From Bacteroidota bacterium (GTDB lineage Bacteria; Bacteroidota; Bacteroidia; 2-12-FULL-35-15): 64,000 bases of DNA. The stretch is taken from NCBI GenBank assembly GCA_947504725.1, contig CANNHN010000006.1:62001-126000 (forward strand). The letters run 5' to 3'. Positions 1 to 64,000 of this stretch are shown in pieces. Positions within the stretch are counted from its first letter, which is position 1, and each line of letters begins with the position of its first letter. Below the pieces are notes generated by a model. It was given only the letters and a program-made list of their open reading frames with translations. It ran no database searches and was not told the DNA's origin. The position numbers and the translations under genes were made by a program.

Positions 1-2318
1 GGTATTTAAGGGTTCGTATTGATGGTGAAGTAGTAGAATTAACTAAAAGAATTCAACTTGATAGGTACAAAGTTCATGACATTGAAATTGTTATCGATCG
101 CTTGGAAGTAAATGCAGATGCTCGTCCTCGAATTTCCGAATCCATGCAATTGGCCATGAAACAAGGGAAAGGAATCATTATGGTTCAACCCTTTAAAATG
201 GGCAAAATCGAAGACGAGTATGGAACGGTTGAATTTTATAGTCGCCATTTAATGTGTCCAACTTCTGGAATTTCTTATGATGAACCACAACCAAATTTGT
301 TTTCATTCAATTCGCCTTATGGAGCTTGTCCAAAATGCAATGGATTAGGGATGATATCAGAAGTGGATATCAATAAAATTATTCCCAACAAAAAATTATC
401 CATTCGAAAAGGAGCCATCGCTCCTATTGGTCCGCACAAAGGAACATGGATTTTCAAACAATTAGAAGCCATTGGTGATAAATATGGTTTTACTTTGGAT
501 AGTCCGGTTGAAGATATTTCAGATGAAGCAATTGATACCATTTTATTTGGCTCAGATGAAGTTTTTAAAATCAAGCAATTTACCGATAGCTCCGCAACAA
601 GCTATAGTATAGCATTTGAAGGAATCGCTAGTTTCATCATCAAACAAAATGACGAGCAAAGTTCTCCAACCATTGAAAAGTGGATTCAAGGATTTATGAA
701 TAAAGTACCTTGTGCAAAATGTGAAGGAACTAAATTAAAAAAGGAATCACTTCATTTCAAAATCGACAATAAGAATATTGCTGAATTATCAGAAATGGGA
801 ATTATTGAATTAAATGAATGGTTCAAAAATATTGAGAAAAGATTAAGTGTCAAACAAAACACGATTGCAAAAGAAGTATTAAAAGAAATCAGAACACGTA
901 TTGCTTTTTTATTGGATGTTGGATTGGATTATCTTTCATTAAACAGAAGCTCCAGAACGCTATCTGGTGGAGAAGCACAACGTATTCGATTGGCTACACA
1001 AATTGGCTCTCAATTAGTTGGAGTACTATATATTTTAGATGAACCAAGTATTGGTTTACACCAACGCGACAATGTTCGTTTGATAAATGCTTTAAAAAAT
1101 TTACGTGATCTTGGAAACTCCGTAATTGTTGTTGAACATGACAAAGAAATGATTTTGGCAGCTGATCATGTGATTGATATTGGTCCAGCTGCTGGAATTC
1201 ATGGTGGAAAAATAATTGCTCAAGGAACACCGAAAGAGATTTTAAAATTTCACACACTTACTTCTGATTACATAAATGGCGTGAAAGAAATTCCAATTCC
1301 CAAAGAAGTAAGAAAAGGAAGTGGTAAATCCTTAGTATTAAAAGGAGCAAAAGGAAATAATTTAAAAGATGTATCTGTTGAATTTCCTTTAGGTAAATTA
1401 ATTTGTGTAACAGGTGTTTCAGGAAGTGGTAAATCAACCCTCATTAACGAAACACTATATCCAATTTTAAACAAACATTTTTATCGCTCCGAAAAAAAGC
1501 CGATGCCTTACAAATCCATTACTGGACTCGAACATATTGACAAAGTAATAGACATTGATCAGTCACCTATTGGAAGAACACCGCGTAGCAACCCTGCAAC
1601 TTACACAAATGTATTTTCAGACATACGAACATTGTTTGCAGAAATTCCTGAATCAAAAATTAGAGGGTATAAAGCAGGCCGATTTTCCTTTAATGTAAAA
1701 GGTGGAAGATGCGAGACTTGTCAAGGTGCCGGTTTGAGGACAATCGAAATGAATTTTTTACCCGATGTTTATGTTAACTGCGAAACCTGTAATGGAAAAC
1801 GCTATAACAAAGAAACATTAGAAATTCGTTTTAAAGGAAAATCGATAAGTGATATTCTAAATATGACCATTGATACTGCTGTTGATTTTTTCGCAAACAT
1901 CCCTTCTATTCTTCAAAAAATTAAAACACTGAAAGAAGTTGGACTAGGATACATCACACTTGGGCAACAAAGCACAACACTTTCTGGAGGGGAAGCACAA
2001 CGCGTTAAACTAGCAACCGAATTATCTAAGCGAGATACTGGAAATACATTTTATATTTTAGATGAACCAACGACTGGTTTGCATTTTGAAGATATTCGAA
2101 TTTTATTAGAAGTTTTGGATAAATTAGTAGATAGCGGAAATACCGTTTTGGTAATTGAACACAATATGGATATTATAAAAGTTGCGGATTATATTATCGA
2201 TTTAGGTAAAGAAGGCGGAAATGCTGGTGGAGAAATACTATGTATAGGAACGCCCAAAGAAATAATTAAAAACAAAACAAGTTATACGGCACAATTTCTG
2301 AAAGAAGAATATCGTTAA
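1..2318 (+). CDS. uvrA: UvrA, excinuclease ABC subunit A (5' partial)
   Basis: Damage-recognition ATPase of nucleotide excision repair, loading UvrB on lesions. The reading frame is already open at base 3 and continues upstream of the window. About 771 codons are visible, against roughly 940 in complete UvrA, so the N-terminal nucleotide-binding part with the first Walker A is missing. Visible are an insertion-domain zinc module (CPKCNG, CAKCEG), the first ABC signature LSGGEAQRIRLA with LDEPSIGLH, a second Walker A GVSGSGKST, the C-terminal zinc finger CETC...CETC, and the second signature LSGGEAQRVKLA with LDEPTTGLH. A TTG at 102 is an internal Leu codon, not a start. The assignment is certain. 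Confidence 0.97.
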   Translation, partial: YLRVRIDGEVVELTKRIQLDRYKVHDIEIVIDRLEVNADARPRISESMQLAMKQGKGIIMVQPFKMGKIEDEYGTVEFYSRHLMCPTSGISYDEPQPNLFSFNSPYGACPKCNGLGMISEVDINKIIPNKKLSIRKGAIAPIGPHKGTWIFKQLEAIGDKYGFTLDSPVEDISDEAIDTILFGSDEVFKIKQFTDSSATSYSIAFEGIASFIIKQNDEQSSPTIEKWIQGFMNKVPCAKCEGTKLKKESLHFKIDNKNIAELSEMGIIELNEWFKNIEKRLSVKQNTIAKEVLKEIRTRIAFLLDVGLDYLSLNRSSRTLSGGEAQRIRLATQIGSQLVGVLYILDEPSIGLHQRDNVRLINALKNLRDLGNSVIVVEHDKEMILAADHVIDIGPAAGIHGGKIIAQGTPKEILKFHTLTSDYINGVKEIPIPKEVRKGSGKSLVLKGAKGNNLKDVSVEFPLGKLICVTGVSGSGKSTLINETLYPILNKHFYRSEKKPMPYKSITGLEHIDKVIDIDQSPIGRTPRSNPATYTNVFSDIRTLFAEIPESKIRGYKAGRFSFNVKGGRCETCQGAGLRTIEMNFLPDVYVNCETCNGKRYNKETLEIRFKGKSISDILNMTIDTAVDFFANIPSILQKIKTLKEVGLGYITLGQQSTTLSGGEAQRVKLATELSKRDTGNTFYILDEPTTGLHFEDIRILLEVLDKLVDSGNTVLVIEHNMDIIKVADYIIDLGKEGGNAGGEILCIGTPKEIIKNKTSYTAQFLKEEYR

Positions 2319-2397
2319 AGGCATTGGATAGTAGACAAAGAAAAAGGAACGAAAAATAAAAATCGACTTCTGTACACAAAATAAATATATATATCAT

Positions 2398-3111
2398 ATG
2401 ACAAACCAAGACGAAGACAAAATCAGAAAAGCATTTGCAGCAAAAGACTGGAATGACATCAAAGCAGCTGATTCATGGCAAATTTTTAAAATCATGAGTG
2501 AATTCGTTGAGGGATTTGAAAAAATGAGTCGAATCGGACCATGCGTTTCCATTTTTGGATCAGCACGAACTAAAACTTCAAATCCATATTATAAATTGGC
2601 AGAAGAAATTGCGTTTAAACTCACTCGAGAAGGATATGGAGTAATAAGTGGTGGCGGGCCGGGAATAATGGAGGCTGCAAACAAAGGTGCAAAAGCTGGA
2701 GGTGGAAAGTCAGTTGGTTTAAACATTGTATTGCCGTTTGAACAATCTTCGAATTTATTTGTCGACAATGACAAAAACATAAATTTCGATTACTTCTTCG
2801 TTCGCAAAACAATTTTTTTAAAATACTCACAAGGATTTATTGCAATGCCTGGAGGATTTGGTACGTTGGATGAATTATTTGAAGCGATTACTTTAATCCA
2901 AACAAATAAAGTAGCACACTTCCCTATTGTTTTAGTTGGAAAAAAATATTGGGAAGGGTTGTTAAATTGGGTAAAACAAACCATGTTACTTGAAGAAAAT
3001 AACATAAGTGAAAAAGATTTAGAATTATTTAAAGTAGTTGAAACTGCAGATGAAGCAGTTTCTATTATCAATGAGTTTTATTCTAAGTATTTATTAAAAC
3101 CAAATTTCTAG
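2398..3111 (+). CDS. LOG-family protein (TIGR00730-type Rossmann fold nucleotide hydrolase)
   Basis: Predicted cytoplasmic hydrolase of the LOG family, whose characterised members release a base from nucleoside 5'-monophosphates (cytokinin riboside monophosphate phosphoribohydrolases). The older label 'lysine decarboxylase' is unsupported for this family. In 237 residues it shows the glycine-rich GGGPGIMEA (about 85-93) and the diagnostic PGGFGTLDE (about 151-159), preceded by CVSIFGSARTK (about 49-59). The start is the ATG at 2398, with no clear Shine-Dalgarno. It lies 79 bases after uvrA and 3 bases before the next gene, so the pair is probably co-transcribed. The bacterial substrate cannot be told from sequence. 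Confidence 0.88.
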   Translation: MTNQDEDKIRKAFAAKDWNDIKAADSWQIFKIMSEFVEGFEKMSRIGPCVSIFGSARTKTSNPYYKLAEEIAFKLTREGYGVISGGGPGIMEAANKGAKAGGGKSVGLNIVLPFEQSSNLFVDNDKNINFDYFFVRKTIFLKYSQGFIAMPGGFGTLDELFEAITLIQTNKVAHFPIVLVGKKYWEGLLNWVKQTMLLEENNISEKDLELFKVVETADEAVSIINEFYSKYLLKPNF

Positions 3112-3114
3112 TTC

Positions 3115-4215
3115 ATGAAATATTGGTTTTCGATCCTTCTTTGTGTGAAATTCATGCTTCTCCTATCACAAAATGGGCAAGGATATTACCATGATTACAA
3201 CAATTCCTTTTATGTGTTTGACAAAGGAATTGAACGTCAAGCAGAAGTCAATAGAGTAACCGATATTTATTCTGGCAACGACTATGTTGCATACACCGAC
3301 TCTAAATTAAGTTTCGTTTATTATTACAATGGTTATCAAAAAGTTTTAGAAGAAAATTTCCCTAACAAAGTGGTGGCTACAGCACCTGCATTAATTTATA
3401 AAATGCAAGAACGATTAATGATTTGTGAAAAAGGAGAAACAAAACAACTCGCAAGAAGGGCAGATGTATTTTTTGCAAGTGATTCAATAGTTATTTGGCA
3501 AGCATTACCTAGCCTCGATTATATGGCATATGTAAATGGTGAAACTAAAACAATTATCAAAGCAACGAACTCTAGTGTAATAAATGATTACAAAATCAAC
3601 AATAACATTATGGCTTTTAATGATTTAAACAATGACTTAAAAGTATATTTTAATGGAGAAATTTACACTTCTAACAACAACAGGATAACGAACTACGAAT
3701 GCGGCCACAACATTGTAGCCTTCATTGATGAGTACAAAAGCACATTTAATGTTTTCTATAAAGGAGTTTTTAAAATTATTAGCAAAGAAATAATTAAAGA
3801 ATACCTCGTTATAAATGATATGGTTGCCTATGTTGATGCAAAAGATAATTTTTATATCTTTTATGATGGAGCCATAACAAAAATTGATTCCCGCAGTCCA
3901 GATTTTTTTTCAGGTAAAGGAAATATTTTATACTACTCCTATAATTCAGAATTGAAAATTATTTATGAAGGAGAAATCTATCCATTACCACTTGTAAATC
4001 CAAAGAGCCTTATTCTCGGCCAAAATGGAGTGCTTTTTTATATCAACATCAATCAACCTCAATATTTCTATAAAGGAAAAATTTATGATAATTTTTATGT
4101 TCAAAAACCATATACAATGGAATTGAAACTTGACTTACCTGTTTTCAAATACAACAATACAATAGGATTTTGGTATAATGCAAAAATTCACGAATACTCA
4201 ACTCGCTCCAACTAA
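3115..4215 (+). CDS. Secreted repeat protein, about ten 35-residue repeats, function unknown
   Basis: Not recognised as a named family. It has 366 residues with an N-terminal hydrophobic signal (cleavage probable near residue 19). The mature part carries a recurring motif of the form [aromatic]-x-[N/K/D]-G-[E/x]: FDKG at about 35, YNG at 71, CEKG at 104, VNG at 140, FNG at 179, YKG at 215, YDG at 250, YEG at 284, YKG at 319 and a decayed YNA at 354, a period near 35-36. This suggests a beta-propeller or WG-like repeat fold. The start codon follows the LOG-gene stop by 3 bases, implying translational coupling. No T9SS sorting domain or lipobox is present, so a periplasmic location is inferred. 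Confidence 0.72.
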   Translation: MKYWFSILLCVKFMLLLSQNGQGYYHDYNNSFYVFDKGIERQAEVNRVTDIYSGNDYVAYTDSKLSFVYYYNGYQKVLEENFPNKVVATAPALIYKMQERLMICEKGETKQLARRADVFFASDSIVIWQALPSLDYMAYVNGETKTIIKATNSSVINDYKINNNIMAFNDLNNDLKVYFNGEIYTSNNNRITNYECGHNIVAFIDEYKSTFNVFYKGVFKIISKEIIKEYLVINDMVAYVDAKDNFYIFYDGAITKIDSRSPDFFSGKGNILYYSYNSELKIIYEGEIYPLPLVNPKSLILGQNGVLFYININQPQYFYKGKIYDNFYVQKPYTMELKLDLPVFKYNNTIGFWYNAKIHEYSTRSN

Positions 4216-4535
4216 ACATTACCTAAATCCTATATTTGTTTTATTAAAAGACAAATGTTGATAACCTAAAATATTACAAAATACATCTATTACAAAACCT
4301 CGACAGAACACCTGTTTTTATTGACTAATAGCTAATTTCACAACCCAATGCTAACATTTCATTAACTCAGGGTTATGTCACGGTTATTAACAAACAGTTG
4401 TTTGTAATTACAATACATACTCCTTAAATTACAGTTCAAACTACAATAGTTTTGCTCCAATACAATTATTAAAACGCTTTAAACATTACTATTTCAATAG
4501 AACAGGTTTTGGTATACATTACTAAACACACCAAT
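4216..4535. other. 320-base AT-rich intergenic region
   Basis: No convincing coding frame or RNA gene. It holds an inverted repeat ACAAAC-AGTT-GTTTGT near 4390-4407 and, closer to the next gene, an octamer fitting the Bacteroidota -7 element. It is probably the promoter region of the envelope-protein cluster that follows. Confidence 0.5.
4447..4454 (+). promoter_or_regulatory. Candidate -7 element TAGTTTTG
   Basis: Exact match to the Bacteroidota -7 consensus TAnnTTTG. It lies 81 bases before the ATG at 4536 and predicts a leader of roughly 75 bases. No good -33 TTTG lies at the expected distance, so support is moderate. Confidence 0.4.
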
Positions 4536-5846
4536 ATGAAAAACAAAAAAGCACTATTGTTTGTTTTATTGCTAGTAGCAGGAGCTTGTGTTTACGGACA
4601 AAAAACTGAAAAAGCAAAACAACTACCTTCAGTAGCTATTGGTGCAGGAATACTATCATTTAATGGAGACATTGGAAATGGTGCTAATTTAAGTTCTTTC
4701 AGTAGAATTAGAGCGGGTTACAATTTAACTATCGAACAACGAATTGGAAAATACATTGGCGTTTCTTTAAATGGTATATATGGAAAGCTATCTGATAGTG
4801 AAAGAAGCAAGGAAAGAAATTTAAATTTCGAAACAACAATAATGCAAGGTGATTTAAATCTTGTACTTCACTTTGACAATGATTTGATCTTTAAAAGAAA
4901 TAGCGTGTTTGCACCTTACTTATTTGTAGGAATTGGATATTTAAAATTTGACCCTTATGGAGATTTAAAGGACAAAAATGATAGTTCTTACAACTATTGG
5001 AGCGATGGAACGATTCGTGATTTATCTGAGACAGACCCCTTATCGCCAAGTGCATCAATTATTCAAAGAGATTATTCTTTTGAAACTCAATTAACCGATT
5101 CCTCTACAAATTACCAAAGAGGAACTTTGGCTATTCCAATTGGAGGAGGGTTCAATTTAAAAGTATTGCGCAATTTATCTGTTAATGTTGGTGCTACATA
5201 CTACCTGAGCTTTTCTGACTGGATAGACAATTTCAAAGAAGGTAAAAATGACAAGTATGTTTTTGCTAACGTATCAATTCAGTATACATTCGGGAAAGAC
5301 AAAGAAGAAAGCAATCCTATTTACAACTCAGTCGATTTCTCGGCACTCGATAAATTAGATTCTGATGAAGATGGTGTAAGCGATGGCGATGATAGGTGTC
5401 CTGGAACTCCAAAAGGTGTTAAAACTAATGGTAGAGGTTGCCCAGACGACAATGACGAAGATGGTGTTCCTGACTATAAAGATAAAGAACTGATGACTAA
5501 GCAAGGTGCAGTTGTAGATGTTAATGGAATAACACAAACCGATAAAATGTTACAAGAGAATCAAAGCAAATTTGATTCACTTGCGACTGAAAGAAGTGAA
5601 TTGTTTAATGAAAACCCAAGCTTATCTTATTTAAAAGATATAGAAGCTAAATCTACTGAAGCTCGAAAAACAAATCCAAACACTTCGAACAATATACCTA
5701 TTGCATTAAAGCCTGCAGATAAAAACAATGATGGTTTTATTTCTACAGACGAAATTGCAAGCGCAATAGATTTGTTTTTTGAAGGCGATTCAAATTTTTC
5801 TGTAGAAAAACTAAACGACTTAATTGACTATTTCTTTGAACAGTAA
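4536..5846 (+). CDS. Outer-membrane beta-barrel protein with thrombospondin-3 repeats and EF-hand-like tail
   Basis: Exported protein of 436 residues counting from the ATG at 4536; this start gives a clean signal peptide, MKNKKALLFVLLLVAGACVYGQ in outline, whereas a TTG 9 codons upstream would spoil it. Residues about 30-255 look like an outer-membrane barrel (alternating hydrophobic strands, ending QYTFG). Residues about 275-318 contain Asp-rich TSP3-type calcium repeats (DSDEDGVSDGDD, DDNDEDGVPD), as in the linker of OmpA-family proteins. The OmpA peptidoglycan-binding domain is absent and replaced by a tail with an EF-hand-like loop DKNNDGFISTDE. The barrel is paralogous to that of the 7563-9854 protein (shared YWSDG and AIP[IV]G segments). 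The ligand is unknown. Confidence 0.78.
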   Translation: MKNKKALLFVLLLVAGACVYGQKTEKAKQLPSVAIGAGILSFNGDIGNGANLSSFSRIRAGYNLTIEQRIGKYIGVSLNGIYGKLSDSERSKERNLNFETTIMQGDLNLVLHFDNDLIFKRNSVFAPYLFVGIGYLKFDPYGDLKDKNDSSYNYWSDGTIRDLSETDPLSPSASIIQRDYSFETQLTDSSTNYQRGTLAIPIGGGFNLKVLRNLSVNVGATYYLSFSDWIDNFKEGKNDKYVFANVSIQYTFGKDKEESNPIYNSVDFSALDKLDSDEDGVSDGDDRCPGTPKGVKTNGRGCPDDNDEDGVPDYKDKELMTKQGAVVDVNGITQTDKMLQENQSKFDSLATERSELFNENPSLSYLKDIEAKSTEARKTNPNTSNNIPIALKPADKNNDGFISTDEIASAIDLFFEGDSNFSVEKLNDLIDYFFEQ

Positions 5847-5876
5847 CGAAAATAATTAAAAACTAATTCTATACTT

Positions 5877-7490
5877 ATGTTAAAATACGCAGCTCTCTTA
5901 TTCAACACTATTGCATTGTTGATATATCAGTTCTTTTTTGCTGATGGTATTACGGTTACTCAAAACATCCCTTCTTCTGTTAAACCAGACAGTGAGTTTA
6001 CTGTTCAAATAACAATTAACAAAGGATCTGTTGGCGGGTTTGCAAAACTTCAACAAGACTTACCGGAAGGATTTACTGCTGTTCAAGATGACAACAACGG
6101 AGCTTCATTTACATTTTCACCTGAAACGAGATCCGTAAAGTTTATTTGGATGTCTTTACCTTCAGATAAAGAATTTAAGATTAAATATAAAGTAAAAGTT
6201 GCTGCTGGAATTAACGGAGATAAAACAATGGCTGGAAAATTCTCTTATGTTTCAGACAATGTTAAACAAGCAATAGAAATTGCTCCTTCTATTATTACAG
6301 TTGGTGAAAAGTCCTCACAACCTATTGCAACTAACACTACAGCTACAGAGCCAACAACGACTGCAACAGCAACTATTACGCCTACTGAGCCAGTAAAAAC
6401 AGTTGAACCAACTACTACAGAGCCTGTTGTAACAAATACAACAACTACTGAGCCTCCTGTAAAAACGGTTGAACCAACAACTACCACTACTGAACCAGTT
6501 GTAACAAACACAACAACTACTGAGCCACCTGTGAAAACGGTTGAACCAACAACTACTCCTACAACTACTACTACGCCTAATAATACAGAGCAAACATCCG
6601 TTGTTTGTGCGAGAACGGTAGGTAGCGTAACGGATAATTTCACCGTAGAAATCGTAGTAAACAAAGGAAATGTTACAGGATTTGCAAAACTGTTAGAAAC
6701 TCTTCCTGCAGGATTTACTGCAACTGCTGGTGATTTGAATGGTGCTTCTTTTAGTTTTGATGGACAAACACAAAAAGTTAAATTTGTTTGGGTCTCAATG
6801 CCAACTCAAACTGAATTCCGTATTTCTTATAAAGTAGCTGTTCCAGCAGGAGTATCTGGAACACAAAACATTGATGGCGTTTTCTCTTATATCGAGAATG
6901 ATGAAACGAAGAAATTTATTTTACCAACTTCTTCAATTTCTATGGGTGGAGGCGCAGTTGCTAACACTACTACGAACACAACAAACACAGCTAATAATAC
7001 TACTGCAAACACGGCTAATAACACTACAACAAATACAGCTAATAACACGACAGCAAACACAGCTAATAACACGACAACAAATACAGCTAATAACACTACA
7101 GCAAACACAGCTAATAACACGACAACGAATACCACAAACACAACAGCTACGAATACCACAAATACAACAAACAACTCTTTAAACAATACAATCCCTTCGC
7201 CTCAAGGAAACGTCAATTATAAAGTACAAATTATGGCACTTTACAAAGCAGTAGATGCAAGTTCATTAGCTGCACGATACAATATTAATACTACTGTTAA
7301 TACTGAAATGGCTGCCGGTTTTACAAAATACACTGTTGGTTCTCACAACGATTATAAAGAAGCACGCGATGCGAGAGAAACCATTAAAAATAAAGGTGTT
7401 GTAGGTCCATTTGTTACAGCATATAATAGTGGAAAACGCATTACTGTTCAAGAAGCATTAATGATCACTAGTCAAAAATGGTATAGATAA
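5877..7490 (+). CDS. Secreted Thr/Asn-rich protein with duplicated beta domain and C-terminal SPOR domain
   Basis: Protein of 537 residues with an N-terminal hydrophobic export signal. It has two homologous domains of about 110 residues (about 27-140 and 238-350), each with K-G-[SN]-V-x-G-F-A-K-L and NGASF motifs resembling DUF11-like adhesion folds. They are joined by a Thr/Pro/Glu-rich linker containing a 72-base duplication. A second linker of Asn/Thr/Ala repeats (six 24-base units) leads to a SPOR-type domain (about 445-537: YKVQI, then VTAYNSGKRI). SPOR domains bind glycan strands lacking stem peptides, so a peptidoglycan-anchored periplasmic or surface role is inferred. It lies 30 bases after the upstream barrel gene and ends at a strong terminator. 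Confidence 0.75.
   Translation: MLKYAALLFNTIALLIYQFFFADGITVTQNIPSSVKPDSEFTVQITINKGSVGGFAKLQQDLPEGFTAVQDDNNGASFTFSPETRSVKFIWMSLPSDKEFKIKYKVKVAAGINGDKTMAGKFSYVSDNVKQAIEIAPSIITVGEKSSQPIATNTTATEPTTTATATITPTEPVKTVEPTTTEPVVTNTTTTEPPVKTVEPTTTTTEPVVTNTTTTEPPVKTVEPTTTPTTTTTPNNTEQTSVVCARTVGSVTDNFTVEIVVNKGNVTGFAKLLETLPAGFTATAGDLNGASFSFDGQTQKVKFVWVSMPTQTEFRISYKVAVPAGVSGTQNIDGVFSYIENDETKKFILPTSSISMGGGAVANTTTNTTNTANNTTANTANNTTTNTANNTTANTANNTTTNTANNTTANTANNTTTNTTNTTATNTTNTTNNSLNNTIPSPQGNVNYKVQIMALYKAVDASSLAARYNINTTVNTEMAAGFTKYTVGSHNDYKEARDARETIKNKGVVGPFVTAYNSGKRITVQEALMITSQKWYR
6420..6563 (+). repeat. 72-base tandem duplication inside a Thr-rich linker
   Basis: Two consecutive 72-base units (6420-6491 and 6492-6563) encode the 24-residue period that begins EPVVTN and includes EPPVKTVEP. 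Slight sequence drift between copies shows that this is a genuine duplication rather than an assembly artefact. Confidence 0.75.
6990..7133 (+). repeat. 24-base tandem repeat, six copies, coding
   Basis: The word GCTAATAA recurs at 6990, 7014, 7038, 7062, 7086 and 7110, exactly 24 bases apart. It encodes an 8-residue Asn/Thr/Ala period. Units alternate between codon variants. Because 24 is a multiple of 3, copy-number change would lengthen or shorten the linker without breaking the frame. Confidence 0.9.
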
Positions 7491-7509
7491 TACATATTAG
7501 CACTACCAA

Positions 7510-7546
7510 AAAACTCAATCTAAGCGCGGTTAGATTGGGTTTTTTG
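7510..7546 (+). terminator. Rho-independent terminator
   Basis: A 14-base stem (7510-7523 with 7530-7543, one G-U pair) around a GCGCGG loop, followed by a T-run. It sits 20 bases after the stop of the SPOR gene and closes the 4536-7490 pair. Confidence 0.88.
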
Positions 7547-7549
7547 TCT

Positions 7550-7557
7550 TATATTTG
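7550..7557 (+). promoter_or_regulatory. Candidate -7 element TATATTTG directly before a start codon
   Basis: Exact TAnnTTTG match ending 5 bases before the ATG at 7563. Transcription would begin at or within a base or two of the start codon, implying a leaderless or nearly leaderless message. Confidence 0.5.
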
Positions 7558-7562
7558 TGATT

Positions 7563-9854
7563 ATGAATAAAGGAATAAAATTTACTCTATTATTCTTACT
7601 TTTAACACCTGTCTTGTTTTCTCAAACAGACGAGAAATCACTTTCTGATAGTATTTCTTCTCTAACAAAAGAAAAAAATACTCCTGAAGGATTTGTATTT
7701 AAACCTTCTTTAGGTCTAGGAACAGGTATGTTTTCTTTTTATGGCGACTTGTACTCTAAAAACTTTCAAGCTCCAATGGTTAGCCGAATTGGCTTTGATT
7801 TAAATGTTTCTCAACGTTTGAATAATTATCTACAGCTAAATTTCTATGTGCTATTTGGAAAACTAGGCGCGAACGAGAGAAACGCACCAAACAATAGAAA
7901 TTTGAATTTCGAATCTCAAATTCGTGCTGGAGGAGTAAATCTAACATACAATTTTGACCATTTACTTCCTAAAAAAAGAGATGCTAGCCCTTATATTTCT
8001 TTAGGCTTTGAATCATTTGAATTTCTTTCTAAAACAGATTTATATGACCAGAATGGTAATAAATATTATTATTGGTCGGATGGCTCTACGCGTAATATTG
8101 ATGAGAATTCACCAACAGCATTTATGGCCGTTGAAATAAAAAGAGACTACTCCTACGAATCGGATGTTCGCACACTGAATCTTGATGGCTTTGGAAAATA
8201 TGCAGAACGTAGCTGGGCAATACCTGTTGGAGCCGGAGTGCTTTTTAAAATAGATGATTTTTGGACATTTAAAGTAGGAGCGACAATGCATTTTACTTTA
8301 ACAGATTATATTGATGGTGTTTCAAATGAAAGTATAGGTAACCGAACAGGTAAAAAAAGCAACGATAAGTTTATGATGAGCTCTTTTTCTGTCCACTATA
8401 ATTTTGGGATGAAAGAAAAAGAAGTTGGAGAAATGGATGAAGACACATTTAAAGATGTTGATTTTTTTGCACTTGATTTATCTGACATAGATAAAGATGG
8501 CGTTACTGATGCCAATGATTCTTGCCAAGGAACTCCTGAAGGTATTCCTGTAGATTTAAAAGGTTGTCCTTTAGACGATGACAACGATGAAGTTCCTAAC
8601 TTTAAAGATGACGAATTAGACTCCCCAAAAGACGCCTTTGTTGATGTAAAAGGTGTGCAGTTAAACGATTCTATTATTGATTATCAATATAGGTTTTACA
8701 TGGATTCAACTGGAGCGTTTGCTACAGTTGTAAAACACGATCACAATGGAAAAGAACTCTATAATAGTCTTTACCAAAAAGAATATACTGTTGATGTAGG
8801 AACCTTTAAAAAGGGCCTTCCACCTGAGCTTATGACTAAATTTCTTAGCATTAGTGATATATCAAGTACAAATATTGATGACTCAACAACAATTTATACT
8901 GCAGGAAAATTCAATAGTTTATTGGATGCTGAATTACGAAAAAAACAGTTGGTATCAGAGGGTTTAACAAATGCTAAAGTCGTTTATAAACAAGGAGGCA
9001 AGTTTTACGATGCTCCTGCATATACTGCTGCTAATAATAATTCAACAACAAATACAACAGCTAACAATACTAACACGAATAGCAATACAACTGCAAATAC
9101 AAATACGAATAGCAATACAAATGCTAACACAAATAGCAATACAAACACTAATTCTAATAGCACTACAAACTCTAATTCAAATAGTACAACAAACAATACA
9201 AATTCAAGTAGCAACAATACAACATCGAATAACACTACAAACGCTACAACTGCATCAACTGGCCCAGTTGTAATTCGGGTTCAATTGGGAGCATATAAAA
9301 ACCGTTTATCTAAAAATGTATTTAAAGACATTAACGATTTAATTGAAATAAAAACAGAAGATGGCCTTTATAAATACATGAGTGGCTCATTTACATCAGT
9401 AGAAGATGCCGCTAAACATAAAGTGAATCTGTTATTAAAAGGGTACCAAGGAGCGTTTATAACAGCTTACAAAGATGGTAAACGAGTATCTTTAAGAGAT
9501 GCAGGAGCTACACCTCAGAAAAAGGAAGATCTCGAAGAATCGGGTTCGGATAATACAGAAGTGAATGCAGTAAATAAGAAATTAGTAAGCTTTAAAGTTC
9601 AAATAGGTATTTTCAAGAGCGAACCACCTGCCGATAAATTAGCGAAGTATGAAAAAGTAAAAGGTATGACGAAAGAAACTACACCGACCGGTTTAAATAG
9701 ATATTGTGTTGGCCCTTATTCTGATTACACAGCCGCACAAGCTGCTAAGGAAAACCTAATTAAAAATATCGGCATAGAAGATGCCTTTATATTAGCATTC
9801 TTTAATGGCGAATACATTACTATTCAAGAGGCATTGGAGCTTTTAAAAAACTAA
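7563..9854 (+). CDS. Outer-membrane barrel protein with TSP3 repeats, Asn/Thr/Ser linker and three SPOR-like repeats
   Basis: Exported protein of about 763 residues. The ATG at 7563 is preferred over GTG at 7557, which overlaps the promoter octamer. It has a signal peptide ending near LFSQ, then a barrel (about 25-280) paralogous to the 4536-5846 product, then Asp-rich TSP3 calcium repeats (about 300-345, DIDKDGVTDANDSC). After these come three SPOR-like units: about 410-485, 575-655 (IRVQLGAYK ... FITAYKDGKRV) and 675-760 (FKVQIGIFK ... FILAFFNGEYI). The first two are separated by an Asn/Thr/Ser linker of about 80 residues (bases 9031-9255). The layout would tether an outer-membrane barrel to peptidoglycan. 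Exact function is unknown. Confidence 0.78.
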   Translation: MNKGIKFTLLFLLLTPVLFSQTDEKSLSDSISSLTKEKNTPEGFVFKPSLGLGTGMFSFYGDLYSKNFQAPMVSRIGFDLNVSQRLNNYLQLNFYVLFGKLGANERNAPNNRNLNFESQIRAGGVNLTYNFDHLLPKKRDASPYISLGFESFEFLSKTDLYDQNGNKYYYWSDGSTRNIDENSPTAFMAVEIKRDYSYESDVRTLNLDGFGKYAERSWAIPVGAGVLFKIDDFWTFKVGATMHFTLTDYIDGVSNESIGNRTGKKSNDKFMMSSFSVHYNFGMKEKEVGEMDEDTFKDVDFFALDLSDIDKDGVTDANDSCQGTPEGIPVDLKGCPLDDDNDEVPNFKDDELDSPKDAFVDVKGVQLNDSIIDYQYRFYMDSTGAFATVVKHDHNGKELYNSLYQKEYTVDVGTFKKGLPPELMTKFLSISDISSTNIDDSTTIYTAGKFNSLLDAELRKKQLVSEGLTNAKVVYKQGGKFYDAPAYTAANNNSTTNTTANNTNTNSNTTANTNTNSNTNANTNSNTNTNSNSTTNSNSNSTTNNTNSSSNNTTSNNTTNATTASTGPVVIRVQLGAYKNRLSKNVFKDINDLIEIKTEDGLYKYMSGSFTSVEDAAKHKVNLLLKGYQGAFITAYKDGKRVSLRDAGATPQKKEDLEESGSDNTEVNAVNKKLVSFKVQIGIFKSEPPADKLAKYEKVKGMTKETTPTGLNRYCVGPYSDYTAAQAAKENLIKNIGIEDAFILAFFNGEYITIQEALELLKN

Positions 9855-9880
9855 TTACTCTATATTCTAAATAATGGCAT

Positions 9881-9888
9881 TATCTTTG
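9881..9888 (+). promoter_or_regulatory. Candidate -7 element TATCTTTG
   Basis: Exact TAnnTTTG match 31 bases before the ATG at 9920, giving a leader of roughly 25 bases. It suggests that the small secreted protein is transcribed separately from the large barrel gene 65 bases upstream. Confidence 0.45.
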
Positions 9889-9919
9889 TCTTAAGCATAT
9901 TAACAAACACATAAAAAAA

Positions 9920-10261
9920 ATGAAAAACATACTAAAACTTACATTCTTAACGGTCGGAATTGCTCTTAGCTCTTCTTTAATGGCTCAAGAACAAATAAAA
10001 AAAGATGCTGCTGCAACAGCTGATAAATTAGAGGCTCCAAAGGCTGTTGATGAAAAACAAGATCCTGCAAAAGCAACAAAGCAAGAACCTGTAAAAACTG
10101 CTCCTGCTCCTGCTGAAGGCGCTTCAAAATCTGAAGCAAAAACAGATTCATCAGGCGGAGGAACTAGAATGGCAATATCTGAACAAGGTGTTCCGAAGAG
10201 AAATAAGCGAAAATCTGCTAATTCTACCACTGCTCCACCAGCTGAGCAGCCAAAAAAATAA
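9920..10261 (+). CDS. Small secreted Ala/Lys/Pro-rich protein, function unknown
   Basis: A 113-residue protein with a standard signal peptide (cleavage after LMAQ, residue about 23). The remainder is low complexity, rich in Ala, Lys, Glu and Pro, and ends in a basic stretch (KRNKRKS) and PPAEQPKK. No fold or family is recognised. It could be a periplasmic linker or a nucleoid/peptidoglycan-interacting tail protein, but nothing in the sequence decides this. It closes the envelope cluster and is followed at once by a terminator. Confidence 0.62.
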   Translation: MKNILKLTFLTVGIALSSSLMAQEQIKKDAAATADKLEAPKAVDEKQDPAKATKQEPVKTAPAPAEGASKSEAKTDSSGGGTRMAISEQGVPKRNKRKSANSTTAPPAEQPKK

Positions 10262-10272
10262 TATTTTTCACA

Positions 10273-10307
10273 AAAAAGAGGTCTTCAAAAACCTCTTTTT
10301 TTATTTT
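10273..10307 (+). terminator. Rho-independent terminator
   Basis: Stem AAAAAGAGGT / ACCTCTTTTT with an 8-base loop and a long T-run, 12 bases after the stop of the small secreted protein. Confidence 0.88.
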
Positions 10308-10322
10308 TACGTATATCATCAT

Positions 10323-10961
10323 ATGAACAAACAGATACTATTCTTGTTATTAAGCTGTGCTCTTGTTTCTTGTAAACAGGATATAAAAGCTGAAAAACAA
10401 ATTGCTATTACTAATAATCAATCAAACTCAGGTATGGATACTGCAACTTTCGGAGCTGGATGCTTTTGGTGTGTTGAAGCTCAATTTCAAATTTTAGATG
10501 GTGTCCAATCTGTTTCATCTGGATTTTCAGGTGGAACGGTGAAAAATCCAGCTTACAGAGAAGTTTGTAACGGCACAACTGGACATGCAGAAGTTTGTCA
10601 GATCGTATTTGATCCAAAAAAAATCACTTATGATGAGTTATTAGCTGCATTCTGGCAATCTCATGATCCCACACAATTAAATAGACAGGGAAATGATGTA
10701 GGAACGCAATACCGTTCTGTTATCTATTACCACAGTGAAGAGCAAAAGAATTTAGCAGACAGTTATAAAAAGCAATTAAATGCTTCTGGAGCTTGGACAA
10801 AACCAATTGTTACTGAAATAAGTCCGATTGGCCCTTTTTATAAAGCAGACGATTATCACCAAAACTACTTTAATCAAAATGGCTCCGAGTCTTATTGCCA
10901 ATTTGTAATCCAACCGAAAGTTGAAAAATTCAAGAAGGTTTTCAAAGACAAACTCAAGTAA
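10323..10961 (+). CDS. msrA: Peptide-methionine (S)-S-oxide reductase MsrA, lipoprotein form
   Basis: Reduces methionine-S-sulfoxide in proteins. The ATG at 10323 gives 212 residues beginning with a lipoprotein signal (lipobox L-V-S-C, Cys17); a longer frame upstream runs through the terminator and is rejected. The catalytic motif GCFWC follows at about 46-50 (Cys47 catalytic), and the family segments GHAEVCQIVFDP, FWQSHDPTQLNRQGNDVGTQYRS and DDYHQNYF-type C-terminus are present. Lipidation places it in the envelope, where it would repair oxidised exported proteins. It is flanked by terminators or promoters and is probably monocistronic. Confidence 0.94.
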   Translation: MNKQILFLLLSCALVSCKQDIKAEKQIAITNNQSNSGMDTATFGAGCFWCVEAQFQILDGVQSVSSGFSGGTVKNPAYREVCNGTTGHAEVCQIVFDPKKITYDELLAAFWQSHDPTQLNRQGNDVGTQYRSVIYYHSEEQKNLADSYKKQLNASGAWTKPIVTEISPIGPFYKADDYHQNYFNQNGSESYCQFVIQPKVEKFKKVFKDKLK

Positions 10962-11050
10962 TAAAGTCGCTCCTGTCGACATAATTTCAGTAACCGCCTA
11001 ATCAAAGCTTGCATAGGTAGAATAAGGCTTTATTATACTAAAAAACTTAG

Positions 11051-11058
11051 TATATTTG
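11051..11058 (+). promoter_or_regulatory. Candidate -7 element TATATTTG next to the start codon
   Basis: Exact TAnnTTTG match ending 7 bases before the desaturase ATG at 11066, consistent with a leaderless or very short-leader transcript. Confidence 0.5.
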
Positions 11059-11065
11059 CGGACAG

Positions 11066-12052
11066 ATGTTAAAAGGTAAAGAACTCATTCTTGCAACAAA
11101 ACCGTATGCTAAAGAAATTCGCTGGAAAAGTTGGTTTTATACGATTTCTGCTTTGCTTTGCTTGATTGCTTCACTATTAGGAACCTATTTTGTTCCAGTT
11201 CTTTACGGGAAAATCATTTGTAGCATTTCTGCAGCAATATTCCTAACTCGCTTTTTCATGATTTTTCATGATTATCAGCATCACTCTATACTTCAAAAGT
11301 CACCTTTAGCAAACATCATATTTACTATTTATGGTTTTTATATGTTAACTCCTTCAAGTATTTGGAAGCGTTCGCACGATTTCCATCATAATAATAATGC
11401 GAAACTATTTAGTGCTAATATTGGATCCTTTCCAATTATGACAAAGCAAAAGTTTATGGAAGCTACGGAAAACGAAAAACGAATTTATTTAGCTATCCGT
11501 CATCCGTTTAACATGATTTTCGCTTATTTCACCATGTTTATTTATGGTATGTGCATTCAATCCTTTATAAGTAGTCCTAGAAGACATTGGGATTCTTTAG
11601 CCACTTTAATACTGCATGTTGGAATTGCAGTTACTATAATAATTTATGCTGGTCCATTAACTTGGTTTCTAGCATTTTTTCTCCCTTTCTTTATTTCACA
11701 CATGATTGGAGCCTATTTGTTTTATGCTCAGCATACTTTCCCAGGTGTATCGTTTAAAAGTAATGAAGAATGGACCTATGCAGAAGCTGCTTTAGAATCA
11801 TCCAGCTTTTTAAAAATGAATCCAGTTTTGAGTTGGATAACAGCCAATATTGGTTATCACCATATTCATCATTTAAACTCAAGAATTCCTTTCTACCGTT
11901 TACCAGAAGCTATGAAAAACATTTCTGAACTTCAGCAAGCGAAAATTACCACCTTCAAATTTTCGGATATCGTGTCTTGTTTGCGCTTAAAATTATGGGA
12001 TTCCGAGCAGAATAGAATGATTGCTCTTTCAGAATTAGACCATTCCAATTAG
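11066..12052 (+). CDS. Membrane fatty acid desaturase
   Basis: Integral-membrane di-iron desaturase of 328 residues that would introduce double bonds into membrane acyl chains. All three histidine boxes are visible: HDYQHHS (about 68-74), HDFHHNN (about 104-110) and YHHIHHL near residue 270. Hydrophobic segments lie at about 28-65, 82-95, 150-175 and 195-230. Regiospecificity (delta-9, delta-12 or omega-3) cannot be assigned from motifs alone. It is convergent with lpxD, with only 6 bases between the two stop codons and no hairpin there. A role in adjusting membrane fluidity is inferred from the family. Confidence 0.88.
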   Translation: MLKGKELILATKPYAKEIRWKSWFYTISALLCLIASLLGTYFVPVLYGKIICSISAAIFLTRFFMIFHDYQHHSILQKSPLANIIFTIYGFYMLTPSSIWKRSHDFHHNNNAKLFSANIGSFPIMTKQKFMEATENEKRIYLAIRHPFNMIFAYFTMFIYGMCIQSFISSPRRHWDSLATLILHVGIAVTIIIYAGPLTWFLAFFLPFFISHMIGAYLFYAQHTFPGVSFKSNEEWTYAEAALESSSFLKMNPVLSWITANIGYHHIHHLNSRIPFYRLPEAMKNISELQQAKITTFKFSDIVSCLRLKLWDSEQNRMIALSELDHSN

Positions 12053-12058
12053 CATAAC

Positions 12059-13087
12059 CTAATTATTTTCAGAAACCTTATTCTGCTTTTCTATTTTATC
12101 GATACGCTGAACAATTGAATCGAGATTACGGAAATGAATATACGCTTTTCTGTATTTATTAGCATCGAAAGCAGGAGACCCCATTAAAACATCACCCTTC
12201 TTGGTGTTTTTAGAAATTCCAGATTGAGCTGTTACCATTGTTTGATCCGCGATATCCAAATGTCCAACAATTCCTACTTGACCGCTAAACATACAATTTT
12301 TCCCAACTTTAGTAGACCCTGCTATCACTCCATGCGCTGCAATGTATGTGTTCTCCCCTATTTCTACATTGTGCGCAATATGAATGAGATTGTCAAACTT
12401 AACGCCTTTGCGCAAAATGGTAGATCCCAATGTAGCTCTATCAATCGCACAATTCGCTCCAATTTCAACATTATCTTCAATTACAACGTTTCCAATTTGT
12501 GGAATTTTTTGATTATTATTTTCGGGATTAAATCTAAATCCGTCACTTCCGATAACCGTTCCGGAATGAATGATACAATCTTTCCCTATAATCGTTTCTG
12601 AATAAACTTTCACACCAGCAAACAATGTGGTGTTATCTCCTATCACAACATTTTCTCCAATAAATACTTGTGGGTAAATTTTTACATTATTACCAATCTT
12701 AGCATTATCACTAACCACAGCAAATTCACCTGCATATATATTTTCTCCCACTTTAGCTTTCTCAGAAACATAAGCATGTTTTGAAATACCCGATTTATTC
12801 AATTTCACTTGATTGTACATCTCTAATAATTTAGAAAATGCAATATCAGCACTTTCTACTCTAATTAATGTTGCAGCAACAGGAGACGTTAAAACTAAAT
12901 CTTTATTTACAATAACTAAAGAAGCTTTAGTAGAATAGATGTATTGCAAATACTTTGGATTAGCTAAAAAAGAAATAGAACCAGGTTCTCCTTCTTCTAT
13001 TTTAGAAAGTTTACTAATTTTTACGCTAGAATCACCTTCTATTTGTCCTTGCAATAAACCAGCAATTTGTTCGGCAGAAAATTCCAT
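12059..13087 (-). CDS. lpxD: LpxD, UDP-3-O-acylglucosamine N-acyltransferase
   Basis: Transfers a 3-hydroxyacyl chain from acyl-ACP to UDP-3-O-acylglucosamine, the third step of lipid A synthesis. The 342-residue protein has the LpxD N-terminal uridine-binding domain (SISFLANPKYLQYI) and a left-handed beta helix of hexapeptide repeats (about 105-285). The catalytic His of the IAHN motif falls at residue 239, the same number as in E. coli LpxD. A C-terminal helix follows. In many relatives lpxD sits beside lpxC-fabZ or lpxA; here it follows rluD by 26 bases and no other lpx gene is in the window. Confidence 0.95.
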   Translation of the reverse strand: MEFSAEQIAGLLQGQIEGDSSVKISKLSKIEEGEPGSISFLANPKYLQYIYSTKASLVIVNKDLVLTSPVAATLIRVESADIAFSKLLEMYNQVKLNKSGISKHAYVSEKAKVGENIYAGEFAVVSDNAKIGNNVKIYPQVFIGENVVIGDNTTLFAGVKVYSETIIGKDCIIHSGTVIGSDGFRFNPENNNQKIPQIGNVVIEDNVEIGANCAIDRATLGSTILRKGVKFDNLIHIAHNVEIGENTYIAAHGVIAGSTKVGKNCMFSGQVGIVGHLDIADQTMVTAQSGISKNTKKGDVLMGSPAFDANKYRKAYIHFRNLDSIVQRIDKIEKQNKVSENN

Positions 13088-13113
13088 TTTGATTTAATTT
13101 TTAATAATTATAC

Positions 13114-14205
13114 TTATTCTTCAATTGCCATTGAAACAGAATATCCTCTCCACTTATTAATTGCAGCTTGCATATCATCTGGCAATTCAGAATCAAAGTG
13201 AATATACTTTCCTGTAACAGGATGATTAAAACCTAATGATTTCGCATGTAAGGCATGACGGGGTATAATCGCAAAACAATTATCCACAAACTGTTTGTAT
13301 TTCGCAAAAGTGGTACCTTTTAATATTCTATCGCCACCATACGTTTCATCATTGAAAAGCGAATGACCAATGTGCTGCATGTGTGCACGAATTTGGTGTG
13401 TACGTCCCGTTTCTAATTTACATTCGATAAGTGTAACATAGCCAAAACGTTCCAATACTTTATAATGTGTAACGGCATGTTTTCCTTCTTCACTGTCGGG
13501 AGGAAATACATCCATCTTTTTTCTATCTTTTAAATGTCTTCCTATATTTCCAATCACAGTACCTTCATCTTCTTTAAAATCGCCCCATACCAAAGCATGA
13601 TAAATACGATCTAAGTTTCTATCGAAAAAATCTTTCGCTAATTTCACCATAGCCAATTCGCTTTTGGCAACCACCATGATACCACTTGTGTTTTTATCCA
13701 AGCGATGAACTAAACCTGGCCGTAGGACTGCTTGTTCTTTTGATCTTACAGTAGCTTTTGTTGTAGCGGCATAATTACTTACTGGCAACTGTTGAAAATG
13801 ATACACAAGTGCGTTCACTAGTGTTCCTGTATAATTACCATATCCAGGGTGAACAACCATTCCAGGGTCTTTGTTGATGATAATCAAATCATGATCTTCA
13901 TACACAATCTTTATCGGAATATTTTGTGGAATTAACTCAATTTCACGCGGAGGGTGAGCAAAAACTACGGTGATAACATCAAACGGTTTTACCTTGTAAT
14001 TTGATTTTACAGGTTTCTCGTTTACGAGAATGTTTCCGTTTTCTGCTGCTTGTTGAATTTTTGAACGAGTCGCATTTTCGGTGCGATTCATTATAAATTT
14101 ATCAATGCGTAATAATCCTTGCCCTTTATCTACAACTACTCGTAGATGCTCATACAATTCCTGATCTTCGCTATCTTCAGCAACGTCTATTTCTTCGTCA
14201 ATCAT
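13114..14205 (-). CDS. rluD: RluD-type 23S rRNA pseudouridine synthase
   Basis: Isomerises uridines in 23S rRNA. The 363-residue protein has an acidic N-terminal extension, an S4 RNA-binding domain (about 30-85), and the RluA-family catalytic core with HRLDKNTSG at 167-175 (Asp170 nucleophile). The family motif GRTHQIRAHM follows further on. There is a small extra loop of about 20 residues (about 142-161) just before the catalytic motif. It lies between lpxD and the T9SS cargo gene on the minus strand. Proximity of rluD to PASTA and ddl genes is, to my knowledge, a recurrent arrangement in Bacteroidota. RluD is preferred over RluC on length and context. Confidence 0.9.
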   Translation of the reverse strand: MIDEEIDVAEDSEDQELYEHLRVVVDKGQGLLRIDKFIMNRTENATRSKIQQAAENGNILVNEKPVKSNYKVKPFDVITVVFAHPPREIELIPQNIPIKIVYEDHDLIIINKDPGMVVHPGYGNYTGTLVNALVYHFQQLPVSNYAATTKATVRSKEQAVLRPGLVHRLDKNTSGIMVVAKSELAMVKLAKDFFDRNLDRIYHALVWGDFKEDEGTVIGNIGRHLKDRKKMDVFPPDSEEGKHAVTHYKVLERFGYVTLIECKLETGRTHQIRAHMQHIGHSLFNDETYGGDRILKGTTFAKYKQFVDNCFAIIPRHALHAKSLGFNHPVTGKYIHFDSELPDDMQAAINKWRGYSVSMAIEE

Positions 14206-14223
14206 CAGGATATAAAATTAATT

Positions 14224-16116
14224 TTATTGTTTTACTTTAATAAATTTTGCTGTTGAGACTTTATTTTCTGTACTCAACTGAATAAAATACACACCACTTT
14301 CTAACCTTGAAATATCAATGTAATCAGCATCCATTCTTTCGCTGATAATTGTTTTACCTAACAAATCAATGATCGAAAAAGTGATTTTATTTGAATCTGA
14401 ATTATTATTAATGTACAAGCGATCATTGGCAGGATTCGGAAAAACACTTAGTTCATTTTTGTCATTTTCGGAATCAGTAATGCCGGTAATAAATTCAGAA
14501 GCAGAACCAAAAACAGGATGTAACATGAGGGAACCAACAAAAGGTGATGTATTCCAACTACCTGTTACGTTATAGAATATTTTATTTTGTGAATTTGTGT
14601 TTTTATCTACACCGATATATAAAAACTGGCTAGTATTTTGTGTAAATCCTACATAAAATGTTACTCCAGCACCCAAATACAATGGTGCGTCTAATTTGTA
14701 TCTGATAAATTGATTGTGTTTTACTTGGCTATAATCGGGAGTTTCTGCATTTGCTCCTGTATATAATATCGGACCAGGTGAGCCTCCTCCATCTCCCCAC
14801 ACTTGTAAATTAAAAGAATAAATAGAAGCATTCACTACGAAAGGATTAAAATAAATATCAATGTATTGCAGTGAGTCGCCAACATTTAAAGTGAATTTTT
14901 CGGCAAGTTGTGAATTCAATACACTTAATCCAAATGAGTTTTCAGCAGTTCCATCATCATATGCAAAATGGTTATAAAAGTTTTGTTCAACAACCATCGT
15001 ATCATTCTGAGGATTAATACCACTTGTGCCAATAAACTGTTTAATTGTATATCTCCATGGCGCAGTAAATAGAGGTGCAAACACGGCAGTGTCAATTCTA
15101 ATCCTTCTTAAACAGGATACTCCAAAATCGCAAGCGGTATACGTATTTGTGTTTCCATATGGATATAATCCTATAGAAGAAGCTGCCGTAAATGTTGACA
15201 AAACACTTGGAATAATATCATCTGTTATAACATGTCCATAAGAAACAGTTGTTGCTGGTGAAAAAACAGTGTAATTATAGCGTAGTAAATTTTCAACAGA
15301 ATCTCTTAGCTCCGATTTTTTATATTGCCTCCAAGGCATTTCTCTGTAATTTTTTAGAAGAGGAGCACCATTGTATACATACGAAACATCATTATAAACT
15401 GTATCATCAAAACTCCTGTTATCATTCAAATACACATAATCAATATTCCAATGATCTGTATTTCCACTAATCGTTGCTCTATTAAAAAATCGAAATTGAA
15501 AATCGTCTTTTAAATAGGCTGTATCCGTAATTGGAATCATTACTAAAGTCCACGAGCTATCGTTCGTTGCCAATGTAGTTCCTTTTATTGCTTTAATATT
15601 TCTCCATCCCGAAACAGAATGTTTAAATTGAAGAACCAATGAATCCATTGTTTCGGGGCCATTTCCATTTCCTTGAGGTTGATAATAAAAACTCAAATAA
15701 ACAGAATCTGTAAGTGTTCCACCTAAATTAATTGGCTTAGATGTAAGATAATCTGCAATAGCAGAAGTACTTGGTCCAGCAGTAAAATCGTAAGGATAAC
15801 CTGTTTCATCCAATCCTTCAAATGTTGCAACACCAAGCGTAATTGGAGATTTGGCAAACGTACGATTGATGTATACCTTATTATCTAGCCACAGATTTGT
15901 GTCTGGGTAATAACTTGAAGCAGAAAAATCATCTAAAAATCCATCAGTACCTAAGTTAATTGTATCAAAAATAAAAGGCGTCCTTAGTTTTCCTTTTAAT
16001 TCATTGTACTTTTTAATAAGAGTAGCATTTGTTGTTAATTCATACTCAACCAAACCTTGAGAAAAGCTAAAATTGGTGAGAATCAAAAAAACTAATAAAA
16101 TTCTTATTTTATTCAT
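14224..16116 (-). CDS. Secreted protein with type IX secretion C-terminal sorting domain
   Basis: Exported cargo protein of about 630 residues. The ATG at 16116 gives the best signal peptide (MNKIRILLVFLILTNFSFSQ) and an 8-base overlap with the upstream PASTA gene; ATGs at 16131 and 16128 are also possible. The body has two jelly-roll-like beta-rich regions (a DSLVLQFKHS segment, and DDGTAENSFGL to VTFYVGFTQN). The C-terminus is a T9SS type A sorting domain (FPNPANDRLYI ... IDLLGKTI ... LESGVYFIQL ... KFIKVKQ), which directs passage through the outer membrane and attachment or release. No catalytic motif is seen. It proves that the organism uses T9SS. Confidence 0.88.
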   Translation of the reverse strand: MNKIRILLVFLILTNFSFSQGLVEYELTTNATLIKKYNELKGKLRTPFIFDTINLGTDGFLDDFSASSYYPDTNLWLDNKVYINRTFAKSPITLGVATFEGLDETGYPYDFTAGPSTSAIADYLTSKPINLGGTLTDSVYLSFYYQPQGNGNGPETMDSLVLQFKHSVSGWRNIKAIKGTTLATNDSSWTLVMIPITDTAYLKDDFQFRFFNRATISGNTDHWNIDYVYLNDNRSFDDTVYNDVSYVYNGAPLLKNYREMPWRQYKKSELRDSVENLLRYNYTVFSPATTVSYGHVITDDIIPSVLSTFTAASSIGLYPYGNTNTYTACDFGVSCLRRIRIDTAVFAPLFTAPWRYTIKQFIGTSGINPQNDTMVVEQNFYNHFAYDDGTAENSFGLSVLNSQLAEKFTLNVGDSLQYIDIYFNPFVVNASIYSFNLQVWGDGGGSPGPILYTGANAETPDYSQVKHNQFIRYKLDAPLYLGAGVTFYVGFTQNTSQFLYIGVDKNTNSQNKIFYNVTGSWNTSPFVGSLMLHPVFGSASEFITGITDSENDKNELSVFPNPANDRLYINNNSDSNKITFSIIDLLGKTIISERMDADYIDISRLESGVYFIQLSTENKVSTAKFIKVKQ

Positions 16117-16939
16117 CGAAATTTTCATCATCGTTTTTTACACTTGAAGTATCGGGCATTGAAGAAAGTTTAACTTTATCAGTTGTAAAATATAAATCAA
16201 TTGTACCACCCATATTAATCATTGATTCTTTTCCACAAGAAGGAATTTGGCGATACACTCTGCCACTTAAAGAATCTTTAGGTATATCAAAAACGACAGA
16301 ACCAACACTCAGAGAACATTCTGTTAATCTAGCGAGTGCCTCTTTTCTTGATAAACCATATAAACAAGGAACGCCCACTTCTTCATCGCTTAATCCTTTT
16401 CCTACAATTAATTGAATAACGGTTCCCTTTTCAATTAAATCACCAGGAGCAATTTTTTTCCCTTTCACCATTTGCTCCAAAACGCAATTTGCACATTGAT
16501 CAGGAACAAATTTGATTGCACCCATTTTCAATCCAAACGTTGTAATCATAGCCGCTGCTTGTCGCAACGATCGGTCAACTAATTTAGGCATTTGAATTGT
16601 AGGTGGCAAAATAGAAGTCACATATAAATAAATGGTTCTTCCTTCTTTTACTTCTGCATTGGCTTCTGGCTCTTGCTTAACAACTACTCCTTTTTTTGCT
16701 TTTGTATCGTAAATAGAGTCAATTACTAAGTATTTTAAGTTTTTATCTGCTACAAATTTGTCCAGTTCTTTCAGTCCTAACCCAGAAAAATCAGGAACAA
16801 CTATTACTTCTCCATGATTTGTTGTGGATTTCAACCAAGAAAAAACGAGCCACATAATCAATGTAAATGACACAATATAAATGGCCAAATGTTTGAGGAA
16901 TGTTTTACTCTTGATAAATTGAAATAAGCCTTTGAACAT
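16109..16939 (-). CDS. PASTA-domain membrane protein
   Basis: A 276-residue protein from the ATG at 16939; an in-frame TTG 4 codons earlier is less likely. It has one transmembrane segment (about 16-36) followed by three PASTA domains (about 44-110, 113-182 and 185-250), a fold that binds peptidoglycan stem peptides or beta-lactam-like ligands in serine/threonine kinases and PBP2x. There is no kinase or transpeptidase domain, so it is a stand-alone PASTA protein facing the periplasm. Its gene overlaps the T9SS cargo gene and lies near the Ddl gene. This proximity to D-Ala-D-Ala synthesis fits a sensing or scaffold role in wall growth, but that is inference. Confidence 0.85.
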   Translation of the reverse strand: MFKGLFQFIKSKTFLKHLAIYIVSFTLIMWLVFSWLKSTTNHGEVIVVPDFSGLGLKELDKFVADKNLKYLVIDSIYDTKAKKGVVVKQEPEANAEVKEGRTIYLYVTSILPPTIQMPKLVDRSLRQAAAMITTFGLKMGAIKFVPDQCANCVLEQMVKGKKIAPGDLIEKGTVIQLIVGKGLSDEEVGVPCLYGLSRKEALARLTECSLSVGSVVFDIPKDSLSGRVYRQIPSCGKESMINMGGTIDLYFTTDKVKLSSMPDTSSVKNDDENFDE

Positions 16940-17107
16940 ATATGTTTGCAAACGAAATTAGACTACGAATGTACGAATTTTAGAGAAACGAAAGAAAGGT
17001 TCAGAAATTGCATCTTTTAGGGTGAAAAGTAATATTTATTCAGCACAGGAAACCCCTTCAACCTCTTGTCGTCTTGGGGTTTTTCATTTTATACTACTAT
17101 CCCAAAT

Positions 17108-17131
17108 GTCATCCTGAGCGGAGTCGAAGGG
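17108..17131 (+). repeat. Dispersed 24-base repeat, copy 1
   Basis: Begins GTCATCCTGAGCGGAGTC and ends GAAGGG. It lies 7 bases beyond the stop of the GIY-YIG gene and is opposed by an inverted copy at 17486-17509. Further direct copies occur at 43978, 44449 and 45832. Confidence 0.9.
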
Positions 17132-17137
17132 TGTGGA

Positions 17138-17449
17138 CTACAAGGCATTACTGGAATGAGAATCATTTCTACAAACGGAAAGTTGCTTCAATCTATCCCA
17201 ATTAGAATCAATCAAAGCTTGTTTCTTCTTTTTGCTCCATCCTTTCAGTTTATTTTCAAAACTAATTGCAGATAAAGGGTCATTAAATAATTCATAGAAT
17301 ACGATTTCTAATGGTCTTCTAGAAAAAGTATAACAACTCCTTATAACACCTTGGGTATGTTGCTCAAATCTCATCTCTAAATCATTTGTTACACCAACAT
17401 AAAATGAGTCATCAGAACATCTTAAGATATAAACATACATTGTCTTCAT
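17138..17449 (-). CDS. Small GIY-YIG nuclease (YhbQ/UPF0213-like)
   Basis: A 103-residue single-domain GIY-YIG protein: the motif reads YVYILRC...FYVGVT (about 5-20), with the conserved Arg in MRFEQH and Glu in the later FENKLKGWSKKKK stretch (about 64-77). Family members are small structure-selective or non-specific DNA nucleases, and many stay uncharacterised. The ATG at 17449 is followed three codons later by an alternative ATG. The gene is inserted between the PASTA gene and ddl and is enclosed by an inverted pair of a dispersed repeat found elsewhere in the window. This suggests that gene plus repeats form a unit, perhaps analogous to REP-associated tyrosine transposase arrangements. Confidence 0.9.
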   Translation of the reverse strand: MKTMYVYILRCSDDSFYVGVTNDLEMRFEQHTQGVIRSCYTFSRRPLEIVFYELFNDPLSAISFENKLKGWSKKKKQALIDSNWDRLKQLSVCRNDSHSSNAL

Positions 17450-17485
17450 AAAAATTGATTGACTTTCAAAAACATCCGCTTATCG

Positions 17486-17509
17486 CCCTTCGACTCCGCT
17501 CAGGGTGAC
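17486..17509 (-). repeat. Dispersed 24-base repeat, copy 2 (inverted)
   Basis: Reads CCCTTCGACTCCGCTCAGGG then TGAC on the plus strand, the reverse complement of copy 1 with one difference. Together with two flanking bases it is identical over 26 bases to the reverse complement of the copy at 43978-44003. It lies 36 bases upstream of the GIY-YIG start and 22 bases after the ddl stop. Confidence 0.9.
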
Positions 17510-17531
17510 ACAGAGTTTTGTTCTACAAAAT

Positions 17532-20240
17532 TTAAGACTTAACGAGTAATTTTCGTTTTTGAAACGCAAAATCCAGGATACGGTCAATAAAATCGTAAGG
17601 TTTATAGCCATTGATGGCTGTCTGGTGGAAAATACAAGTTGCAGGAGTCATTCCAGGCAAGGAATTCACTTCAACAAATACAACCTCTACTCTATTTACA
17701 TCGTAAATTCTGACAAAAGCATCAATACGAGTATAACCATTGATGTTTAATAATTTTGCAGCGCCACCCAACGTTTGTTTTACCTGATCAGAAATTTTCT
17801 GACGCTCAGCATTATCTTTTGAATAACGAGCTGGAGTAATGTTCTGACCTTGTCCCGCTAAAAATTTTTCTTCTAACGATAAAACTTCTCCTTCACTCAA
17901 TGCTTCTGATGCTTCAAAAACTTCGTATTCAACCGTCCCATTTGATGCATATTTCGTTAACATTCCACCTGTTACTTCCAAAAAGTGATTTGCATCTCTT
18001 TTCGAAATCAATTCTTCAACTAGGATTACTGGCTTTTGAGGAAACTCTTCTTTGTCTTTGATGTGTAATACTTTTGCTGCCGCTTCGTCCAAAGCTTCTT
18101 GTTTACGGAAGATTAATTTTGCGAATGCTTCAAATTCTTCTGCTGTTTTTATTTTTTTGACAGCTGAAGAACAACCATCATCAACAGGCTTTGCAATAAA
18201 TGGATAATGGATTTTATCCTTTATAGTCGTTAATATTTTGGTATGATCAGCATTCCAATCTGCTTCGGTTACTAACAAATGTTCGGCAACCAAGAATCCA
18301 TTTTGTTTTAGAATTTCGTTGGTACGGTATTTATCAATTGTGATTTGTGAACTCTCTACTCCAGAACCATTGTATGGCAAACCGACTCTTTCCAAATTCA
18401 CTTGCACTGCTCCATCTTCACCTGGACGACCATGCAACGCAATAAAAACACAATCCACCATTTTCGCTAAATCATCGTAAGTAATACGTGTTGGTTTCGC
18501 TAAATTATCGATGTTCGAATACTTCGTTGTGATTTCTGAACTTTCAGAAATAATTTGTTTTACTAATTCGTGAATTTTATAATTATCGATTTTGTCTTTA
18601 ATATCATCCGCATTATCCTTCAACAAAATATTGACTGGAATCTGATACATAATGTGCTCATCATTGCTTCCAGTTAGGAAAACAGGAATAGGCTCATACT
18701 TTGCAGAGGATGCTAGTTTCTCATAAATATTTCTTCCGCTCTCAACGGAAATATGTCGCTCTGAAGAATACCCTCCAAGAATCACAGCTACTTTTGTTTT
18801 TTGAGTTGTAGAATTCTGATCTTCTAAAATGGAGACATCTAACTTCTTTAATAATCCATCAAACAATCCGCTATTCTTTGTGGCAATAACTCTTTGAGCC
18901 AATGATGTTCTAATAATGTAGGTTAAAAATTGTGAAGGATTTAAACCAATTTCAGCTGCTTGATGGAAGAAAAAAGAGGATGGCATCATTCCAGAAGTAG
19001 TATTAGGGTCGTTCAAAAAGATTTTCCCTTCTTTTGAAATAAATCCATCGATACGGGCATATACATCAAATTTTAACTCATAAAACAAACGTTCACATTC
19101 TTTTCGAATGGCTTGAATTTGTTCATTCGGAATATCAATAGGTGTAATTTTACGTGATAAGCCTGGTAAATATTTTGAACGGTAATCAAATAGCTCTTTT
19201 CCTTTTCTGATTTCCGTTGGTGGCAATGCGATTGCTTTTCCTTGCTCATCTTGTGCTACAATACATGAGAATTCTTTTCCTTCAATAAAACCTTCAATTA
19301 GCACTTTGTTTTCGCCATCAAGTGATTCTAATACTGCACCTTCTTTTTCTTTTTCAAAAAGTGTATCCAAATAATTTTTCAAATCCGCAGGATGATAAAC
19401 TGTTTTTTTATCTGGATATGTTGAAGTCCAAACAGACAAAGGCATTCCAATACCTTCACGGATATCAGCAATTGCACGTAGTGAACTAAATTTTTCTTCG
19501 TCAGATAGTTTTTTCCATTGTCCAGCATCAATCCATTCTGTAAAAAATGCTTTTCCAACGGCTCCCATTAAAGCATAATTTTCGTCATCATGCAAAATAC
19601 TTATACCGATAGATGAGCCTTGATTTGCTGGTTTTACAACTAAAGGAAATCCAAGTTCTTCTTTTACTTTACGTAATACTTCTGTGCAGTTACCACTAAT
19701 AAATTCTTCTCTATCAATGGTAAAAAATTTCGGACTATTAAATCCTGCATTTACCATCAATCGTTTTTGAACGCTTTTATCTATACCGATAGCCGAAGGC
19801 AAAATTCCGGAGCCTGAGTATGGAATTCCAAGGTATTCAAACAAGCCTTGAATTTTTCCGTCTTCTCCAAATGGTCCGTGTAAACATAAAAAAGCAAAAT
19901 CGAATTGTGACTTTAATTCATTCGGTTCAAGTTTCTTTCCTATTTTATTAATGAGTTCTAATTGCTGAGCGGAAGACAATGCTCCAATTTGTTCAGCATA
20001 AATTTGAAAGTCGCCATCCTTTGTAGGAATAAATTCTGCGGGTGGATAAAAATCGCGGACACTTCCTTTGTAAACAAATTCCCAATTGAGTAAAACAAAA
20101 TTTCCGAAGCTGTCGACAAAAACGGGAACGGCTTCAAATAAAGATTTATTGAGATTATCGTAAACAGTTCTTCCTCCAGCAAATGAGATTTCACGCTCTT
20201 TAGAAAAACCGCCAAAAATGATTCCGATTTTAATTTTCAT
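17532..20240 (-). CDS. Tandem (two-module) D-alanine--D-alanine ligase
   Basis: About 902 residues from the ATG at 20240 (GTG two codons earlier is possible), more than twice the usual 300-370 of Ddl. Module 1 (about 5-465) has the N-terminal IGIIFGGFSKEREIS, LHGPFGEDG, the ATP-grasp VVKPANQGSSIG, a roughly 70-residue insertion (about 235-305) and the metal-binding end NDPNTTSGM, where canonical Ddl has E-V-N-T-x-P-G-M. Module 2 (about 485-904) has VAVILGGYSSERHIS, LHGRPGEDG, AKPVDDGCSS and the canonical VEVNSLPGMT. Both halves therefore keep ATP-grasp features. It should make D-Ala-D-Ala or a related depsipeptide for peptidoglycan. Whether both modules are active is unknown. Confidence 0.9.
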   Translation of the reverse strand: MKIKIGIIFGGFSKEREISFAGGRTVYDNLNKSLFEAVPVFVDSFGNFVLLNWEFVYKGSVRDFYPPAEFIPTKDGDFQIYAEQIGALSSAQQLELINKIGKKLEPNELKSQFDFAFLCLHGPFGEDGKIQGLFEYLGIPYSGSGILPSAIGIDKSVQKRLMVNAGFNSPKFFTIDREEFISGNCTEVLRKVKEELGFPLVVKPANQGSSIGISILHDDENYALMGAVGKAFFTEWIDAGQWKKLSDEEKFSSLRAIADIREGIGMPLSVWTSTYPDKKTVYHPADLKNYLDTLFEKEKEGAVLESLDGENKVLIEGFIEGKEFSCIVAQDEQGKAIALPPTEIRKGKELFDYRSKYLPGLSRKITPIDIPNEQIQAIRKECERLFYELKFDVYARIDGFISKEGKIFLNDPNTTSGMMPSSFFFHQAAEIGLNPSQFLTYIIRTSLAQRVIATKNSGLFDGLLKKLDVSILEDQNSTTQKTKVAVILGGYSSERHISVESGRNIYEKLASSAKYEPIPVFLTGSNDEHIMYQIPVNILLKDNADDIKDKIDNYKIHELVKQIISESSEITTKYSNIDNLAKPTRITYDDLAKMVDCVFIALHGRPGEDGAVQVNLERVGLPYNGSGVESSQITIDKYRTNEILKQNGFLVAEHLLVTEADWNADHTKILTTIKDKIHYPFIAKPVDDGCSSAVKKIKTAEEFEAFAKLIFRKQEALDEAAAKVLHIKDKEEFPQKPVILVEELISKRDANHFLEVTGGMLTKYASNGTVEYEVFEASEALSEGEVLSLEEKFLAGQGQNITPARYSKDNAERQKISDQVKQTLGGAAKLLNINGYTRIDAFVRIYDVNRVEVVFVEVNSLPGMTPATCIFHQTAINGYKPYDFIDRILDFAFQKRKLLVKS

Positions 20241-20245
20241 ACCCA

Positions 20246-20253
20246 CAAATTTA
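20246..20253 (-). promoter_or_regulatory. Candidate -7 element TAAATTTG next to the ddl start
   Basis: On the minus strand TAAATTTG ends 5 bases before the ATG at 20240. It would allow ddl to be transcribed independently of the polysaccharide operon with a leaderless or nearly leaderless message. Confidence 0.42.
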
Positions 20254-20272
20254 ACTTTAAGAAACGGCTCTT

Positions 20273-20851
20273 TTAAGCAAGTGTCTTCAAGTATTCAACT
20301 AGTTTATTAACAGCTATAGCACGATGACTGATTCTGTTCTTTTCCGAAAGGTCCATTTCTGCAAAAGACTTACTGCTTCCATCAGGCAAAAAGATCGGAT
20401 CATATCCAAATCCGCTATTCCCCCGCTTTTCGGTCAGAATTGTTCCATCGACTATTCCTTCAAATTGCAACTCTTTCCCATTGATTACCAATGAAATAAC
20501 TGTTTTAAAACGTGCTTTTCGATTGCTCATTCCTTTCATTTCCAAAAGAACCTTATCCATGTTATCGTTGGCATTTTTAGCCTCACCAGCATAGCGAGCA
20601 GAAAGCACACCCGGCTGACCATCCAGTGCTTCTACCTCCAAGCCTGTATCATCGGCAAAACAATTTTGACTGTACTTCTCATATACATAAAAAGCCTTTT
20701 GTGAAGCATTTCCTTCAATTGTAGCTTGAGTTTCAGGAATTTCTTCCTGACAGTGAATGTCGTTGAGACTCAAAATTTCAATCGAATTCGGGATTAACAA
20801 CTGAATTTCCTTTGCTTTATTTTGATTGGCTGTTGCGAAGACGAGTTTCAT
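20273..20851 (-). CDS. rdgB: RdgB/HAM1 non-canonical purine NTP pyrophosphatase
   Basis: Hydrolyses dITP, XTP and similar nucleotides to monophosphates, keeping deaminated purines out of DNA and RNA. Of 192 residues from the ATG at 20851, which shares one base with the preceding stop (TAATG); an ATG three codons earlier is possible. Family motifs are all present: FATANQNKAKEI near the N-terminus, FADDTGLEVEALDGQPGVLSARY in the middle, and FGYDPIF then SHRAIA near the end. It is the penultimate gene of the long minus-strand operon and functionally unrelated to the sugar genes. Confidence 0.95.
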   Translation of the reverse strand: MKLVFATANQNKAKEIQLLIPNSIEILSLNDIHCQEEIPETQATIEGNASQKAFYVYEKYSQNCFADDTGLEVEALDGQPGVLSARYAGEAKNANDNMDKVLLEMKGMSNRKARFKTVISLVINGKELQFEGIVDGTILTEKRGNSGFGYDPIFLPDGSSKSFAEMDLSEKNRISHRAIAVNKLVEYLKTLA

Positions 20852-21942
20852 TAATTGCATTCTAATAATTGATTGAATACATCTAAATATTTTTGTTTAT
20901 TGGCTTCAACAGAATATTTTTCTTCTATTGTTTTTCTTCCGGCTTTTCCGATTTTTTCGCGAAGTTCTTTTGATTCAATTAATGCTGATAATTTTTTTAC
21001 CCAATCTGTTTGTGAATCGGCCAAATAACCATTCTCCCCATCTTGAATAATTCTAAAATTAGCACCAATGGCACTTGATATTGTTGGAATGCCAATTGCC
21101 ATGTATTGAATTGCTTTCAATCCGCTTTTACCATACACCCATTCTTCGTTAGGCAAAGGATAGAGGCCTATATCAAATTTTTGAATGGTTGGGATTTCAA
21201 TTTTCTCACTCCATTCATACGCCTCAACACTGATGTTTTCTATGAAAAAATCTTTATCGCCCATTACAACGAGTTTAAATTTGTATTTTTTAGAAAGTTC
21301 TACAAAAACATCAGTAAGTAAATAAAGATATTTTGAAGTACTATGACTTCCGCTCCATCCTAAAATAATTTCAGATTTGTTTTTGTAATCCAAAATTGGA
21401 AAATATCGTTCAGTTGTATTAACTGTACTAGAAATATCTGTTGCGTTTGAATTATACTTCCTTACAAATTCATCTAATTTAGGTGTACATGTAATTACAT
21501 GATTTGCATTTTTCATCAAATAAATCATTTTTTTCTTGCCTTTTAAAGGCTCCCATAATTTATTTGCATCACTCGAATGACCTAAAAAAATCATGTCATC
21601 AATATCATAAATTAATTTCTTAGAAAGTTTCGAAACCATCCACTCAAAAATCGGAAGCCCGATTGGAGTTACCCATAAATGAACGTATACAATATCATAT
21701 TTATGAATACTAAATAAAATTAAAAATCTATTTATATATCCTAAAAGTGTATAGTACAACTTTTGGATTATATAATTGGGCTTGTAAAGAATACTCCATA
21801 AATTTAAGTCTACAAAAGCTTTTGTGGTAAGTTCAAAGCCTGCTTGTTCAAAGCATTCAAAATATTGCTCGTATTTAAGGCGTTGACTCGGAGCCTTATT
21901 TTCAGGGTAAGGAGAGAGAAAAAGTATTTTTCTAGAGGGCAT
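20851..21942 (-). CDS. Glycosyltransferase, GT4-like
   Basis: A 363-residue cytoplasmic or membrane-associated retaining glycosyltransferase of the GT-B fold. The N-terminal domain begins KILFLSPYPENKAPSQRLKYEQYF; the C-terminal nucleotide-sugar domain contains ILGWSGSHSTSKYL, the Gly-rich loop, and the GT4 signature region YGKSGLKAIQYMAIGIPTISS. It would add one sugar of the surface polysaccharide; donor and acceptor are unknown. Its start shares a base with the stop of the upstream GT gene (TAATG), as does its stop with rdgB. Confidence 0.85.
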   Translation of the reverse strand: MPSRKILFLSPYPENKAPSQRLKYEQYFECFEQAGFELTTKAFVDLNLWSILYKPNYIIQKLYYTLLGYINRFLILFSIHKYDIVYVHLWVTPIGLPIFEWMVSKLSKKLIYDIDDMIFLGHSSDANKLWEPLKGKKKMIYLMKNANHVITCTPKLDEFVRKYNSNATDISSTVNTTERYFPILDYKNKSEIILGWSGSHSTSKYLYLLTDVFVELSKKYKFKLVVMGDKDFFIENISVEAYEWSEKIEIPTIQKFDIGLYPLPNEEWVYGKSGLKAIQYMAIGIPTISSAIGANFRIIQDGENGYLADSQTDWVKKLSALIESKELREKIGKAGRKTIEEKYSVEANKQKYLDVFNQLLECN

Positions 21943-23126
21943 TATTTTAACAAATTTCTATAAATATCGTCATAAAATTTAACTCCATTATCAAGAGAAA
22001 AAAGTTGTGTTGAAATGCCTCTCATTTTAATCTTATCAACATTCAGATTATAAGAATTCATTTTACGATCCAACTCTTCTTCATTAAAATAATAAAAACC
22101 AAATTCAGGATAGTCGTCTATTAGCTTTTGTGTGTCCCCAATTTTGTTATAAACCAAGCAAGGCAAACCGCACGACCAATACTCAGCAAGTTTGGTAGGA
22201 TATCTGCCAATAGTAGAAAAACCTGTTTTATAAAACACAAAACCCAAATCGGCTGCAATTAAGTATTCTGCAACCTCAGTGTATGCAACTGATTTGATTA
22301 TAATTTTTTTACTTATTTCAGGTGCTAATTTCGGGAATGTATCTTCCAGTGTTTTTGTAAGAATGAGAAGTTTTGAATTGGGATACGATTTAAGAAACGA
22401 CTCAAATGCTTTTATTAGAATATTTATATCATAATTACCACCAAGAGATCCGCTGTAGAGGAAAATTTTTTCTGCTGGATCGATGTTTAATTTCTTTTTT
22501 AAATCATCTTTTACAGAAGTATCAAAAGCTCTGAAAATTTTCTGATTCACACATGTTGGAATTGTTTTTATTTTATCTGAATCAATATTAAAAGAATTTA
22601 TAATCTCTTTCTTTCCTGCTTCAGTTAAAGACACTACAATGTCGGAGTACTTAAAAAAGCTTCGTTCTTTCTTCTTAAAAAAAATATATATCGGACGATA
22701 CATCTTACCAGCCCAATGACCACTTTCAAGTTTCTCATCCGCCCAAAAGCCTCGCATATCAAAGATAAATTTTGCTTTAAACTTGCTTTTAAACGCCAAA
22801 CCTATAAAACTAGTTATATAACCTCTGCAGTGAACAATGTCATGATTTTTAAACTTAGATGCTTTTCTGCGTAATTTAACTAAATCAAAAAGTGTAGATA
22901 AAATAGGAGGATTGGAAGTATAACTTAAAGGAATCCATTCAATGTTTGAAGTAGAACACAACTCTTTAATTCTATTGCCTTTCTTTTCAAAAGCTTCATT
23001 TTTTTCAAAACTGATAAGCGTAATTCGATGTCCACCATTTGATAAACCAATGAGGTAGGACAACACTTGTGATTCACCTAAAGCATCAGTCATTCCATCA
23101 TAAGACAAATAGAGAACCTTAGACAT
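21942..23126 (-). CDS. Glycosyltransferase, GT4-like
   Basis: A GT-B-fold transferase of about 394 residues from the ATG at 23126, which overlaps the epimerase stop by 8 bases; ATGs 3 and 10 codons further upstream are possible. The N-terminus reads VLYLSYDGMTDALGESQV, typical of a subset of bacterial GT4 enzymes. The donor domain has FLYSGSLGGNYD and GFVFYKTGFSTIGRYPTKLAEYWSCGLP, the E-x7-E type region. It belongs to the surface polysaccharide operon. Substrate is unknown. Confidence 0.85.
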   Translation of the reverse strand: MSKVLYLSYDGMTDALGESQVLSYLIGLSNGGHRITLISFEKNEAFEKKGNRIKELCSTSNIEWIPLSYTSNPPILSTLFDLVKLRRKASKFKNHDIVHCRGYITSFIGLAFKSKFKAKFIFDMRGFWADEKLESGHWAGKMYRPIYIFFKKKERSFFKYSDIVVSLTEAGKKEIINSFNIDSDKIKTIPTCVNQKIFRAFDTSVKDDLKKKLNIDPAEKIFLYSGSLGGNYDINILIKAFESFLKSYPNSKLLILTKTLEDTFPKLAPEISKKIIIKSVAYTEVAEYLIAADLGFVFYKTGFSTIGRYPTKLAEYWSCGLPCLVYNKIGDTQKLIDDYPEFGFYYFNEEELDRKMNSYNLNVDKIKMRGISTQLFSLDNGVKFYDDIYRNLLK

Positions 23127-24075
23127 TTTTTCCATCGTACCATTTAATAAACTCACTTATTCCATCTTCGAATTTAACTTTTGGTTGATAGCCCAACATT
23201 TTATCAGCTTTTGAAATGTCTGCATAGGTAATTTCCACTTCACCTTTTTGCCATTCTTTCCGAATGATATTTGGCTTTACATTCAATTCAGAATAAATCG
23301 TTTGAATCAATTTTTTAAGGGTAACTGGATAGTTGTTACCAATATTAAATTTTTCATAAACATGTTCATGCTGAATTAAATAATTAAGAGCACAGTAAAT
23401 ACCTTCAACAATATCTGCAACATACGTATAATCTCTAGCTGTTTCGCCATCACCAAACATTTCGATTGATTTTCCTTCCTTAATCAACTTAACAAATTTA
23501 AAAATGGCTAAATCAGGTCGTTGACGAGGACCAAAAACAGTAAAAAAGCGAAGGTTAATTGTATCGATGTTATACAATTGATGATAAGTATAATTCATCA
23601 ATTCGCCTGCCTTTTTTGTATAAGCATAAGGAGAAATAGGTGAGTTGCAAGCATCTAATTCTGTAAAAGGAACTACAGATGTGTTTCCATAAATGGAAGA
23701 AGAGGAACCAAAGATGTACTTTTTAATATTCTTTTCAACCAAAAAATCTAAAAGATTTTGAGTTCCAACAATATTGCAATTAAGATAGTGCAAAGGATTA
23801 GAAATAGATGGGCGAACACCTGCTTTGGCAGCTAAATGAATTACAACATCAACACCATCAATATCTGACAAGCTTCCGTTAATAGTTAAATCGGCATCTT
23901 TAAAAACAAAGTTGGGGTGATTGATAAATAAATTAAGATTTGTTTCTTTAATAGAGCGAGGGTAAAAATCATCGAAATTATCAACTCCAATAACCTTCAA
24001 GTTATGAGACAGTAATATTTCGCATAAATGCGACCCAATAAAACCAGCACATCCAGTTACCAAAACAGTTGTCAT
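23119..24075 (-). CDS. NAD-dependent nucleotide-sugar epimerase (UDP-glucuronate 4-epimerase-like)
   Basis: Short-chain dehydrogenase/reductase of 318 residues acting on UDP-sugars. It shows the NAD-binding GCAGFIGSHL (about 8-17), HLAAKAGVRPSI, SSSSIYGNT, the catalytic YAYTKKAGE (Tyr-x3-Lys) and LRFFTVFGPRQRPDLAIFKF. The last two segments most resemble UDP-glucuronate 4-epimerases, so UDP-galacturonate is the likely product. UDP-glucose or UDP-GlcNAc epimerisation cannot be excluded. The start overlaps the GT61 stop as ATGA. A galacturonic acid residue would give the AsnB-like enzyme a carboxyl to amidate, which is inference. Confidence 0.86.
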   Translation of the reverse strand: MTTVLVTGCAGFIGSHLCEILLSHNLKVIGVDNFDDFYPRSIKETNLNLFINHPNFVFKDADLTINGSLSDIDGVDVVIHLAAKAGVRPSISNPLHYLNCNIVGTQNLLDFLVEKNIKKYIFGSSSSIYGNTSVVPFTELDACNSPISPYAYTKKAGELMNYTYHQLYNIDTINLRFFTVFGPRQRPDLAIFKFVKLIKEGKSIEMFGDGETARDYTYVADIVEGIYCALNYLIQHEHVYEKFNIGNNYPVTLKKLIQTIYSELNVKPNIIRKEWQKGEVEITYADISKADKMLGYQPKVKFEDGISEFIKWYDGKNV

Positions 24076-24968
24076 TCGAATTTGTTTAATATGTTTTCAA
24101 ACTCAGCTACATTTATGATCAAGTCGGCAATATCGACTGGTGCATTTGCATTTGCTCCACAATCACACAACAACCGAGTATAGCTAATATTAAGTTCTTT
24201 TGCCATTCTTTCGTAACAACAATTGATGAATGCATTCTTTTTATACAATTCCAGTATCGTTGTATTTTCGTGCATAAAGATACAATTTGTAAGTGCAGCT
24301 CCGTGTATAGAAATTAAAATTTTACAAGAAGAAAACAGCTTGATCTGCTCTAAAAAAGACAAATTATCAGCATCCACAACAACAAATCCGAATTTTTCCA
24401 GAATTGGCATTAACATATCTTCGTTCTCCACTTTTCTTTTTGCTGCATTTTTCCGCGTAATGTAAATTTTGGAAACGGGAGCTGTTACTCGAATAGTATA
24501 ATAACTAAGAAAATGAGTTTTGACCGCATTCAATTGTTTCTTCTGATAAAATCCCGAATCCGGATTAAACGGGATTGTAAGATCTTCAACAAAAGCACCT
24601 GTTCTTGCGGGAAGCTTTATAACAGATTTGAATGAGTAAGTTGATAAGGTCTCAAAAGCAAATTTTGGATAATCGGCAGGTATAATTAAATTATACTCTT
24701 GAGTATTAACACCTAACAAGCGAACTAAAGACTCTGTGATCCAATGATGATAACCTGAACTCCAATGATTATGAATCATTAAATTGTTTATTCCATCAAT
24801 CTTAATTTTAGGCTCGGCAAATCGCTTAAAAATGGCATACTTATAAAAATAGAATGATGAAACATTATTAAATACGGAAGCTTTCACCAAACGTAAATTT
24901 TTGAGCGCAATACCAGAGTTAGTGATATAAACGGAAGAAATTATTTCAAAATTTACAGAAGCATTCAT
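24072..24968 (-). CDS. GT61 (DUF563) family glycosyltransferase
   Basis: About 298 residues from the ATG at 24968; an in-frame TTG 5 codons upstream is less likely. The family hallmark is the C-terminal block around ISIHGAALTNCIFMHENT followed by ILELYKKN, preceded by KIYITRKNAAKRK, as in the GT61/EOGT family whose members transfer xylose, GlcNAc or other sugars. There is no signal peptide. Role within the polysaccharide operon is inferred from position; the donor sugar is unknown. The gene lies 48 bases downstream of asnB. Confidence 0.82.
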   Translation of the reverse strand: MNASVNFEIISSVYITNSGIALKNLRLVKASVFNNVSSFYFYKYAIFKRFAEPKIKIDGINNLMIHNHWSSGYHHWITESLVRLLGVNTQEYNLIIPADYPKFAFETLSTYSFKSVIKLPARTGAFVEDLTIPFNPDSGFYQKKQLNAVKTHFLSYYTIRVTAPVSKIYITRKNAAKRKVENEDMLMPILEKFGFVVVDADNLSFLEQIKLFSSCKILISIHGAALTNCIFMHENTTILELYKKNAFINCCYERMAKELNISYTRLLCDCGANANAPVDIADLIINVAEFENILNKFE

Positions 24969-25016
24969 CCTTTCTGTTTTCAAAAGCTTTGAAAGATTGT
25001 ATTATTTATCATTTTA

Positions 25017-26873
25017 TTATCCAGAAACCTCATTCTTATTCATCCAATAGTGCAGTAAAATCAATAACCAGATTCGGTTGTATAAATATTCTTCTCCACT
25101 GTTAAATCTTTGAATGATAAGCTCAACTTCTTTATAATTTACTACTCCAAATTTTTCAATAGTGGTTTTATTTAAATGATCTGTAATGAGGTAAGAAAGT
25201 TCAGACTTTAACCATTTTGCTAATGGGATTGCAAATCCCTGCTTTGGCCTGTCAAAAATTTCTTTCGGCACATATTGGTACAAAATTTCCTTCAGAATAT
25301 ATTTGCTTACTCCATTCTTATATTTTAATGCTGGTGAAATATTTAAAGCCAGCTCAACAATGCGATGATCCAAATACGGAACTCTTGTTTCTAATGAATA
25401 AAACATGCTTGCTCTGTCTACTTTTGTAAGCAAATCACCAGGTAAATAATATTTTATATCGAATAATGCCTGCTTTTCAATTGGCGTCAAATTTCTTGTT
25501 GCAGAAAAATCTATGTCCAATTTACAGCTTCCTAAATTTTCCATTAACAATGCATCTATCTCTTTAGGCGAAAAGAAATATTGTTCTTGTGAAAAAATAT
25601 ACTGTTGGATGTGTTTCGTGTCTTCAAAATCAAACAGGTGTGAGATCCTCTTGTATCTACTATCCGACATGTTCTTTAATAGCTTTTTAATCAAAGGTTT
25701 TGAAGCCAGCACCAAAGGATTACTTAATCTTTTAGCCCAAAGGTGTGAACCATAACCAAAAAACAGTTCATCTCCGCCTTCACCAGATAAAGTAACTGTT
25801 ACTGATTTTTTCGCAAGTTTTGACAACAACATTGTAGGAATAGAAGATGAATCAGCAAATGGTTCATCATGCGCAGTAATCACAGAATCAATTAATTCAA
25901 TAGCATCCAATTCAGAAACCAGAAACTCATTGTGGTTGGTATTTAAATGCTTTGCTACTTGTTGTGCATACAACGATTCATTATATCGTTGTTCTTTAAA
26001 TCCGATAGAAAAAGTATTTACTGTTGTATTTGCAATAGCAGAAGCCTGTGCAGTAATTAAACTGGAATCAATTCCACCCGATAGAAAAACACCAAAAGGC
26101 ACATCACTTTTAAGTTGATATTGAACAGAGCTTGCTAACAAATCGCTTAGCTTAACAATTGCTTCTTTTTCACTTGTAATAACATTTTCAGTGATTGATT
26201 TAAATGCCGACCAATATTTATTTATTTCAACCCCGCTCTTATTAATTTTCATATAACATCCAGGTTCCAACTTAAAAACATTTTCATAAATGCTATAAGG
26301 AGCTGGGATAAAACCAAGATTAAGAAATAAGGGTATTACATTTTTATTTATCTTTAAAGGAGTAACTTTTTTTATTGCTTTTAATTCTGAAGAAAACTTA
26401 ATATGGTTGGAATCGAGATAATAATAAACAGGTTTTATTCCTATTCGATCTCGGATTACGACCAATTCATTTAGTTTATTATCATAGATAGCAATGGCAA
26501 ACATGCCGTTCAATCTCGATAAAAAAGAAATTCCTAATTTGGCATAGGCTTCTAAAATAACTTCTGAATCACTTGAAGATGCATAAACTATTGCAGCATC
26601 AGACTGCTCCTGAAGCTCGGCAGCAATTTCTCGGTAGTTATATATTTCACCATTGTATACCATCACGTAGCGTCCACATTTTGAAGTCATGGGCTGATTT
26701 CCATTCTCTGACAAATCTAAAATGCTCAACCTACGATGTCCTAAACCAACATTCCCTTTTACAAAAGAACCTTCTGCATTCGGGCCTCTGTGAATTTGTG
26801 TATCATTCATCAACTGAATATCCCTAGCTGAAACACTACCAGAAAAAGAATAAATACCTGCAATCCCACACAT
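25017..26873 (-). CDS. asnB: Asparagine synthase-like glutamine amidotransferase
   Basis: A 618-residue enzyme with an N-terminal class II glutaminase domain (MCGIAGIYSF, nucleophile Cys2; HRRLSILDLS) and an ATP-pyrophosphatase synthase domain with the PP-loop SGGIDSS (about 265) and SGEGGDELFFGYG. True AsnB makes asparagine; members inside polysaccharide clusters (WbpS/AsnB-type) are proposed to amidate uronic acids or other sugar carboxyls. Its setting between GT genes, with a uronate-type epimerase in the same operon, favours the latter use. The symbol marks the family, not a proven substrate. Confidence 0.9.
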   Translation of the reverse strand: MCGIAGIYSFSGSVSARDIQLMNDTQIHRGPNAEGSFVKGNVGLGHRRLSILDLSENGNQPMTSKCGRYVMVYNGEIYNYREIAAELQEQSDAAIVYASSSDSEVILEAYAKLGISFLSRLNGMFAIAIYDNKLNELVVIRDRIGIKPVYYYLDSNHIKFSSELKAIKKVTPLKINKNVIPLFLNLGFIPAPYSIYENVFKLEPGCYMKINKSGVEINKYWSAFKSITENVITSEKEAIVKLSDLLASSVQYQLKSDVPFGVFLSGGIDSSLITAQASAIANTTVNTFSIGFKEQRYNESLYAQQVAKHLNTNHNEFLVSELDAIELIDSVITAHDEPFADSSSIPTMLLSKLAKKSVTVTLSGEGGDELFFGYGSHLWAKRLSNPLVLASKPLIKKLLKNMSDSRYKRISHLFDFEDTKHIQQYIFSQEQYFFSPKEIDALLMENLGSCKLDIDFSATRNLTPIEKQALFDIKYYLPGDLLTKVDRASMFYSLETRVPYLDHRIVELALNISPALKYKNGVSKYILKEILYQYVPKEIFDRPKQGFAIPLAKWLKSELSYLITDHLNKTTIEKFGVVNYKEVELIIQRFNSGEEYLYNRIWLLILLHYWMNKNEVSG

Positions 26874-26876
26874 TGT

Positions 26877-27758
26877 TTAAAAAATTAAATGTTTAATAAT
26901 TGCAAAAAATCTCTTTGAAAAAACAAAGAATGGATATTGCAACAAAGCTTTAAATAAATACTTAATACTAATACTTCTATTTCTTTTAGTAAGTGAAACA
27001 TGCAAAGCGATATAAGAAAACACTTGTGACTTGATTCTGTTTGAATATTTACTATAAAAAGCTAAAATAAGTTTGTTAGAAAAAACCTCACGCAGAAAAA
27101 TTTCTTTTCTGATAATCAATTTATCAACTTCCATCGTAACAACACTCCTGTTAGTATGTTCAACAATTGTAGAAGTAATTATATTATTCGACACTATTTC
27201 AAATTGAGAAGCCAATAAGAACCACAACAGGTAATCTTCAGAAGCCGACAGCTCACGTATTTCAGAAAAAGGGTTTTGGATAGCAACCTCCTTTTTTACA
27301 AAAACACCATTACAACTAAGCAAATTTTTATTAATAAGTTGTTTATTTATGTCCTTAAATTTTACAACATTTTTATACTTATTTTCAGAAACTAATAAGT
27401 CATAATTTAAGGCGAAGACATCTGGTTTCTCATTAGAAATAACTGTTTCTAATGCTACTTGCAAATGATTGTCGTATGCAATATCATCAGAATCAAAAAA
27501 ATTAATATACTCGCCTTTTGCTAATTTTGCACCGTAATTACGAGCGGCACCACGTTCTTGGTTTTCTTTTTTATAATATTTTACTTTGTTATTGTTAAAA
27601 GACTTTACTACCTCTTCTGTATTATCTGTGCTACCATCATCCACTACTATAACTTCAAAATCCTCATACTTTTGATTCAACAGAGATGCAATTGCTTTGT
27701 CAATAAACTTTGCCCTATTGTATGTAGGGATTACAATAGAAAAAAAAATGTTATGCAT
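26877..27758 (-). CDS. Family 2 glycosyltransferase
   Basis: A 293-residue inverting GT-A enzyme: FSIVIPTYNRAKFIDKAI at the N-terminus, VVDDGSTDNTEEVV for the nucleotide site, ERGAARNYGAKLAKGEYINF, and the metal-binding D-x-D as FFDSDD. The C-terminal third is less conserved and basic, with one or two hydrophobic stretches. It overlaps the upstream GT4 gene by 8 bases and stops 3 bases before asnB. It is probably one of the chain-building transferases of the surface polysaccharide. Confidence 0.88.
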   Translation of the reverse strand: MHNIFFSIVIPTYNRAKFIDKAIASLLNQKYEDFEVIVVDDGSTDNTEEVVKSFNNNKVKYYKKENQERGAARNYGAKLAKGEYINFFDSDDIAYDNHLQVALETVISNEKPDVFALNYDLLVSENKYKNVVKFKDINKQLINKNLLSCNGVFVKKEVAIQNPFSEIRELSASEDYLLWFLLASQFEIVSNNIITSTIVEHTNRSVVTMEVDKLIIRKEIFLREVFSNKLILAFYSKYSNRIKSQVFSYIALHVSLTKRNRSISIKYLFKALLQYPFFVFSKRFFAIIKHLIF

Positions 27759-28869
27759 ATAGTTTTTCCAATTTACTAATAAATATATCTAACTCAAAAA
27801 CAGCAATTGATTTTTTCCCATTTTCTACAAGTTTCATTTTAAGGTCAGCCTTCTCCAATATCTTCTTAATTGCAGTATAAATATCGCTACTATTTTCATA
27901 GTTAACAACAAGTGCATTTTCGCCATCTTTAATAAATTCAGTTGCCACACCAGAAAGGGAAAAAACAGAAGGAATTCCAGCCGCTAAAGCCTCTACATAT
28001 GTTTGTCCAAAAGCTTCAATATGTTCATTAATAGGGACATGCACATAAACATCAAAGAGCTTATAGAGAACAAACAAATTGGGTTCAAATAATATTTCGA
28101 TGTATTGATTTGGCTTTAACTGTTTCTTTAAAATAGCTTTTATATAATCTTTGTCAGGACCAACTGCATTGGCTAAAACAAGTTTTGCATCAGGAAAATC
28201 TACTAATAATTGCTTAAAAGCAACGATAGTATATTGAATTCCTTTCAATTTAACATATCTCGCAATCACTCCTATCACAGGCGAATTAGTAGAACCAATT
28301 CCATATTTTAATTTATACTGTTTAATCTCATCATCTGTTACGGAACTAAAACCACCCAAGTTAAACCCGTGATGAATGAAAGAAATTTTTCCAAGCGGTA
28401 CATTTTCTCTTTCAACTAAAACTTTTTTGACGTTTTCAGAAATCGCAACAACATGTGTAGCTAATGAATTTGTAATTCTGTCCCACTTCACCGATTTAGG
28501 AAAATATATATGATGAAAAGTAGAATGATGACGAGTATAAATCCTTTTTTTAATTCCTAGCAATTTTGCAGCAGACAATCCAATTAAATTAGCATCTAGC
28601 AAATGTGTATGCACAATTTGCGGATTTATTTTTTTCAAAATAAACAATAGCTTAAAAAAAGACTTTGGATAAGATTTTTTACCGAAATGTGGAATGTAAT
28701 AAGACTCAATATTTCTTTGCTTTAACCAATCTAATAAATAAGGCGACTTATCATTAAGCAGAATGAAAGAAAGTTTAATTTTTTTATCATCTAATTTCTC
28801 CGAAATCCATTCAAAGGCTATTGCTTTGTCGATATTCGATAGTATATATGTTACTTTAGTTTTGGGCAA
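27751..28869 (-). CDS. Glycosyltransferase, GT4 family
   Basis: A 372-residue GT-B enzyme. The N-terminal domain carries VHTHLLDANLIGLSAAKLLG; the C-terminal donor domain has VIGVIARYVKLKGIQ and the GT4 signature HIEAFGQTYVEALAAGIPSV with E-x7-E. It sits 2 bases downstream of the FkbM methyltransferase gene and overlaps the GT2 gene. Donor sugar is unknown. Confidence 0.9.
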   Translation of the reverse strand: MPKTKVTYILSNIDKAIAFEWISEKLDDKKIKLSFILLNDKSPYLLDWLKQRNIESYYIPHFGKKSYPKSFFKLLFILKKINPQIVHTHLLDANLIGLSAAKLLGIKKRIYTRHHSTFHHIYFPKSVKWDRITNSLATHVVAISENVKKVLVERENVPLGKISFIHHGFNLGGFSSVTDDEIKQYKLKYGIGSTNSPVIGVIARYVKLKGIQYTIVAFKQLLVDFPDAKLVLANAVGPDKDYIKAILKKQLKPNQYIEILFEPNLFVLYKLFDVYVHVPINEHIEAFGQTYVEALAAGIPSVFSLSGVATEFIKDGENALVVNYENSSDIYTAIKKILEKADLKMKLVENGKKSIAVFELDIFISKLEKLYA

Positions 28870-28871
28870 GT

Positions 28872-29741
28872 TTATTTAGGTCTACAAATTATATCATAAT
28901 GGCAATTTTCGAAATTTGAACTTCCTGTTACTCTCTCATCTGTTTCAGCATTCACAACTGAATAGCCATTAATTTCTAAAAACTCAACCAATACTTTTGC
29001 GCTTGCTCCAACCATTTTTAAATTGTTGTCATCTAGCTCAATAAAAAAAACAGGTCTATGCGTCTTCAAAGTCTCTAAACTACCTTTTAATACATTCATT
29101 TCAAAACCTTCAACATCAATTTTAATTAGGTTCACTTTTACAATATTTGCAGAACCTATCCAATCGTCTAATTTATGAACTTTGATTTTTACCACTTCTT
29201 TGCCATCTGGATTATCCAACTGGATTCTATTTCCACCTCTATTTGTTGGAGTATCAACAACAAGCGAGAACTCACCCGTTTCATTTCCTAAGCCAATATT
29301 ATTAACTATTACATTGTTAAATGAATTTAAACCAATATTATAAATACAATTCTTGTAATTAAAAGGGTCAGGTTCGAAACCAATTACTTTTCCTTTGTGA
29401 CCTGCTAAATTTGCAAACTGCAATAATGTAGAACCGATATTTGTTCCGATATCCAATACCACAAAATCAGCTTTAACTAACTGCATTAATTTTTCCTGAC
29501 CAGAATCTTTGAAACCAAAATATAAGTAATGTCCAACATAATCTCGAATATCAACTTTCAAATCAACACCTTTATAGTTAAACACTCTATATGTATTGAT
29601 TGGATATTGGTAATTATTCGGAATAAATTTTTCCACAAATTTATTGGGATTAGACAACATCCTTTTTCGTAAATATTTTTCTAAAAAAGGAAACATAAAA
29701 AGCAATCTTCCGATATTAAAAATTCTCGTTTTAAAGTTCAT
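28872..29741 (-). CDS. FkbM-family SAM-dependent methyltransferase
   Basis: A 289-residue protein whose methyltransferase core starts VVLDIGTNIGSTLLQFA (motif I), continues with VIGFEPDPFNYKNC, and ends with VNLIKIDVEGFEMNVLKGSLETL, the FkbM signature. Such enzymes in polysaccharide operons O-methylate sugar residues. Its ATG shares a base with the stop of the acetyltransferase gene (TAATG). The N-terminal about 60 residues are basic with a hydrophobic patch and may associate with the membrane. The position methylated is unknown. Confidence 0.87.
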   Translation of the reverse strand: MNFKTRIFNIGRLLFMFPFLEKYLRKRMLSNPNKFVEKFIPNNYQYPINTYRVFNYKGVDLKVDIRDYVGHYLYFGFKDSGQEKLMQLVKADFVVLDIGTNIGSTLLQFANLAGHKGKVIGFEPDPFNYKNCIYNIGLNSFNNVIVNNIGLGNETGEFSLVVDTPTNRGGNRIQLDNPDGKEVVKIKVHKLDDWIGSANIVKVNLIKIDVEGFEMNVLKGSLETLKTHRPVFFIELDDNNLKMVGASAKVLVEFLEINGYSVVNAETDERVTGSSNFENCHYDIICRPK

Positions 29742-30292
29742 TAGTTTATTTTTTTTGCAGGTATTCCAACAATAATACTTGATAGAGGGAAAGATTTAGT
29801 AACAACAGCATTCGCACCAACGATTGAGTTGCTGCCTATTTCTACACCTTTTAAAACAGTTGCTTTTGCACCTATCCAGCAATTTTCATTTATTACTATT
29901 GAAGCAGAATTAAAGCCTTGTTTATTAATAAGAACATCTGTCAAGTCATGCTTATGATCTTGGTCACGAATAACAACCATTTCAGCAATTTCACAGTTCG
30001 CTTTTATGGTTATACTAGTTAACGCAACAATTACTGCATTCATTCCTACATAGGTTGATTCAATATTCAAAACAGCATTTTTTTCACAATGAATAAATGA
30101 TCCGTAATTAATATGGACATCGCTCAAAATTAAGCTCCCTCCATCTACGCAAACAATTTCACAATTTCTACCAATAAAAGTTTTTCCCGATATTTTAATA
30201 TCTGGGTATTTTAACTTTAAGGATAGAATACGAAACTCAGAAAATAGGGAGCTTTTTATTTTTGAAATTTTTCTATATACTTTATGCAACAT
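29741..30292 (-). CDS. Hexapeptide-repeat O-acetyltransferase
   Basis: A 183-residue left-handed beta-helix acyltransferase (maltose/galactoside acetyltransferase type). It has the I-G-x-x-x-x-I hexads and the conserved end NENCWIGAKATVLKGV, SNSIVGANAVVTKSF, IIVGIPAKKI; a catalytic His occurs in RDQDHKHDL. It would O-acetylate a sugar of the surface polysaccharide from acetyl-CoA. The gene begins inside the last codons of the flippase gene (11-base overlap). Confidence 0.88.
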   Translation of the reverse strand: MLHKVYRKISKIKSSLFSEFRILSLKLKYPDIKISGKTFIGRNCEIVCVDGGSLILSDVHINYGSFIHCEKNAVLNIESTYVGMNAVIVALTSITIKANCEIAEMVVIRDQDHKHDLTDVLINKQGFNSASIVINENCWIGAKATVLKGVEIGSNSIVGANAVVTKSFPLSSIIVGIPAKKIN

Positions 30293-31526
30293 TTCTTTCT
30301 TTCTTTTTGTTACTAAGATGTATTACTAAAACAACACTTGCCATACAAATATAAGTTAAAAGTGTTGCATACGCGGCTCCCATTGCATGATAATCTTTTA
30401 TTAGAAAATAATTCAATGAAATATTGACTAGAATACCCAAGAGAGAGATGTACCCAATCAGTTTATTACTTTTCTTGTACATTAAAAAAGACAGAAAATA
30501 ATTATATACTCCCCAAAAAAACAAGCCCACTACTAAGGGTGCCACCATATATTCGGCCTGCATAAACTTTTCGTTAATCATTATTGAAAAAATCAAAGGA
30601 GTGGAAAAATAAAGTCCAATAGTAACGATTGTCAACCCACTAAAGAACAAAAATGTCAACTTGTTGATTTGCTTATTTGTTTTATCATAAGATAAAAACT
30701 CAAACAATTGTGGGCGAATCGTATTAATCAGAGCACCAATAGCGACCAATAACATTCCTGAGATGGTAGACGCAATTCCATAATATCCTGTTTCTTCCAA
30801 TCCCCAGAAATGTTCAATAAAAAAACGATCCGAAAGGTTCATTATCATAATAGACAAGCTCATAAAAAGCAAGGGAAATCCTTTTACGATTAATTCCTTA
30901 GCATAAACAATATTGGTTTTTGATATCCAAATCTCCTTTTTTATACAATATAATGTATTTACAAAAAACAACACAAACAAACTAATCACCATGGCTCCTA
31001 CTCGTCCCTCCCAATTAAGGGGAAAAGCGACCACTAGCAATATGATTAGAATTAATTCTAAAAAAAAGTAAAAAAGCGAATTGAATGTGAACCACTTCAA
31101 CTGTTTTGTATAAATGAAATAGCTGCCCATTAGTTCATAAAACTGCAATATAAAAGCTATAAGAGGAAGTGAAATAATAACAAAAACTGGTAACCCAAAA
31201 AAATCACTTTTAAAACAAACAAATACCGCCAAGATTGCTGACAGCATGAGAGAAAACAAGATTGTAACTTTTAAGAAACTGGAAAAATAATTAGGGAATT
31301 CATCCTTTTTTTGAAAGATGTAAACCATCAATAAATGTCCCATCCCTAAAGGAATAATGGCTGCAAAAAATCGAACAAGAGCATTGAATACTGATAAAGT
31401 TCCATAATCTTCTGCAGACAAATAAGTTGTAATTAAAGGCAAAAAGAAAAACGAAATACTACTTGTGACTATACTTATTAAAGCATAAACTGAAATTCTT
31501 TTAAATAAAGAAAGTTGGGGAATCAT
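30282..31526 (-). CDS. Wzx-type polysaccharide flippase
   Basis: Polytopic membrane protein of about 414 residues from the ATG at 31526; a TTG at 31571 overlapping the upstream stop as TTGA would add 15 residues. About 12-14 hydrophobic helices are arranged as in the MOP/PST family. The N-terminus reads SISFFFLPLITTYLSAEDYGTLSVFNAL, characteristic of oligosaccharide flippases. It should move undecaprenyl-linked repeat units across the inner membrane. It comes second in the operon, directly after the candidate polymerase. Confidence 0.87.
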   Translation of the reverse strand: MIPQLSLFKRISVYALISIVTSSISFFFLPLITTYLSAEDYGTLSVFNALVRFFAAIIPLGMGHLLMVYIFQKKDEFPNYFSSFLKVTILFSLMLSAILAVFVCFKSDFFGLPVFVIISLPLIAFILQFYELMGSYFIYTKQLKWFTFNSLFYFFLELILIILLVVAFPLNWEGRVGAMVISLFVLFFVNTLYCIKKEIWISKTNIVYAKELIVKGFPLLFMSLSIMIMNLSDRFFIEHFWGLEETGYYGIASTISGMLLVAIGALINTIRPQLFEFLSYDKTNKQINKLTFLFFSGLTIVTIGLYFSTPLIFSIMINEKFMQAEYMVAPLVVGLFFWGVYNYFLSFLMYKKSNKLIGYISLLGILVNISLNYFLIKDYHAMGAAYATLLTYICMASVVLVIHLSNKKKERNVA

Positions 31527-31567
31527 AAATCGCTTGTTGAGATTAGTAGTTTTCCATAAGTATATTT

Positions 31568-32902
31568 TCAAAATCGCAGTTTTACGTTCGCCTTTTTTTC
31601 ATAAAAATGTTTCAAAACGAATAAACTGGAAACAAAGAATGGAATACAAGGGATTTTCAAACGAACCAAAGAGCCAAAATTGGATGTTGCAAGTCCAACC
31701 GAAAATGCAAAAAACAAGGCAAATAGCACGGAAAAAAGAAGCAAAGGATTTTCTCCAATTAAGGTAAAGAATCCGAAAAACTTCAACCTTATCATCAAAA
31801 ATAAAGTGAGCAATAGGATATAAGTATTTTCGAGTGCTGACAAAAACATAACGGGGTTTCTAGCATCCCAGAGATAGGGTCGAAAAAGTGTAGCAGCTAT
31901 GGCCAAATGTGCTTTACTCATTACACCTGGCAAAGTGGCTTCAAAATCACCGATATCAAAACTGTTTCCATTATAATACGATTGCTTCTGATCCATATTC
32001 GACACTACAGCTTTATCTAAAACTTTATCTATTGCATAAACGCCTAAAACATCCCCCATTTGTGACAAAATTAAAACGCCCAACCCAATACCTATCGAAA
32101 TAAAAAAAGGAGTAGCTAAAGAACGTAATACTTTACTTTGGATTTTTTTCAAACGTTGATTTGATAACCAAATAATAGAACCTGGGAGCAATGCAAACAA
32201 TATATAGGGTTTAATGGCAATCAATAAAAATGCACTAATAAAAATACAAATTCCACTACCAACACTGTATTTTTTCCTAATGAAAAAATAATAAAAATGG
32301 TAAGTATACCAACCTACGGCAGAAAGGGTAATTGTATCTTTTAACAATCCTGAACCCCAAAAAACCACAGAAGGTATAAACAAGATTGAAATGGCTAATT
32401 GCTTTTGAAGTACAGGAAATTCTTCATTAAACAACAAAAACAGTCTCCAAACTCCCGTATAGCACAACCAGGCCAACAAAATGGCAGTAATAACAAAATT
32501 ATTAAAAGAAAAAAAACAAAGAGGTACAAGAAGTCGAGAAACAAACAAAGCCTTATCATCATACCAATAAATTGGCCATCCAGTACTCGCATCAAAACTG
32601 GTGTAATTCTCATGAGTGTTTGCACCGGACAGAATATCTATAAAAACTATAATATCCTTTCTTGCAAGGTTTAGAATTGACCGAGAAGTCTCAAAATAGC
32701 AAGTTGTATCTCCACCAGTATAATACAACTGATAAATCAAACAAACTGCAATTGCTCCAATCAATTTCACCATTAAGCCTCTTGTATACCATTTATAAAG
32801 CGGTTGCTTCGAAATATTTTTTTTCTGAATATAGTTTGCGATAAAATAGATACCTAAAAAATAGATAGGAATTAATAGCCAATCAAATATTGTAAGTACC
32901 AT
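31568..32902 (-). CDS. Polytopic membrane protein, candidate polysaccharide polymerase (Wzy-like)
   Basis: 444 residues with roughly 10-12 transmembrane helices and a large loop between late helices (about 300-345, with YYNGNSFDIGDFEATLPG). No family motif is decisive. Wzy polymerases are poorly conserved, and this is the only unexplained large membrane protein in a Wzx-containing operon, where a polymerase is expected. Arg residues in the extracytoplasmic loops (for example RPYLWDARNP) fit that idea. It could instead be a membrane glycosyltransferase. It is the first gene of the operon, 21 bases downstream of a predicted start of transcription. Confidence 0.6.
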   Translation of the reverse strand: MVLTIFDWLLIPIYFLGIYFIANYIQKKNISKQPLYKWYTRGLMVKLIGAIAVCLIYQLYYTGGDTTCYFETSRSILNLARKDIIVFIDILSGANTHENYTSFDASTGWPIYWYDDKALFVSRLLVPLCFFSFNNFVITAILLAWLCYTGVWRLFLLFNEEFPVLQKQLAISILFIPSVVFWGSGLLKDTITLSAVGWYTYHFYYFFIRKKYSVGSGICIFISAFLLIAIKPYILFALLPGSIIWLSNQRLKKIQSKVLRSLATPFFISIGIGLGVLILSQMGDVLGVYAIDKVLDKAVVSNMDQKQSYYNGNSFDIGDFEATLPGVMSKAHLAIAATLFRPYLWDARNPVMFLSALENTYILLLTLFLMIRLKFFGFFTLIGENPLLLFSVLFALFFAFSVGLATSNFGSLVRLKIPCIPFFVSSLFVLKHFYEKKANVKLRF

Positions 32903-32929
32903 TGAGTAGTATGCCTAGTTGTTATTTCA

Positions 32930-32937
32930 CAAAAATA
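32930..32937 (-). promoter_or_regulatory. Candidate -7 element TATTTTTG for the polysaccharide operon
   Basis: Exact TAnnTTTG match on the minus strand, 27 bases before the ATG at 32902. From there to 20273 no intergenic gap exceeds about 50 bases, so this may serve the whole operon. Confidence 0.45.
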
Positions 32938-33006
32938 GGACAAAGTTTTATAAATTGCAGTACTTTTAGCTAGTAATACATTATTTTGCATCTTAACTAA
33001 CTTAAA

Positions 33007-34047
33007 ATGTCAACAAAGAAAACAATACTAATCACAGGAGGTGCTGGATACATTGGCTCACACACAATCATCGAACTATTAGAAACAACTGATTTTAACA
33101 TTGTTTCTATTGATAATTATTCAAACTCATCCTCTAAAACTTTTGATAGAATTGAAAAAATAACTGGAAAAAAAATAAACAACCACAACATTGACATTTG
33201 CAACAAAGAATTACTAGAACCAATTTTCCAGAATGACAATTCAATTATTGGAATTATTCATTTTGCCGCATTTAAAGCTGTTGGAGAGTCTGTTTTAAAT
33301 CCTCAAAAATACTATCACAACAATATTAATTCTTTACTTAATGTTTTGGATTGTTGTGTAAAATATAATGTTGCCAATTTTATTTTTTCTTCTTCTTGCT
33401 CTGTTTATGGAAACATTAATGAACTACCTGTAAAGGAAACTACACCTATTGGAAAAGCAGAATCTCCATACGCGTACACCAAACAAATTGGCGAAGAAAT
33501 TCTAAAAGACTATTCCATAGGCTATCAAAAATTACAAACAATTGCCTTACGTTATTTTAATCCTGTTGGAGCTCATATGTCAGGACTCACTGGAGAGTTG
33601 GACATTAACAAACCAAGTAATTTAGTGCCAATTATTACGAATACCGCAATTGGCAAAATTGAAAAAATGCATGTTCACGGAAGCACTTACCCTACTAGAG
33701 ATGGCACTTGCATTCGAGATTATGTGCATGTAACTGACATAGCAATTGCTCACATAAAAGCTCTTAAGTATCTTATAGATAAAAACAATACTTCCAATTT
33801 TTCTATTTTCAACCTAGGAACCGGAAATGGAATAAGTGTTTTAGAAGCAATAGCAGCATTTGAAAAAGTGAGCGAAAAGAAACTTAACTATTCTATTGGA
33901 CCTAATCGCACTGGTGATGTAATTGCCATCTATTCAGATAATTCATTTGTAGAAAAAACATTGAATTGGATTCCGAAATATAATTTAGAAGACATGATGA
34001 GTTCCGCATGGAAGTGGGAATTAGAGCAACAAAACATAAACAAATAA
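33007..34047 (+). CDS. galE: GalE, UDP-glucose 4-epimerase
   Basis: Interconverts UDP-glucose and UDP-galactose (some members also the GlcNAc/GalNAc pair). The 346-residue SDR enzyme has GGAGYIGSH near the N-terminus, FAAFKAVGESV, SSSCSVYG, the catalytic SPYAYTKQIGEEI (Tyr-x3-Lys), RYFNPVGAHMSG, and RDGTCIRDYVHVTDIA, all hallmarks of GalE rather than other epimerases. It diverges from the polysaccharide operon and probably supplies its galactose-type donor. Intergenic distance is 104 bases. Confidence 0.93.
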   Translation: MSTKKTILITGGAGYIGSHTIIELLETTDFNIVSIDNYSNSSSKTFDRIEKITGKKINNHNIDICNKELLEPIFQNDNSIIGIIHFAAFKAVGESVLNPQKYYHNNINSLLNVLDCCVKYNVANFIFSSSCSVYGNINELPVKETTPIGKAESPYAYTKQIGEEILKDYSIGYQKLQTIALRYFNPVGAHMSGLTGELDINKPSNLVPIITNTAIGKIEKMHVHGSTYPTRDGTCIRDYVHVTDIAIAHIKALKYLIDKNNTSNFSIFNLGTGNGISVLEAIAAFEKVSEKKLNYSIGPNRTGDVIAIYSDNSFVEKTLNWIPKYNLEDMMSSAWKWELEQQNINK

Positions 34048-34063
34048 ACTTGTACTAATTGAA

Positions 34064-35176
34064 TTGAAAAACGGCAAACCAATATACTTTCCTGGCCTTA
34101 ATGGACTTCGAGCAATTGCAGTTATGGCCGTTGTAATTTCGCACATTACATTGGCTTTAAAACAATTTAATTTAAATCCACACATCTTCGGCTCAACGAA
34201 AGATGGCAATCCACTGGGTCTTTTTCTTGCGGAATATGGGGTTAGCATTTTTTTTGTACTTAGTGGATTCTTAATAACCTTTTTACTTCAAGCAGAAAAA
34301 GATCACCAAGCAATCGATATAAAGAAGTTCTATCTAAGAAGAATATTAAGAATTTGGCCCTTATACTACTTGTATCTAATTATATCTATTATAGTTATTA
34401 TCACTCTTGGGCTCGAATTGAATCTAAAACTGCTTTTCTTATATTTATTTTATGCAGCAAATGTTCCTTTTATTTTAAAGACCGCATTGCCCTTCTTAGC
34501 TCACTATTGGTCATTAGGAGTAGAAGAACAGTTTTATTTATTTTGGCCTTGGGTAAATAAAAAAATCAAATCATTGGTAATCTCAATTGTCTTGTTAATT
34601 TTTATACTAATAGGCACAAAAGTTTTGCTTCATTTGTTCTATCCAAATTCAATTTTAGAATCTGCTATTCATATCACACGATTCCATTGTATGATGATTG
34701 GAGCATTGGGAGCAGTACTTTACAAAAAGGAAAACAAACTGTTTCTTAAAACAGCAGACAACAAAATAACACAGTCTATCTGTTGGCTCATTGTGCTTAT
34801 GGCTGTCTTAAACAAATTTCATATTGCCTCGTTTATTGACAATGAAATCATTTCTGTGGTTGCGATACTTTTAATAATTGGTCAAATTAGAATTAAAAAC
34901 AGAGTTGTTAATTTGGAAATAAATATCATGGATTTTTTAGGGAAAATTTCTTATGGTATTTATATAATTCATCCATTATTAATTTTTCTATTTTCAAAAA
35001 TACTTTCCAATCTTACAATTTACACTCCTATAAAATACATAATTGTTTATTGCGTGATCACAGGAACGACAATTATATTATCCTACCTTTCTTATGCTTA
35101 TATTGAGAGCTATTTTTTAAAATTTAAGAGGCGATTTGAAGTAGTAAAAAGTTTACCAACCAAAACATTCAGTTAA
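34064..35176 (+). CDS. Acyltransferase family 3 (OafA/YrhL-like) membrane protein
   Basis: 370 residues with about 10 transmembrane helices. The N-terminus YFPGLNGLRAIAVMAVVISHI is the family signature including the catalytic His, and RRILRIWPLYYL plus HYWSLGVEEQFYLFWP are also diagnostic. These enzymes acetylate exported polysaccharides or lipids from the cytoplasmic face. The start is TTG at 34064: no ATG exists before the conserved motif, and the galE stop lies 17 bases upstream. Its pairing with galE and the facing sugar operon suggests O-acetylation of the same polysaccharide. Confidence 0.88.
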   Translation: MKNGKPIYFPGLNGLRAIAVMAVVISHITLALKQFNLNPHIFGSTKDGNPLGLFLAEYGVSIFFVLSGFLITFLLQAEKDHQAIDIKKFYLRRILRIWPLYYLYLIISIIVIITLGLELNLKLLFLYLFYAANVPFILKTALPFLAHYWSLGVEEQFYLFWPWVNKKIKSLVISIVLLIFILIGTKVLLHLFYPNSILESAIHITRFHCMMIGALGAVLYKKENKLFLKTADNKITQSICWLIVLMAVLNKFHIASFIDNEIISVVAILLIIGQIRIKNRVVNLEINIMDFLGKISYGIYIIHPLLIFLFSKILSNLTIYTPIKYIIVYCVITGTTIILSYLSYAYIESYFLKFKRRFEVVKSLPTKTFS

Positions 35177-35225
35177 TATAATTTTACAATTAAAATTGCT
35201 TAATTTGAAGAGCATCGGATAATAA

Positions 35226-35642
35226 TCACTTCCTCTTCTTCCTCTCAAACTTATCTCCTGGCATCACATAAAATGATTTCAACCATTTCAATCCACTCTC
35301 TTCTGAAGAAAACATTTTCATAGGAACTTTAGGCTTATACACACTAACGTAAACATTATAAATCAACCGATTGGTAATTGAATTTGTGACATAAGCAATT
35401 GCAAATCTAGTATCCACAACCTCATCACTTGATCCAAATGCCTTTGCCTCTTCGGAAATCGTATATTCTGAAACCGCCTCAAATAAAACCAAAGCTTTTT
35501 TACCAGCTAAAAGCTTTTGGGTGGCTTCAAAATATTCTTTTACAGTATCAAGGGTTAAATTAGCGCCAGGTAGAATCTTAATTCTTAAAATACCGTCCTC
35601 ATCAATCTGCATCTCTGCAACAGACGTAACAACTTTATTCAT
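35226..35642 (-). CDS. Small STAS-like protein (paralogue 1)
   Basis: A 138-residue cytoplasmic protein with alternating beta strands and helices resembling the STAS/SEC14-like small proteins common in Bacteroidota (possibly the DUF7793 group). Conserved points shared with the two paralogues near 56302 and 56860 are an acidic N-terminal strand, a KALVLFEA-type strand, SEEAKAFGSS, and the block N[ST][IL][TA]NR[LI] ... F ... W[LF]. No catalytic motif is seen. It ends in a basic tail FERKKRK. It lies alone, convergent with the acyltransferase gene and divergent from rel. Confidence 0.6.
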   Translation of the reverse strand: MNKVVTSVAEMQIDEDGILRIKILPGANLTLDTVKEYFEATQKLLAGKKALVLFEAVSEYTISEEAKAFGSSDEVVDTRFAIAYVTNSITNRLIYNVYVSVYKPKVPMKMFSSEESGLKWLKSFYVMPGDKFERKKRK

Positions 35643-35792
35643 CAGTAGTTTTGTAAAAATGCATGGGGATGCAGAACAAAAGTATAGAAATTACCTCGAA
35701 AAACGTTACTATTCAAACGATTTTACAACCTTTTAACATATTTTCATAAAATACCATAAATGATTAACTTTACGTCAAATTGAACTTTGTGT

Positions 35793-38012
35793 ATGAAAGA
35801 AGAGCCCGTTATTAATATAGAAGCCGAAAAAAAAGAAATTTTAAAACGTTACCGCGCGCTTCTTAAAGCTTGTAAAAGAACCCTTGAAAAAGGGGATAAA
35901 ATTCTTATCCGAAAAGCCTTTGAAATTTCATTGGAAGCGCATAAAAATATGCGGAGAAAGTCTGGTGAACCTTATATCTATCACCCGATTGCAGTTGCTC
36001 ATATCTGTGCTGAAGAAATCGGACTTGGTACCACCTCTGTTGTGTGCGCCTTGCTTCACGATGTTGTTGAAGATACCGACCTCACACTCGAAGACATAAA
36101 ACGACTTTTCGGAGAAAAAGAAGCCAAGATTATTGATGGCTTAACTAAAATATCCGGAGTATTCGACCAAGGTTCATCCTTGCAGGCAGAGAATTTCAGA
36201 AAGATGCTCCTTACGCTTTCGGATGACGTTCGCGTAATCCTTATCAAACTAGCCGACCGATTGCATAATATGCGTACGTTGGAAAGCATGAAACGCGATA
36301 AACAATTAAAAATCGCTTCAGAAACATTATACTTATATGCACCATTAGCACATCGCTTGGGATTAAATGTTATTAAAACAGAATTGGAAGATTTAGGGTT
36401 AAAATATACAGAACCTGATGTATTTGATGATATTGAAAAACGTTTGAGAGAATCTGAACCTGAACGAAAAAAGTTCATCAATAAATTCATGATTCCGATA
36501 AAAGAAATTTTAGAGGAGCAAGGTTTGAAAACTAAAATTATTGGGCGACCAAAATCAATTTATTCAATAAATAATAAAATAAAAAACAAAGGAGTTCCAT
36601 TCGAAGAAATCTATGACTTATTTGCTATTCGAATTATCATCGATACTCCACTTGATAATGAAAAAACTGACTGCTGGCGAGTTTATTCTATTGTAACCGA
36701 TTTCTATCACCCAAGTCCGGATCGCTTACGCGACTGGGTTTCTACTCCTAAAGCAAATGGATATGAGAGTTTACATACTACCGTAATGGGTCCCGAAGGG
36801 AAATGGGTAGAAGTTCAAATCCGTACCGTTCGAATGGATGAATTAGCCGAAAAAGGCTATGCTGCTCATTGGAAATACAAAGACAGCGCAAACGAAAGTC
36901 AATTAGATGAATGGATTCGTAAGATCCGTGAGATACTTGAAAGTCCTGAAGAGAATGCAATGGAGTTTTTGGATGATTTCAAATTGAATCTTTTTGCTGA
37001 AGAAATTTTCGCCTTTACACCTAAAGGGGAAATGAAAACCTTACCAATTGGCGCTACAGCTTTAGATTTTGCATTTGACATCCATACAAAAGTGGGTGAG
37101 AAATGTATTGGTGCAAAAGTGAATCACAAACTCGTTCCATTAAGCTACAAACTCAAAAGTGGAGATCAAGTAGAAATACTAACTTCAAATAAACAAACTC
37201 CTAAAGAAGATTGGCTTGGTTATGTAGTAACTGCGAGAGCTAAATCGAAAATTAAAAATGCCCTTAAAGAAGTAAGAAGAAAAATTTCAGAAGATGGTCG
37301 AGAAATATTGCAGAAAAAATTTAATACCTTAAAAATTGATTTTACTGTTAATAACATCAATGAACTTGCAACCTATTTTAAATTGCAAAGCAGTCAAGAA
37401 TTGTTTTACAGAATAGCCCTTGGAAATATAAATATAAAACATCTCAAAGATTTTAGACAAGAGAACGGAAAAATTGTTCACAAATCTGGAAGCATCAAAA
37501 AAACCGAATCTGCGCAATCACTAGAACAAATGGTTACTGCAGCGCGTGGAAAATCGGACATGTTGGTGCTTGGCGAAAATTTAAATAAAATTGATTACAA
37601 ACTTTCTCCATGCTGTACACCTATTCCAGGTGATGATGTTTTTGGATTTATTACGATTAATGAAGGAATTAAAATTCACCGTGTCAACTGTCCAAATGCA
37701 ATTCAATTATTATCAAACTATGCATATCGTGTGGTAAAAGCAAAATGGACAAGTCAAGAGCTCATCTCATTTTTGTCAGGAATTAAAATTACAGGGATCG
37801 ATGAGGTTGGCTTAGTAAACAATATAACCAAAATAATTTCAAACGAATTAAACGTAAATATGCGTTCAATAAGTTTTGATACAAATGATGGAACATTTGA
37901 AGGAACGGTTATGGTTTTTGTACACGACACAAACCACTTGACAGAATTAATGAAAAAACTTAAAAAAGTAAACGGGGTACTTACTGTAACAAGAGTTGAC
38001 AGCAACAACTAA
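35793..38012 (+). CDS. rel: Bifunctional (p)ppGpp synthetase/hydrolase (Rel/SpoT)
   Basis: Makes and degrades the alarmone (p)ppGpp during starvation. About 739 residues from the ATG at 35793 (a TTG two codons upstream is less likely). Domains in order: HD hydrolase (about 40-190, [10 protein letters not shown], and RLHNMRTL), RelA/SpoT synthetase (about 240-355, [11 protein letters not shown] and FAIRIIID), TGS (about 400-460, [15 protein letters not shown]), helical/zinc region with CCTPIPGD, and C-terminal ACT (about 660-739). The intact HD motif supports a bifunctional rather than RelA-only enzyme. It is followed by a Fur-family gene. Confidence 0.95.
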
Positions 38013-38134
38013 ACACCATAAAATACCACCTAAATAGCTCATTTGCAACGCATTTGAATGTCCTTTTTTTGTGTATATCTTTCGGATTTCAAACCAATAA
38101 ATTTCGTAATTTTATACCTCTATTAAAAAAAGGA

Positions 38135-38614
38135 ATGTTGAGCACCGATACAAAAGAAACAGTAAAACAAATTTTTTCTGAATACCTTGAAAATCATGGT
38201 CACAGAAAAACGCCTGAGCGTTTTACTATTTTAAGTGAGATTTATTCTCATGGTGGACATTTTGATATTGAGTCTCTTTACATACACATGAAGAATAAAA
38301 AATATCGTGTAAGTAGAGCAACTCTATACAATACAATAGAACTGCTTTTAAATTGCAGCTTAGTCACAAAACATCAATTTGGAAAAAATTTAGCTCAATT
38401 TGAAAAATCACACGAATTCAAGCAACATGATCATTTAATTTGCCAAGATTGCGAAAAAGTTTTTGAATTTTGTGATCCACGAATTCAACAAATTCAAAAA
38501 ATGGCAGAGGATGTATTAGACTTTAAAGTAAGTCATCATTCACTTAATTTTTATGGCAAGTGTAATAAATTAGCAACAAATGGTACTTGCGAACACAAAA
38601 AAAATAAAAGATAA
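38135..38614 (+). CDS. Fur-family metalloregulator
   Basis: A DNA-binding repressor of 159 residues starting at the ATG 38135, which has an AGGA just upstream; the frame extends 27 codons further but that part is not Fur-like. It has the winged helix (about 20-85, [14 protein letters not shown]), a His-rich metal site HDHLICQDC, and paired cysteines Cys103/Cys106 and Cys143/Cys152 for the structural zinc. Whether it senses iron (Fur), zinc (Zur) or peroxide (PerR) is not decidable from motifs. It sits between rel and a STAS gene, 11 bases from the latter. Confidence 0.9.
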
Positions 38615-38625
38615 AAAACAAAATC

Positions 38626-38973
38626 ATGATATTCAATTACAAATCAAGTAAACAAGGAGATATTAATACTTATCTATTTTATGGTGAATTGATAGATCGC
38701 GGGCAAGCAACATTACTTTTGGACGAAATAGAAACTGCAGTTGCTAAAAATGAGACCAAAATACTTTTAAATCTTGCAGATTTAAAATATCTTAACAGTA
38801 GCGGTTTAAATATCATTATCAACATTTTAACTAAAGCAAGGAAAGCTGGAGGAGATGTTGCAATTTGTAACGTCAACAAAAAAATTACAGAACTTTTAGT
38901 TATTACAAAATTAAATAGTGTTTTTAATGTTTGTGATAGTGTTGAAAAAGGAATTGAAATTTTGAACAAATAA
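38626..38973 (+). CDS. STAS-domain anti-sigma factor antagonist
   Basis: A 115-residue stand-alone STAS protein of the SpoIIAA/RsbV type, which binds an anti-sigma or kinase partner and is switched off by phosphorylation of a Ser. The phospho-site motif reads LKYLNSSGLN (Ser58/Ser59), followed by AICNVNKKITELL and LNSVFNV. No anti-sigma kinase or phosphatase gene is in the window, so its partners lie elsewhere. Start at ATG 38626, 11 bases after the Fur gene. Confidence 0.87.
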   Translation: MIFNYKSSKQGDINTYLFYGELIDRGQATLLLDEIETAVAKNETKILLNLADLKYLNSSGLNIIINILTKARKAGGDVAICNVNKKITELLVITKLNSVFNVCDSVEKGIEILNK

Positions 38974-39025
38974 AATTGTTTAATTATATTATAGAATTTA
39001 ATATTTAGTATTTAAAAATTATTTC

Positions 39026-40306
39026 ATGAAAGTAGATGTTTTATTAGGTCTTCAATGGGGAGACGAAGGGAAAGGAAAAATTGTTGATGTGTTAACTCCT
39101 AAATACGATATTATTGGTCGTTTTCAGGGTGGCCCAAATGCTGGACATACATTAGAATTTAATGGCATAAAGCACGTTTTGAGAACCATTCCTTCTGGAA
39201 TATTTCACGATAAAGCTGTAAATATTATTGGTAACGGTGTTGTAATTGATCCCGTTGTCTTAATGTCGGAAATTGATGCATTAGTTAAAATGGGGGTAGA
39301 TGTAAAATCAAAATTGTTACTTTCTACCAAAGCTCACTTAATACTTCCAACTCATCGTTTACTTGATGCGGCTTCAGAAGCAGCAAAAGGGAAAGAGAAA
39401 ATCGGCTCTACATTAAAGGGAATCGGTCCAACGTATATGGACAAAACAGGAAGAAACGGAATTCGTATCGGTGATATCTCCTTGCCGAATTTTAAAGACA
39501 AATACGATGCATTGGTTGAAAAACACAAACAAATGCTTGCTCATCATAAATTTGAATACGACTTACCAGCAATGGAACCAGAGTGGTTTAAAGCGATTGA
39601 TCAATTAAAATCATTTCAACAAATAGAGAGCGAACATTATATCAATGATGCTTATAAAAACAACAAAGCTATATTAGCAGAAGGTGCTCAAGGCTCTTTG
39701 TTAGATATCGATTTTGGTTCTTATCCATTTGTTACTTCATCTAACACCATTTGTGCTGGAGCTTGTACAGGATTAGGAATTGCACCGAACAGAATCGGAA
39801 AAGTTTACGGAATTTTTAAAGCATATTGTACTCGCGTAGGAAGTGGACCTTTCCCAACAGAATTACACGATGAAATTGGAGATAAAATTAGAAACAACGG
39901 TCGTGAATTCGGCTCCGTAACTGGCAGACCTAGAAGAACTGGTTGGTTGGATTTACCAGCATTAAAATATGCAGTAATGATAAATGGCGTTACCGAATTA
40001 ATGATGATGAAAGCTGATATTTTAAGCGGATTCGAAACCATTCAAGTATGTACACATTACAACTATCAAGGAAAAAAAATTGATTATTTACCTTACGACT
40101 GTTCTCCTGAATTGCTTTCTCCAGTCTATACTTCATTAAAAGGCTGGAATCAAGATTTGACTGGATTAAACAGCCCAGAACAAATGCCAGAAGCACTAAA
40201 TGAATACATCGCTTATATTGAAAAGGAAGTTGGTGTTCCTATTTCCATCGTTTCTGTTGGTCCAGACAGGACACAAACACTAATGCGTAAGAAAGAATTG
40301 GTATAG
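39026..40306 (+). CDS. purA: PurA, adenylosuccinate synthetase
   Basis: Converts IMP, aspartate and GTP to adenylosuccinate, the first committed step to AMP. The 426-residue length matches the family. The N-terminal GLQWGDEGKGK (catalytic Asp13) and GGPNAGHT (catalytic His) are intact, as are IGPTYMDKTGRNGIRIGD, the GTP-site ILAEGAQGSLLDIDFGSYPFVTSS in outline, and GSVTGRPRRTGWLD. It is a plain house-keeping copy. It is followed by an unusual structured spacer before the OstA-like gene. Confidence 0.97.
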   Translation: MKVDVLLGLQWGDEGKGKIVDVLTPKYDIIGRFQGGPNAGHTLEFNGIKHVLRTIPSGIFHDKAVNIIGNGVVIDPVVLMSEIDALVKMGVDVKSKLLLSTKAHLILPTHRLLDAASEAAKGKEKIGSTLKGIGPTYMDKTGRNGIRIGDISLPNFKDKYDALVEKHKQMLAHHKFEYDLPAMEPEWFKAIDQLKSFQQIESEHYINDAYKNNKAILAEGAQGSLLDIDFGSYPFVTSSNTICAGACTGLGIAPNRIGKVYGIFKAYCTRVGSGPFPTELHDEIGDKIRNNGREFGSVTGRPRRTGWLDLPALKYAVMINGVTELMMMKADILSGFETIQVCTHYNYQGKKIDYLPYDCSPELLSPVYTSLKGWNQDLTGLNSPEQMPEALNEYIAYIEKEVGVPISIVSVGPDRTQTLMRKKELV

Positions 40307-40311
40307 TAATT

Positions 40312-40377
40312 GCCTGCCCTAATTAACTAAAAAAGTTAAGGCCGGCCGGCCAAAATGAACTAAATAGTTCTGCAGGC
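40312..40377. repeat. Compound inverted-repeat element with GC-rich core
   Basis: Outer arms GCCTGC (40312-40317) and GCAGGC (40372-40377) enclose hairpin TTAACT-A5-AGTTAA (40323-40339), the self-complementary 12-mer GGCCGGCCGGCC (40340-40351) and hairpin GAACTA-AA-TAGTTC (40357-40370). The GC core stands out in AT-rich surroundings. It lies 6 bases after the purA stop and may end purA transcription or be a small mobile or regulatory element. Confidence 0.7.
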
Positions 40378-40405
40378 CTAATCGCAACAACACATTATAC
40401 CACAT

Positions 40406-42085
40406 ATGAAATATACAGGAAATAAAAATTTGATCGCAACTAAAATAAGATCGTTTTTGTTTCCTGTTTTTTATTTTTTACTTCTCACCTATCCCGTCCT
40501 CTCCTTTTCACAAAATGAAAAAAAATCTGGCGGAAAAAAAATAAAAATTGAACACGCTAATTCATTAAAATTTGACAACAAACTTGGAAACGGAGCGCAA
40601 CGATTAATTGGCGATGTTCGCTTCAGCCAAGATAACACACTAATGTTTTGTGATAGTGCATATGTTTACAAAGACAACTCCTTGGATGCTTTTGGTCATA
40701 TTCATATTCAACAAGGAGACAGCATTCACTTATATGGAGAACTATTGAAATATAATGGAAATACAAAAAAAGCGTTGATTACTAAAAATGTAGTAGTGAA
40801 TAAAGGTGATATGCAGTTGACAACTGACGAATTAAATTACGATATCGCTACAAGTGTTGGTTATTATGTTACTCCCGCTCGTATCATCAACAAAGAAAAC
40901 ACACTTACTAGCAACACAGGTTATTTCTTTGCAAAAAGCAATGATCTTACTTTTCGTAAAAATGTAGTGTTGACCAATCCGCAATTCGTGATCAATTGTG
41001 ATACCATGCGTTACAACACAACATCCAAAATCACTTTTTTTGTTGGCCCTACCACCATTAAAAGTAAAGACAATCTCATTTACGCTGAAGATGGCTGGTA
41101 CGATACCTATAACGACCAATCGCGCTTTAGCAAAAATTCATACATTCTTACCAAAGAACAAAAAATGTATGGCGACAGTTTGTACTACGATAGAAAAAAA
41201 GGAATCGGGAAAGCGATAAAAAACGTACAAATAATTGACACAACTCAAAATATAGATATCAAAGGAGCTTACGCCATCCATTATGAATTTAAAAACCTAT
41301 CAATTGTTACAGGTGATGCTTTAATGACCCAGATATATGAAAAAGACACTCTTTATTTGCATGCTGATACTTTAAAAGCAATTGGAAGCACCAGCAAACC
41401 GAGAACTACAACAACAACAGAACCTGAAATCAAAGACAGACCAAGTCCTCCATTAAGAAAAATCAAACAGATAAAAATTGTTGGTACTGATACTACTATT
41501 ATTTACGAAACTATTAAAGCAGATACTCAACAATTGTTTGCATATCACAAAGTGAAGTTTTTTAAAAAAGATTTACAAGGGAAATGTGATTCACTGTATT
41601 ACAACTCTATTGATTCATGTATGAAAATGTTCGGAAAACCAGTGTTATGGTCTGACGAAAATCAATTAACTTCTGACAGCATCAAAGTAAGAACAGGAAG
41701 CAAATCTATTCGCTCAATTGAATTAAAAGGCGCTGCATTCATCGTGTCAGAAGAAGACAGCCTTCGTTTCAACCAAATAAGAGGAAAAATGATGAAAGGA
41801 TATTTTCAAAAAAATAAATTATATTTGATAAACGTTGAAGGAAACGGACAAACGCTATATTTTATTAAAGAAAAGAAAGAAATAAAAGCTGTAAACAGAG
41901 CCGACTGCAGCGACCTAAATGTTTATTTGAAAGATAGCAAAATAGATAAAATCACCTTTATAACAAAACCCGATGCCACCCTTTTTCCACTGGATAAAGT
42001 AAATATTAAAGAATTAAAATTAAAAGATTTTAATTGGAGAAAAAAAGACAGACCAAATACACCTAAAGAAATTTTTAATTGGTAA
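40406..42085 (+). CDS. OstA/LptA-like LPS transport protein
   Basis: A 559-residue exported protein with an N-terminal hydrophobic signal ending near SFSQ. Most of it consists of OstA-type beta strands (GNGAQRLIGDVRFSQDNTLMFCDSAYVYK, then repeated Y-x-[TS]-x(n)-D units: MRYNTTSKI, LYYDRKKG, LYYNSIDSC), as in the periplasmic bridge that carries lipopolysaccharide to LptD. It is about three times longer than E. coli LptA, as usual for Bacteroidota homologues. It works with the LptD encoded at 48256. The spacer before it holds a structured repeat; 16 bases follow to the next gene. Confidence 0.84.
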   Translation: MKYTGNKNLIATKIRSFLFPVFYFLLLTYPVLSFSQNEKKSGGKKIKIEHANSLKFDNKLGNGAQRLIGDVRFSQDNTLMFCDSAYVYKDNSLDAFGHIHIQQGDSIHLYGELLKYNGNTKKALITKNVVVNKGDMQLTTDELNYDIATSVGYYVTPARIINKENTLTSNTGYFFAKSNDLTFRKNVVLTNPQFVINCDTMRYNTTSKITFFVGPTTIKSKDNLIYAEDGWYDTYNDQSRFSKNSYILTKEQKMYGDSLYYDRKKGIGKAIKNVQIIDTTQNIDIKGAYAIHYEFKNLSIVTGDALMTQIYEKDTLYLHADTLKAIGSTSKPRTTTTTEPEIKDRPSPPLRKIKQIKIVGTDTTIIYETIKADTQQLFAYHKVKFFKKDLQGKCDSLYYNSIDSCMKMFGKPVLWSDENQLTSDSIKVRTGSKSIRSIELKGAAFIVSEEDSLRFNQIRGKMMKGYFQKNKLYLINVEGNGQTLYFIKEKKEIKAVNRADCSDLNVYLKDSKIDKITFITKPDATLFPLDKVNIKELKLKDFNWRKKDRPNTPKEIFNW

Positions 42086-42101
42086 TTAAAAATACATACA
42101 A

Positions 42102-42593
42102 ATGAAATTATTAATCTATCCATTCCTATTATTGTTTATTGCACCTTGCAATAGCTCTAAAAAAATTATTCAAAGCCCAACTAACAACAACAACAAAGTA
42201 ACTATTGTATATAAAGCAACGCCATGTTTTGGCCGCTGTCCTATATATACACTTACAATAAACGGTGAATCAAAAACTGCGTTATTTGTTGGAGAAAAAA
42301 ACATTGAAAAAATTGGCACTTACACTAAAGCTATCTCAAATAAAGAACTAGAAGCTTTCATTAAAATGTTTGACGATGCACAATTTTTCACATTAAATGA
42401 TGAGTATTTAGGAAACATTACCGATTTCCCAATCAAATACATTACATACACAAAGAACGGGAAAACAAAAAAGATAAAAGAAAGAAGTGGTGCTCCAAAA
42501 GCACTTACTGATTTGGAAAAAACGTTAAATGATTATGCTCTGAGTGAAGAAGGTTGGAAAAAGACTGAAGACGCTTCCAACTCTAAGGACTAA
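42102..42593 (+). CDS. Small lipoprotein with DUF6438-like domain
   Basis: 163 residues, lipoprotein signal MKLLIYPFLLLFIAPC with the lipid-modified Cys near residue 16. The mature domain starts with ATPCFGRCPIYTLTINGES, a Cys-x3-Cys-Pro motif typical of DUF6438 proteins, followed by GEKNIEKIGTYTK and a PIKYITYTKNGKTKKIKE strand pair. Function of the family is unknown. It is probably co-transcribed with the OstA-like gene, and its stop overlaps the stop of the convergent gene by 4 bases. Confidence 0.72.
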   Translation: MKLLIYPFLLLFIAPCNSSKKIIQSPTNNNNKVTIVYKATPCFGRCPIYTLTINGESKTALFVGEKNIEKIGTYTKAISNKELEAFIKMFDDAQFFTLNDEYLGNITDFPIKYITYTKNGKTKKIKERSGAPKALTDLEKTLNDYALSEEGWKKTEDASNSKD

Positions 42594-43072
42594 ACTAAAA
42601 CTCTTTTTTGCCAACTATCCTTTAAAGGGACTTCCCATGAAGAATCAAACGCAGATTTAGAATCTACCATATTATTATAAACGATTGTCGATTCGTTCAC
42701 TATGCCCTGAGCAGCCAGTTTTTCGAAATCAGACAACTTACAAACTTTAATTTCATTTGAACTGCGATAAGCAACTTGCATACGATCAAATAAGTTTAAA
42801 CTTAATTTTTGTTCCAAAGCTTTCACAAAGTGAACCGACTTATCAATACTGCAACCACTTGCCATCGCTTGTTTTTCGTCTACAGCTATTACAACAAACA
42901 AATTGTGCAACACATCAAAACTTGCTTTTAAACTTGCTCCGTGAGCTGCCCAGTCGGAAATAAATTTTAATCCTTCTTCTTCAATAGCTTTCACCTCAGC
43001 ATCAGATAAAATTCTGTTGCTTTGATAAACCCATAAACGGGCATCGGATGGCATATTTTTAAATGTGGTCAT
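42590..43072 (-). CDS. Conserved Bacteroidota protein (often mislabelled ABC transporter ATPase)
   Basis: A 160-residue cytoplasmic protein with no Walker A or ABC signature, so the common database label is not supported by sequence. Recognisable features are MPSDARLWVYQSNR at the N-terminus, AAHGASLKASFDVLHNLFVVIAVDE, and a C-terminal STIVYNNMVDSK. Its ATG shares one base with the stop of the CCG Fe-S protein (TAATG), so it belongs to the MCE/Fe-S operon and may assist that redox pair. Actual function is unknown. Confidence 0.68.
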   Translation of the reverse strand: MTTFKNMPSDARLWVYQSNRILSDAEVKAIEEEGLKFISDWAAHGASLKASFDVLHNLFVVIAVDEKQAMASGCSIDKSVHFVKALEQKLSLNLFDRMQVAYRSSNEIKVCKLSDFEKLAAQGIVNESTIVYNNMVDSKSAFDSSWEVPLKDSWQKRVLV

Positions 43073-43869
43073 TATAAATCTTTCGCTTGTGCTATTAATT
43101 CTGCTACGTCTAATACTTTAACAGTATTCTCTTTATTAAAATGCTTTACTCCATCCGTCATCATTGTATTACAAAACGGACAACCAACAGCAATTACATC
43201 TGGATTCAACGCTAATGCTTCTTCGCTTCTTTCAATATTTACTTCTTTGTTTCCTTTTTCAGCTTCTTTAAACATTTGTGCTCCACCAGCTCCGCAACAT
43301 AAACCGTTTGCTTTAGAACGTTTCATTTCCAACAACTCTGCATCGAGATTAATCATGACAGAACGAGGTGCTTCGTAAACATCATTGGCTCTCCCCAAAT
43401 AACAAGGATCATGGAACGTGATTTTTTTTCCTTTAAAACTTCCGCCTTCAATTTTTATTCTTCCGCTATCTAATAATTCTTGTAATAATTGAGTGTGATG
43501 CACCACTTCATAATTTCCGCCCAAAGCAGGATATTCGTTTTTAAGTGTGTTGAAACAATGCGGACAACCTGTTACAATTCGTTTTACTTCATAACCATTC
43601 AACACCGTAATGTTTGTCATTGCTTGCATTTGAAACAAAAATTCGTTTCCTGCACGTTTTGCCGGATCTCCTGTACAACTTTCTTCAGTTCCTAAAACAG
43701 CAAATTTCACATTCGCATGATTCAAAATCTTTACGATAGCTTTGGTGATTTTTTTAGCTCTATCATCAAAACTACCTGCACAACCTACCCAAAATAAAAT
43801 TTCGGGAGATTCTCCTTTAGCCATGTAATCGGCCATTGTTGGTACGATCAATTGTTGATTTTCACTCAT
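43072..43869 (-). CDS. CCG-domain Fe-S oxidoreductase subunit (HdrB/LutA-like)
   Basis: 265 residues with two cysteine-rich CCG domains: the first includes FWVGCAGSFDDRA and IVTGCPHCFNTLKNEY, the second HDPCYLGRANDVY, LCCGAGGAQMF and VGCPFCNTMM. Such domains bind non-cubane [4Fe-4S] clusters in heterodisulfide reductase HdrB/D, LutA and GlpC-like proteins. With the membrane 4Fe-4S protein of the same operon it would form a quinone-linked electron transfer complex. The electron donor is unknown. Confidence 0.86.
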   Translation of the reverse strand: MSENQQLIVPTMADYMAKGESPEILFWVGCAGSFDDRAKKITKAIVKILNHANVKFAVLGTEESCTGDPAKRAGNEFLFQMQAMTNITVLNGYEVKRIVTGCPHCFNTLKNEYPALGGNYEVVHHTQLLQELLDSGRIKIEGGSFKGKKITFHDPCYLGRANDVYEAPRSVMINLDAELLEMKRSKANGLCCGAGGAQMFKEAEKGNKEVNIERSEEALALNPDVIAVGCPFCNTMMTDGVKHFNKENTVKVLDVAELIAQAKDL

Positions 43870-43912
43870 TTTATAATTCTATTTCTAATAAACATTCTCT
43901 TCAATCTCCCTA

Positions 43913-43930
43913 CCCTCTTTTCAAAGAGGG
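43913..43930. repeat. Perfect 8-base-arm palindrome
   Basis: CCCTCTTT / AAAGAGGG separated by TC, preceded by CTCCCTA. It resembles the reverse complement of the element at 58561-58590, so the two are members of one repeat family. Confidence 0.75.
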
Positions 43931-43977
43931 AATAGATTCATCTACCATTTAATATAATACTACTAACAATCATTTTT

Positions 43978-44003
43978 GTCACCCTGAGCGGAGTCGAAGG
44001 GCG
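43978..44003 (+). repeat. Dispersed repeat, copy 3
   Basis: GTCACCCTGAGCGGAGTC...GAAGGGCG, identical over 26 bases to the reverse complement of 17484-17509. It ends 13 bases before the HAD gene stop. Confidence 0.9.
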
Positions 44004-44016
44004 CTCATGTTAAATA

Positions 44017-44445
44017 TTATTTTTCAAATACTTCTATAGTAACTTCTTTCTGGATTAAATCTGTAAATCGTCCTTCGTATCGTGTCGCTCTTACCATGTG
44101 GTTATCAATCCAATGATAATTTCCACCTCTTGGTTTTCCCATCAACAATCCATGGTATTTAAAACCATTATCCGCCAACCATTGTTCTGTTACTTCTCTA
44201 TGCGCTTCCGTACGAGAAGTAAAAAATGTAATGATATGGCCTTCATCATACCATTTATTCAAGGTAACCAACGCTTCAGGATAAAGAGCAGCAGTAGCCA
44301 TTCTTTCAGGCTGTTCATTGGGAATATCATCACATACGGTTCCATCAATATCAATCAAATAGTTTTTAATGTTTGATGGTAATATTGGACTAATCAATTG
44401 TCCATTTTCTAATTTCTCTATTAATTTCATAAATTCGTTTTTCAT
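44017..44445 (-). CDS. Small HAD-superfamily phosphatase
   Basis: A 142-residue hydrolase: nucleophile motif IDIDGTVCDD (about 32-41), motif II TFFTSRTEAHREVT with a catalytic Ser/Thr, then LLMGKPRGGNYHWIDN supplying Lys and acidic residues. There is no cap domain, which resembles LNS2/PNKP-like or nucleotidase-type HADs. It is sometimes labelled phosphoheptose isomerase in Bacteroidota, which the motifs do not support. ATG 44445 or 44430 could be the start. Substrate is unknown. It is bracketed on both sides by the dispersed repeat. Confidence 0.78.
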   Translation of the reverse strand: MKNEFMKLIEKLENGQLISPILPSNIKNYLIDIDGTVCDDIPNEQPERMATAALYPEALVTLNKWYDEGHIITFFTSRTEAHREVTEQWLADNGFKYHGLLMGKPRGGNYHWIDNHMVRATRYEGRFTDLIQKEVTIEVFEK

Positions 44446-44448
44446 TTT

Positions 44449-44471
44449 GTCACCCTTAGCGGAGTCAATGG
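44449..44471 (+). repeat. Dispersed repeat, copy 4 (diverged)
   Basis: GTCACCCTTAGCGGAGTCAATGG; its last base is adjacent to the stop codon of the membrane Fe-S gene at 44472. Confidence 0.8.
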
Positions 44472-45797
44472 TTATTCGTTCTTCCAGTTTAATCTATCCG
44501 CTTGACTGAATTGCCATGGCGCTCCGTTATTTTCAATATTGGTAAACATTCCATTTAATTCGGTTGGTGCCGAACTTTGCTCCATCACCATAAATCTTCT
44601 CATATCCATAATAATACTCAACGGATCAATGTTAACCGGACATTCTTGAACACATGCATTACAGGATGTACACGCCCATAATTCTTCAGGTGTAATGTAA
44701 TCTCCTAACAATGATTTTCCGTCCTCTTTAAATTCACCTTTGTTAGTGTCCATATTTTTTCCAACTTCTTGCAATCTATCGCGTGTATCCATCATAATTT
44801 TTCGTGGCGACAATAATTTCCCAGTGATGTTAGCTGGACAGGCTGAAGTACATCTTCCACACTCAGTACAAGTATATGAATCCAACAATTGTTTCCAAGA
44901 TAAATCAGTTACATCCTTTGCTCCGAAACGCATTGGAGTATTTGGATCAACTATTGGAGGAACGAATGATGGATCAAAAATAGCTTTCACTTCATTGGTA
45001 ACCGATTCCATGTTTGTGAATTTCCCTTTTGGTTCAAGGTTGGAATAAAATACATTCGGGAATGCTAATAGAATATGGAAATGCTTTGAATAAGGTAAGT
45101 AATTTAGAAAGCCTAATACCATTACAAGATGTCCCCACCAACCAATTCGTTCAATCATGTGCAGAGCCTCCGGTGACATTCCGCCAAAGAGCATTGGACC
45201 AAGATGGCTGCTGATAGATAATCCCAAAGAGCCATCTCCTAAATTTGCTGCGTGTGACAATCCTTGTGAGTACAACACCTCATCTGCTCCATTCATCATG
45301 AATATGAAACAGATTAAAGTAAGCTCACTAATCAAAATTAAATTAGCATCCAATTTTGGCCAACCGTTCAATTCATTCTTTACTAAACGAGGCACTTTCA
45401 ATAAATTTCTTCTCGCTAAAAAAGCAATCGTTCCAATAAATGCTAGAACTGATAATATCTCTATGAAACTTACCATAAAAGTATAGAACCCGCCTAATGA
45501 AGCACGGAACATACGGTGACTTCCAATTGAGCCATCCATAATAATTTCTATCAATTCGATTTGTGTGATAACGAACGCTACATATAAAAACAAATGCAGA
45601 ATGGCTGGAATAGGTCGTTCGAACATTTTCTTTTGTCCGAGTGCGACCAAGCTCATAATCTTTACACGCTCAGAAAATTTATCTGTTCGGTTAATCTCTT
45701 TTCCTAATAAAATATTTCGTCTAACTTTTCGGGCATTGATAGTAAAAAAAACTGCGCCTCCGAGGAATAATAAAATGAAAATAATGCTTGAAGCCAT
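44472..45797 (-). CDS. Membrane-bound 4Fe-4S electron transfer protein (HdrC/NarI-like)
   Basis: 441 residues. The N-terminal half has about five or six transmembrane helices with histidines suited to haem b (for example HLFLYVAF and GWWGHLVMVLG), like NarI/DsrM domains. The C-terminal half has two ferredoxin-type clusters: CTECGRCTSACP and CTSCNACVQECP. It should exchange electrons between the quinone pool and the CCG protein encoded downstream. It sits between the MCE gene and the HAD gene on the minus strand. Physiological partner is unknown. Confidence 0.86.
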   Translation of the reverse strand: MASSIIFILLFLGGAVFFTINARKVRRNILLGKEINRTDKFSERVKIMSLVALGQKKMFERPIPAILHLFLYVAFVITQIELIEIIMDGSIGSHRMFRASLGGFYTFMVSFIEILSVLAFIGTIAFLARRNLLKVPRLVKNELNGWPKLDANLILISELTLICFIFMMNGADEVLYSQGLSHAANLGDGSLGLSISSHLGPMLFGGMSPEALHMIERIGWWGHLVMVLGFLNYLPYSKHFHILLAFPNVFYSNLEPKGKFTNMESVTNEVKAIFDPSFVPPIVDPNTPMRFGAKDVTDLSWKQLLDSYTCTECGRCTSACPANITGKLLSPRKIMMDTRDRLQEVGKNMDTNKGEFKEDGKSLLGDYITPEELWACTSCNACVQECPVNIDPLSIIMDMRRFMVMEQSSAPTELNGMFTNIENNGAPWQFSQADRLNWKNE

Positions 45798-45831
45798 AAT
45801 AGAAAATTATAAATCCTTAACCCTAAATTTA

Positions 45832-45855
45832 GTCACCTTGAGCGTAGTCGAAGGG
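45832..45855 (+). repeat. Dispersed repeat, copy 5
   Basis: GTCACCTTGAGCGTAGTC...GAAGGG. Its final base directly abuts the MCE gene stop codon at 45856. Confidence 0.85.
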
Positions 45856-46833
45856 CTAATCTTTAGGTTTATTTCTATCCTTCCGACCAAATACAGAAAT
45901 ACGAACATAACGTTCAGGATTGATTCTTAAATCTTTTAATAGTTTATCTAAATCTTCGGATGATTTATCCAGTTTGCGGTACAAGCTGTCGTTATTAATC
46001 AACATACCCATTGTACCTTGTCCTGTATTAATTTTTGTCATGATTTCTGACGCTTGTCCCAAAGCAACATCGGCATTGTTAATAGCAGAAGTGATATTTG
46101 CTTTTGCAAGAGAATCGCTAATATTAGAAAAATTATTTATCACGTTTCCTAATTTATCGCTGTTGTTAGCGAGAGTCGTAGCCAAGGTATTTACTTTTGA
46201 CAAAATGCTTGAGATTTTGCTTTTCTCACTTTGCACCATCGTATCTAATCGATAAGAAGTTGTTTCTAGAGATGTGATTGCCAGTTTTATACTTTCAAAA
46301 CTCTTTGCAAGATTTTGACGTGCACTTTCATTGAAAACTTGCTGAACAACAATCATCACAGAATCGATAGAAGCAATTAATCCAACCGCTTTTTCTTGTA
46401 AAGGCGCAATTGTTTTATTTACAGCTGTTTTTAAATCATCTTCTTGAGCTGAAATTAAAGTATCGCCACTCTCTGCATACAGATTGCCTGTTCCTAAAAG
46501 CAACTGAACAGCCTTAGAACCCAAAATATCTGAGCTCACTACTTTTGCAACAGAGTTTTTAGGCACTTTTACATCATTATCCAAAAGCAATGTTACAATT
46601 ACCTTTGTAGAAGTATCATTTGATAAAACTATTTTTCCAACGATACCTACTTTAAATCCATTTATCATTAAAGGATTAGCTTCAACCAATCCATCTATAT
46701 TATTGTAAACTGCGTAGAATTTACGCTGTGACGAAAAAAGGTCGTTTCCTTTAAGGAAATTAAATCCATAGATAAAACATCCAATGGCAAGTGTGGTAAC
46801 GATTCCTACTTTTACTTCTTTTGTTATTTTCAC
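45856..46833 (-). CDS. MCE/MlaD-family lipid transport protein
   Basis: A 325-residue periplasmic substrate-binding subunit for lipid transport between membranes. It has one N-terminal transmembrane helix (about 8-28), the MCE domain (about 38-115, containing GLVEANPLMINGFKVGIVGKI and SDILGSKAVQLLLG), and a long helical C-terminal part of about 190 residues likely to form a tube or coiled coil. The start is GTG at 46833. Partner MlaE/MlaF genes are not in the window. It heads the minus-strand operon with the Fe-S genes, just after a perfect palindrome. Confidence 0.88.
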   Translation of the reverse strand: MKITKEVKVGIVTTLAIGCFIYGFNFLKGNDLFSSQRKFYAVYNNIDGLVEANPLMINGFKVGIVGKIVLSNDTSTKVIVTLLLDNDVKVPKNSVAKVVSSDILGSKAVQLLLGTGNLYAESGDTLISAQEDDLKTAVNKTIAPLQEKAVGLIASIDSVMIVVQQVFNESARQNLAKSFESIKLAITSLETTSYRLDTMVQSEKSKISSILSKVNTLATTLANNSDKLGNVINNFSNISDSLAKANITSAINNADVALGQASEIMTKINTGQGTMGMLINNDSLYRKLDKSSEDLDKLLKDLRINPERYVRISVFGRKDRNKPKD

Positions 46834-46839
46834 TTCTAA

Positions 46840-46853
46840 AACGTTATAACGTT
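46840..46853. promoter_or_regulatory. Perfect 14-base palindrome before the MCE gene
   Basis: AACGTTATAACGTT, 7 bases before the GTG start and directly downstream of a -7-like octamer, hence a plausible operator. Confidence 0.45.
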
Positions 46854-46859
46854 GTTGGG

Positions 46860-46867
46860 CAAATTTA
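46860..46867 (-). promoter_or_regulatory. Candidate -7 element TAAATTTG for the MCE/Fe-S operon
   Basis: Exact TAnnTTTG match on the minus strand, 26 bases before the GTG at 46833. Confidence 0.42.
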
Positions 46868-46881
46868 AGAAATAATTAGGA

Positions 46882-48126
46882 CTATTTGAGAGGAATTCTT
46901 TTACCATCTTGAGTGGCAATAACAAATGCGTCTTTAAACCCATTTTTTCTTAATACGGCTTGCAATTTAGAAGCATCAGATTGGCTTTTACACTCCCCTG
47001 CGGTATATTTATATACCCCTTTGTCGATATATTCTCCTGGTTTTTCGACCCCATTAAATTTATCAGAATTTAATGGGATAGGCTTATCAGATGAGGTTAT
47101 TTGCACTTTATATATAATCGGATTTTCAGATTTGATTACATCTTTTTCCTCTCTGTCTGTTTTTACTACTTCAATGTCTTCCTGATTGTCTTTAAGTGAG
47201 TCCGTTTTTGCAATTGGAGTAAGATTTTTGCTGATATCTTTTAATTCCAATGAATCCTCTTTTGTCATTTTGTATTTCTCTTGTTTTTCAAAAGCATCAT
47301 CGTATTTTTTGGTAACTCCTTCTATCTCATCTTTATATTCACGAAAAGCTCTGAATAAGCCAGAAGCTAGATAATCTTGCCCTTTAGCTGAACCTAAGAA
47401 TTGTTCTTCAGCAGGATTCGTTAAAAAACCAATTTCGGTTAACACACTAGGCATATAGGATTTCCATAATACAAGTAAACTAGCTCGTTTGACACCTTTA
47501 TCTTTACGCCCAATTTTTTCACCATATTGCTTTTGAACTTTAGAAGCAAAATTTAAGCTTTGATCTACATAACTATCATTAAACATGCTCATTATAATAT
47601 ACGACTCATCCGAATTAGGATCAAACCCTTGGTAGGTTTTCACATAATCATCCTCTAATAAAATAGCGGCATTTTCTCGTTGGGAAACATCCATTTTACC
47701 TTTTTCATTTTTGATACCCATTACATAGGTTTCGGCTCCATGTGCATCGTTGTTACAGATGTCCTTTTTAAGCTTTTTATCTCTATAACAAGCCGAATTA
47801 CAATGAATACTGATAAATAAGTCGGCTTTTGCTCTGTTTGCAATATTGGCTCTTTCCTGTAAGGAAGGGAAAATATCTGTTTTGCGAGTGTACACAACCT
47901 TCACATCTTTCATATTCTCTTCGATATATTTCCCAAATTTAAGGGCAACTGCAAGGGCAATATCCTTCTCTTTATACTTCGCACCGTGGCATCCAGGGTC
48001 TTTTCCCCCATGTCCTGCATCAATAACAATGGTTTTAATAGCAAAAACTGGCTTGAATTTTGGAGAGAACGAGCTCACCAAAAAACAAGTGACAAATAGA
48101 AGTAGTATATATTGGAGCTTTTTCAC
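46882..48126 (-). CDS. N-acetylmuramoyl-L-alanine amidase with SPOR-like C-terminal domain
   Basis: Cleaves stem peptides from glycan strands. 414 residues from a GTG at 48126, with a signal peptide and then Amidase_3: IDAGHGGKDPG (zinc His39), YKEKDIAL (Glu53), ISIHCNSA (His108) and LTEIGFL (catalytic Glu). An extra loop with cysteines (ACYRDKKLKKDIC) follows the second His. A Lys/Glu-rich linker leads to a SPOR-like end (YKVQITSSD ... FVIATQDGKRIPL) that matches the tails of the 5877 and 7563 proteins. Such amidases act in daughter-cell separation, and this one creates the denuded glycans that SPOR domains bind. Confidence 0.92.
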   Translation of the reverse strand: MKKLQYILLLFVTCFLVSSFSPKFKPVFAIKTIVIDAGHGGKDPGCHGAKYKEKDIALAVALKFGKYIEENMKDVKVVYTRKTDIFPSLQERANIANRAKADLFISIHCNSACYRDKKLKKDICNNDAHGAETYVMGIKNEKGKMDVSQRENAAILLEDDYVKTYQGFDPNSDESYIIMSMFNDSYVDQSLNFASKVQKQYGEKIGRKDKGVKRASLLVLWKSYMPSVLTEIGFLTNPAEEQFLGSAKGQDYLASGLFRAFREYKDEIEGVTKKYDDAFEKQEKYKMTKEDSLELKDISKNLTPIAKTDSLKDNQEDIEVVKTDREEKDVIKSENPIIYKVQITSSDKPIPLNSDKFNGVEKPGEYIDKGVYKYTAGECKSQSDASKLQAVLRKNGFKDAFVIATQDGKRIPLK

Positions 48127-48206
48127 TGTTTTAAAGGGAATAAATTAACAACAATTCAATGTTGGCAAACGGCTATTGTCGAATGTCAACTGTTTATTTT
48201 TTTACT

Positions 48207-48214
48207 TAGTTTTG
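48207..48214 (+). promoter_or_regulatory. Candidate -7 element TAGTTTTG for lptD
   Basis: Exact TAnnTTTG match, 42 bases before the TTG start at 48256, in the divergent lptD/amidase spacer. Confidence 0.42.
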
Positions 48215-48255
48215 AGCGTTAACAACTTTAATAAAAACAAAATTACTCGTTAAAA

Positions 48256-50784
48256 TTGCGCATCGTTTCTCTAAAATCATTTTTTATCCTCGTTTGTTTG
48301 TTAATAACTGCAACAGACTCGGCTTTTGCTATTAGCCAACTGCCTGTTGACACTATCGCTAAAGCCAGTGATACCATCCAAAAGTCGCTTGAAAGCAAGC
48401 CTTTCTTAAAAGAAAAAGTAATATACAATGCTACCGATTCGATGATGATTGATAGGGTAAATCAAAAAGCGTACCTATATAATAATGCAGTAGTAATTTA
48501 TGATGGTTTGAATTTGAAAGCCGGATATATAGAAATAGATTTTAAGAACAATATTGTTTACGCTACTAGTATGAAAGATACGACTGGCAAAGATGTTCAG
48601 AAGCCAGTTTTTGAACAAGGTGCAGACAAATTTACGGCTGCAAAAATCTCCTATAATTTTAATACGCGAAAAGGGAAAATTGTGGATGTTATCACTCAAC
48701 AGGGTGAAGGATACATCCATGGAAGAGATATAAAGAAAGACACAAACAATGTATATTTTGTGGGACATGGGAAATACACCACCTGTGACTTAGAACATCC
48801 ACACTTTTATATTGGAGCAAAAAAAATCAAAGTTATTCCGGACGACAAAATCGTTACTGGTCCTGCCATGCTATACATAGCAGACATCCCTACACCACTT
48901 GCCTTACCTTTTGGCTACTTTCCTAATAAAAAAGGAAGAGCATCTGGAATTTTAATGCCGACATATGGAGAATCTCTCAACTTAGGATTTTTTCTAAAAG
49001 ATGGTGGATTTTATTTCGGCATGAACGAACGAGTGGATTTAGCACTAAGAGGTGATGTATATTCAAATGGCAGTTTCGGAGCAAAGGCCGCAAGTAATTA
49101 CAAACAACGTTATAAATACAACGGTGGAATAAACTTTAATTATTCACGTTTTATAGAAGGCGACAAAGAATTGCCAAATTCAATCACCCGTAATGATTTC
49201 TTAGTAAGATGGAACCATCAGCAAGACCCAAAATCTCGTCCGAATAGTCGTTTTTCAGCCAATGTAAATGCTGGAAGCAGTTCTTATAATAAATTCAATG
49301 GAAATGTAGAGGGTGATTATTTAACCAACACCATGCAATCAAATATTTCTTATTCTAAATCTTTTTCTGGAACGCCTTTTAATTTTTCTGCCAGTGCACG
49401 TCACAGTCAGAATACCATTAATAAAAAAGTAGATATCAGTTTACCTGAATTGGCTTTGACTATGAATCGAATTTACCCCTTCAAAAACAACAAACGTGTT
49501 GGAAACAAATGGTACGATAAAATCGGATTGAGTGCAACTGCAAATGCAAGAAACGATATCAACACTTATGATACAACATTGTTTACTGACAGAACATTAA
49601 AGCAAATGCGAAATGGTGTTCGATTTACAATGCCAATAAGCACATCATTTAACGTATTAAAGTATTTTACATTGACGCCTACAATTAATACTTCAAGCAA
49701 TATTTATTTTGAAACGGTTCAAAAAAGATATGACCCGAATGTCAATTATATTTTTACAGACACAATTACTGGAGCAAAAATGGCAAATGATTTTAGTCTT
49801 TCTTCAGGCTTAAGCACACGCTTGTATGGCGATTATTTTTTCAAAACAAAAAGGTTAAAACAAATTCGTCATGTAGCAACTCCCACCCTTAGTGCAAGTT
49901 ATCGCCCAGATTTTAGTGAGAGTGGTTATGGCTATTACAAAAGTGTTCCATCTGATGCTATCGGTAACGAACAAAAATATTCTATTTTCCAAAATGGAAT
50001 TTATGGTTCACCCCAAGCAGGAAAGTCGGGGTTGATTGGGTTTAACCTAAACAACTCCTTGGAAGCAAAAATTCGTCAAAAAACGGATTCAGGTAATGTC
50101 GATAAAAAAATAAATCTTCTGGAAAGCTTTAACATTGGAATGTCATATAATTTGGCTGCGAAAAATTTTAATTGGTCTTCTATTAATATTAATGGTCGCA
50201 CCAGATTATTTAATTTATTAGATATTAATGCGACAGCATTGCTTGATCCATACCAAATTGATTCGATTGGAAACCGAAAAGAAGAATTTGAATACAAGAA
50301 TAATAAAATTGGAAGAATCACTAATTCCAATCTTTCGTTAAGCACAAATTTAAGAAGCAAAGATAAAGATGCAAATAAGCCCAAAACGAGTGTGATGGGA
50401 ACGCAAGACGAATTGGATTACATCAACACTCATCGCGATGCTTATGTTGACTTTGACGTACCTTGGAATTTAAACGTGTATTACAACATCAATTATAGTA
50501 AACCTGGAATAAAAGAAACAGTTTCTCAATCTGTTACTTTTAATGGTGATTTAAGTTTAACAAAAAAATGGAAGATTAGCTTATCTTCGGGCTATGACTT
50601 TACACAAAAACAAATGACCTTAACATCTGTAAATGTTTATAGAGATTTGCATTGTTGGGAAATGCGTTTTAATTGGGTTCCGTTCGGATTCCGTCAAAGT
50701 TTCTCTATCGATATCAATGTAAAATCATCTGTGTTAAGAGATCTGAAATTAAGTAGAAGACGAGGTTGGCAGGATTACCAATAA
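48256..50784 (+). CDS. lptD: LptD-like LPS assembly outer-membrane protein
   Basis: Inserts lipopolysaccharide into the outer leaflet. 842 residues: signal peptide (about 1-26), an N-terminal OstA-type jelly-roll (about 45-210, with KVIYNATDSMMIDRVNQKAYLYNNA and CDLEHPHFYIGAKKIKVIPDD), the hallmark LPFGYFPNKKGRASGILMPTYGES, and a large C-terminal barrel of amphipathic strands ending WVPFGFRQSFSIDINVKSS. The start is a TTG, since no ATG precedes the signal peptide. It is divergent from the amidase gene and should cooperate with the OstA-like protein at 40406. Confidence 0.9.
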   Translation: MRIVSLKSFFILVCLLITATDSAFAISQLPVDTIAKASDTIQKSLESKPFLKEKVIYNATDSMMIDRVNQKAYLYNNAVVIYDGLNLKAGYIEIDFKNNIVYATSMKDTTGKDVQKPVFEQGADKFTAAKISYNFNTRKGKIVDVITQQGEGYIHGRDIKKDTNNVYFVGHGKYTTCDLEHPHFYIGAKKIKVIPDDKIVTGPAMLYIADIPTPLALPFGYFPNKKGRASGILMPTYGESLNLGFFLKDGGFYFGMNERVDLALRGDVYSNGSFGAKAASNYKQRYKYNGGINFNYSRFIEGDKELPNSITRNDFLVRWNHQQDPKSRPNSRFSANVNAGSSSYNKFNGNVEGDYLTNTMQSNISYSKSFSGTPFNFSASARHSQNTINKKVDISLPELALTMNRIYPFKNNKRVGNKWYDKIGLSATANARNDINTYDTTLFTDRTLKQMRNGVRFTMPISTSFNVLKYFTLTPTINTSSNIYFETVQKRYDPNVNYIFTDTITGAKMANDFSLSSGLSTRLYGDYFFKTKRLKQIRHVATPTLSASYRPDFSESGYGYYKSVPSDAIGNEQKYSIFQNGIYGSPQAGKSGLIGFNLNNSLEAKIRQKTDSGNVDKKINLLESFNIGMSYNLAAKNFNWSSININGRTRLFNLLDINATALLDPYQIDSIGNRKEEFEYKNNKIGRITNSNLSLSTNLRSKDKDANKPKTSVMGTQDELDYINTHRDAYVDFDVPWNLNVYYNINYSKPGIKETVSQSVTFNGDLSLTKKWKISLSSGYDFTQKQMTLTSVNVYRDLHCWEMRFNWVPFGFRQSFSIDINVKSSVLRDLKLSRRRGWQDYQ

Positions 50785-50840
50785 ATCAGTTTAAAGTTTA
50801 AAGTTCTCTGTTTACTAAAAAATTAAAACAAAATAAAAAT

Positions 50841-51218
50841 ATGAAAAAAATTATCACATCAAAAAACGCACCGGCACCAATAGGACCATATAGTCATGCG
50901 GTGCAATCCGGAAACATGTTATTTGTAAGCGGTCAGGTAGGAAAGCACCCAATAACAGGTGAATTAATGCTTGCTGATATTAAAACAGAAACTACGCAAG
51001 TAATGGAAAACGTAAAAGGAATTTTAACGGATGCTGGAATGGACTTTACTCACATTGTTAAAACAACTATTTTCTTAACCGACATGAATGATTTCGCTTC
51101 AGTGAATGAAGTGTATGGTTCTTATTTTACAGGTGATTATCCTGCAAGAGAAACTGTGCAAGTTTCGAAATTACCTTTGAATGTAAATGTAGAGATTAGC
51201 GTAACTGCAATAAAATAA
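50841..51218 (+). CDS. ridA: RidA, enamine/imine deaminase
   Basis: A 125-residue YjgF/YER057c/UK114 protein that hydrolyses reactive 2-aminoacrylate and similar enamines. It has APIGPYSHAVQSGNMLFVSGQ at the N-terminus and RETVQVSKLPLNVNVEISVTA with the substrate-binding Arg at the C-terminus. It lies 56 bases after lptD and is closed by a strong terminator. Confidence 0.95.
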   Translation: MKKIITSKNAPAPIGPYSHAVQSGNMLFVSGQVGKHPITGELMLADIKTETTQVMENVKGILTDAGMDFTHIVKTTIFLTDMNDFASVNEVYGSYFTGDYPARETVQVSKLPLNVNVEISVTAIK

Positions 51219-51232
51219 TTTATTTTAATAAC

Positions 51233-51270
51233 AAAAAGCCTCTTAGAAAAAATTCTAAGAGGCTTTTTTA
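51233..51270. terminator. Bidirectional Rho-independent terminator
   Basis: A 16-base perfect stem, AAAAAGCCTCTTAGAA with its complement (51233-51248 / 51253-51268), a 4-base loop, and T-runs on both strands. It serves ridA and the convergent membrane-protein gene. Confidence 0.93.
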
Positions 51271-51287
51271 ATTCAATAATTAATTGA

Positions 51288-51758
51288 TTAAGACATATGC
51301 TTTAAGTTAACAGCATACATAATAATGAAAGCAATAGGGAAAATTGCACCTATCATCATCCATCCACTTACACCCATCAATATTGAAGGAATAGCAATCC
51401 CTAATACTTGCCCACATACATAAGCATAGAAACCTACTTTACGCAGTTTCCACATCATTAACGCTCCAAATAAACAAAATAGATTTGCTCCAACAGCTGT
51501 TAAAGCAAGAGGAAGTGCATTCAATGCATTTGCATGAGCCATTTCCATCATAGAACCCATAAAACCTTCGCCTTCAAAAGCACCGCCCGATACTTCCATC
51601 ATTGTTTCATACTCTTCCAAGGCATAAGGTGCTTTTACTAAATTGTATAATCCACCAACTAGTCCCAATCCTACTGCAATAAATGTTAAAATGCATAGCA
51701 CTTTTAAAAACTTTGGCAATGTTGCTTGCACCATTTCACTTTGATTCTCTTGTTCCAT
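51288..51758 (-). CDS. Small four-helix membrane protein (paralogue A)
   Basis: 156 residues with about four transmembrane helices. A soluble head of about 12 residues is followed by LPKFLKVLCILTFIAVGLGLVGGLYNL. That first-helix signature, x-VLCIL[TS]F-x(2)-GLG, is shared with the two neighbouring genes. A variable loop (about 40-65) contains GGAFEGEGFMGSMM. No known family is recognised with certainty and no catalytic motif is visible. It may be a scaffold or an ion/lipid-related membrane protein, but this is speculation. Confidence 0.68.
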   Translation of the reverse strand: MEQENQSEMVQATLPKFLKVLCILTFIAVGLGLVGGLYNLVKAPYALEEYETMMEVSGGAFEGEGFMGSMMEMAHANALNALPLALTAVGANLFCLFGALMMWKLRKVGFYAYVCGQVLGIAIPSILMGVSGWMMIGAIFPIAFIIMYAVNLKHMS

Positions 51759-51802
51759 GTTATAATTTATTAAATATTTATTTTACGAATGTTGTAAAAA
51801 TA

Positions 51803-51832
51803 AAAATACTCCCGATGATGGGAGTATTTTTA
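51803..51832 (-). terminator. Rho-independent terminator
   Basis: Perfect 11-base stem AAAATACTCCC with its complement (51803-51813 / 51820-51830), loop GATGAT, T-run on either strand, just beyond the stop of paralogue B. Confidence 0.88.
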
Positions 51833-51851
51833 ACAAAAATTACATAAAAGA

Positions 51852-52298
51852 CTATTTTAAGTGCTTCATGTTTAATCCGTACATCACGATGAATGCTGCA
51901 GAAATTACGATTCCAAAAATAGCTGCACCGAATCCTGAATAAACAACTGACATAATGATTGAAACTACAGTAGCGCCAACATATAACATGAAACCGCTTT
52001 TGTTCAATTTCCACATTTTAATAACTCCAAATAGAGCTACAATTGTAGTTAAAAAACCTACAATAATGTAAGCCCAAGTCATTCCAGCGCTAGGACCAGA
52101 TGAAATTGCAGAAGAAAGACCTTCCATACCTTCCATACCTTCCATACCACTAGCAACAGTTGCTACCATTCCCATAGCTCCTATTAATGTGATGTAACCA
52201 AGAATACCAAGACCTGCAGCAATAAATGATAAAATACATAATACTGTTAAAAATACTGGTCTTTTTGCGGCTTCACCGCCATTGTTTGTTTGTTCCAT
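51852..52298 (-). CDS. Small four-helix membrane protein (paralogue B)
   Basis: 148 residues, four predicted helices; KRPVFLTVLCILSFIAAGLGILGYI aligns with the neighbours. The loop after helix 1 carries a Met/Glu/Gly repeat (GMEGMEGMEGL, bases about 52120-52150) that looks like a local triplet expansion. It ends LNMKHLK, close to the LNLKHMS and FHLKFMK ends of the paralogues. It has its own terminator. Function is unknown. Confidence 0.68.
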   Translation of the reverse strand: MEQTNNGGEAAKRPVFLTVLCILSFIAAGLGILGYITLIGAMGMVATVASGMEGMEGMEGLSSAISSGPSAGMTWAYIIVGFLTTIVALFGVIKMWKLNKSGFMLYVGATVVSIIMSVVYSGFGAAIFGIVISAAFIVMYGLNMKHLK

Positions 52299-52510
52299 AG
52301 TTTTAGTTTTTAGTTTTATTTAGTTTAATAGTTGAAATTCATTAGCTAATATACAAAAAAAGGGCGTTCGTCCAAAAGCTATTTAAAATATGTTATTAAC
52401 AAGTTATGAGTGATAATATGACAAAAATCATAAAAAAGGCATCATTTCTGATTGATTATCAAGCAATTTGACAATTAACTTAACATAAAAAGTACGGGGT
52501 AAAAATGAAG

Positions 52511-52960
52511 CTATTTCATAAACTTCAAATGAAAAGCATAAAAACTTATAAATGCTATTGCAAAAAAGATTGCAAACCAACTAATTGTAATGTTCAAAAA
52601 AAGCATTGGAACAACCATAATCAACAAATTAGAAGAGGCATAAAAATGAAACCCTAGTTTTTTTTGATTCCACATGAGTATTGCACCAGTAAGTGACCCC
52701 AAAGTAAAAACTAACGTTGTTAAATAATACCCCCAACCGGCTCCAATTACCCGTAAGCTTTCCCCCATTGTCTCTTCGTCATAACTTGGAGATGCCTTCA
52801 TAAATTCTATTACAATGTCAGCAGTTAAAGGTGTAATTAAACTGGATAAAATTCCCAAGCCTGTAAAAACAAACGTAAGAATACACAACACAGACAAGGA
52901 GCGTGGTCGTTTTATTTGTTCATCAGCAGTATGATGATCTTCCATATTATCCATATCCAT
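52511..52960 (-). CDS. Small four-helix membrane protein (paralogue C)
   Basis: 149 residues with an acidic/His-rich N-terminus (MDMDNMEDHHTADEQ), then KRPRSLSVLCILTFVFTGLGILSSLI and three more helices. It is closest in layout to paralogue B. Its ATG shares one base with the stop of the M61 peptidase gene (TAATG), so it is translated with the peptidase, while A and B appear to be separate units. Function is unknown. Confidence 0.68.
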   Translation of the reverse strand: MDMDNMEDHHTADEQIKRPRSLSVLCILTFVFTGLGILSSLITPLTADIVIEFMKASPSYDEETMGESLRVIGAGWGYYLTTLVFTLGSLTGAILMWNQKKLGFHFYASSNLLIMVVPMLFLNITISWFAIFFAIAFISFYAFHLKFMK

Positions 52961-54693
52961 TAAAATTTATTTGCACTCCACAATTCAAAATTCTTTCTCT
53001 GTTCCTCATGAGTATTAATTGCTTTGCGAATCTTTACTGTCTTATAGAATGAATTGGGTAAAGGAGCAAGTTCAGCTGTCTTCACTATTCCATTGGTTAC
53101 AAAAACAATTTTTTCAGTTGCATTGCCGAAATAATTACACCACTCTATAAAATTAGTTCCGCTTCCATCTGGTTTTATCTGAACATCGTTAATAGAAATC
53201 AAATCGTCATTTATAGCAATGCCTGCTTTATCTGCAATTGAATCCTGATAAACAGCAGTAACCTTGCTTATTCCGGCAACCTCATTTATTTTTATTCCTA
53301 GAGCATGTTCATTGAACTTCGCGCTAGGTTCTTGAATTAATTCACAACCGATATAATTCATTGCCTCTTTCAACAAGGGTTCATAATCACTCTTGCCATT
53401 GATATAGTTGTTGAAAATTGTGTCATACGATGATCCGGCAAAGTGCTCAACAGTCTTTTTATAATCAATATCCGAATATCCCTTCTGATGCAACGCAAAC
53501 GTTTCATTCAAATGACGCATAACATCATCCAGCGAAAACTTATTTTGAGAACTTTTACGAATAAACATATCCGTCACAAACGCCAACAAATTCCCTTCAT
53601 CATAAATGTTAGTTTTTCGATTTGGAATCCCTGGAGTATAACCATCAAGCCAAGTATCGAATGAAGAATCGGCTACCGACAAATTAAATCTTCCGAAATT
53701 ATCGAAATGTTTTTGCAAGCGTTCATCAAACGTATTAAAATATTGTTGTTCATTAAATACACCACATCTAAAAAGTAAATAATCACCATAATAAGTGGTT
53801 ACACCTTCACAAACGTATCCTAATTTCGAATAATTTTCTTTTGTATAGTCGTACGGCTGCATTTCAATTGGGCGAATCGTTTTGACGTTCCATGCATGAA
53901 ATAATTCATGTGAACATACACCCAAAACATCTTCATACAAATCTCCTTTCATTAAATTGTATCCAGGGCCAAGTGCTAAAACAGTAGAAGTTATGTGTTC
54001 AACTCCATGGTAAGTGCGATAAGGTGCTATTTGAAATAAAAAATGATAAGCTTCAAACGGAGCCTGCTTCATCATTTCCAACTGATGGTTACAAAATTTA
54101 ATAAAATCTGTGTTTAATTTTGCCCAATCGGGCTTACACTCCCCCTGAAACCAAAGATTAAATTCTATACCTGCACATACAAACTTATTGTGCTGCAATG
54201 TTGCAGAAGCAATAAAAGGAGAATCCGCTAAGTCATGAAAATCCCGACAAAAAATCACATTATTTTTACAAACAGCACCTGTAGCTATTTTATAATCCTT
54301 TGGCAAGTGCAATTCCATTTCACAGGCTTCATGTATTTTTTCAGGAATAAAAACACAACAATTAACTGGATTCATATACAATTGTGTAGCATCCAAAAAA
54401 GTAGATCCAGCATTTAAATCCAACGCATAGTAATTATACTTCACATGCAATTCAGTCACACCAGTGGTTTCAACCTTCCAGCAATCTTTTGATATTTTCT
54501 GAAAATTTAATGAATTGCCTTTTTCATCATAAGCAGCCCACTTTTGTACGTTTTTTGCAAAATTCCCTAATTCATACCTTCCTGGACGCCATGCAGGCAG
54601 CTGAATGAGTGTTTCAGATTGATTCACTTTACATATAAACTCAATATCGATAAAGTGTTGATGAGGCTTGACGAAGGATATACTATATTTCAT
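52960..54693 (-). CDS. M61-family metallopeptidase with PDZ domain
   Basis: 577 residues related to glycyl aminopeptidase. It has an N-terminal beta domain (about 1-180) and a catalytic gluzincin domain with HELFH at 262-266 (zinc ligands His262 and His266) and the third ligand Glu297 in EGVTTYYGDYLL. A PDZ domain (about 470-545, GISKVTAVYQDSIADKAGI) follows. There is no signal peptide, so the enzyme is cytoplasmic. Members remove N-terminal Gly or Ala. It is coupled to small membrane protein C. Confidence 0.9.
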   Translation of the reverse strand: MKYSISFVKPHQHFIDIEFICKVNQSETLIQLPAWRPGRYELGNFAKNVQKWAAYDEKGNSLNFQKISKDCWKVETTGVTELHVKYNYYALDLNAGSTFLDATQLYMNPVNCCVFIPEKIHEACEMELHLPKDYKIATGAVCKNNVIFCRDFHDLADSPFIASATLQHNKFVCAGIEFNLWFQGECKPDWAKLNTDFIKFCNHQLEMMKQAPFEAYHFLFQIAPYRTYHGVEHITSTVLALGPGYNLMKGDLYEDVLGVCSHELFHAWNVKTIRPIEMQPYDYTKENYSKLGYVCEGVTTYYGDYLLFRCGVFNEQQYFNTFDERLQKHFDNFGRFNLSVADSSFDTWLDGYTPGIPNRKTNIYDEGNLLAFVTDMFIRKSSQNKFSLDDVMRHLNETFALHQKGYSDIDYKKTVEHFAGSSYDTIFNNYINGKSDYEPLLKEAMNYIGCELIQEPSAKFNEHALGIKINEVAGISKVTAVYQDSIADKAGIAINDDLISINDVQIKPDGSGTNFIEWCNYFGNATEKIVFVTNGIVKTAELAPLPNSFYKTVKIRKAINTHEEQRKNFELWSANKF

Positions 54694-54853
54694 GGTTTCT
54701 GATAAAATCGAATGAATTTAAAACGAAATTACAAATTACAAGCGATAAAATAGAAGGTTTCGTAAATTCGTGCAGATTCGTTATTCGTAACAGTTTTTTT
54801 TGTTACTTTCGTAAACAATAATTCAACATTTAAATATATAATTTCAAAATCAT

Positions 54854-56239
54854 ATGAATTACGATTTAATAGTAGTAGGTAGCGGTCCTGGTGGTTATGT
54901 GGCTGCAATCAGAGCATCACAGTTAGGCTTAAAAACAGCAATCATTGAACGTGAAAGCCTAGGAGGTATTTGCTTAAACTGGGGATGTATTCCAACCAAA
55001 GCTTTATTAAAAAGTGCACAAGTATTTGAATACTTAAACCATGCTGCTGATTATGGAATTACTGTAAAAGGTGGAGAAGCCGATTTTCCTGCTGTTGTAA
55101 AACGCAGTCGCGATGTTGCAGATGGGATGAGCAAAGGAGTTCAATTTCTTTTGAAGAAGAACAAGATTGATGTCATTACGGGAACAGGAAAAATAAAGGC
55201 TGGTAAAAAAGTAGATGTAACTGCTGAAGGCAAAACAACTACTTACGAAGCTAAACATATTATAATTGCTACTGGTGCTCGTTCGCGAGCTTTACCAAAT
55301 TTACCTCAAGATGGTAAAAAAATAATTGGATATAGAGATGCATTAGTATTACCGAAAATGCCAAAAACAATGGTAGTTGTTGGTTCCGGAGCTATTGGAA
55401 GTGAATTTGCATACTTCTATGCAACAATGGGAACCAAAGTAACTTTAGTAGAATTCATGCCGAGCATTGTCCCGGTTGAGGATGCAGAAGTTTCAAAACA
55501 ATTGGAACGCTCTTTCAAAAAAATGGGCATTGATGTAATGACGGAAGCAAATGTGGAAAGTGTTGATACAAAAGGAAATGATTGTAAAGTAAAAATTAAA
55601 ACGAAGAACGGAGAAAAAATTATTGAAGCGGAAATCGTTTTATCAGCAGTTGGAATTCAAGCTAACATTGAGAATTTAGGTTTAGAAGAAACTGGAATTG
55701 CAACCGACAAAGGAAAAATTTTAACAAACCCATACTACCAAACAAATATCCCAGGCTACTATGCAATTGGGGATTGTGTTGGCGGACAAGCATTAGCACA
55801 CGTTGCTTCGGCAGAAGGAATTATTTGTGTAGAAAAAATTGCTGGTCATCACCCAGAGCCATTAGATTATAACAACATCCCAGGATGTACTTATTGTCAA
55901 CCTGAAATTGCATCTGTTGGAATGACAGAAGCAAAAGCAAAAGAAGCTGGAAAAGAAATCAAGATTGGTAAATTCCCATTTTCAGCTAGCGGAAAAGCTA
56001 GTGCTGCTGGAGCAAAAGATGGTTTTGTGAAATTAATTTTTGATGCAAAGTATGGCGAATTATTAGGTGCTCACATGATAGGCGCTAACGTAACAGAAAT
56101 GATTGCAGAAATTGTTGCCATTCGTAAATTGGAAACAACTGGACATGAAATTATAAAAACCGTTCACCCTCACCCAACAATGAGTGAAGCCATTATGGAA
56201 GCTGCTGCTGCTGCTTATGGTGAAGTGATTCATATGTAA
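54854..56239 (+). CDS. lpd: Dihydrolipoyl dehydrogenase (E3)
   Basis: Re-oxidises dihydrolipoamide in pyruvate and 2-oxoglutarate dehydrogenase complexes, using FAD and NAD. 461 residues: FAD-binding VVGSGPGGYVAAI (about 7-19), redox disulfide GGICLNWGCIPTK (Cys40/Cys45), NAD site VVGSGAIGSEFAYF, second FAD motif YAIGDCVGG, and the active-site HPHPTMSEAIMEA (His440, Glu445) near the C-terminus. A TACTTTCG octamer about 45 bases upstream is close to the -7 consensus. No E1/E2 gene is adjacent, so it is probably monocistronic. Confidence 0.96.
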   Translation: MNYDLIVVGSGPGGYVAAIRASQLGLKTAIIERESLGGICLNWGCIPTKALLKSAQVFEYLNHAADYGITVKGGEADFPAVVKRSRDVADGMSKGVQFLLKKNKIDVITGTGKIKAGKKVDVTAEGKTTTYEAKHIIIATGARSRALPNLPQDGKKIIGYRDALVLPKMPKTMVVVGSGAIGSEFAYFYATMGTKVTLVEFMPSIVPVEDAEVSKQLERSFKKMGIDVMTEANVESVDTKGNDCKVKIKTKNGEKIIEAEIVLSAVGIQANIENLGLEETGIATDKGKILTNPYYQTNIPGYYAIGDCVGGQALAHVASAEGIICVEKIAGHHPEPLDYNNIPGCTYCQPEIASVGMTEAKAKEAGKEIKIGKFPFSASGKASAAGAKDGFVKLIFDAKYGELLGAHMIGANVTEMIAEIVAIRKLETTGHEIIKTVHPHPTMSEAIMEAAAAAYGEVIHM

Positions 56240-56274
56240 GCTACGGATAACGAATTTTTACGAATTTACGAATC

Positions 56275-56308
56275 AAAGTCCTGAAGAAATTCAGGACTTT
56301 TTTATTTC
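56275..56308 (+). terminator. Rho-independent terminator
   Basis: Perfect stem AAAGTCCTGAA with its complement (56275-56285 / 56290-56300), loop GAAA, then a T-run. It closes lpd and overlaps the end of the convergent STAS-like gene. Confidence 0.9.
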
Positions 56309-56721
56309 AAATCAGCTAATTTTTTTTGTTCTCGGAGCCAAGTCAATGCACTTTTTTCATCCGTAAACAAAGCTGTTTTTGCAATGGGTTTGTGAAATTT
56401 AATAATAAAATTTCCTACTATTCTATTTGCTAACGTATTTACTAAGATTGCCTGAGCAATCATATTTATCTGAGCTTCGGCTGTAGAACCCCATTCACGA
56501 GATTCTTTTGAAACATTAATTTTTGCTCTGGCATCAATCAATGCAACAAACTTTTCTCCTTCAGTTAGAGCTAATGATTTTGTTTGCATCAATTTCGACT
56601 CATCAATATCAATGTCTGAATCTTCCATAAGAACAATATGCAAAACACCTTCTTCTATCAAATTAAATGAAGCGCATCGAGTAGACACTCTATTATCGAT
56701 TTTTTTTAAGGAATCAATCAT
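56302..56721 (-). CDS. Small STAS-like protein (paralogue 2)
   Basis: 139 residues. Strands and helices alternate as in STAS/SEC14-like proteins: EEGVLHIVLMEDSDIDI, a TEGEKFVALIDARAKI strand-loop, SKESREWGS, and ILVNTLANRIVGNFIIKFHKPIAKTALFTDEKSALTWL. This last block is the most conserved feature with the frameshifted neighbour (VLVNTLANKLVANF) and the protein at 35226. No phosphorylatable SSG motif is present. Function is unknown; a regulatory or sensory role is only an analogy. Confidence 0.65.
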   Translation of the reverse strand: MIDSLKKIDNRVSTRCASFNLIEEGVLHIVLMEDSDIDIDESKLMQTKSLALTEGEKFVALIDARAKINVSKESREWGSTAEAQINMIAQAILVNTLANRIVGNFIIKFHKPIAKTALFTDEKSALTWLREQKKLADLK

Positions 56722-56827
56722 TTGTTAGGGAGTAACCTTTGTTATTTATAAAGGATAAACAAGCTAATATATAAAAAATTAATCGAATTAACTACTCAAT
56801 AGTAAAAACAAGATTTTAAATCTTCGA

Positions 56828-57207
56828 TTAGTCAATAATCTTTTCAGATAATATTTGTCTTAACCAACATAATGCATCAACTTCATTGGAAAAAATTCGA
56901 GTTGGATAAAGGGGTTTGTGAAATTGTATAAAAAATTAGCGACCAGTTTATTTGCCAATGTATTTACAAGAACTGCTGCAGCTATTCTTTTAGGTGAAAG
57001 CGCAAACGCTTCTCTTGCTTCATTGCTAATCGATGCCACATTTCTTGCATCAAACACTGTAACATACTCTTTCCCTCCAGCCAAATCGGTCGCTGCAAGA
57101 ATCATTTCATTTGCATCTTCCAATTCGATTTCAAGTCCATCAATCGAGCAAACTTTAATTATTCCTGGCTGAATCAATTCAAGATAAAACTTTGAAGAAT
57201 TAATCAT
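56828..57207 (-). pseudogene. STAS-like paralogue 3, apparently frameshifted at a homopolymer
   Basis: As read, the frame from the ATG at 57207 gives 115 residues and ends at 56860 with a non-family tail (NPFIQLEFFPMKLMHYVG). One extra A in the six-A run at 56930-56935 (a T on the coding strand) would switch to a frame that reads ANFFIQFHKPLYPTRIF and then SNEVDALCWLRQ before stopping at 56828. This aligns with NFIIKFHKP...SALTWLREQ in the adjacent paralogue. The restored product would have 126 residues, close to family length. A real mutation, a slippage-switchable gene or a sequencing error are all possible. Confidence 0.68.
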
Positions 57208-57231
57208 ACGTCCTGCTAATATAAATATTCA

Positions 57232-57564
57232 TCAATGTGCATCAAAATAATATCGATTATTGCTTTTCGTATGCATTTTATGTTCAATTAACTGCAACGC
57301 TTCATCTACGATATTAACAGGAATTTCAATTTTATCATAATTTTCAACAACTTGTTGCAAAAAAATCAATGCGTTGTTATCATGAAGATAATCCTTGGCT
57401 TTAAAAGAAATAAAATTACGATCTTCAGACAGATAAATCACTAAAAAAAAACAGTCATCTTGATCAACTGTAAAAACGTTATCAATATCAAAACGTAAGG
57501 GCAAGGCATCTGCATTTTCCAAAACAGAATAAATCAAACTATTATCAGTAGAAACATCAACCAT
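57232..57564 (-). CDS. Small conserved-looking protein, function unknown
   Basis: 110 residues, no signal peptide or membrane segment. It is acidic in the N-terminal half (LRFDIDNVFTVDQDDCFFLVIYLSEDRNFISFKAKDYLHDNNA gives a beta-beta-alpha impression) and ends in a helical stretch (VDEALQLIEHKMHTK). No family is recognised. It starts 2 bases after the rsmB stop and is followed 24 bases later by STAS-like paralogue 3, so it likely shares their transcript. Confidence 0.58.
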   Translation of the reverse strand: MVDVSTDNSLIYSVLENADALPLRFDIDNVFTVDQDDCFFLVIYLSEDRNFISFKAKDYLHDNNALIFLQQVVENYDKIEIPVNIVDEALQLIEHKMHTKSNNRYYFDAH

Positions 57565-57566
57565 GT

Positions 57567-58769
57567 TTAATTTTTCTTTTTTAATTTTGCCATATAAAAA
57601 CCATCAAAACCTTCGCTAGGCAATACTTTTCTATCTTCTATCAATTCGAAATTTTCATTGTTTTCTAAAAACAATTCTACCTGTTTTTGATTTTCGCTTG
57701 GTAAAATACTGCAGGTTGCATAAACCATTATCCCATCCTGTTTGAGCATTTGAGAATAACTTGAAATGATCTTTTGTTGAGTTATTCGAATCTCTGAAAC
57801 AAACTCTAAACTCAATTTCCACTTCGCATCTGGATTTCTTTTGATAACACCTAAGCCAGTGCAAGGGACATCCAACAAAAGTCGATCTGCTGTGTTTTTC
57901 AACTTACTCAATGATTCATCATTAATCAATTGTGTTTTAATGATGCTCACTCCTCCTCTATCTGCACGTTTTTTTAATTCAAGCAATTTTCTTTCTTCTA
58001 CATCCATTGAAATAATTTTGCCTTTGTTGTTCATCTTAGCTGCAATGTGCAACGATTTTCCTCCTGCTCCGGCACAAGCATCTATCACCGTCATTCCTTC
58101 TTTCAGTTCCATAAAGGGCGCTATCAATTGTGATGACGCATCTTGAATCTCAAACAAACCTTGCTTGTATTCATTTACATTTTGTAAATTTTGTCGTTTC
58201 ACCAACACTAATGCATCCGAGTAATCACCAACAGGAAACGTTTCAATCGTTTGCTCTTCCAACAATTTTCTTAATTGAATTGGATTTGTTTTTAAAGTAT
58301 TTACTCTCAAAACAACTTGAGCTTCTTTGTTGAGTTCATGAATTTCTTTTTCCCAAATCTTCTCACTCAATTCCGAACATCCTAATTCATCCAACCAATC
58401 TGGAATTGATTCACGGTATTTTCTGATTTGCGTTGCCTTTTCTGCATTTTCAAGGATTTGATCTTTATCAATGTTCTTAAACTCTTCCCAATCTGGTAGC
58501 TCCGTTTCCTTTAATATTTGTAAGGTTGCAAACAACTCATAATAATGTGAGGAATCTGTTCCCTCTCCTTTGGAGAGGGCTAGGGTGAGGTATCTCCACC
58601 AACGCACCATTTCGTAGGTCGTTTCAGCAATAAATCGTCTGTCGCGAGAGCCCCAGCGAGAATTCTGCTTTAGCACCTGCTCTACAGCTTTATCAGCATA
58701 AACTCCTTGAACAAAAATCTGTTGAAGGGTTTCAATTACAGCACTTACAAGTGTTTTATGGAGTTTCAT
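57567..58769 (-). CDS. RsmB/RsmF-type rRNA cytosine-C5 methyltransferase
   Basis: SAM-dependent m5C methyltransferase of the NOL1/NOP2/Sun family, 400 residues. It has an N-terminal helical RNA-binding (NusB-like) region (about 1-130), SAM motif I IDACAGAGGKSLHIAAK, motif IV DVPCTGLGVIKRNPDAKW (with the Pro-Cys) and motif VI YATCSILPSENQ with the catalytic Cys. Residues 61-70 (LTLALSKGEG) are encoded by a palindromic repeat element inserted in frame, lying next to the otherwise conserved TYEMVRWWRY segment. The insertion is in the RNA-binding part, not the active site, so the enzyme may still work. Confidence 0.9.
   Translation of the reverse strand: MKLHKTLVSAVIETLQQIFVQGVYADKAVEQVLKQNSRWGSRDRRFIAETTYEMVRWWRYLTLALSKGEGTDSSHYYELFATLQILKETELPDWEEFKNIDKDQILENAEKATQIRKYRESIPDWLDELGCSELSEKIWEKEIHELNKEAQVVLRVNTLKTNPIQLRKLLEEQTIETFPVGDYSDALVLVKRQNLQNVNEYKQGLFEIQDASSQLIAPFMELKEGMTVIDACAGAGGKSLHIAAKMNNKGKIISMDVEERKLLELKKRADRGGVSIIKTQLINDESLSKLKNTADRLLLDVPCTGLGVIKRNPDAKWKLSLEFVSEIRITQQKIISSYSQMLKQDGIMVYATCSILPSENQKQVELFLENNENFELIEDRKVLPSEGFDGFYMAKLKKKN
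58561..58590. repeat. Palindromic repeat element within the rsmB-like gene
   Basis: CCCTCTCC-TTT-GGAGAGGG (58561-58579) followed by GCTAGGGTGAGG. The hairpin and its tail match the style of the palindrome at 43905-43930. It is read in frame as part of the N-terminal domain. Confidence 0.8.
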
Positions 58770-58844
58770 TTTATTAACAAAGTAATTGTGTAAAAATACA
58801 CAATCGGGAGTAGATTATGCTTAAATAAACTCGTCAAAAAATAG

Positions 58845-58852
58845 TATTTTTG
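58845..58852 (+). promoter_or_regulatory. Candidate -7 element TATTTTTG next to recR start
   Basis: Exact TAnnTTTG match ending 5 bases before the recR ATG at 58858, suggesting a leaderless or nearly leaderless transcript. Confidence 0.5.
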
Positions 58853-58857
58853 ATGTC

Positions 58858-59478
58858 ATGAACTTCTCCTCAAAACTAATCGAAGAAGCTGTAAACGAAT
58901 TCAGTAAGTTGCCTGGTGTTGGCAAACGAACTGCTTTACGTTTTGTTTTGCATTTGATGAAACAAGATGCTGCTGAAGTCAACAAATTTGGCGGAGCTTT
59001 CATCAAACTTCGCAACGAATTACGCTATTGCGAAAAATGTCATAATGTTTCTGATAAACCTATTTGCGAAGTATGTGCAAATCCACATAGAGATGCTAGC
59101 GTCATATGTGTTGTTGAAGACATCCGCGATGTGATGGCAATTGAAAACACACAACAATATCGAGGCGTTTATCACGTTTTAGGTGGAATCATTTCTCCAA
59201 TGGATGGAATTGGTCCAAGTGATTTGAATATTGAAACACTTGTCCAAAAGGCTTCTGCTGGAGAAATAAAAGAAGTGATAATGGCTTTAAGTACAACAAT
59301 GGAAGGCGATACTACCAATTTCTATATCTATAAACGATTGAAAGAATCTAATGTAACGGTTTCGACCATTGCACGCGGAATTTCAATTGGTGACGAATTA
59401 GAGTACGCAGATGAAGTTACTTTGGGTCGTTCGATTGTGAATCGTACTCTTTACGAAAACTCTCTTTCCTTTAAATGA
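58858..59478 (+). CDS. recR: RecR recombination mediator
   Basis: Works with RecO/RecF to load RecA at gaps. 206 residues: helix-hairpin-helix region with [16 protein letters not shown] (about 18-33), the C4 zinc finger CEKC...CEVC (about 60-75), and a Toprim domain starting [13 protein letters not shown] and containing [13 protein letters not shown]. The C-terminus [22 protein letters not shown] is typical. Its stop overlaps the next start (ATGA). Confidence 0.96.
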
Positions 59479-61430
59479 AGCTAACAGTCATCATTGTTAA
59501 CTATAATGTTCAACATTTTCTTGAACAGTGTTTACACTCTGTGCGTAAAGCTTCAAAGAATGTTTCGACTGAAATTTTTGTTGTCGATAATAATTCTGTG
59601 GATGGCTCTGTGAATATGGTGAAGGAAAAATTCCCTGAAGCACGACTCATCGAAAATAAAAAGAACACAGGTTTCTCTTATGCGAATAATCAAGCGATGC
59701 ACATTGCAAAGGGTGAATACTTTTTGCTTTTAAATCCAGATACTGTCGTTGAAGAGGATACGTTTGAAAAAGTAATAGCCTTTATGGATTCGCATCCTGA
59801 TGCTGGCGGATTGGGTGTAAAGATGCTAGACGGCAAAGGAAATTTTTTACCTGAATCAAAACGAGGATTACCTACTCCATCGGTTGCTTTTTATAAGATC
59901 TTCGGATTCTCTCGACTTTTTCCAAAATCAAAGACTTTTGGAAAATATCACCTTGGCTTTTTAGATAAAGACAAAACACATGAAGTGGATATTTTATCAG
60001 GCGCATTTATGTTGATGCGAAAAACAGCATTGGATAAAGTTGGATTGCTGGATGAAACTTTTTTTATGTACGGAGAAGATATTGACCTTTCGTATAGAAT
60101 TATTTTAGGTGGTTATAAAAATTACTATTTCCCCGAAACCCGTATCATTCACTACAAAGGAGAAAGCACCAAGAAGAGCAGTGTCAACTATGTATTTGTA
60201 TTTTACAAAGCCATGGTAATTTTCGCCAACAAACATTTTTCGCAAAACAATGCAAAAACTTTTTCTTTCTTAATAAACATCGCTATTTATTTAAGAGCAG
60301 GTGCCGCGATTTTTATTCGATTCCTAAAATCAATTGCATTACCTGCATTTGATTTTGCCTTAATCATGGGAGGATTGCTCCTGATAAAAGATTATTACGA
60401 AAAAAACATCAAGTTCATTGAAGGTGGTTCGTATTCCGATGCGCTTACGTCTATTGCCTTCCCATCCTACATTCTAATTTGGATGTTCACCGTTTATTTA
60501 AGTGGTGGTTACGACAAACCCATCCGTTTGTTCCGAATCATTAGAGGAATTTTAGTCGGCACTGGAATTATTTTAATTGGCTACTCTTTACTTCCTGAAG
60601 CATACCGTTTCTCCCGAGCCTTAATTATTTTGGGAATGGGTTGGGTTGTTTTATCGTATTTGATTTCCCGATTAGCATTTCACTTTGCAGGATTTAAATC
60701 ATTCAACTTAAATCCCGACAAAACCAAACGCATTGCCATCATTGGCCAGCAAGAAGAATACGAACGTGTTAGCCAACTACTAAAACAAACAAACAGCAGC
60801 ACTGGTTTTTTATTTTTCATCAGTGCAGACGACAAAGGAAACAACCATGCAGATTATGTGGGCAACATCAATCAGATTGAAGAGGTCATTGAAATTTATA
60901 AAATCAGCGAAGTAATTTTCTGTTCCCGCGATATTTCTTCACAAGGCATTATTGATTACATGCATACTCTGGTTTCTGCAGATGTCGATTTTAAAATTGC
61001 TCCTCCAGAAAGCTTGTCTATCATTGGAAGCAATTCGATTGACACTGCCGGTGATTTGTATATCATTGATGTAAATTCTATCGGAAAACCAAAGAACAAA
61101 CGCAACAAACGCTTGTTCGATGTCTTGTCTTCCATACTAATTATCATCTTTTCACCTTTACTAGTTTTATTACAAGAAAACAAAGCTGGATTTCTTAAGA
61201 ACATGTTTGCTGTTTTATTTGGATACAAATCCTGGGTTGGATATGGAACCGACAAACACGACCACTTACCGAAACTCCGACCATCAGCCCTTTCTCCTGC
61301 TGATGCCATCAAGAACTTCAGCATCAATGCCGACACAAGAAATCGTTTGCATTTAGCTTATTCCAAAGATTACAAGATCGAAAATGATTTGAATATTGTT
61401 TGGAAGGGAATTAAGAAGTTGGGGAATTAG
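59475..61430 (+). CDS. GT2 glycosyltransferase fused to a degenerate sugar-phosphotransferase-like membrane module
   Basis: 651 residues. Residues 1-230 form a GT2 domain of the rhamnosyltransferase type ([45 protein letters not shown]). Residues about 260-400 hold five or six membrane helices. Residues about 410-530 look like the CoA-binding Rossmann domain of WcaJ/WbaP proteins ([25 protein letters not shown]). The end (about 535-651, [20 protein letters not shown], then KSWVGYG) resembles a bacterial sugar transferase but lacks most of its catalytic half. It lies downstream of recR with a 4-base overlap. Its role in envelope sugar assembly is inferred. Confidence 0.82.
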
Positions 61431-61459
61431 ATGAAATGCGAATAACGCGGCAGAGCAGT

Positions 61460-61990
61460 TTATTTTACAAATAGTTTCAGATGATTTCCAGATTTTGCCC
61501 GCAGAAGCATATCAAACAAATGCGCTGTCGCCACAGCATCACCTTCTGCTCTATGTCGTGCATTATTAGGAATATTCAATGCATCACATATTTTTCCTAA
61601 GCTATACGATTTATGTCCGGGAATTAATTTTCTACTTAGTTGAACCGTGCACAACTTTTTTCGTTCGTAATGAAAACCTAAGGAAGCGAACTCTGCTTTA
61701 ATAAAATTATAATCGAAACTCACATTGTGTGCAACAAAGGTTTTGTTATCTGTGAGTTCATGAATTTTTTTTGCTACCTCATGAAATTTCGGAGCGCCAA
61801 CTACCATTTGATTGGTGATTCCAGTAATGTCTGTGTATAAAGGCTGAATATAGCATTCAGGATCAATGAGTGTAGAAAATTTATCGACTACACTTAATCC
61901 ATCATGAATTAAAATACAGATTTCTGTAATTCGTCCAGTAGGATAATTGAATTTACCTCCGCAGGTTTCTATATCGATGATGGCGAACAT
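61460..61990 (-). CDS. DEDDh 3'-5' exonuclease (DnaQ-like)
   Basis: 176 residues. Exo I reads AIIDIETCGG (Asp6, Glu8), Exo II AHNVSFDYNFIKAEF (Asp), and Exo III HRAEGDAVATAHLF (His and Asp), the DEDDh signature of the DNA polymerase III epsilon proofreader and related nucleases. In many Bacteroidota a similar domain is fused to a GIY-YIG/UvrC-like nuclease; here it stands alone. It may be a proofreading or repair exonuclease. It is convergent with the GT2 fusion gene (29 bases between stops). Confidence 0.88.
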   Translation of the reverse strand: MFAIIDIETCGGKFNYPTGRITEICILIHDGLSVVDKFSTLIDPECYIQPLYTDITGITNQMVVGAPKFHEVAKKIHELTDNKTFVAHNVSFDYNFIKAEFASLGFHYERKKLCTVQLSRKLIPGHKSYSLGKICDALNIPNNARHRAEGDAVATAHLFDMLLRAKSGNHLKLFVK

Positions 61991-62045
61991 ACTGCGAAGA
62001 TAGAAAAATAACGGCTATTAGTGCCTACCGTTTTCTGTGTGGAAA

Positions 62046-62261
62046 TTTAAACACATAGACACATAGCTATTTATGCGCATTAAAGAAAGTCTTGCTAAGT
62101 CATGATTATTCTCCCTAATGAATTTTCTGGTTTTAGTTTATAATTTACATAGGCTGAAACCAGGTTCAGCCACATAGAGATCTCTCTGTGTAAAAATTTA
62201 TTTTTCTATCCAATAACACATCCTACCTTTTCATTTAAAACTATGTGTCTATGTGTTTAAA
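62046..62261. repeat. Perfect 21-base inverted repeat flanking 174 bases
   Basis: Left arm 62046-62066 begins TTTAAACACATAGAC; right arm 62241-62261 is its exact reverse complement, ending GTCTATGTGTTTAAA. The interior carries no gene, but does carry a hairpin GGCTGAA/TTCAGCC (62153-62172). Confidence 0.88.
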
Positions 62262-62283
62262 CCTTCCATCTACGAAGCGAAAA

Positions 62284-62341
62284 GTCCGCAAAGAAACTTA
62301 TTCTCTGCGGACCTCTGCGAATTTTCTCATTTTTCTCTGCG
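62284..62341. repeat. CTCTGCG cluster with GTCCGCA/TGCGGAC inverted repeat
   Basis: GTCCGCA (62284-62290) and TGCGGAC (62306-62312) are complementary, and CTCTGCG occurs at 62303, 62313 and 62335. The last copy ends 2 bases before the stop of the repressor gene. Confidence 0.7.
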
Positions 62342-62343
62342 GT

Positions 62344-63102
62344 TTATTTCCCCATCTCCACTCTGAATGATTGCAAAAAACGAATCATACTTTCTAAATT
62401 TAAATCTTGCGGTTTAAACTCGCCAATATTTAAGCTGCATACGAAACTCCATACTTCGATGATGTTTTCTGCCTTAACAGTATATGGAGTATATATTTGA
62501 TTATCGGAGTGGAACTGAAATACATCGTTTGATTTTTTATCTTCACGATAAAGGCGTTTATATACAACTCCATCTTCTTTGGTAAGGATGATGTATGTTT
62601 GCCCTTCTTTTATTTCTTTCATCGATTCTACATATTTACCAACTACAAAAGTTCCATCTTTTAATGGTGGCATCGAATCTCCTTTGATTGAAAATGCACG
62701 ATGCTTTCCAACAATTTTAAACGGCAAATTCATGATTGGTAAGTCCTCAATAAATTCAGGATCAGCATACCCATTTAAATAACCAGCTACCGCTTTTGCA
62801 GGAACCACTTCTACCATATCTTGATTTTGTCTATCAACAATCACCGGAAATAGGATTCTATTTTTCCCGATTTCTAATAAAGATTCGGGGTCGGTTTTTG
62901 CCAAATCTCCTCGCACCAAGGCATCAATTGCAATGTGAAAATGGTCGGCTATTTTGATCAATAAATCATAGGGAGGCTCGGCTCTTCCTTCTTCATATGA
63001 CCCTAATCGGGAGCGGGAAATATCTAATTCATCCGCTAACTGAGTTTGAGATAGTTTTTTTAGTGCTCTCAGAACACTAATGTTTTTGGCTATTTTTGAC
63101 AT
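62344..63102 (-). CDS. LexA/UmuD-like self-cleaving XRE repressor
   Basis: 252 residues from the ATG at 63102; an in-frame codon 6 positions earlier lies on the operator and is less likely. The N-terminus is a Cro/CI-type helix-turn-helix (about 8-62, LSQTQLADELDISRSRLGSYEEGRAEPP). The C-terminus is an S24 peptidase: cleavage-type Ala-Gly at 106-107 (KAVAGY), catalytic Ser143 in IKGDSMPP and Lys182 in VVYKRL. Such proteins repress until RecA triggers self-cleavage. The neighbouring divergent gene encodes a Y-family polymerase, so this is the probable local SOS-type repressor. Two dyads overlap its promoter, consistent with autoregulation. Confidence 0.9.
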   Translation of the reverse strand: MSKIAKNISVLRALKKLSQTQLADELDISRSRLGSYEEGRAEPPYDLLIKIADHFHIAIDALVRGDLAKTDPESLLEIGKNRILFPVIVDRQNQDMVEVVPAKAVAGYLNGYADPEFIEDLPIMNLPFKIVGKHRAFSIKGDSMPPLKDGTFVVGKYVESMKEIKEGQTYIILTKEDGVVYKRLYREDKKSNDVFQFHSDNQIYTPYTVKAENIIEVWSFVCSLNIGEFKPQDLNLESMIRFLQSFRVEMGK

Positions 63103-63103
63103 T

Positions 63104-63140
63104 GCTAATATATTTAGCACAAATATACTAAATATATTTG
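63104..63140. promoter_or_regulatory. Repressor promoter with two dyads (candidate operator)
   Basis: Dyad 1: GCTAA-TATAT-TTAGC (63104-63118). Dyad 2: CAAATATA-CTAAA-TATATTTG (63120-63140). The left arm of dyad 2 is a minus-strand -7 element (TATATTTG) for the repressor, 17 bases from its ATG. The right arm is the same octamer on the plus strand. A TTG about 21 bases upstream on the minus strand could be the -33 element. Confidence 0.55.
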
Positions 63141-63202
63141 CACATTTGCAAGTGTAAATCGAAAATTATTTTGTTTGTGATTTTAGATTTTACCTGCTTA
63201 CG

Positions 63203-63273
63203 AATCGGGGTGCTGTTTTCAAGAAAAAAATAAACAACGCCATGGTTATTTAAATAATGAAACCACCCCGATT
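63203..63273. repeat. 10-base inverted repeat
   Basis: AATCGGGGTG (63203-63212) and CACCCCGATT (63264-63273), followed by a T-run. It could be an extended hairpin and possibly ends transcription. Confidence 0.65.
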
Positions 63274-63279
63274 TTTAGA

Positions 63280-63303
63280 TTTCTCCGCTTCGGTCGAAAT
63301 GAC
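63280..63303. repeat. Short dispersed repeat TTTCTCCGC...GTCGAAATGAC, copy a
   Basis: TTTCTCCGCTTCGGTCGAAA then TGAC, closely matched by 63472-63496. A shorter trace, GGTCGAAATGACAAAA, lies at about 63313. Confidence 0.75.
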
Positions 63304-63403
63304 AAAAGTGAAGGTCGAAATGACAAAAACTGATCAATCGAAATGAAAAAATGGTAGCGATTGAAATAATGAATTAATAATGAAAGAGAAAACAACAACA
63401 TAA

Positions 63404-63473
63404 TCATCGCGAGGCGCGAGGCAATTTCAAAAAAAGCAATTTAAAGAGATTGTCTCGCTGCCTTCACAATGAT
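63404..63473. repeat. Imperfect inverted repeat of the CGCGAGG...GGCAAT type
   Basis: CATCGCGAGGCGCGAGGCAA (from 63404 to 63425) opposed by ATTGTCTCGCTGCCTTCACA (63449 onward to 63473), allowing a long imperfect stem. The second arm runs straight into repeat copy b. Confidence 0.7.
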
Positions 63474-63496
63474 TTCTCCGCTGCAGTCGAAATGAC
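63472..63496. repeat. Short dispersed repeat TTTCTCCGC...GTCGAAATGAC, copy b
   Basis: ATTTCTCCGCTGCAGTCGAA then ATGAC; differs from copy a at only a few positions. Confidence 0.75.
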
Positions 63497-63553
63497 AAAA
63501 AAGGTTTGCGATTGAGATGAAAAAAATGTGCAGAACGAATAAAACAATGAACT

Positions 63554-64000
63554 TTGAATCAAAACTCTCTCCATACCAAAACCGAATCCCGCGTATTATT
63601 TGTTGATATGAACAGTTATTTCGCGAGCTGTGAACAACAAGCAAATTATTGGTTACGTGGTCGACCAGTTGGTGTTTGTGTTTATACGGGAAAATTTGGT
63701 TGTGTCATTGCTCCTTCTATTGAAGCAAAAAAAAGAGGTGTAAAAACAGGTATGCGACTCAACGAAGCGATGGTCATTTGTCCGGATTTAGTCCCGCTAG
63801 AAACCAACCCAGCTCGTTACCGCGACTTTCACGTCAAGATAATGAAGGTTCTTAAAAAATATTCGGCCGATGTTATTCCCAAGAGTATTGATGAAGCAAT
63901 TGTGAATCTCAACAACTATCACTTAATACATAAGGATGTGGTTGAAGTCGCGAAGAAAATCAAATACGACATTAAAAATGAAGTTGGTGATTGGCTGAAA
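63554..64000 (+). CDS. Y-family (translesion) DNA polymerase, UmuC/DinB-like (3' partial)
   Basis: The first 149 codons of an error-prone polymerase; the gene runs off the window. The fold signature VLFVDMNSYFASCEQQ supplies the first metal-binding Asp. Next come GRPVGVCVYTGKFGCVIAPSIEAKKRGVKTGM and the second catalytic motif as SIDEA (Asp and Glu). The ATG at 63608 would cut the conserved first strand, so the TTG at 63554 is preferred. Another ATG at 63547 is out of frame. Divergence from a LexA/UmuD-like repressor favours UmuC-type over DinB. Confidence 0.9.
   Translation, partial: MNQNSLHTKTESRVLFVDMNSYFASCEQQANYWLRGRPVGVCVYTGKFGCVIAPSIEAKKRGVKTGMRLNEAMVICPDLVPLETNPARYRDFHVKIMKVLKKYSADVIPKSIDEAIVNLNNYHLIHKDVVEVAKKIKYDIKNEVGDWLK

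Follow-up and report, generated by a model that had tools for sequence, protein, structure and literature searches.

The only D-Ala-D-Ala ligase (Ddl) of the Bacteroidota genome studied here is encoded by a gene of double length, in which two complete Ddl modules follow each other head to tail in one frame. This double-length Ddl is real and ancient. On balance, we favour the reading that it is a housekeeping Ddl derived from one duplication and fusion, of which the first module (half 1) would be a canonical ligase and the second (half 2) a working ligase with a modified acceptor pocket. Ddl ranks among the textbook examples of essential enzymes and is targeted by an antibiotic, D-cycloserine. 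No description of a double Ddl was found in the literature searched, with most subscription journals lying outside the search; the sequence databases almost certainly list the double form under the name Ddl.

The Fused Gene and Its Locus

The gene lies in a window of 64,000 nucleotides (the whole stretch of DNA that was analysed) and occupies positions 17532-20240 on the minus strand as a single open frame of 902 amino acids, while the plus strand contains many stops. A sequence-only reading had placed two complete-looking Ddl modules in one frame at exactly these coordinates, and the Pfam search bears this out: there are two matches to Dala_Dala_lig_N and three stretches that match Dala_Dala_lig_C (E 1e-50 to 1e-58), with Dala_Dala_lig domain matches in both halves. 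Its domains mark the protein as a Ddl, as do the site residues of half 1.

Half 1 (residues 1-450; 18891-20240, minus strand, as are all features below) is a complete module with the canonical triad E15/S209/Y357, corresponding to E15/S150/Y216 of E. coli DdlB. It carries a conserved insertion of about 70 residues (about residues 233-303; 19332-19544), inside which W242, D259 and P267 are invariant. As a result, the interval between the equivalents of S150 and E180 has a median of 100 residues in half 1, about 70 more than in E. coli DdlA and DdlB (30) or in single Ddls (30-33); half 2 has a smaller insertion of +22. The omega loop of half 1 (residues 348-362; 19155-19199) holds K356 and Y357, and the motif NDPNTTSGM (18987-19013) has Asp at the Mg2+ ligand E270 and keeps N272. 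A linker helix between the modules (residues 461-480; 18801-18860) was seen in the AlphaFold2 model. Half 2 (residues 481-902; 17535-18800) is likewise a complete Ddl module by domains and alignment, with an altered second-substrate pocket. The codon of Cys690 (18171-18173) stands at the position of DdlB Ser150. The second omega loop (residues 782-798; 17847-17897) contains K792 and Phe793 (codon 17862-17864), the latter equivalent to DdlB Tyr216, and the motif VEVNSLPGM (17649-17675) supplies the Mg2+ ligands E857 and N859 and is followed by T868, which corresponds to Ser281. Both motifs and the insertion in half 1 had been noticed from the letters, and all were found.

A Ham1-family gene (20273-20860) lies just upstream, probably in the same operon according to the neighbour scan. 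A gene for a PASTA-domain protein (16109-16951; PF03793) is a frequent neighbour of fused or single ddl in Bacteroidia, and fused genes are repeatedly found in the gene order Ham1, ddl, PASTA, T9SS protein, RluD. The sequence-only reading had remarked on the PASTA protein, which is real. As a clue to the fusion it had to be rejected, since single Ddls can also adjoin it, for example in a family with both forms (f51); from this shared neighbourhood it follows that the fusion sits at the ordinary ddl place. In that family, one genome (G307) has a single Ddl at the PASTA locus (L160:4202-5197) where other members (L152, L153) have the fused gene, which suggests replacement in place. Two minor observations concern the same region. 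A gene of 103 amino acids with a GIY-YIG nuclease domain (17138-17449, minus strand) lies between ddl and the PASTA gene, and was matched at two of 67 comparable fused loci. The listed frames of the T9SS-sorted protein (14224-16131) and the PASTA protein, both on the minus strand, share 23 bases, and their start codons are unsettled.

The genome itself is 3.4 Mb in size and 99.6% complete, and the fused gene is its only Ddl. The remaining hits to PF07478 come from unrelated ATP-grasp proteins; the four examined were, on reading of their sequences, two biotin carboxylases, a PurT-like protein and a PylC-like ATP-grasp protein beside a NeuB-like gene. Most fused genomes, too, gave one match only, to the fused Ddl. 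MurF is present both on its own and fused to alanine racemase (MurF-Alr; L226:1411-3894), and therefore the wall dipeptide is needed; since the fused protein is the only Ddl of a genome with MurF, it would serve as the D-Ala-D-Ala ligase.

Active-Site Residues of the Two Halves

The residues were compared using the numbering of E. coli DdlB. In half 1, E15, H63, K97, K144, S150, E180, K215, Y216, R255, D257, N272, G276 and S281 are kept, and E270 is replaced by Asp, a conservative change at a Mg2+ ligand. In half 2, the residues for ATP, Mg2+ and the first substrate are all kept, and the changes are S150C, Y216F and S281T. The sequence-only reading had supposed a fusion with one changed half. 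Changed residues do exist; the altered half is half 2, and half 1 keeps its triad. Half 1 as the altered half was rejected by this table, as NDPNTTSGM represents only the Glu-to-Asp exchange.

The pattern is stable among 115 distinct fused proteins. Both halves keep E15, K144, E180, K215, R255, D257 and N272, apart from a gap at N272 in a single half-2 row, and K97 and E187 are likewise kept in 27 diverse fused proteins aligned to DdlB. At positions 150/216/281, half 1 has S/Y/S and half 2 has C/F/T, with a single deviating row at 281. The half-1 triad is canonical in all 115 and in all 27 of the DdlB alignment, and the half-2 triad is Glu/Cys/Phe in all 115, Cys690 being invariant. Every single Ddl compared (n = 33; 19 from Bacteroidia and 14 from other classes) has S/Y/S. 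The mean pairwise identity is 0.629 for half 2 against 0.613 for half 1, which indicates equally strong conservation.

The substituted positions are known to matter. Ddls that make D-Ala-D-Ala only conserve Ser150 and Tyr216, and an E. coli DdlB given the Ala and Phe of Leuconostoc LmDdl2 at 150 and 216 gains a weak D-Ala-D-Lac activity (PMC7691350). In lactic acid bacteria, F or Y at the site equivalent to 216 decides between depsipeptide and dipeptide activity (PMC5996685). Phe (or His) at position 216 is the mark used for D-Ala-D-Lac and Van-type ligases, and half 2 has it in the invariant Phe793. A profile of half 2 scored the E. coli Y216F mutant (1IOW) at 132.0 bits compared with 129.9 for the wild type, with Phe aligned to Phe.

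Profile Scores and Predicted Structure

Both halves, when searched separately, have Ddl domains by Pfam. The whole fused protein scored 381 bits against the family model TIGR01205, above its cut-off of 245.65, and each half alone stayed below it (228.8 for half 1 and 159.2 for half 2). Against Van-type models half 2 remained far below the cut-offs, with 100.2 bits for NF000206 (D_ala_D_lac; cut-off 550) and 77.8 for VanA (cut-off 775). Half 2 was therefore classed neither as a D-Ala-D-Ala ligase nor as Van-type, since its triad departs from the canonical one and the cut-offs of the Van-type models are not reached.

The full chain was modelled with AlphaFold2 from 59 sequences (the window protein and relatives), which gave a mean pLDDT of 85.8 and a pTM of 0.87. 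Values of pLDDT below 50 were confined to the two omega loops, namely residues 348-362 and short runs within 782-798. The best Foldseek matches in the PDB were chains of Ddl, VanA/VanG and LmDdl2, each aligned over approximately one module. Dimers recur among Ddls, with elongated C-terminal helices that touch the partner subunit (PMC6899670). An intramolecular pseudo-dimer, as proposed in the sequence-only reading, is plausible on this model, because the pTM is 0.87 and the modules are two separate genes in some relatives.

Distribution and Origin

The distribution was determined in 296 Bacteroidia genomes from 72 families, all with a completeness of at least 90%, in which the classes were assigned by match length and E-value. 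The fused ddl was found in 128 of them (about 43%). It is the exclusive form in 34 families; 35 have single Ddls or none, two are mixed (f42 and f51) and one has a truncated form (f66). An extension beyond the class was considered and rejected, as a sample of 148 genomes from the phylum contained the fusion in only two (G000 and G079), both members of this class. All genomes of the same genus that were searched have the double form, either intact or interrupted by contig ends. The sequence-only reading had foreseen that close relatives might all share the double architecture, one half being already characterised; the former was found, and a search of the literature returned no characterised half. 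A fused Ddl in another genome (G192; L155:4613-7615) has 1001 amino acids and is thus about 100 residues longer than the others.

Among named genomes, at least 574 stretches encode relatives; 80 of these were kept, including isolates of Pontibacter and Rhodocytophaga, and almost all of the 80 are near full length. The double form also occurs in genomes with few contigs. That the double gene is an artefact of assembly or annotation is extremely improbable in view of these more than 570 stretches, and nothing in support of it was found. An assembly-induced fusion, against which the sequence-only reading had cautioned, was excluded, as the fused form is present in many independent genomes.

In an IQ-TREE phylogeny of 91 modules, the halves fall into two clades, each with 100/100 support, one consisting of half 2 and the other of half 1 together with the truncated forms. 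The two halves are split from all single Ddls with a support of 98/96, a split with long stems for which long-branch attraction is possible. We infer from the tree, which fits such a history, that copies of ddl arose by one duplication and were fused head to tail.

Truncation, Fission and a Genome in Which Only Half 2 Was Detected

In one family (f66), all 41 sampled genomes (30 genera) have half 1 but lack the ATP-grasp core of half 2, of which no more than a piece of the N-domain remains behind half 1. Longer remnants of half 2 were found in f97 and f99, with a decayed N-domain after half 1, so that the catalytic core of half 2 has been lost in three families. The truncated forms are one clade beside half 1 of Pontibacter, Rhodocytophaga and f110. 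A TIGR01205 search of one genome with a truncated Ddl (G272) found no further full Ddl. Another such genome (G235) also has a divergent gene for a Ddl-like ATP-grasp protein of 310 amino acids (L177:1553-2485).

In f110, the modules are separate genes in three genomes of 1.0-1.2 Mb: G495 (L231 and L232), G484 (L233 and L234) and G517 (L235 and L236). In G495, which is a single contig, the two genes are far apart. The half-2 gene of these genomes still adjoins PASTA, and its product keeps Cys/Phe/Thr, with PGM changed to PAM or PAL. The separate half 1 has lost His63, an otherwise invariant residue, in two of the three proteins (L231 and L233), where Tyr or Asn is found; this is possibly the start of decay. 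In a further f110 genome (G537; 0.7 Mb, 96% complete), the only Ddl detected is of the half-2 type (L237:3249-4505). It has Ser again at the position of S150, and Phe and Thr remain. A tblastn search for half 1 over the approximately 703 kb of this 96% complete genome matched only the half-2 gene itself, and the same kind of search detected MurA, MurC, MurD, MurE, MurF, MraY, MurG, FtsI, FtsA, FtsZ and an alanine racemase-like stretch. As 4% of this genome is missing, a half 1 may have escaped detection. From the truncated and split forms and the genome with only a half-2-type Ddl, each half is apparently able to stand alone: half 1 can suffice by itself, and half 2 can be retained alone.

Possible Roles of the Second Half

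In the favoured scheme, ddl would have been duplicated once and the copies fused head to tail, as the tree implies. The modules would pack as a covalent pseudo-heterodimer in place of the usual Ddl homodimer, joined by the helix of residues 461-480. Half 1 is very probably a canonical D-Ala-D-Ala ligase, and half 2 is probably an ATP-dependent ligase in which S150C, Y216F and S281T have altered the second-substrate pocket. Since this pocket is modified and the other catalytic residues are kept, half 2 would either make the same dipeptide less strictly or join D-Ala to a different acceptor. Some lineages can dispense with its activity, as the three families without its core demonstrate, and the return from Cys to Ser in G537 could mean that the Cys form does not suffice as a D-Ala-D-Ala ligase.

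A possible, if rather unlikely, alternative is that half 2 acts as a regulatory or structural partner, to which ATP and D-Ala would bind without a product being formed and whose effect would be to tune or stabilise half 1. The altered triad (S150C and Y216F) would agree with this, and the persistence of an N-domain remnant in f66, f97 and f99, where the catalytic core is deleted, suggests a structural role. Against it, the residues for ATP, Mg2+ and the transition state are kept across the 115 proteins, the two halves are equally well conserved, and half 2 is retained as a gene of its own in 1-Mb genomes and as the only Ddl found in G537. In another reading, which is quite unlikely, D-Ala-D-Ala is the product of either half, half 2 has changed by neutral drift or for kinetic tuning, and the fused chain does no more than take the place of the homodimer. 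In its favour, each half is the only Ddl found in some lineage, and no special MurF accompanies the fusion. Against it, the acceptor pocket has three linked changes that persist throughout the fused clade, all 33 singles being S/Y/S, and Ser returns where half 2 stands alone.

A more specific version of the favoured ligase, in which half 2 makes D-Ala-D-Lac or another D-Ala-D-X beside D-Ala-D-Ala so that the enzyme is bifunctional, appears unlikely. A Van-type cluster was rejected, as neither VanH nor VanX was found among the ten window neighbours scanned; elsewhere in the genome, an M15 peptidase scored below the VanX cut-off and the best 2-hydroxyacid dehydrogenase below that of VanH. The idea that half 2 has a MurF of its own for its product was also rejected: two strong MurF matches, one in a frame of about 800 amino acids, recur in nearly all Bacteroidia sampled, in genomes with double, single and truncated Ddls alike. 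In the genome studied here, the second of these is the MurF-Alr fusion. The lack of linked VanH/VanX and of a dedicated MurF argues mildly against a dedicated D-Ala-D-Lac pathway. If half 2 did make D-Ala-D-X, a large part of the Bacteroidia would have an unrecognised mixed pool of peptidoglycan precursors. The double Ddl would offer a test of whether Gram-negative walls contain D-Ala-D-X termini.

Comparison with Known Systems

The fused protein shares with ordinary Ddls (TIGR01205; E. coli DdlA and DdlB) the N-domain and ATP-grasp fold, the catalytic residues in both modules, the full triad in half 1 and the genomic place beside a PASTA gene. It differs from them in having two modules per chain, the insertion of about 70 residues in half 1 and the three substitutions in half 2, and in that each half alone scores under the family cut-off. 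Half 2 resembles the D-Ala-D-Lac ligase of Leuconostoc (LmDdl2; PDB 1EHI) and the F-type Ddl of lactobacilli in having Phe at 216 and a residue other than Ser at 150. However, the latter is Cys rather than Ala, the D_ala_D_lac model gives 100 bits where 550 are required, half 2 is no close relative of these enzymes and its host is Gram-negative.

The large subunit of carbamoyl-phosphate synthetase is likewise an ATP-grasp protein with an internal duplication, and its two halves have different tasks. It belongs to another family and catalyses another reaction, and a channelled series of reactions like its own is not known for the double Ddl. An asymmetric, duplicated housekeeping Ddl, of which nature provides truncated and split forms and reciprocal losses of either module, would be a convenient evolutionary system in which to ask what a second active site contributes to a dimeric ligase. 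Other wall-precursor enzymes are also joined in one chain, as in MurC-Ddl (PRK14573) and MurF-Alr (PRK11930); those fusions combine different enzymes, whereas the double Ddl combines a ligase with its own duplicate.
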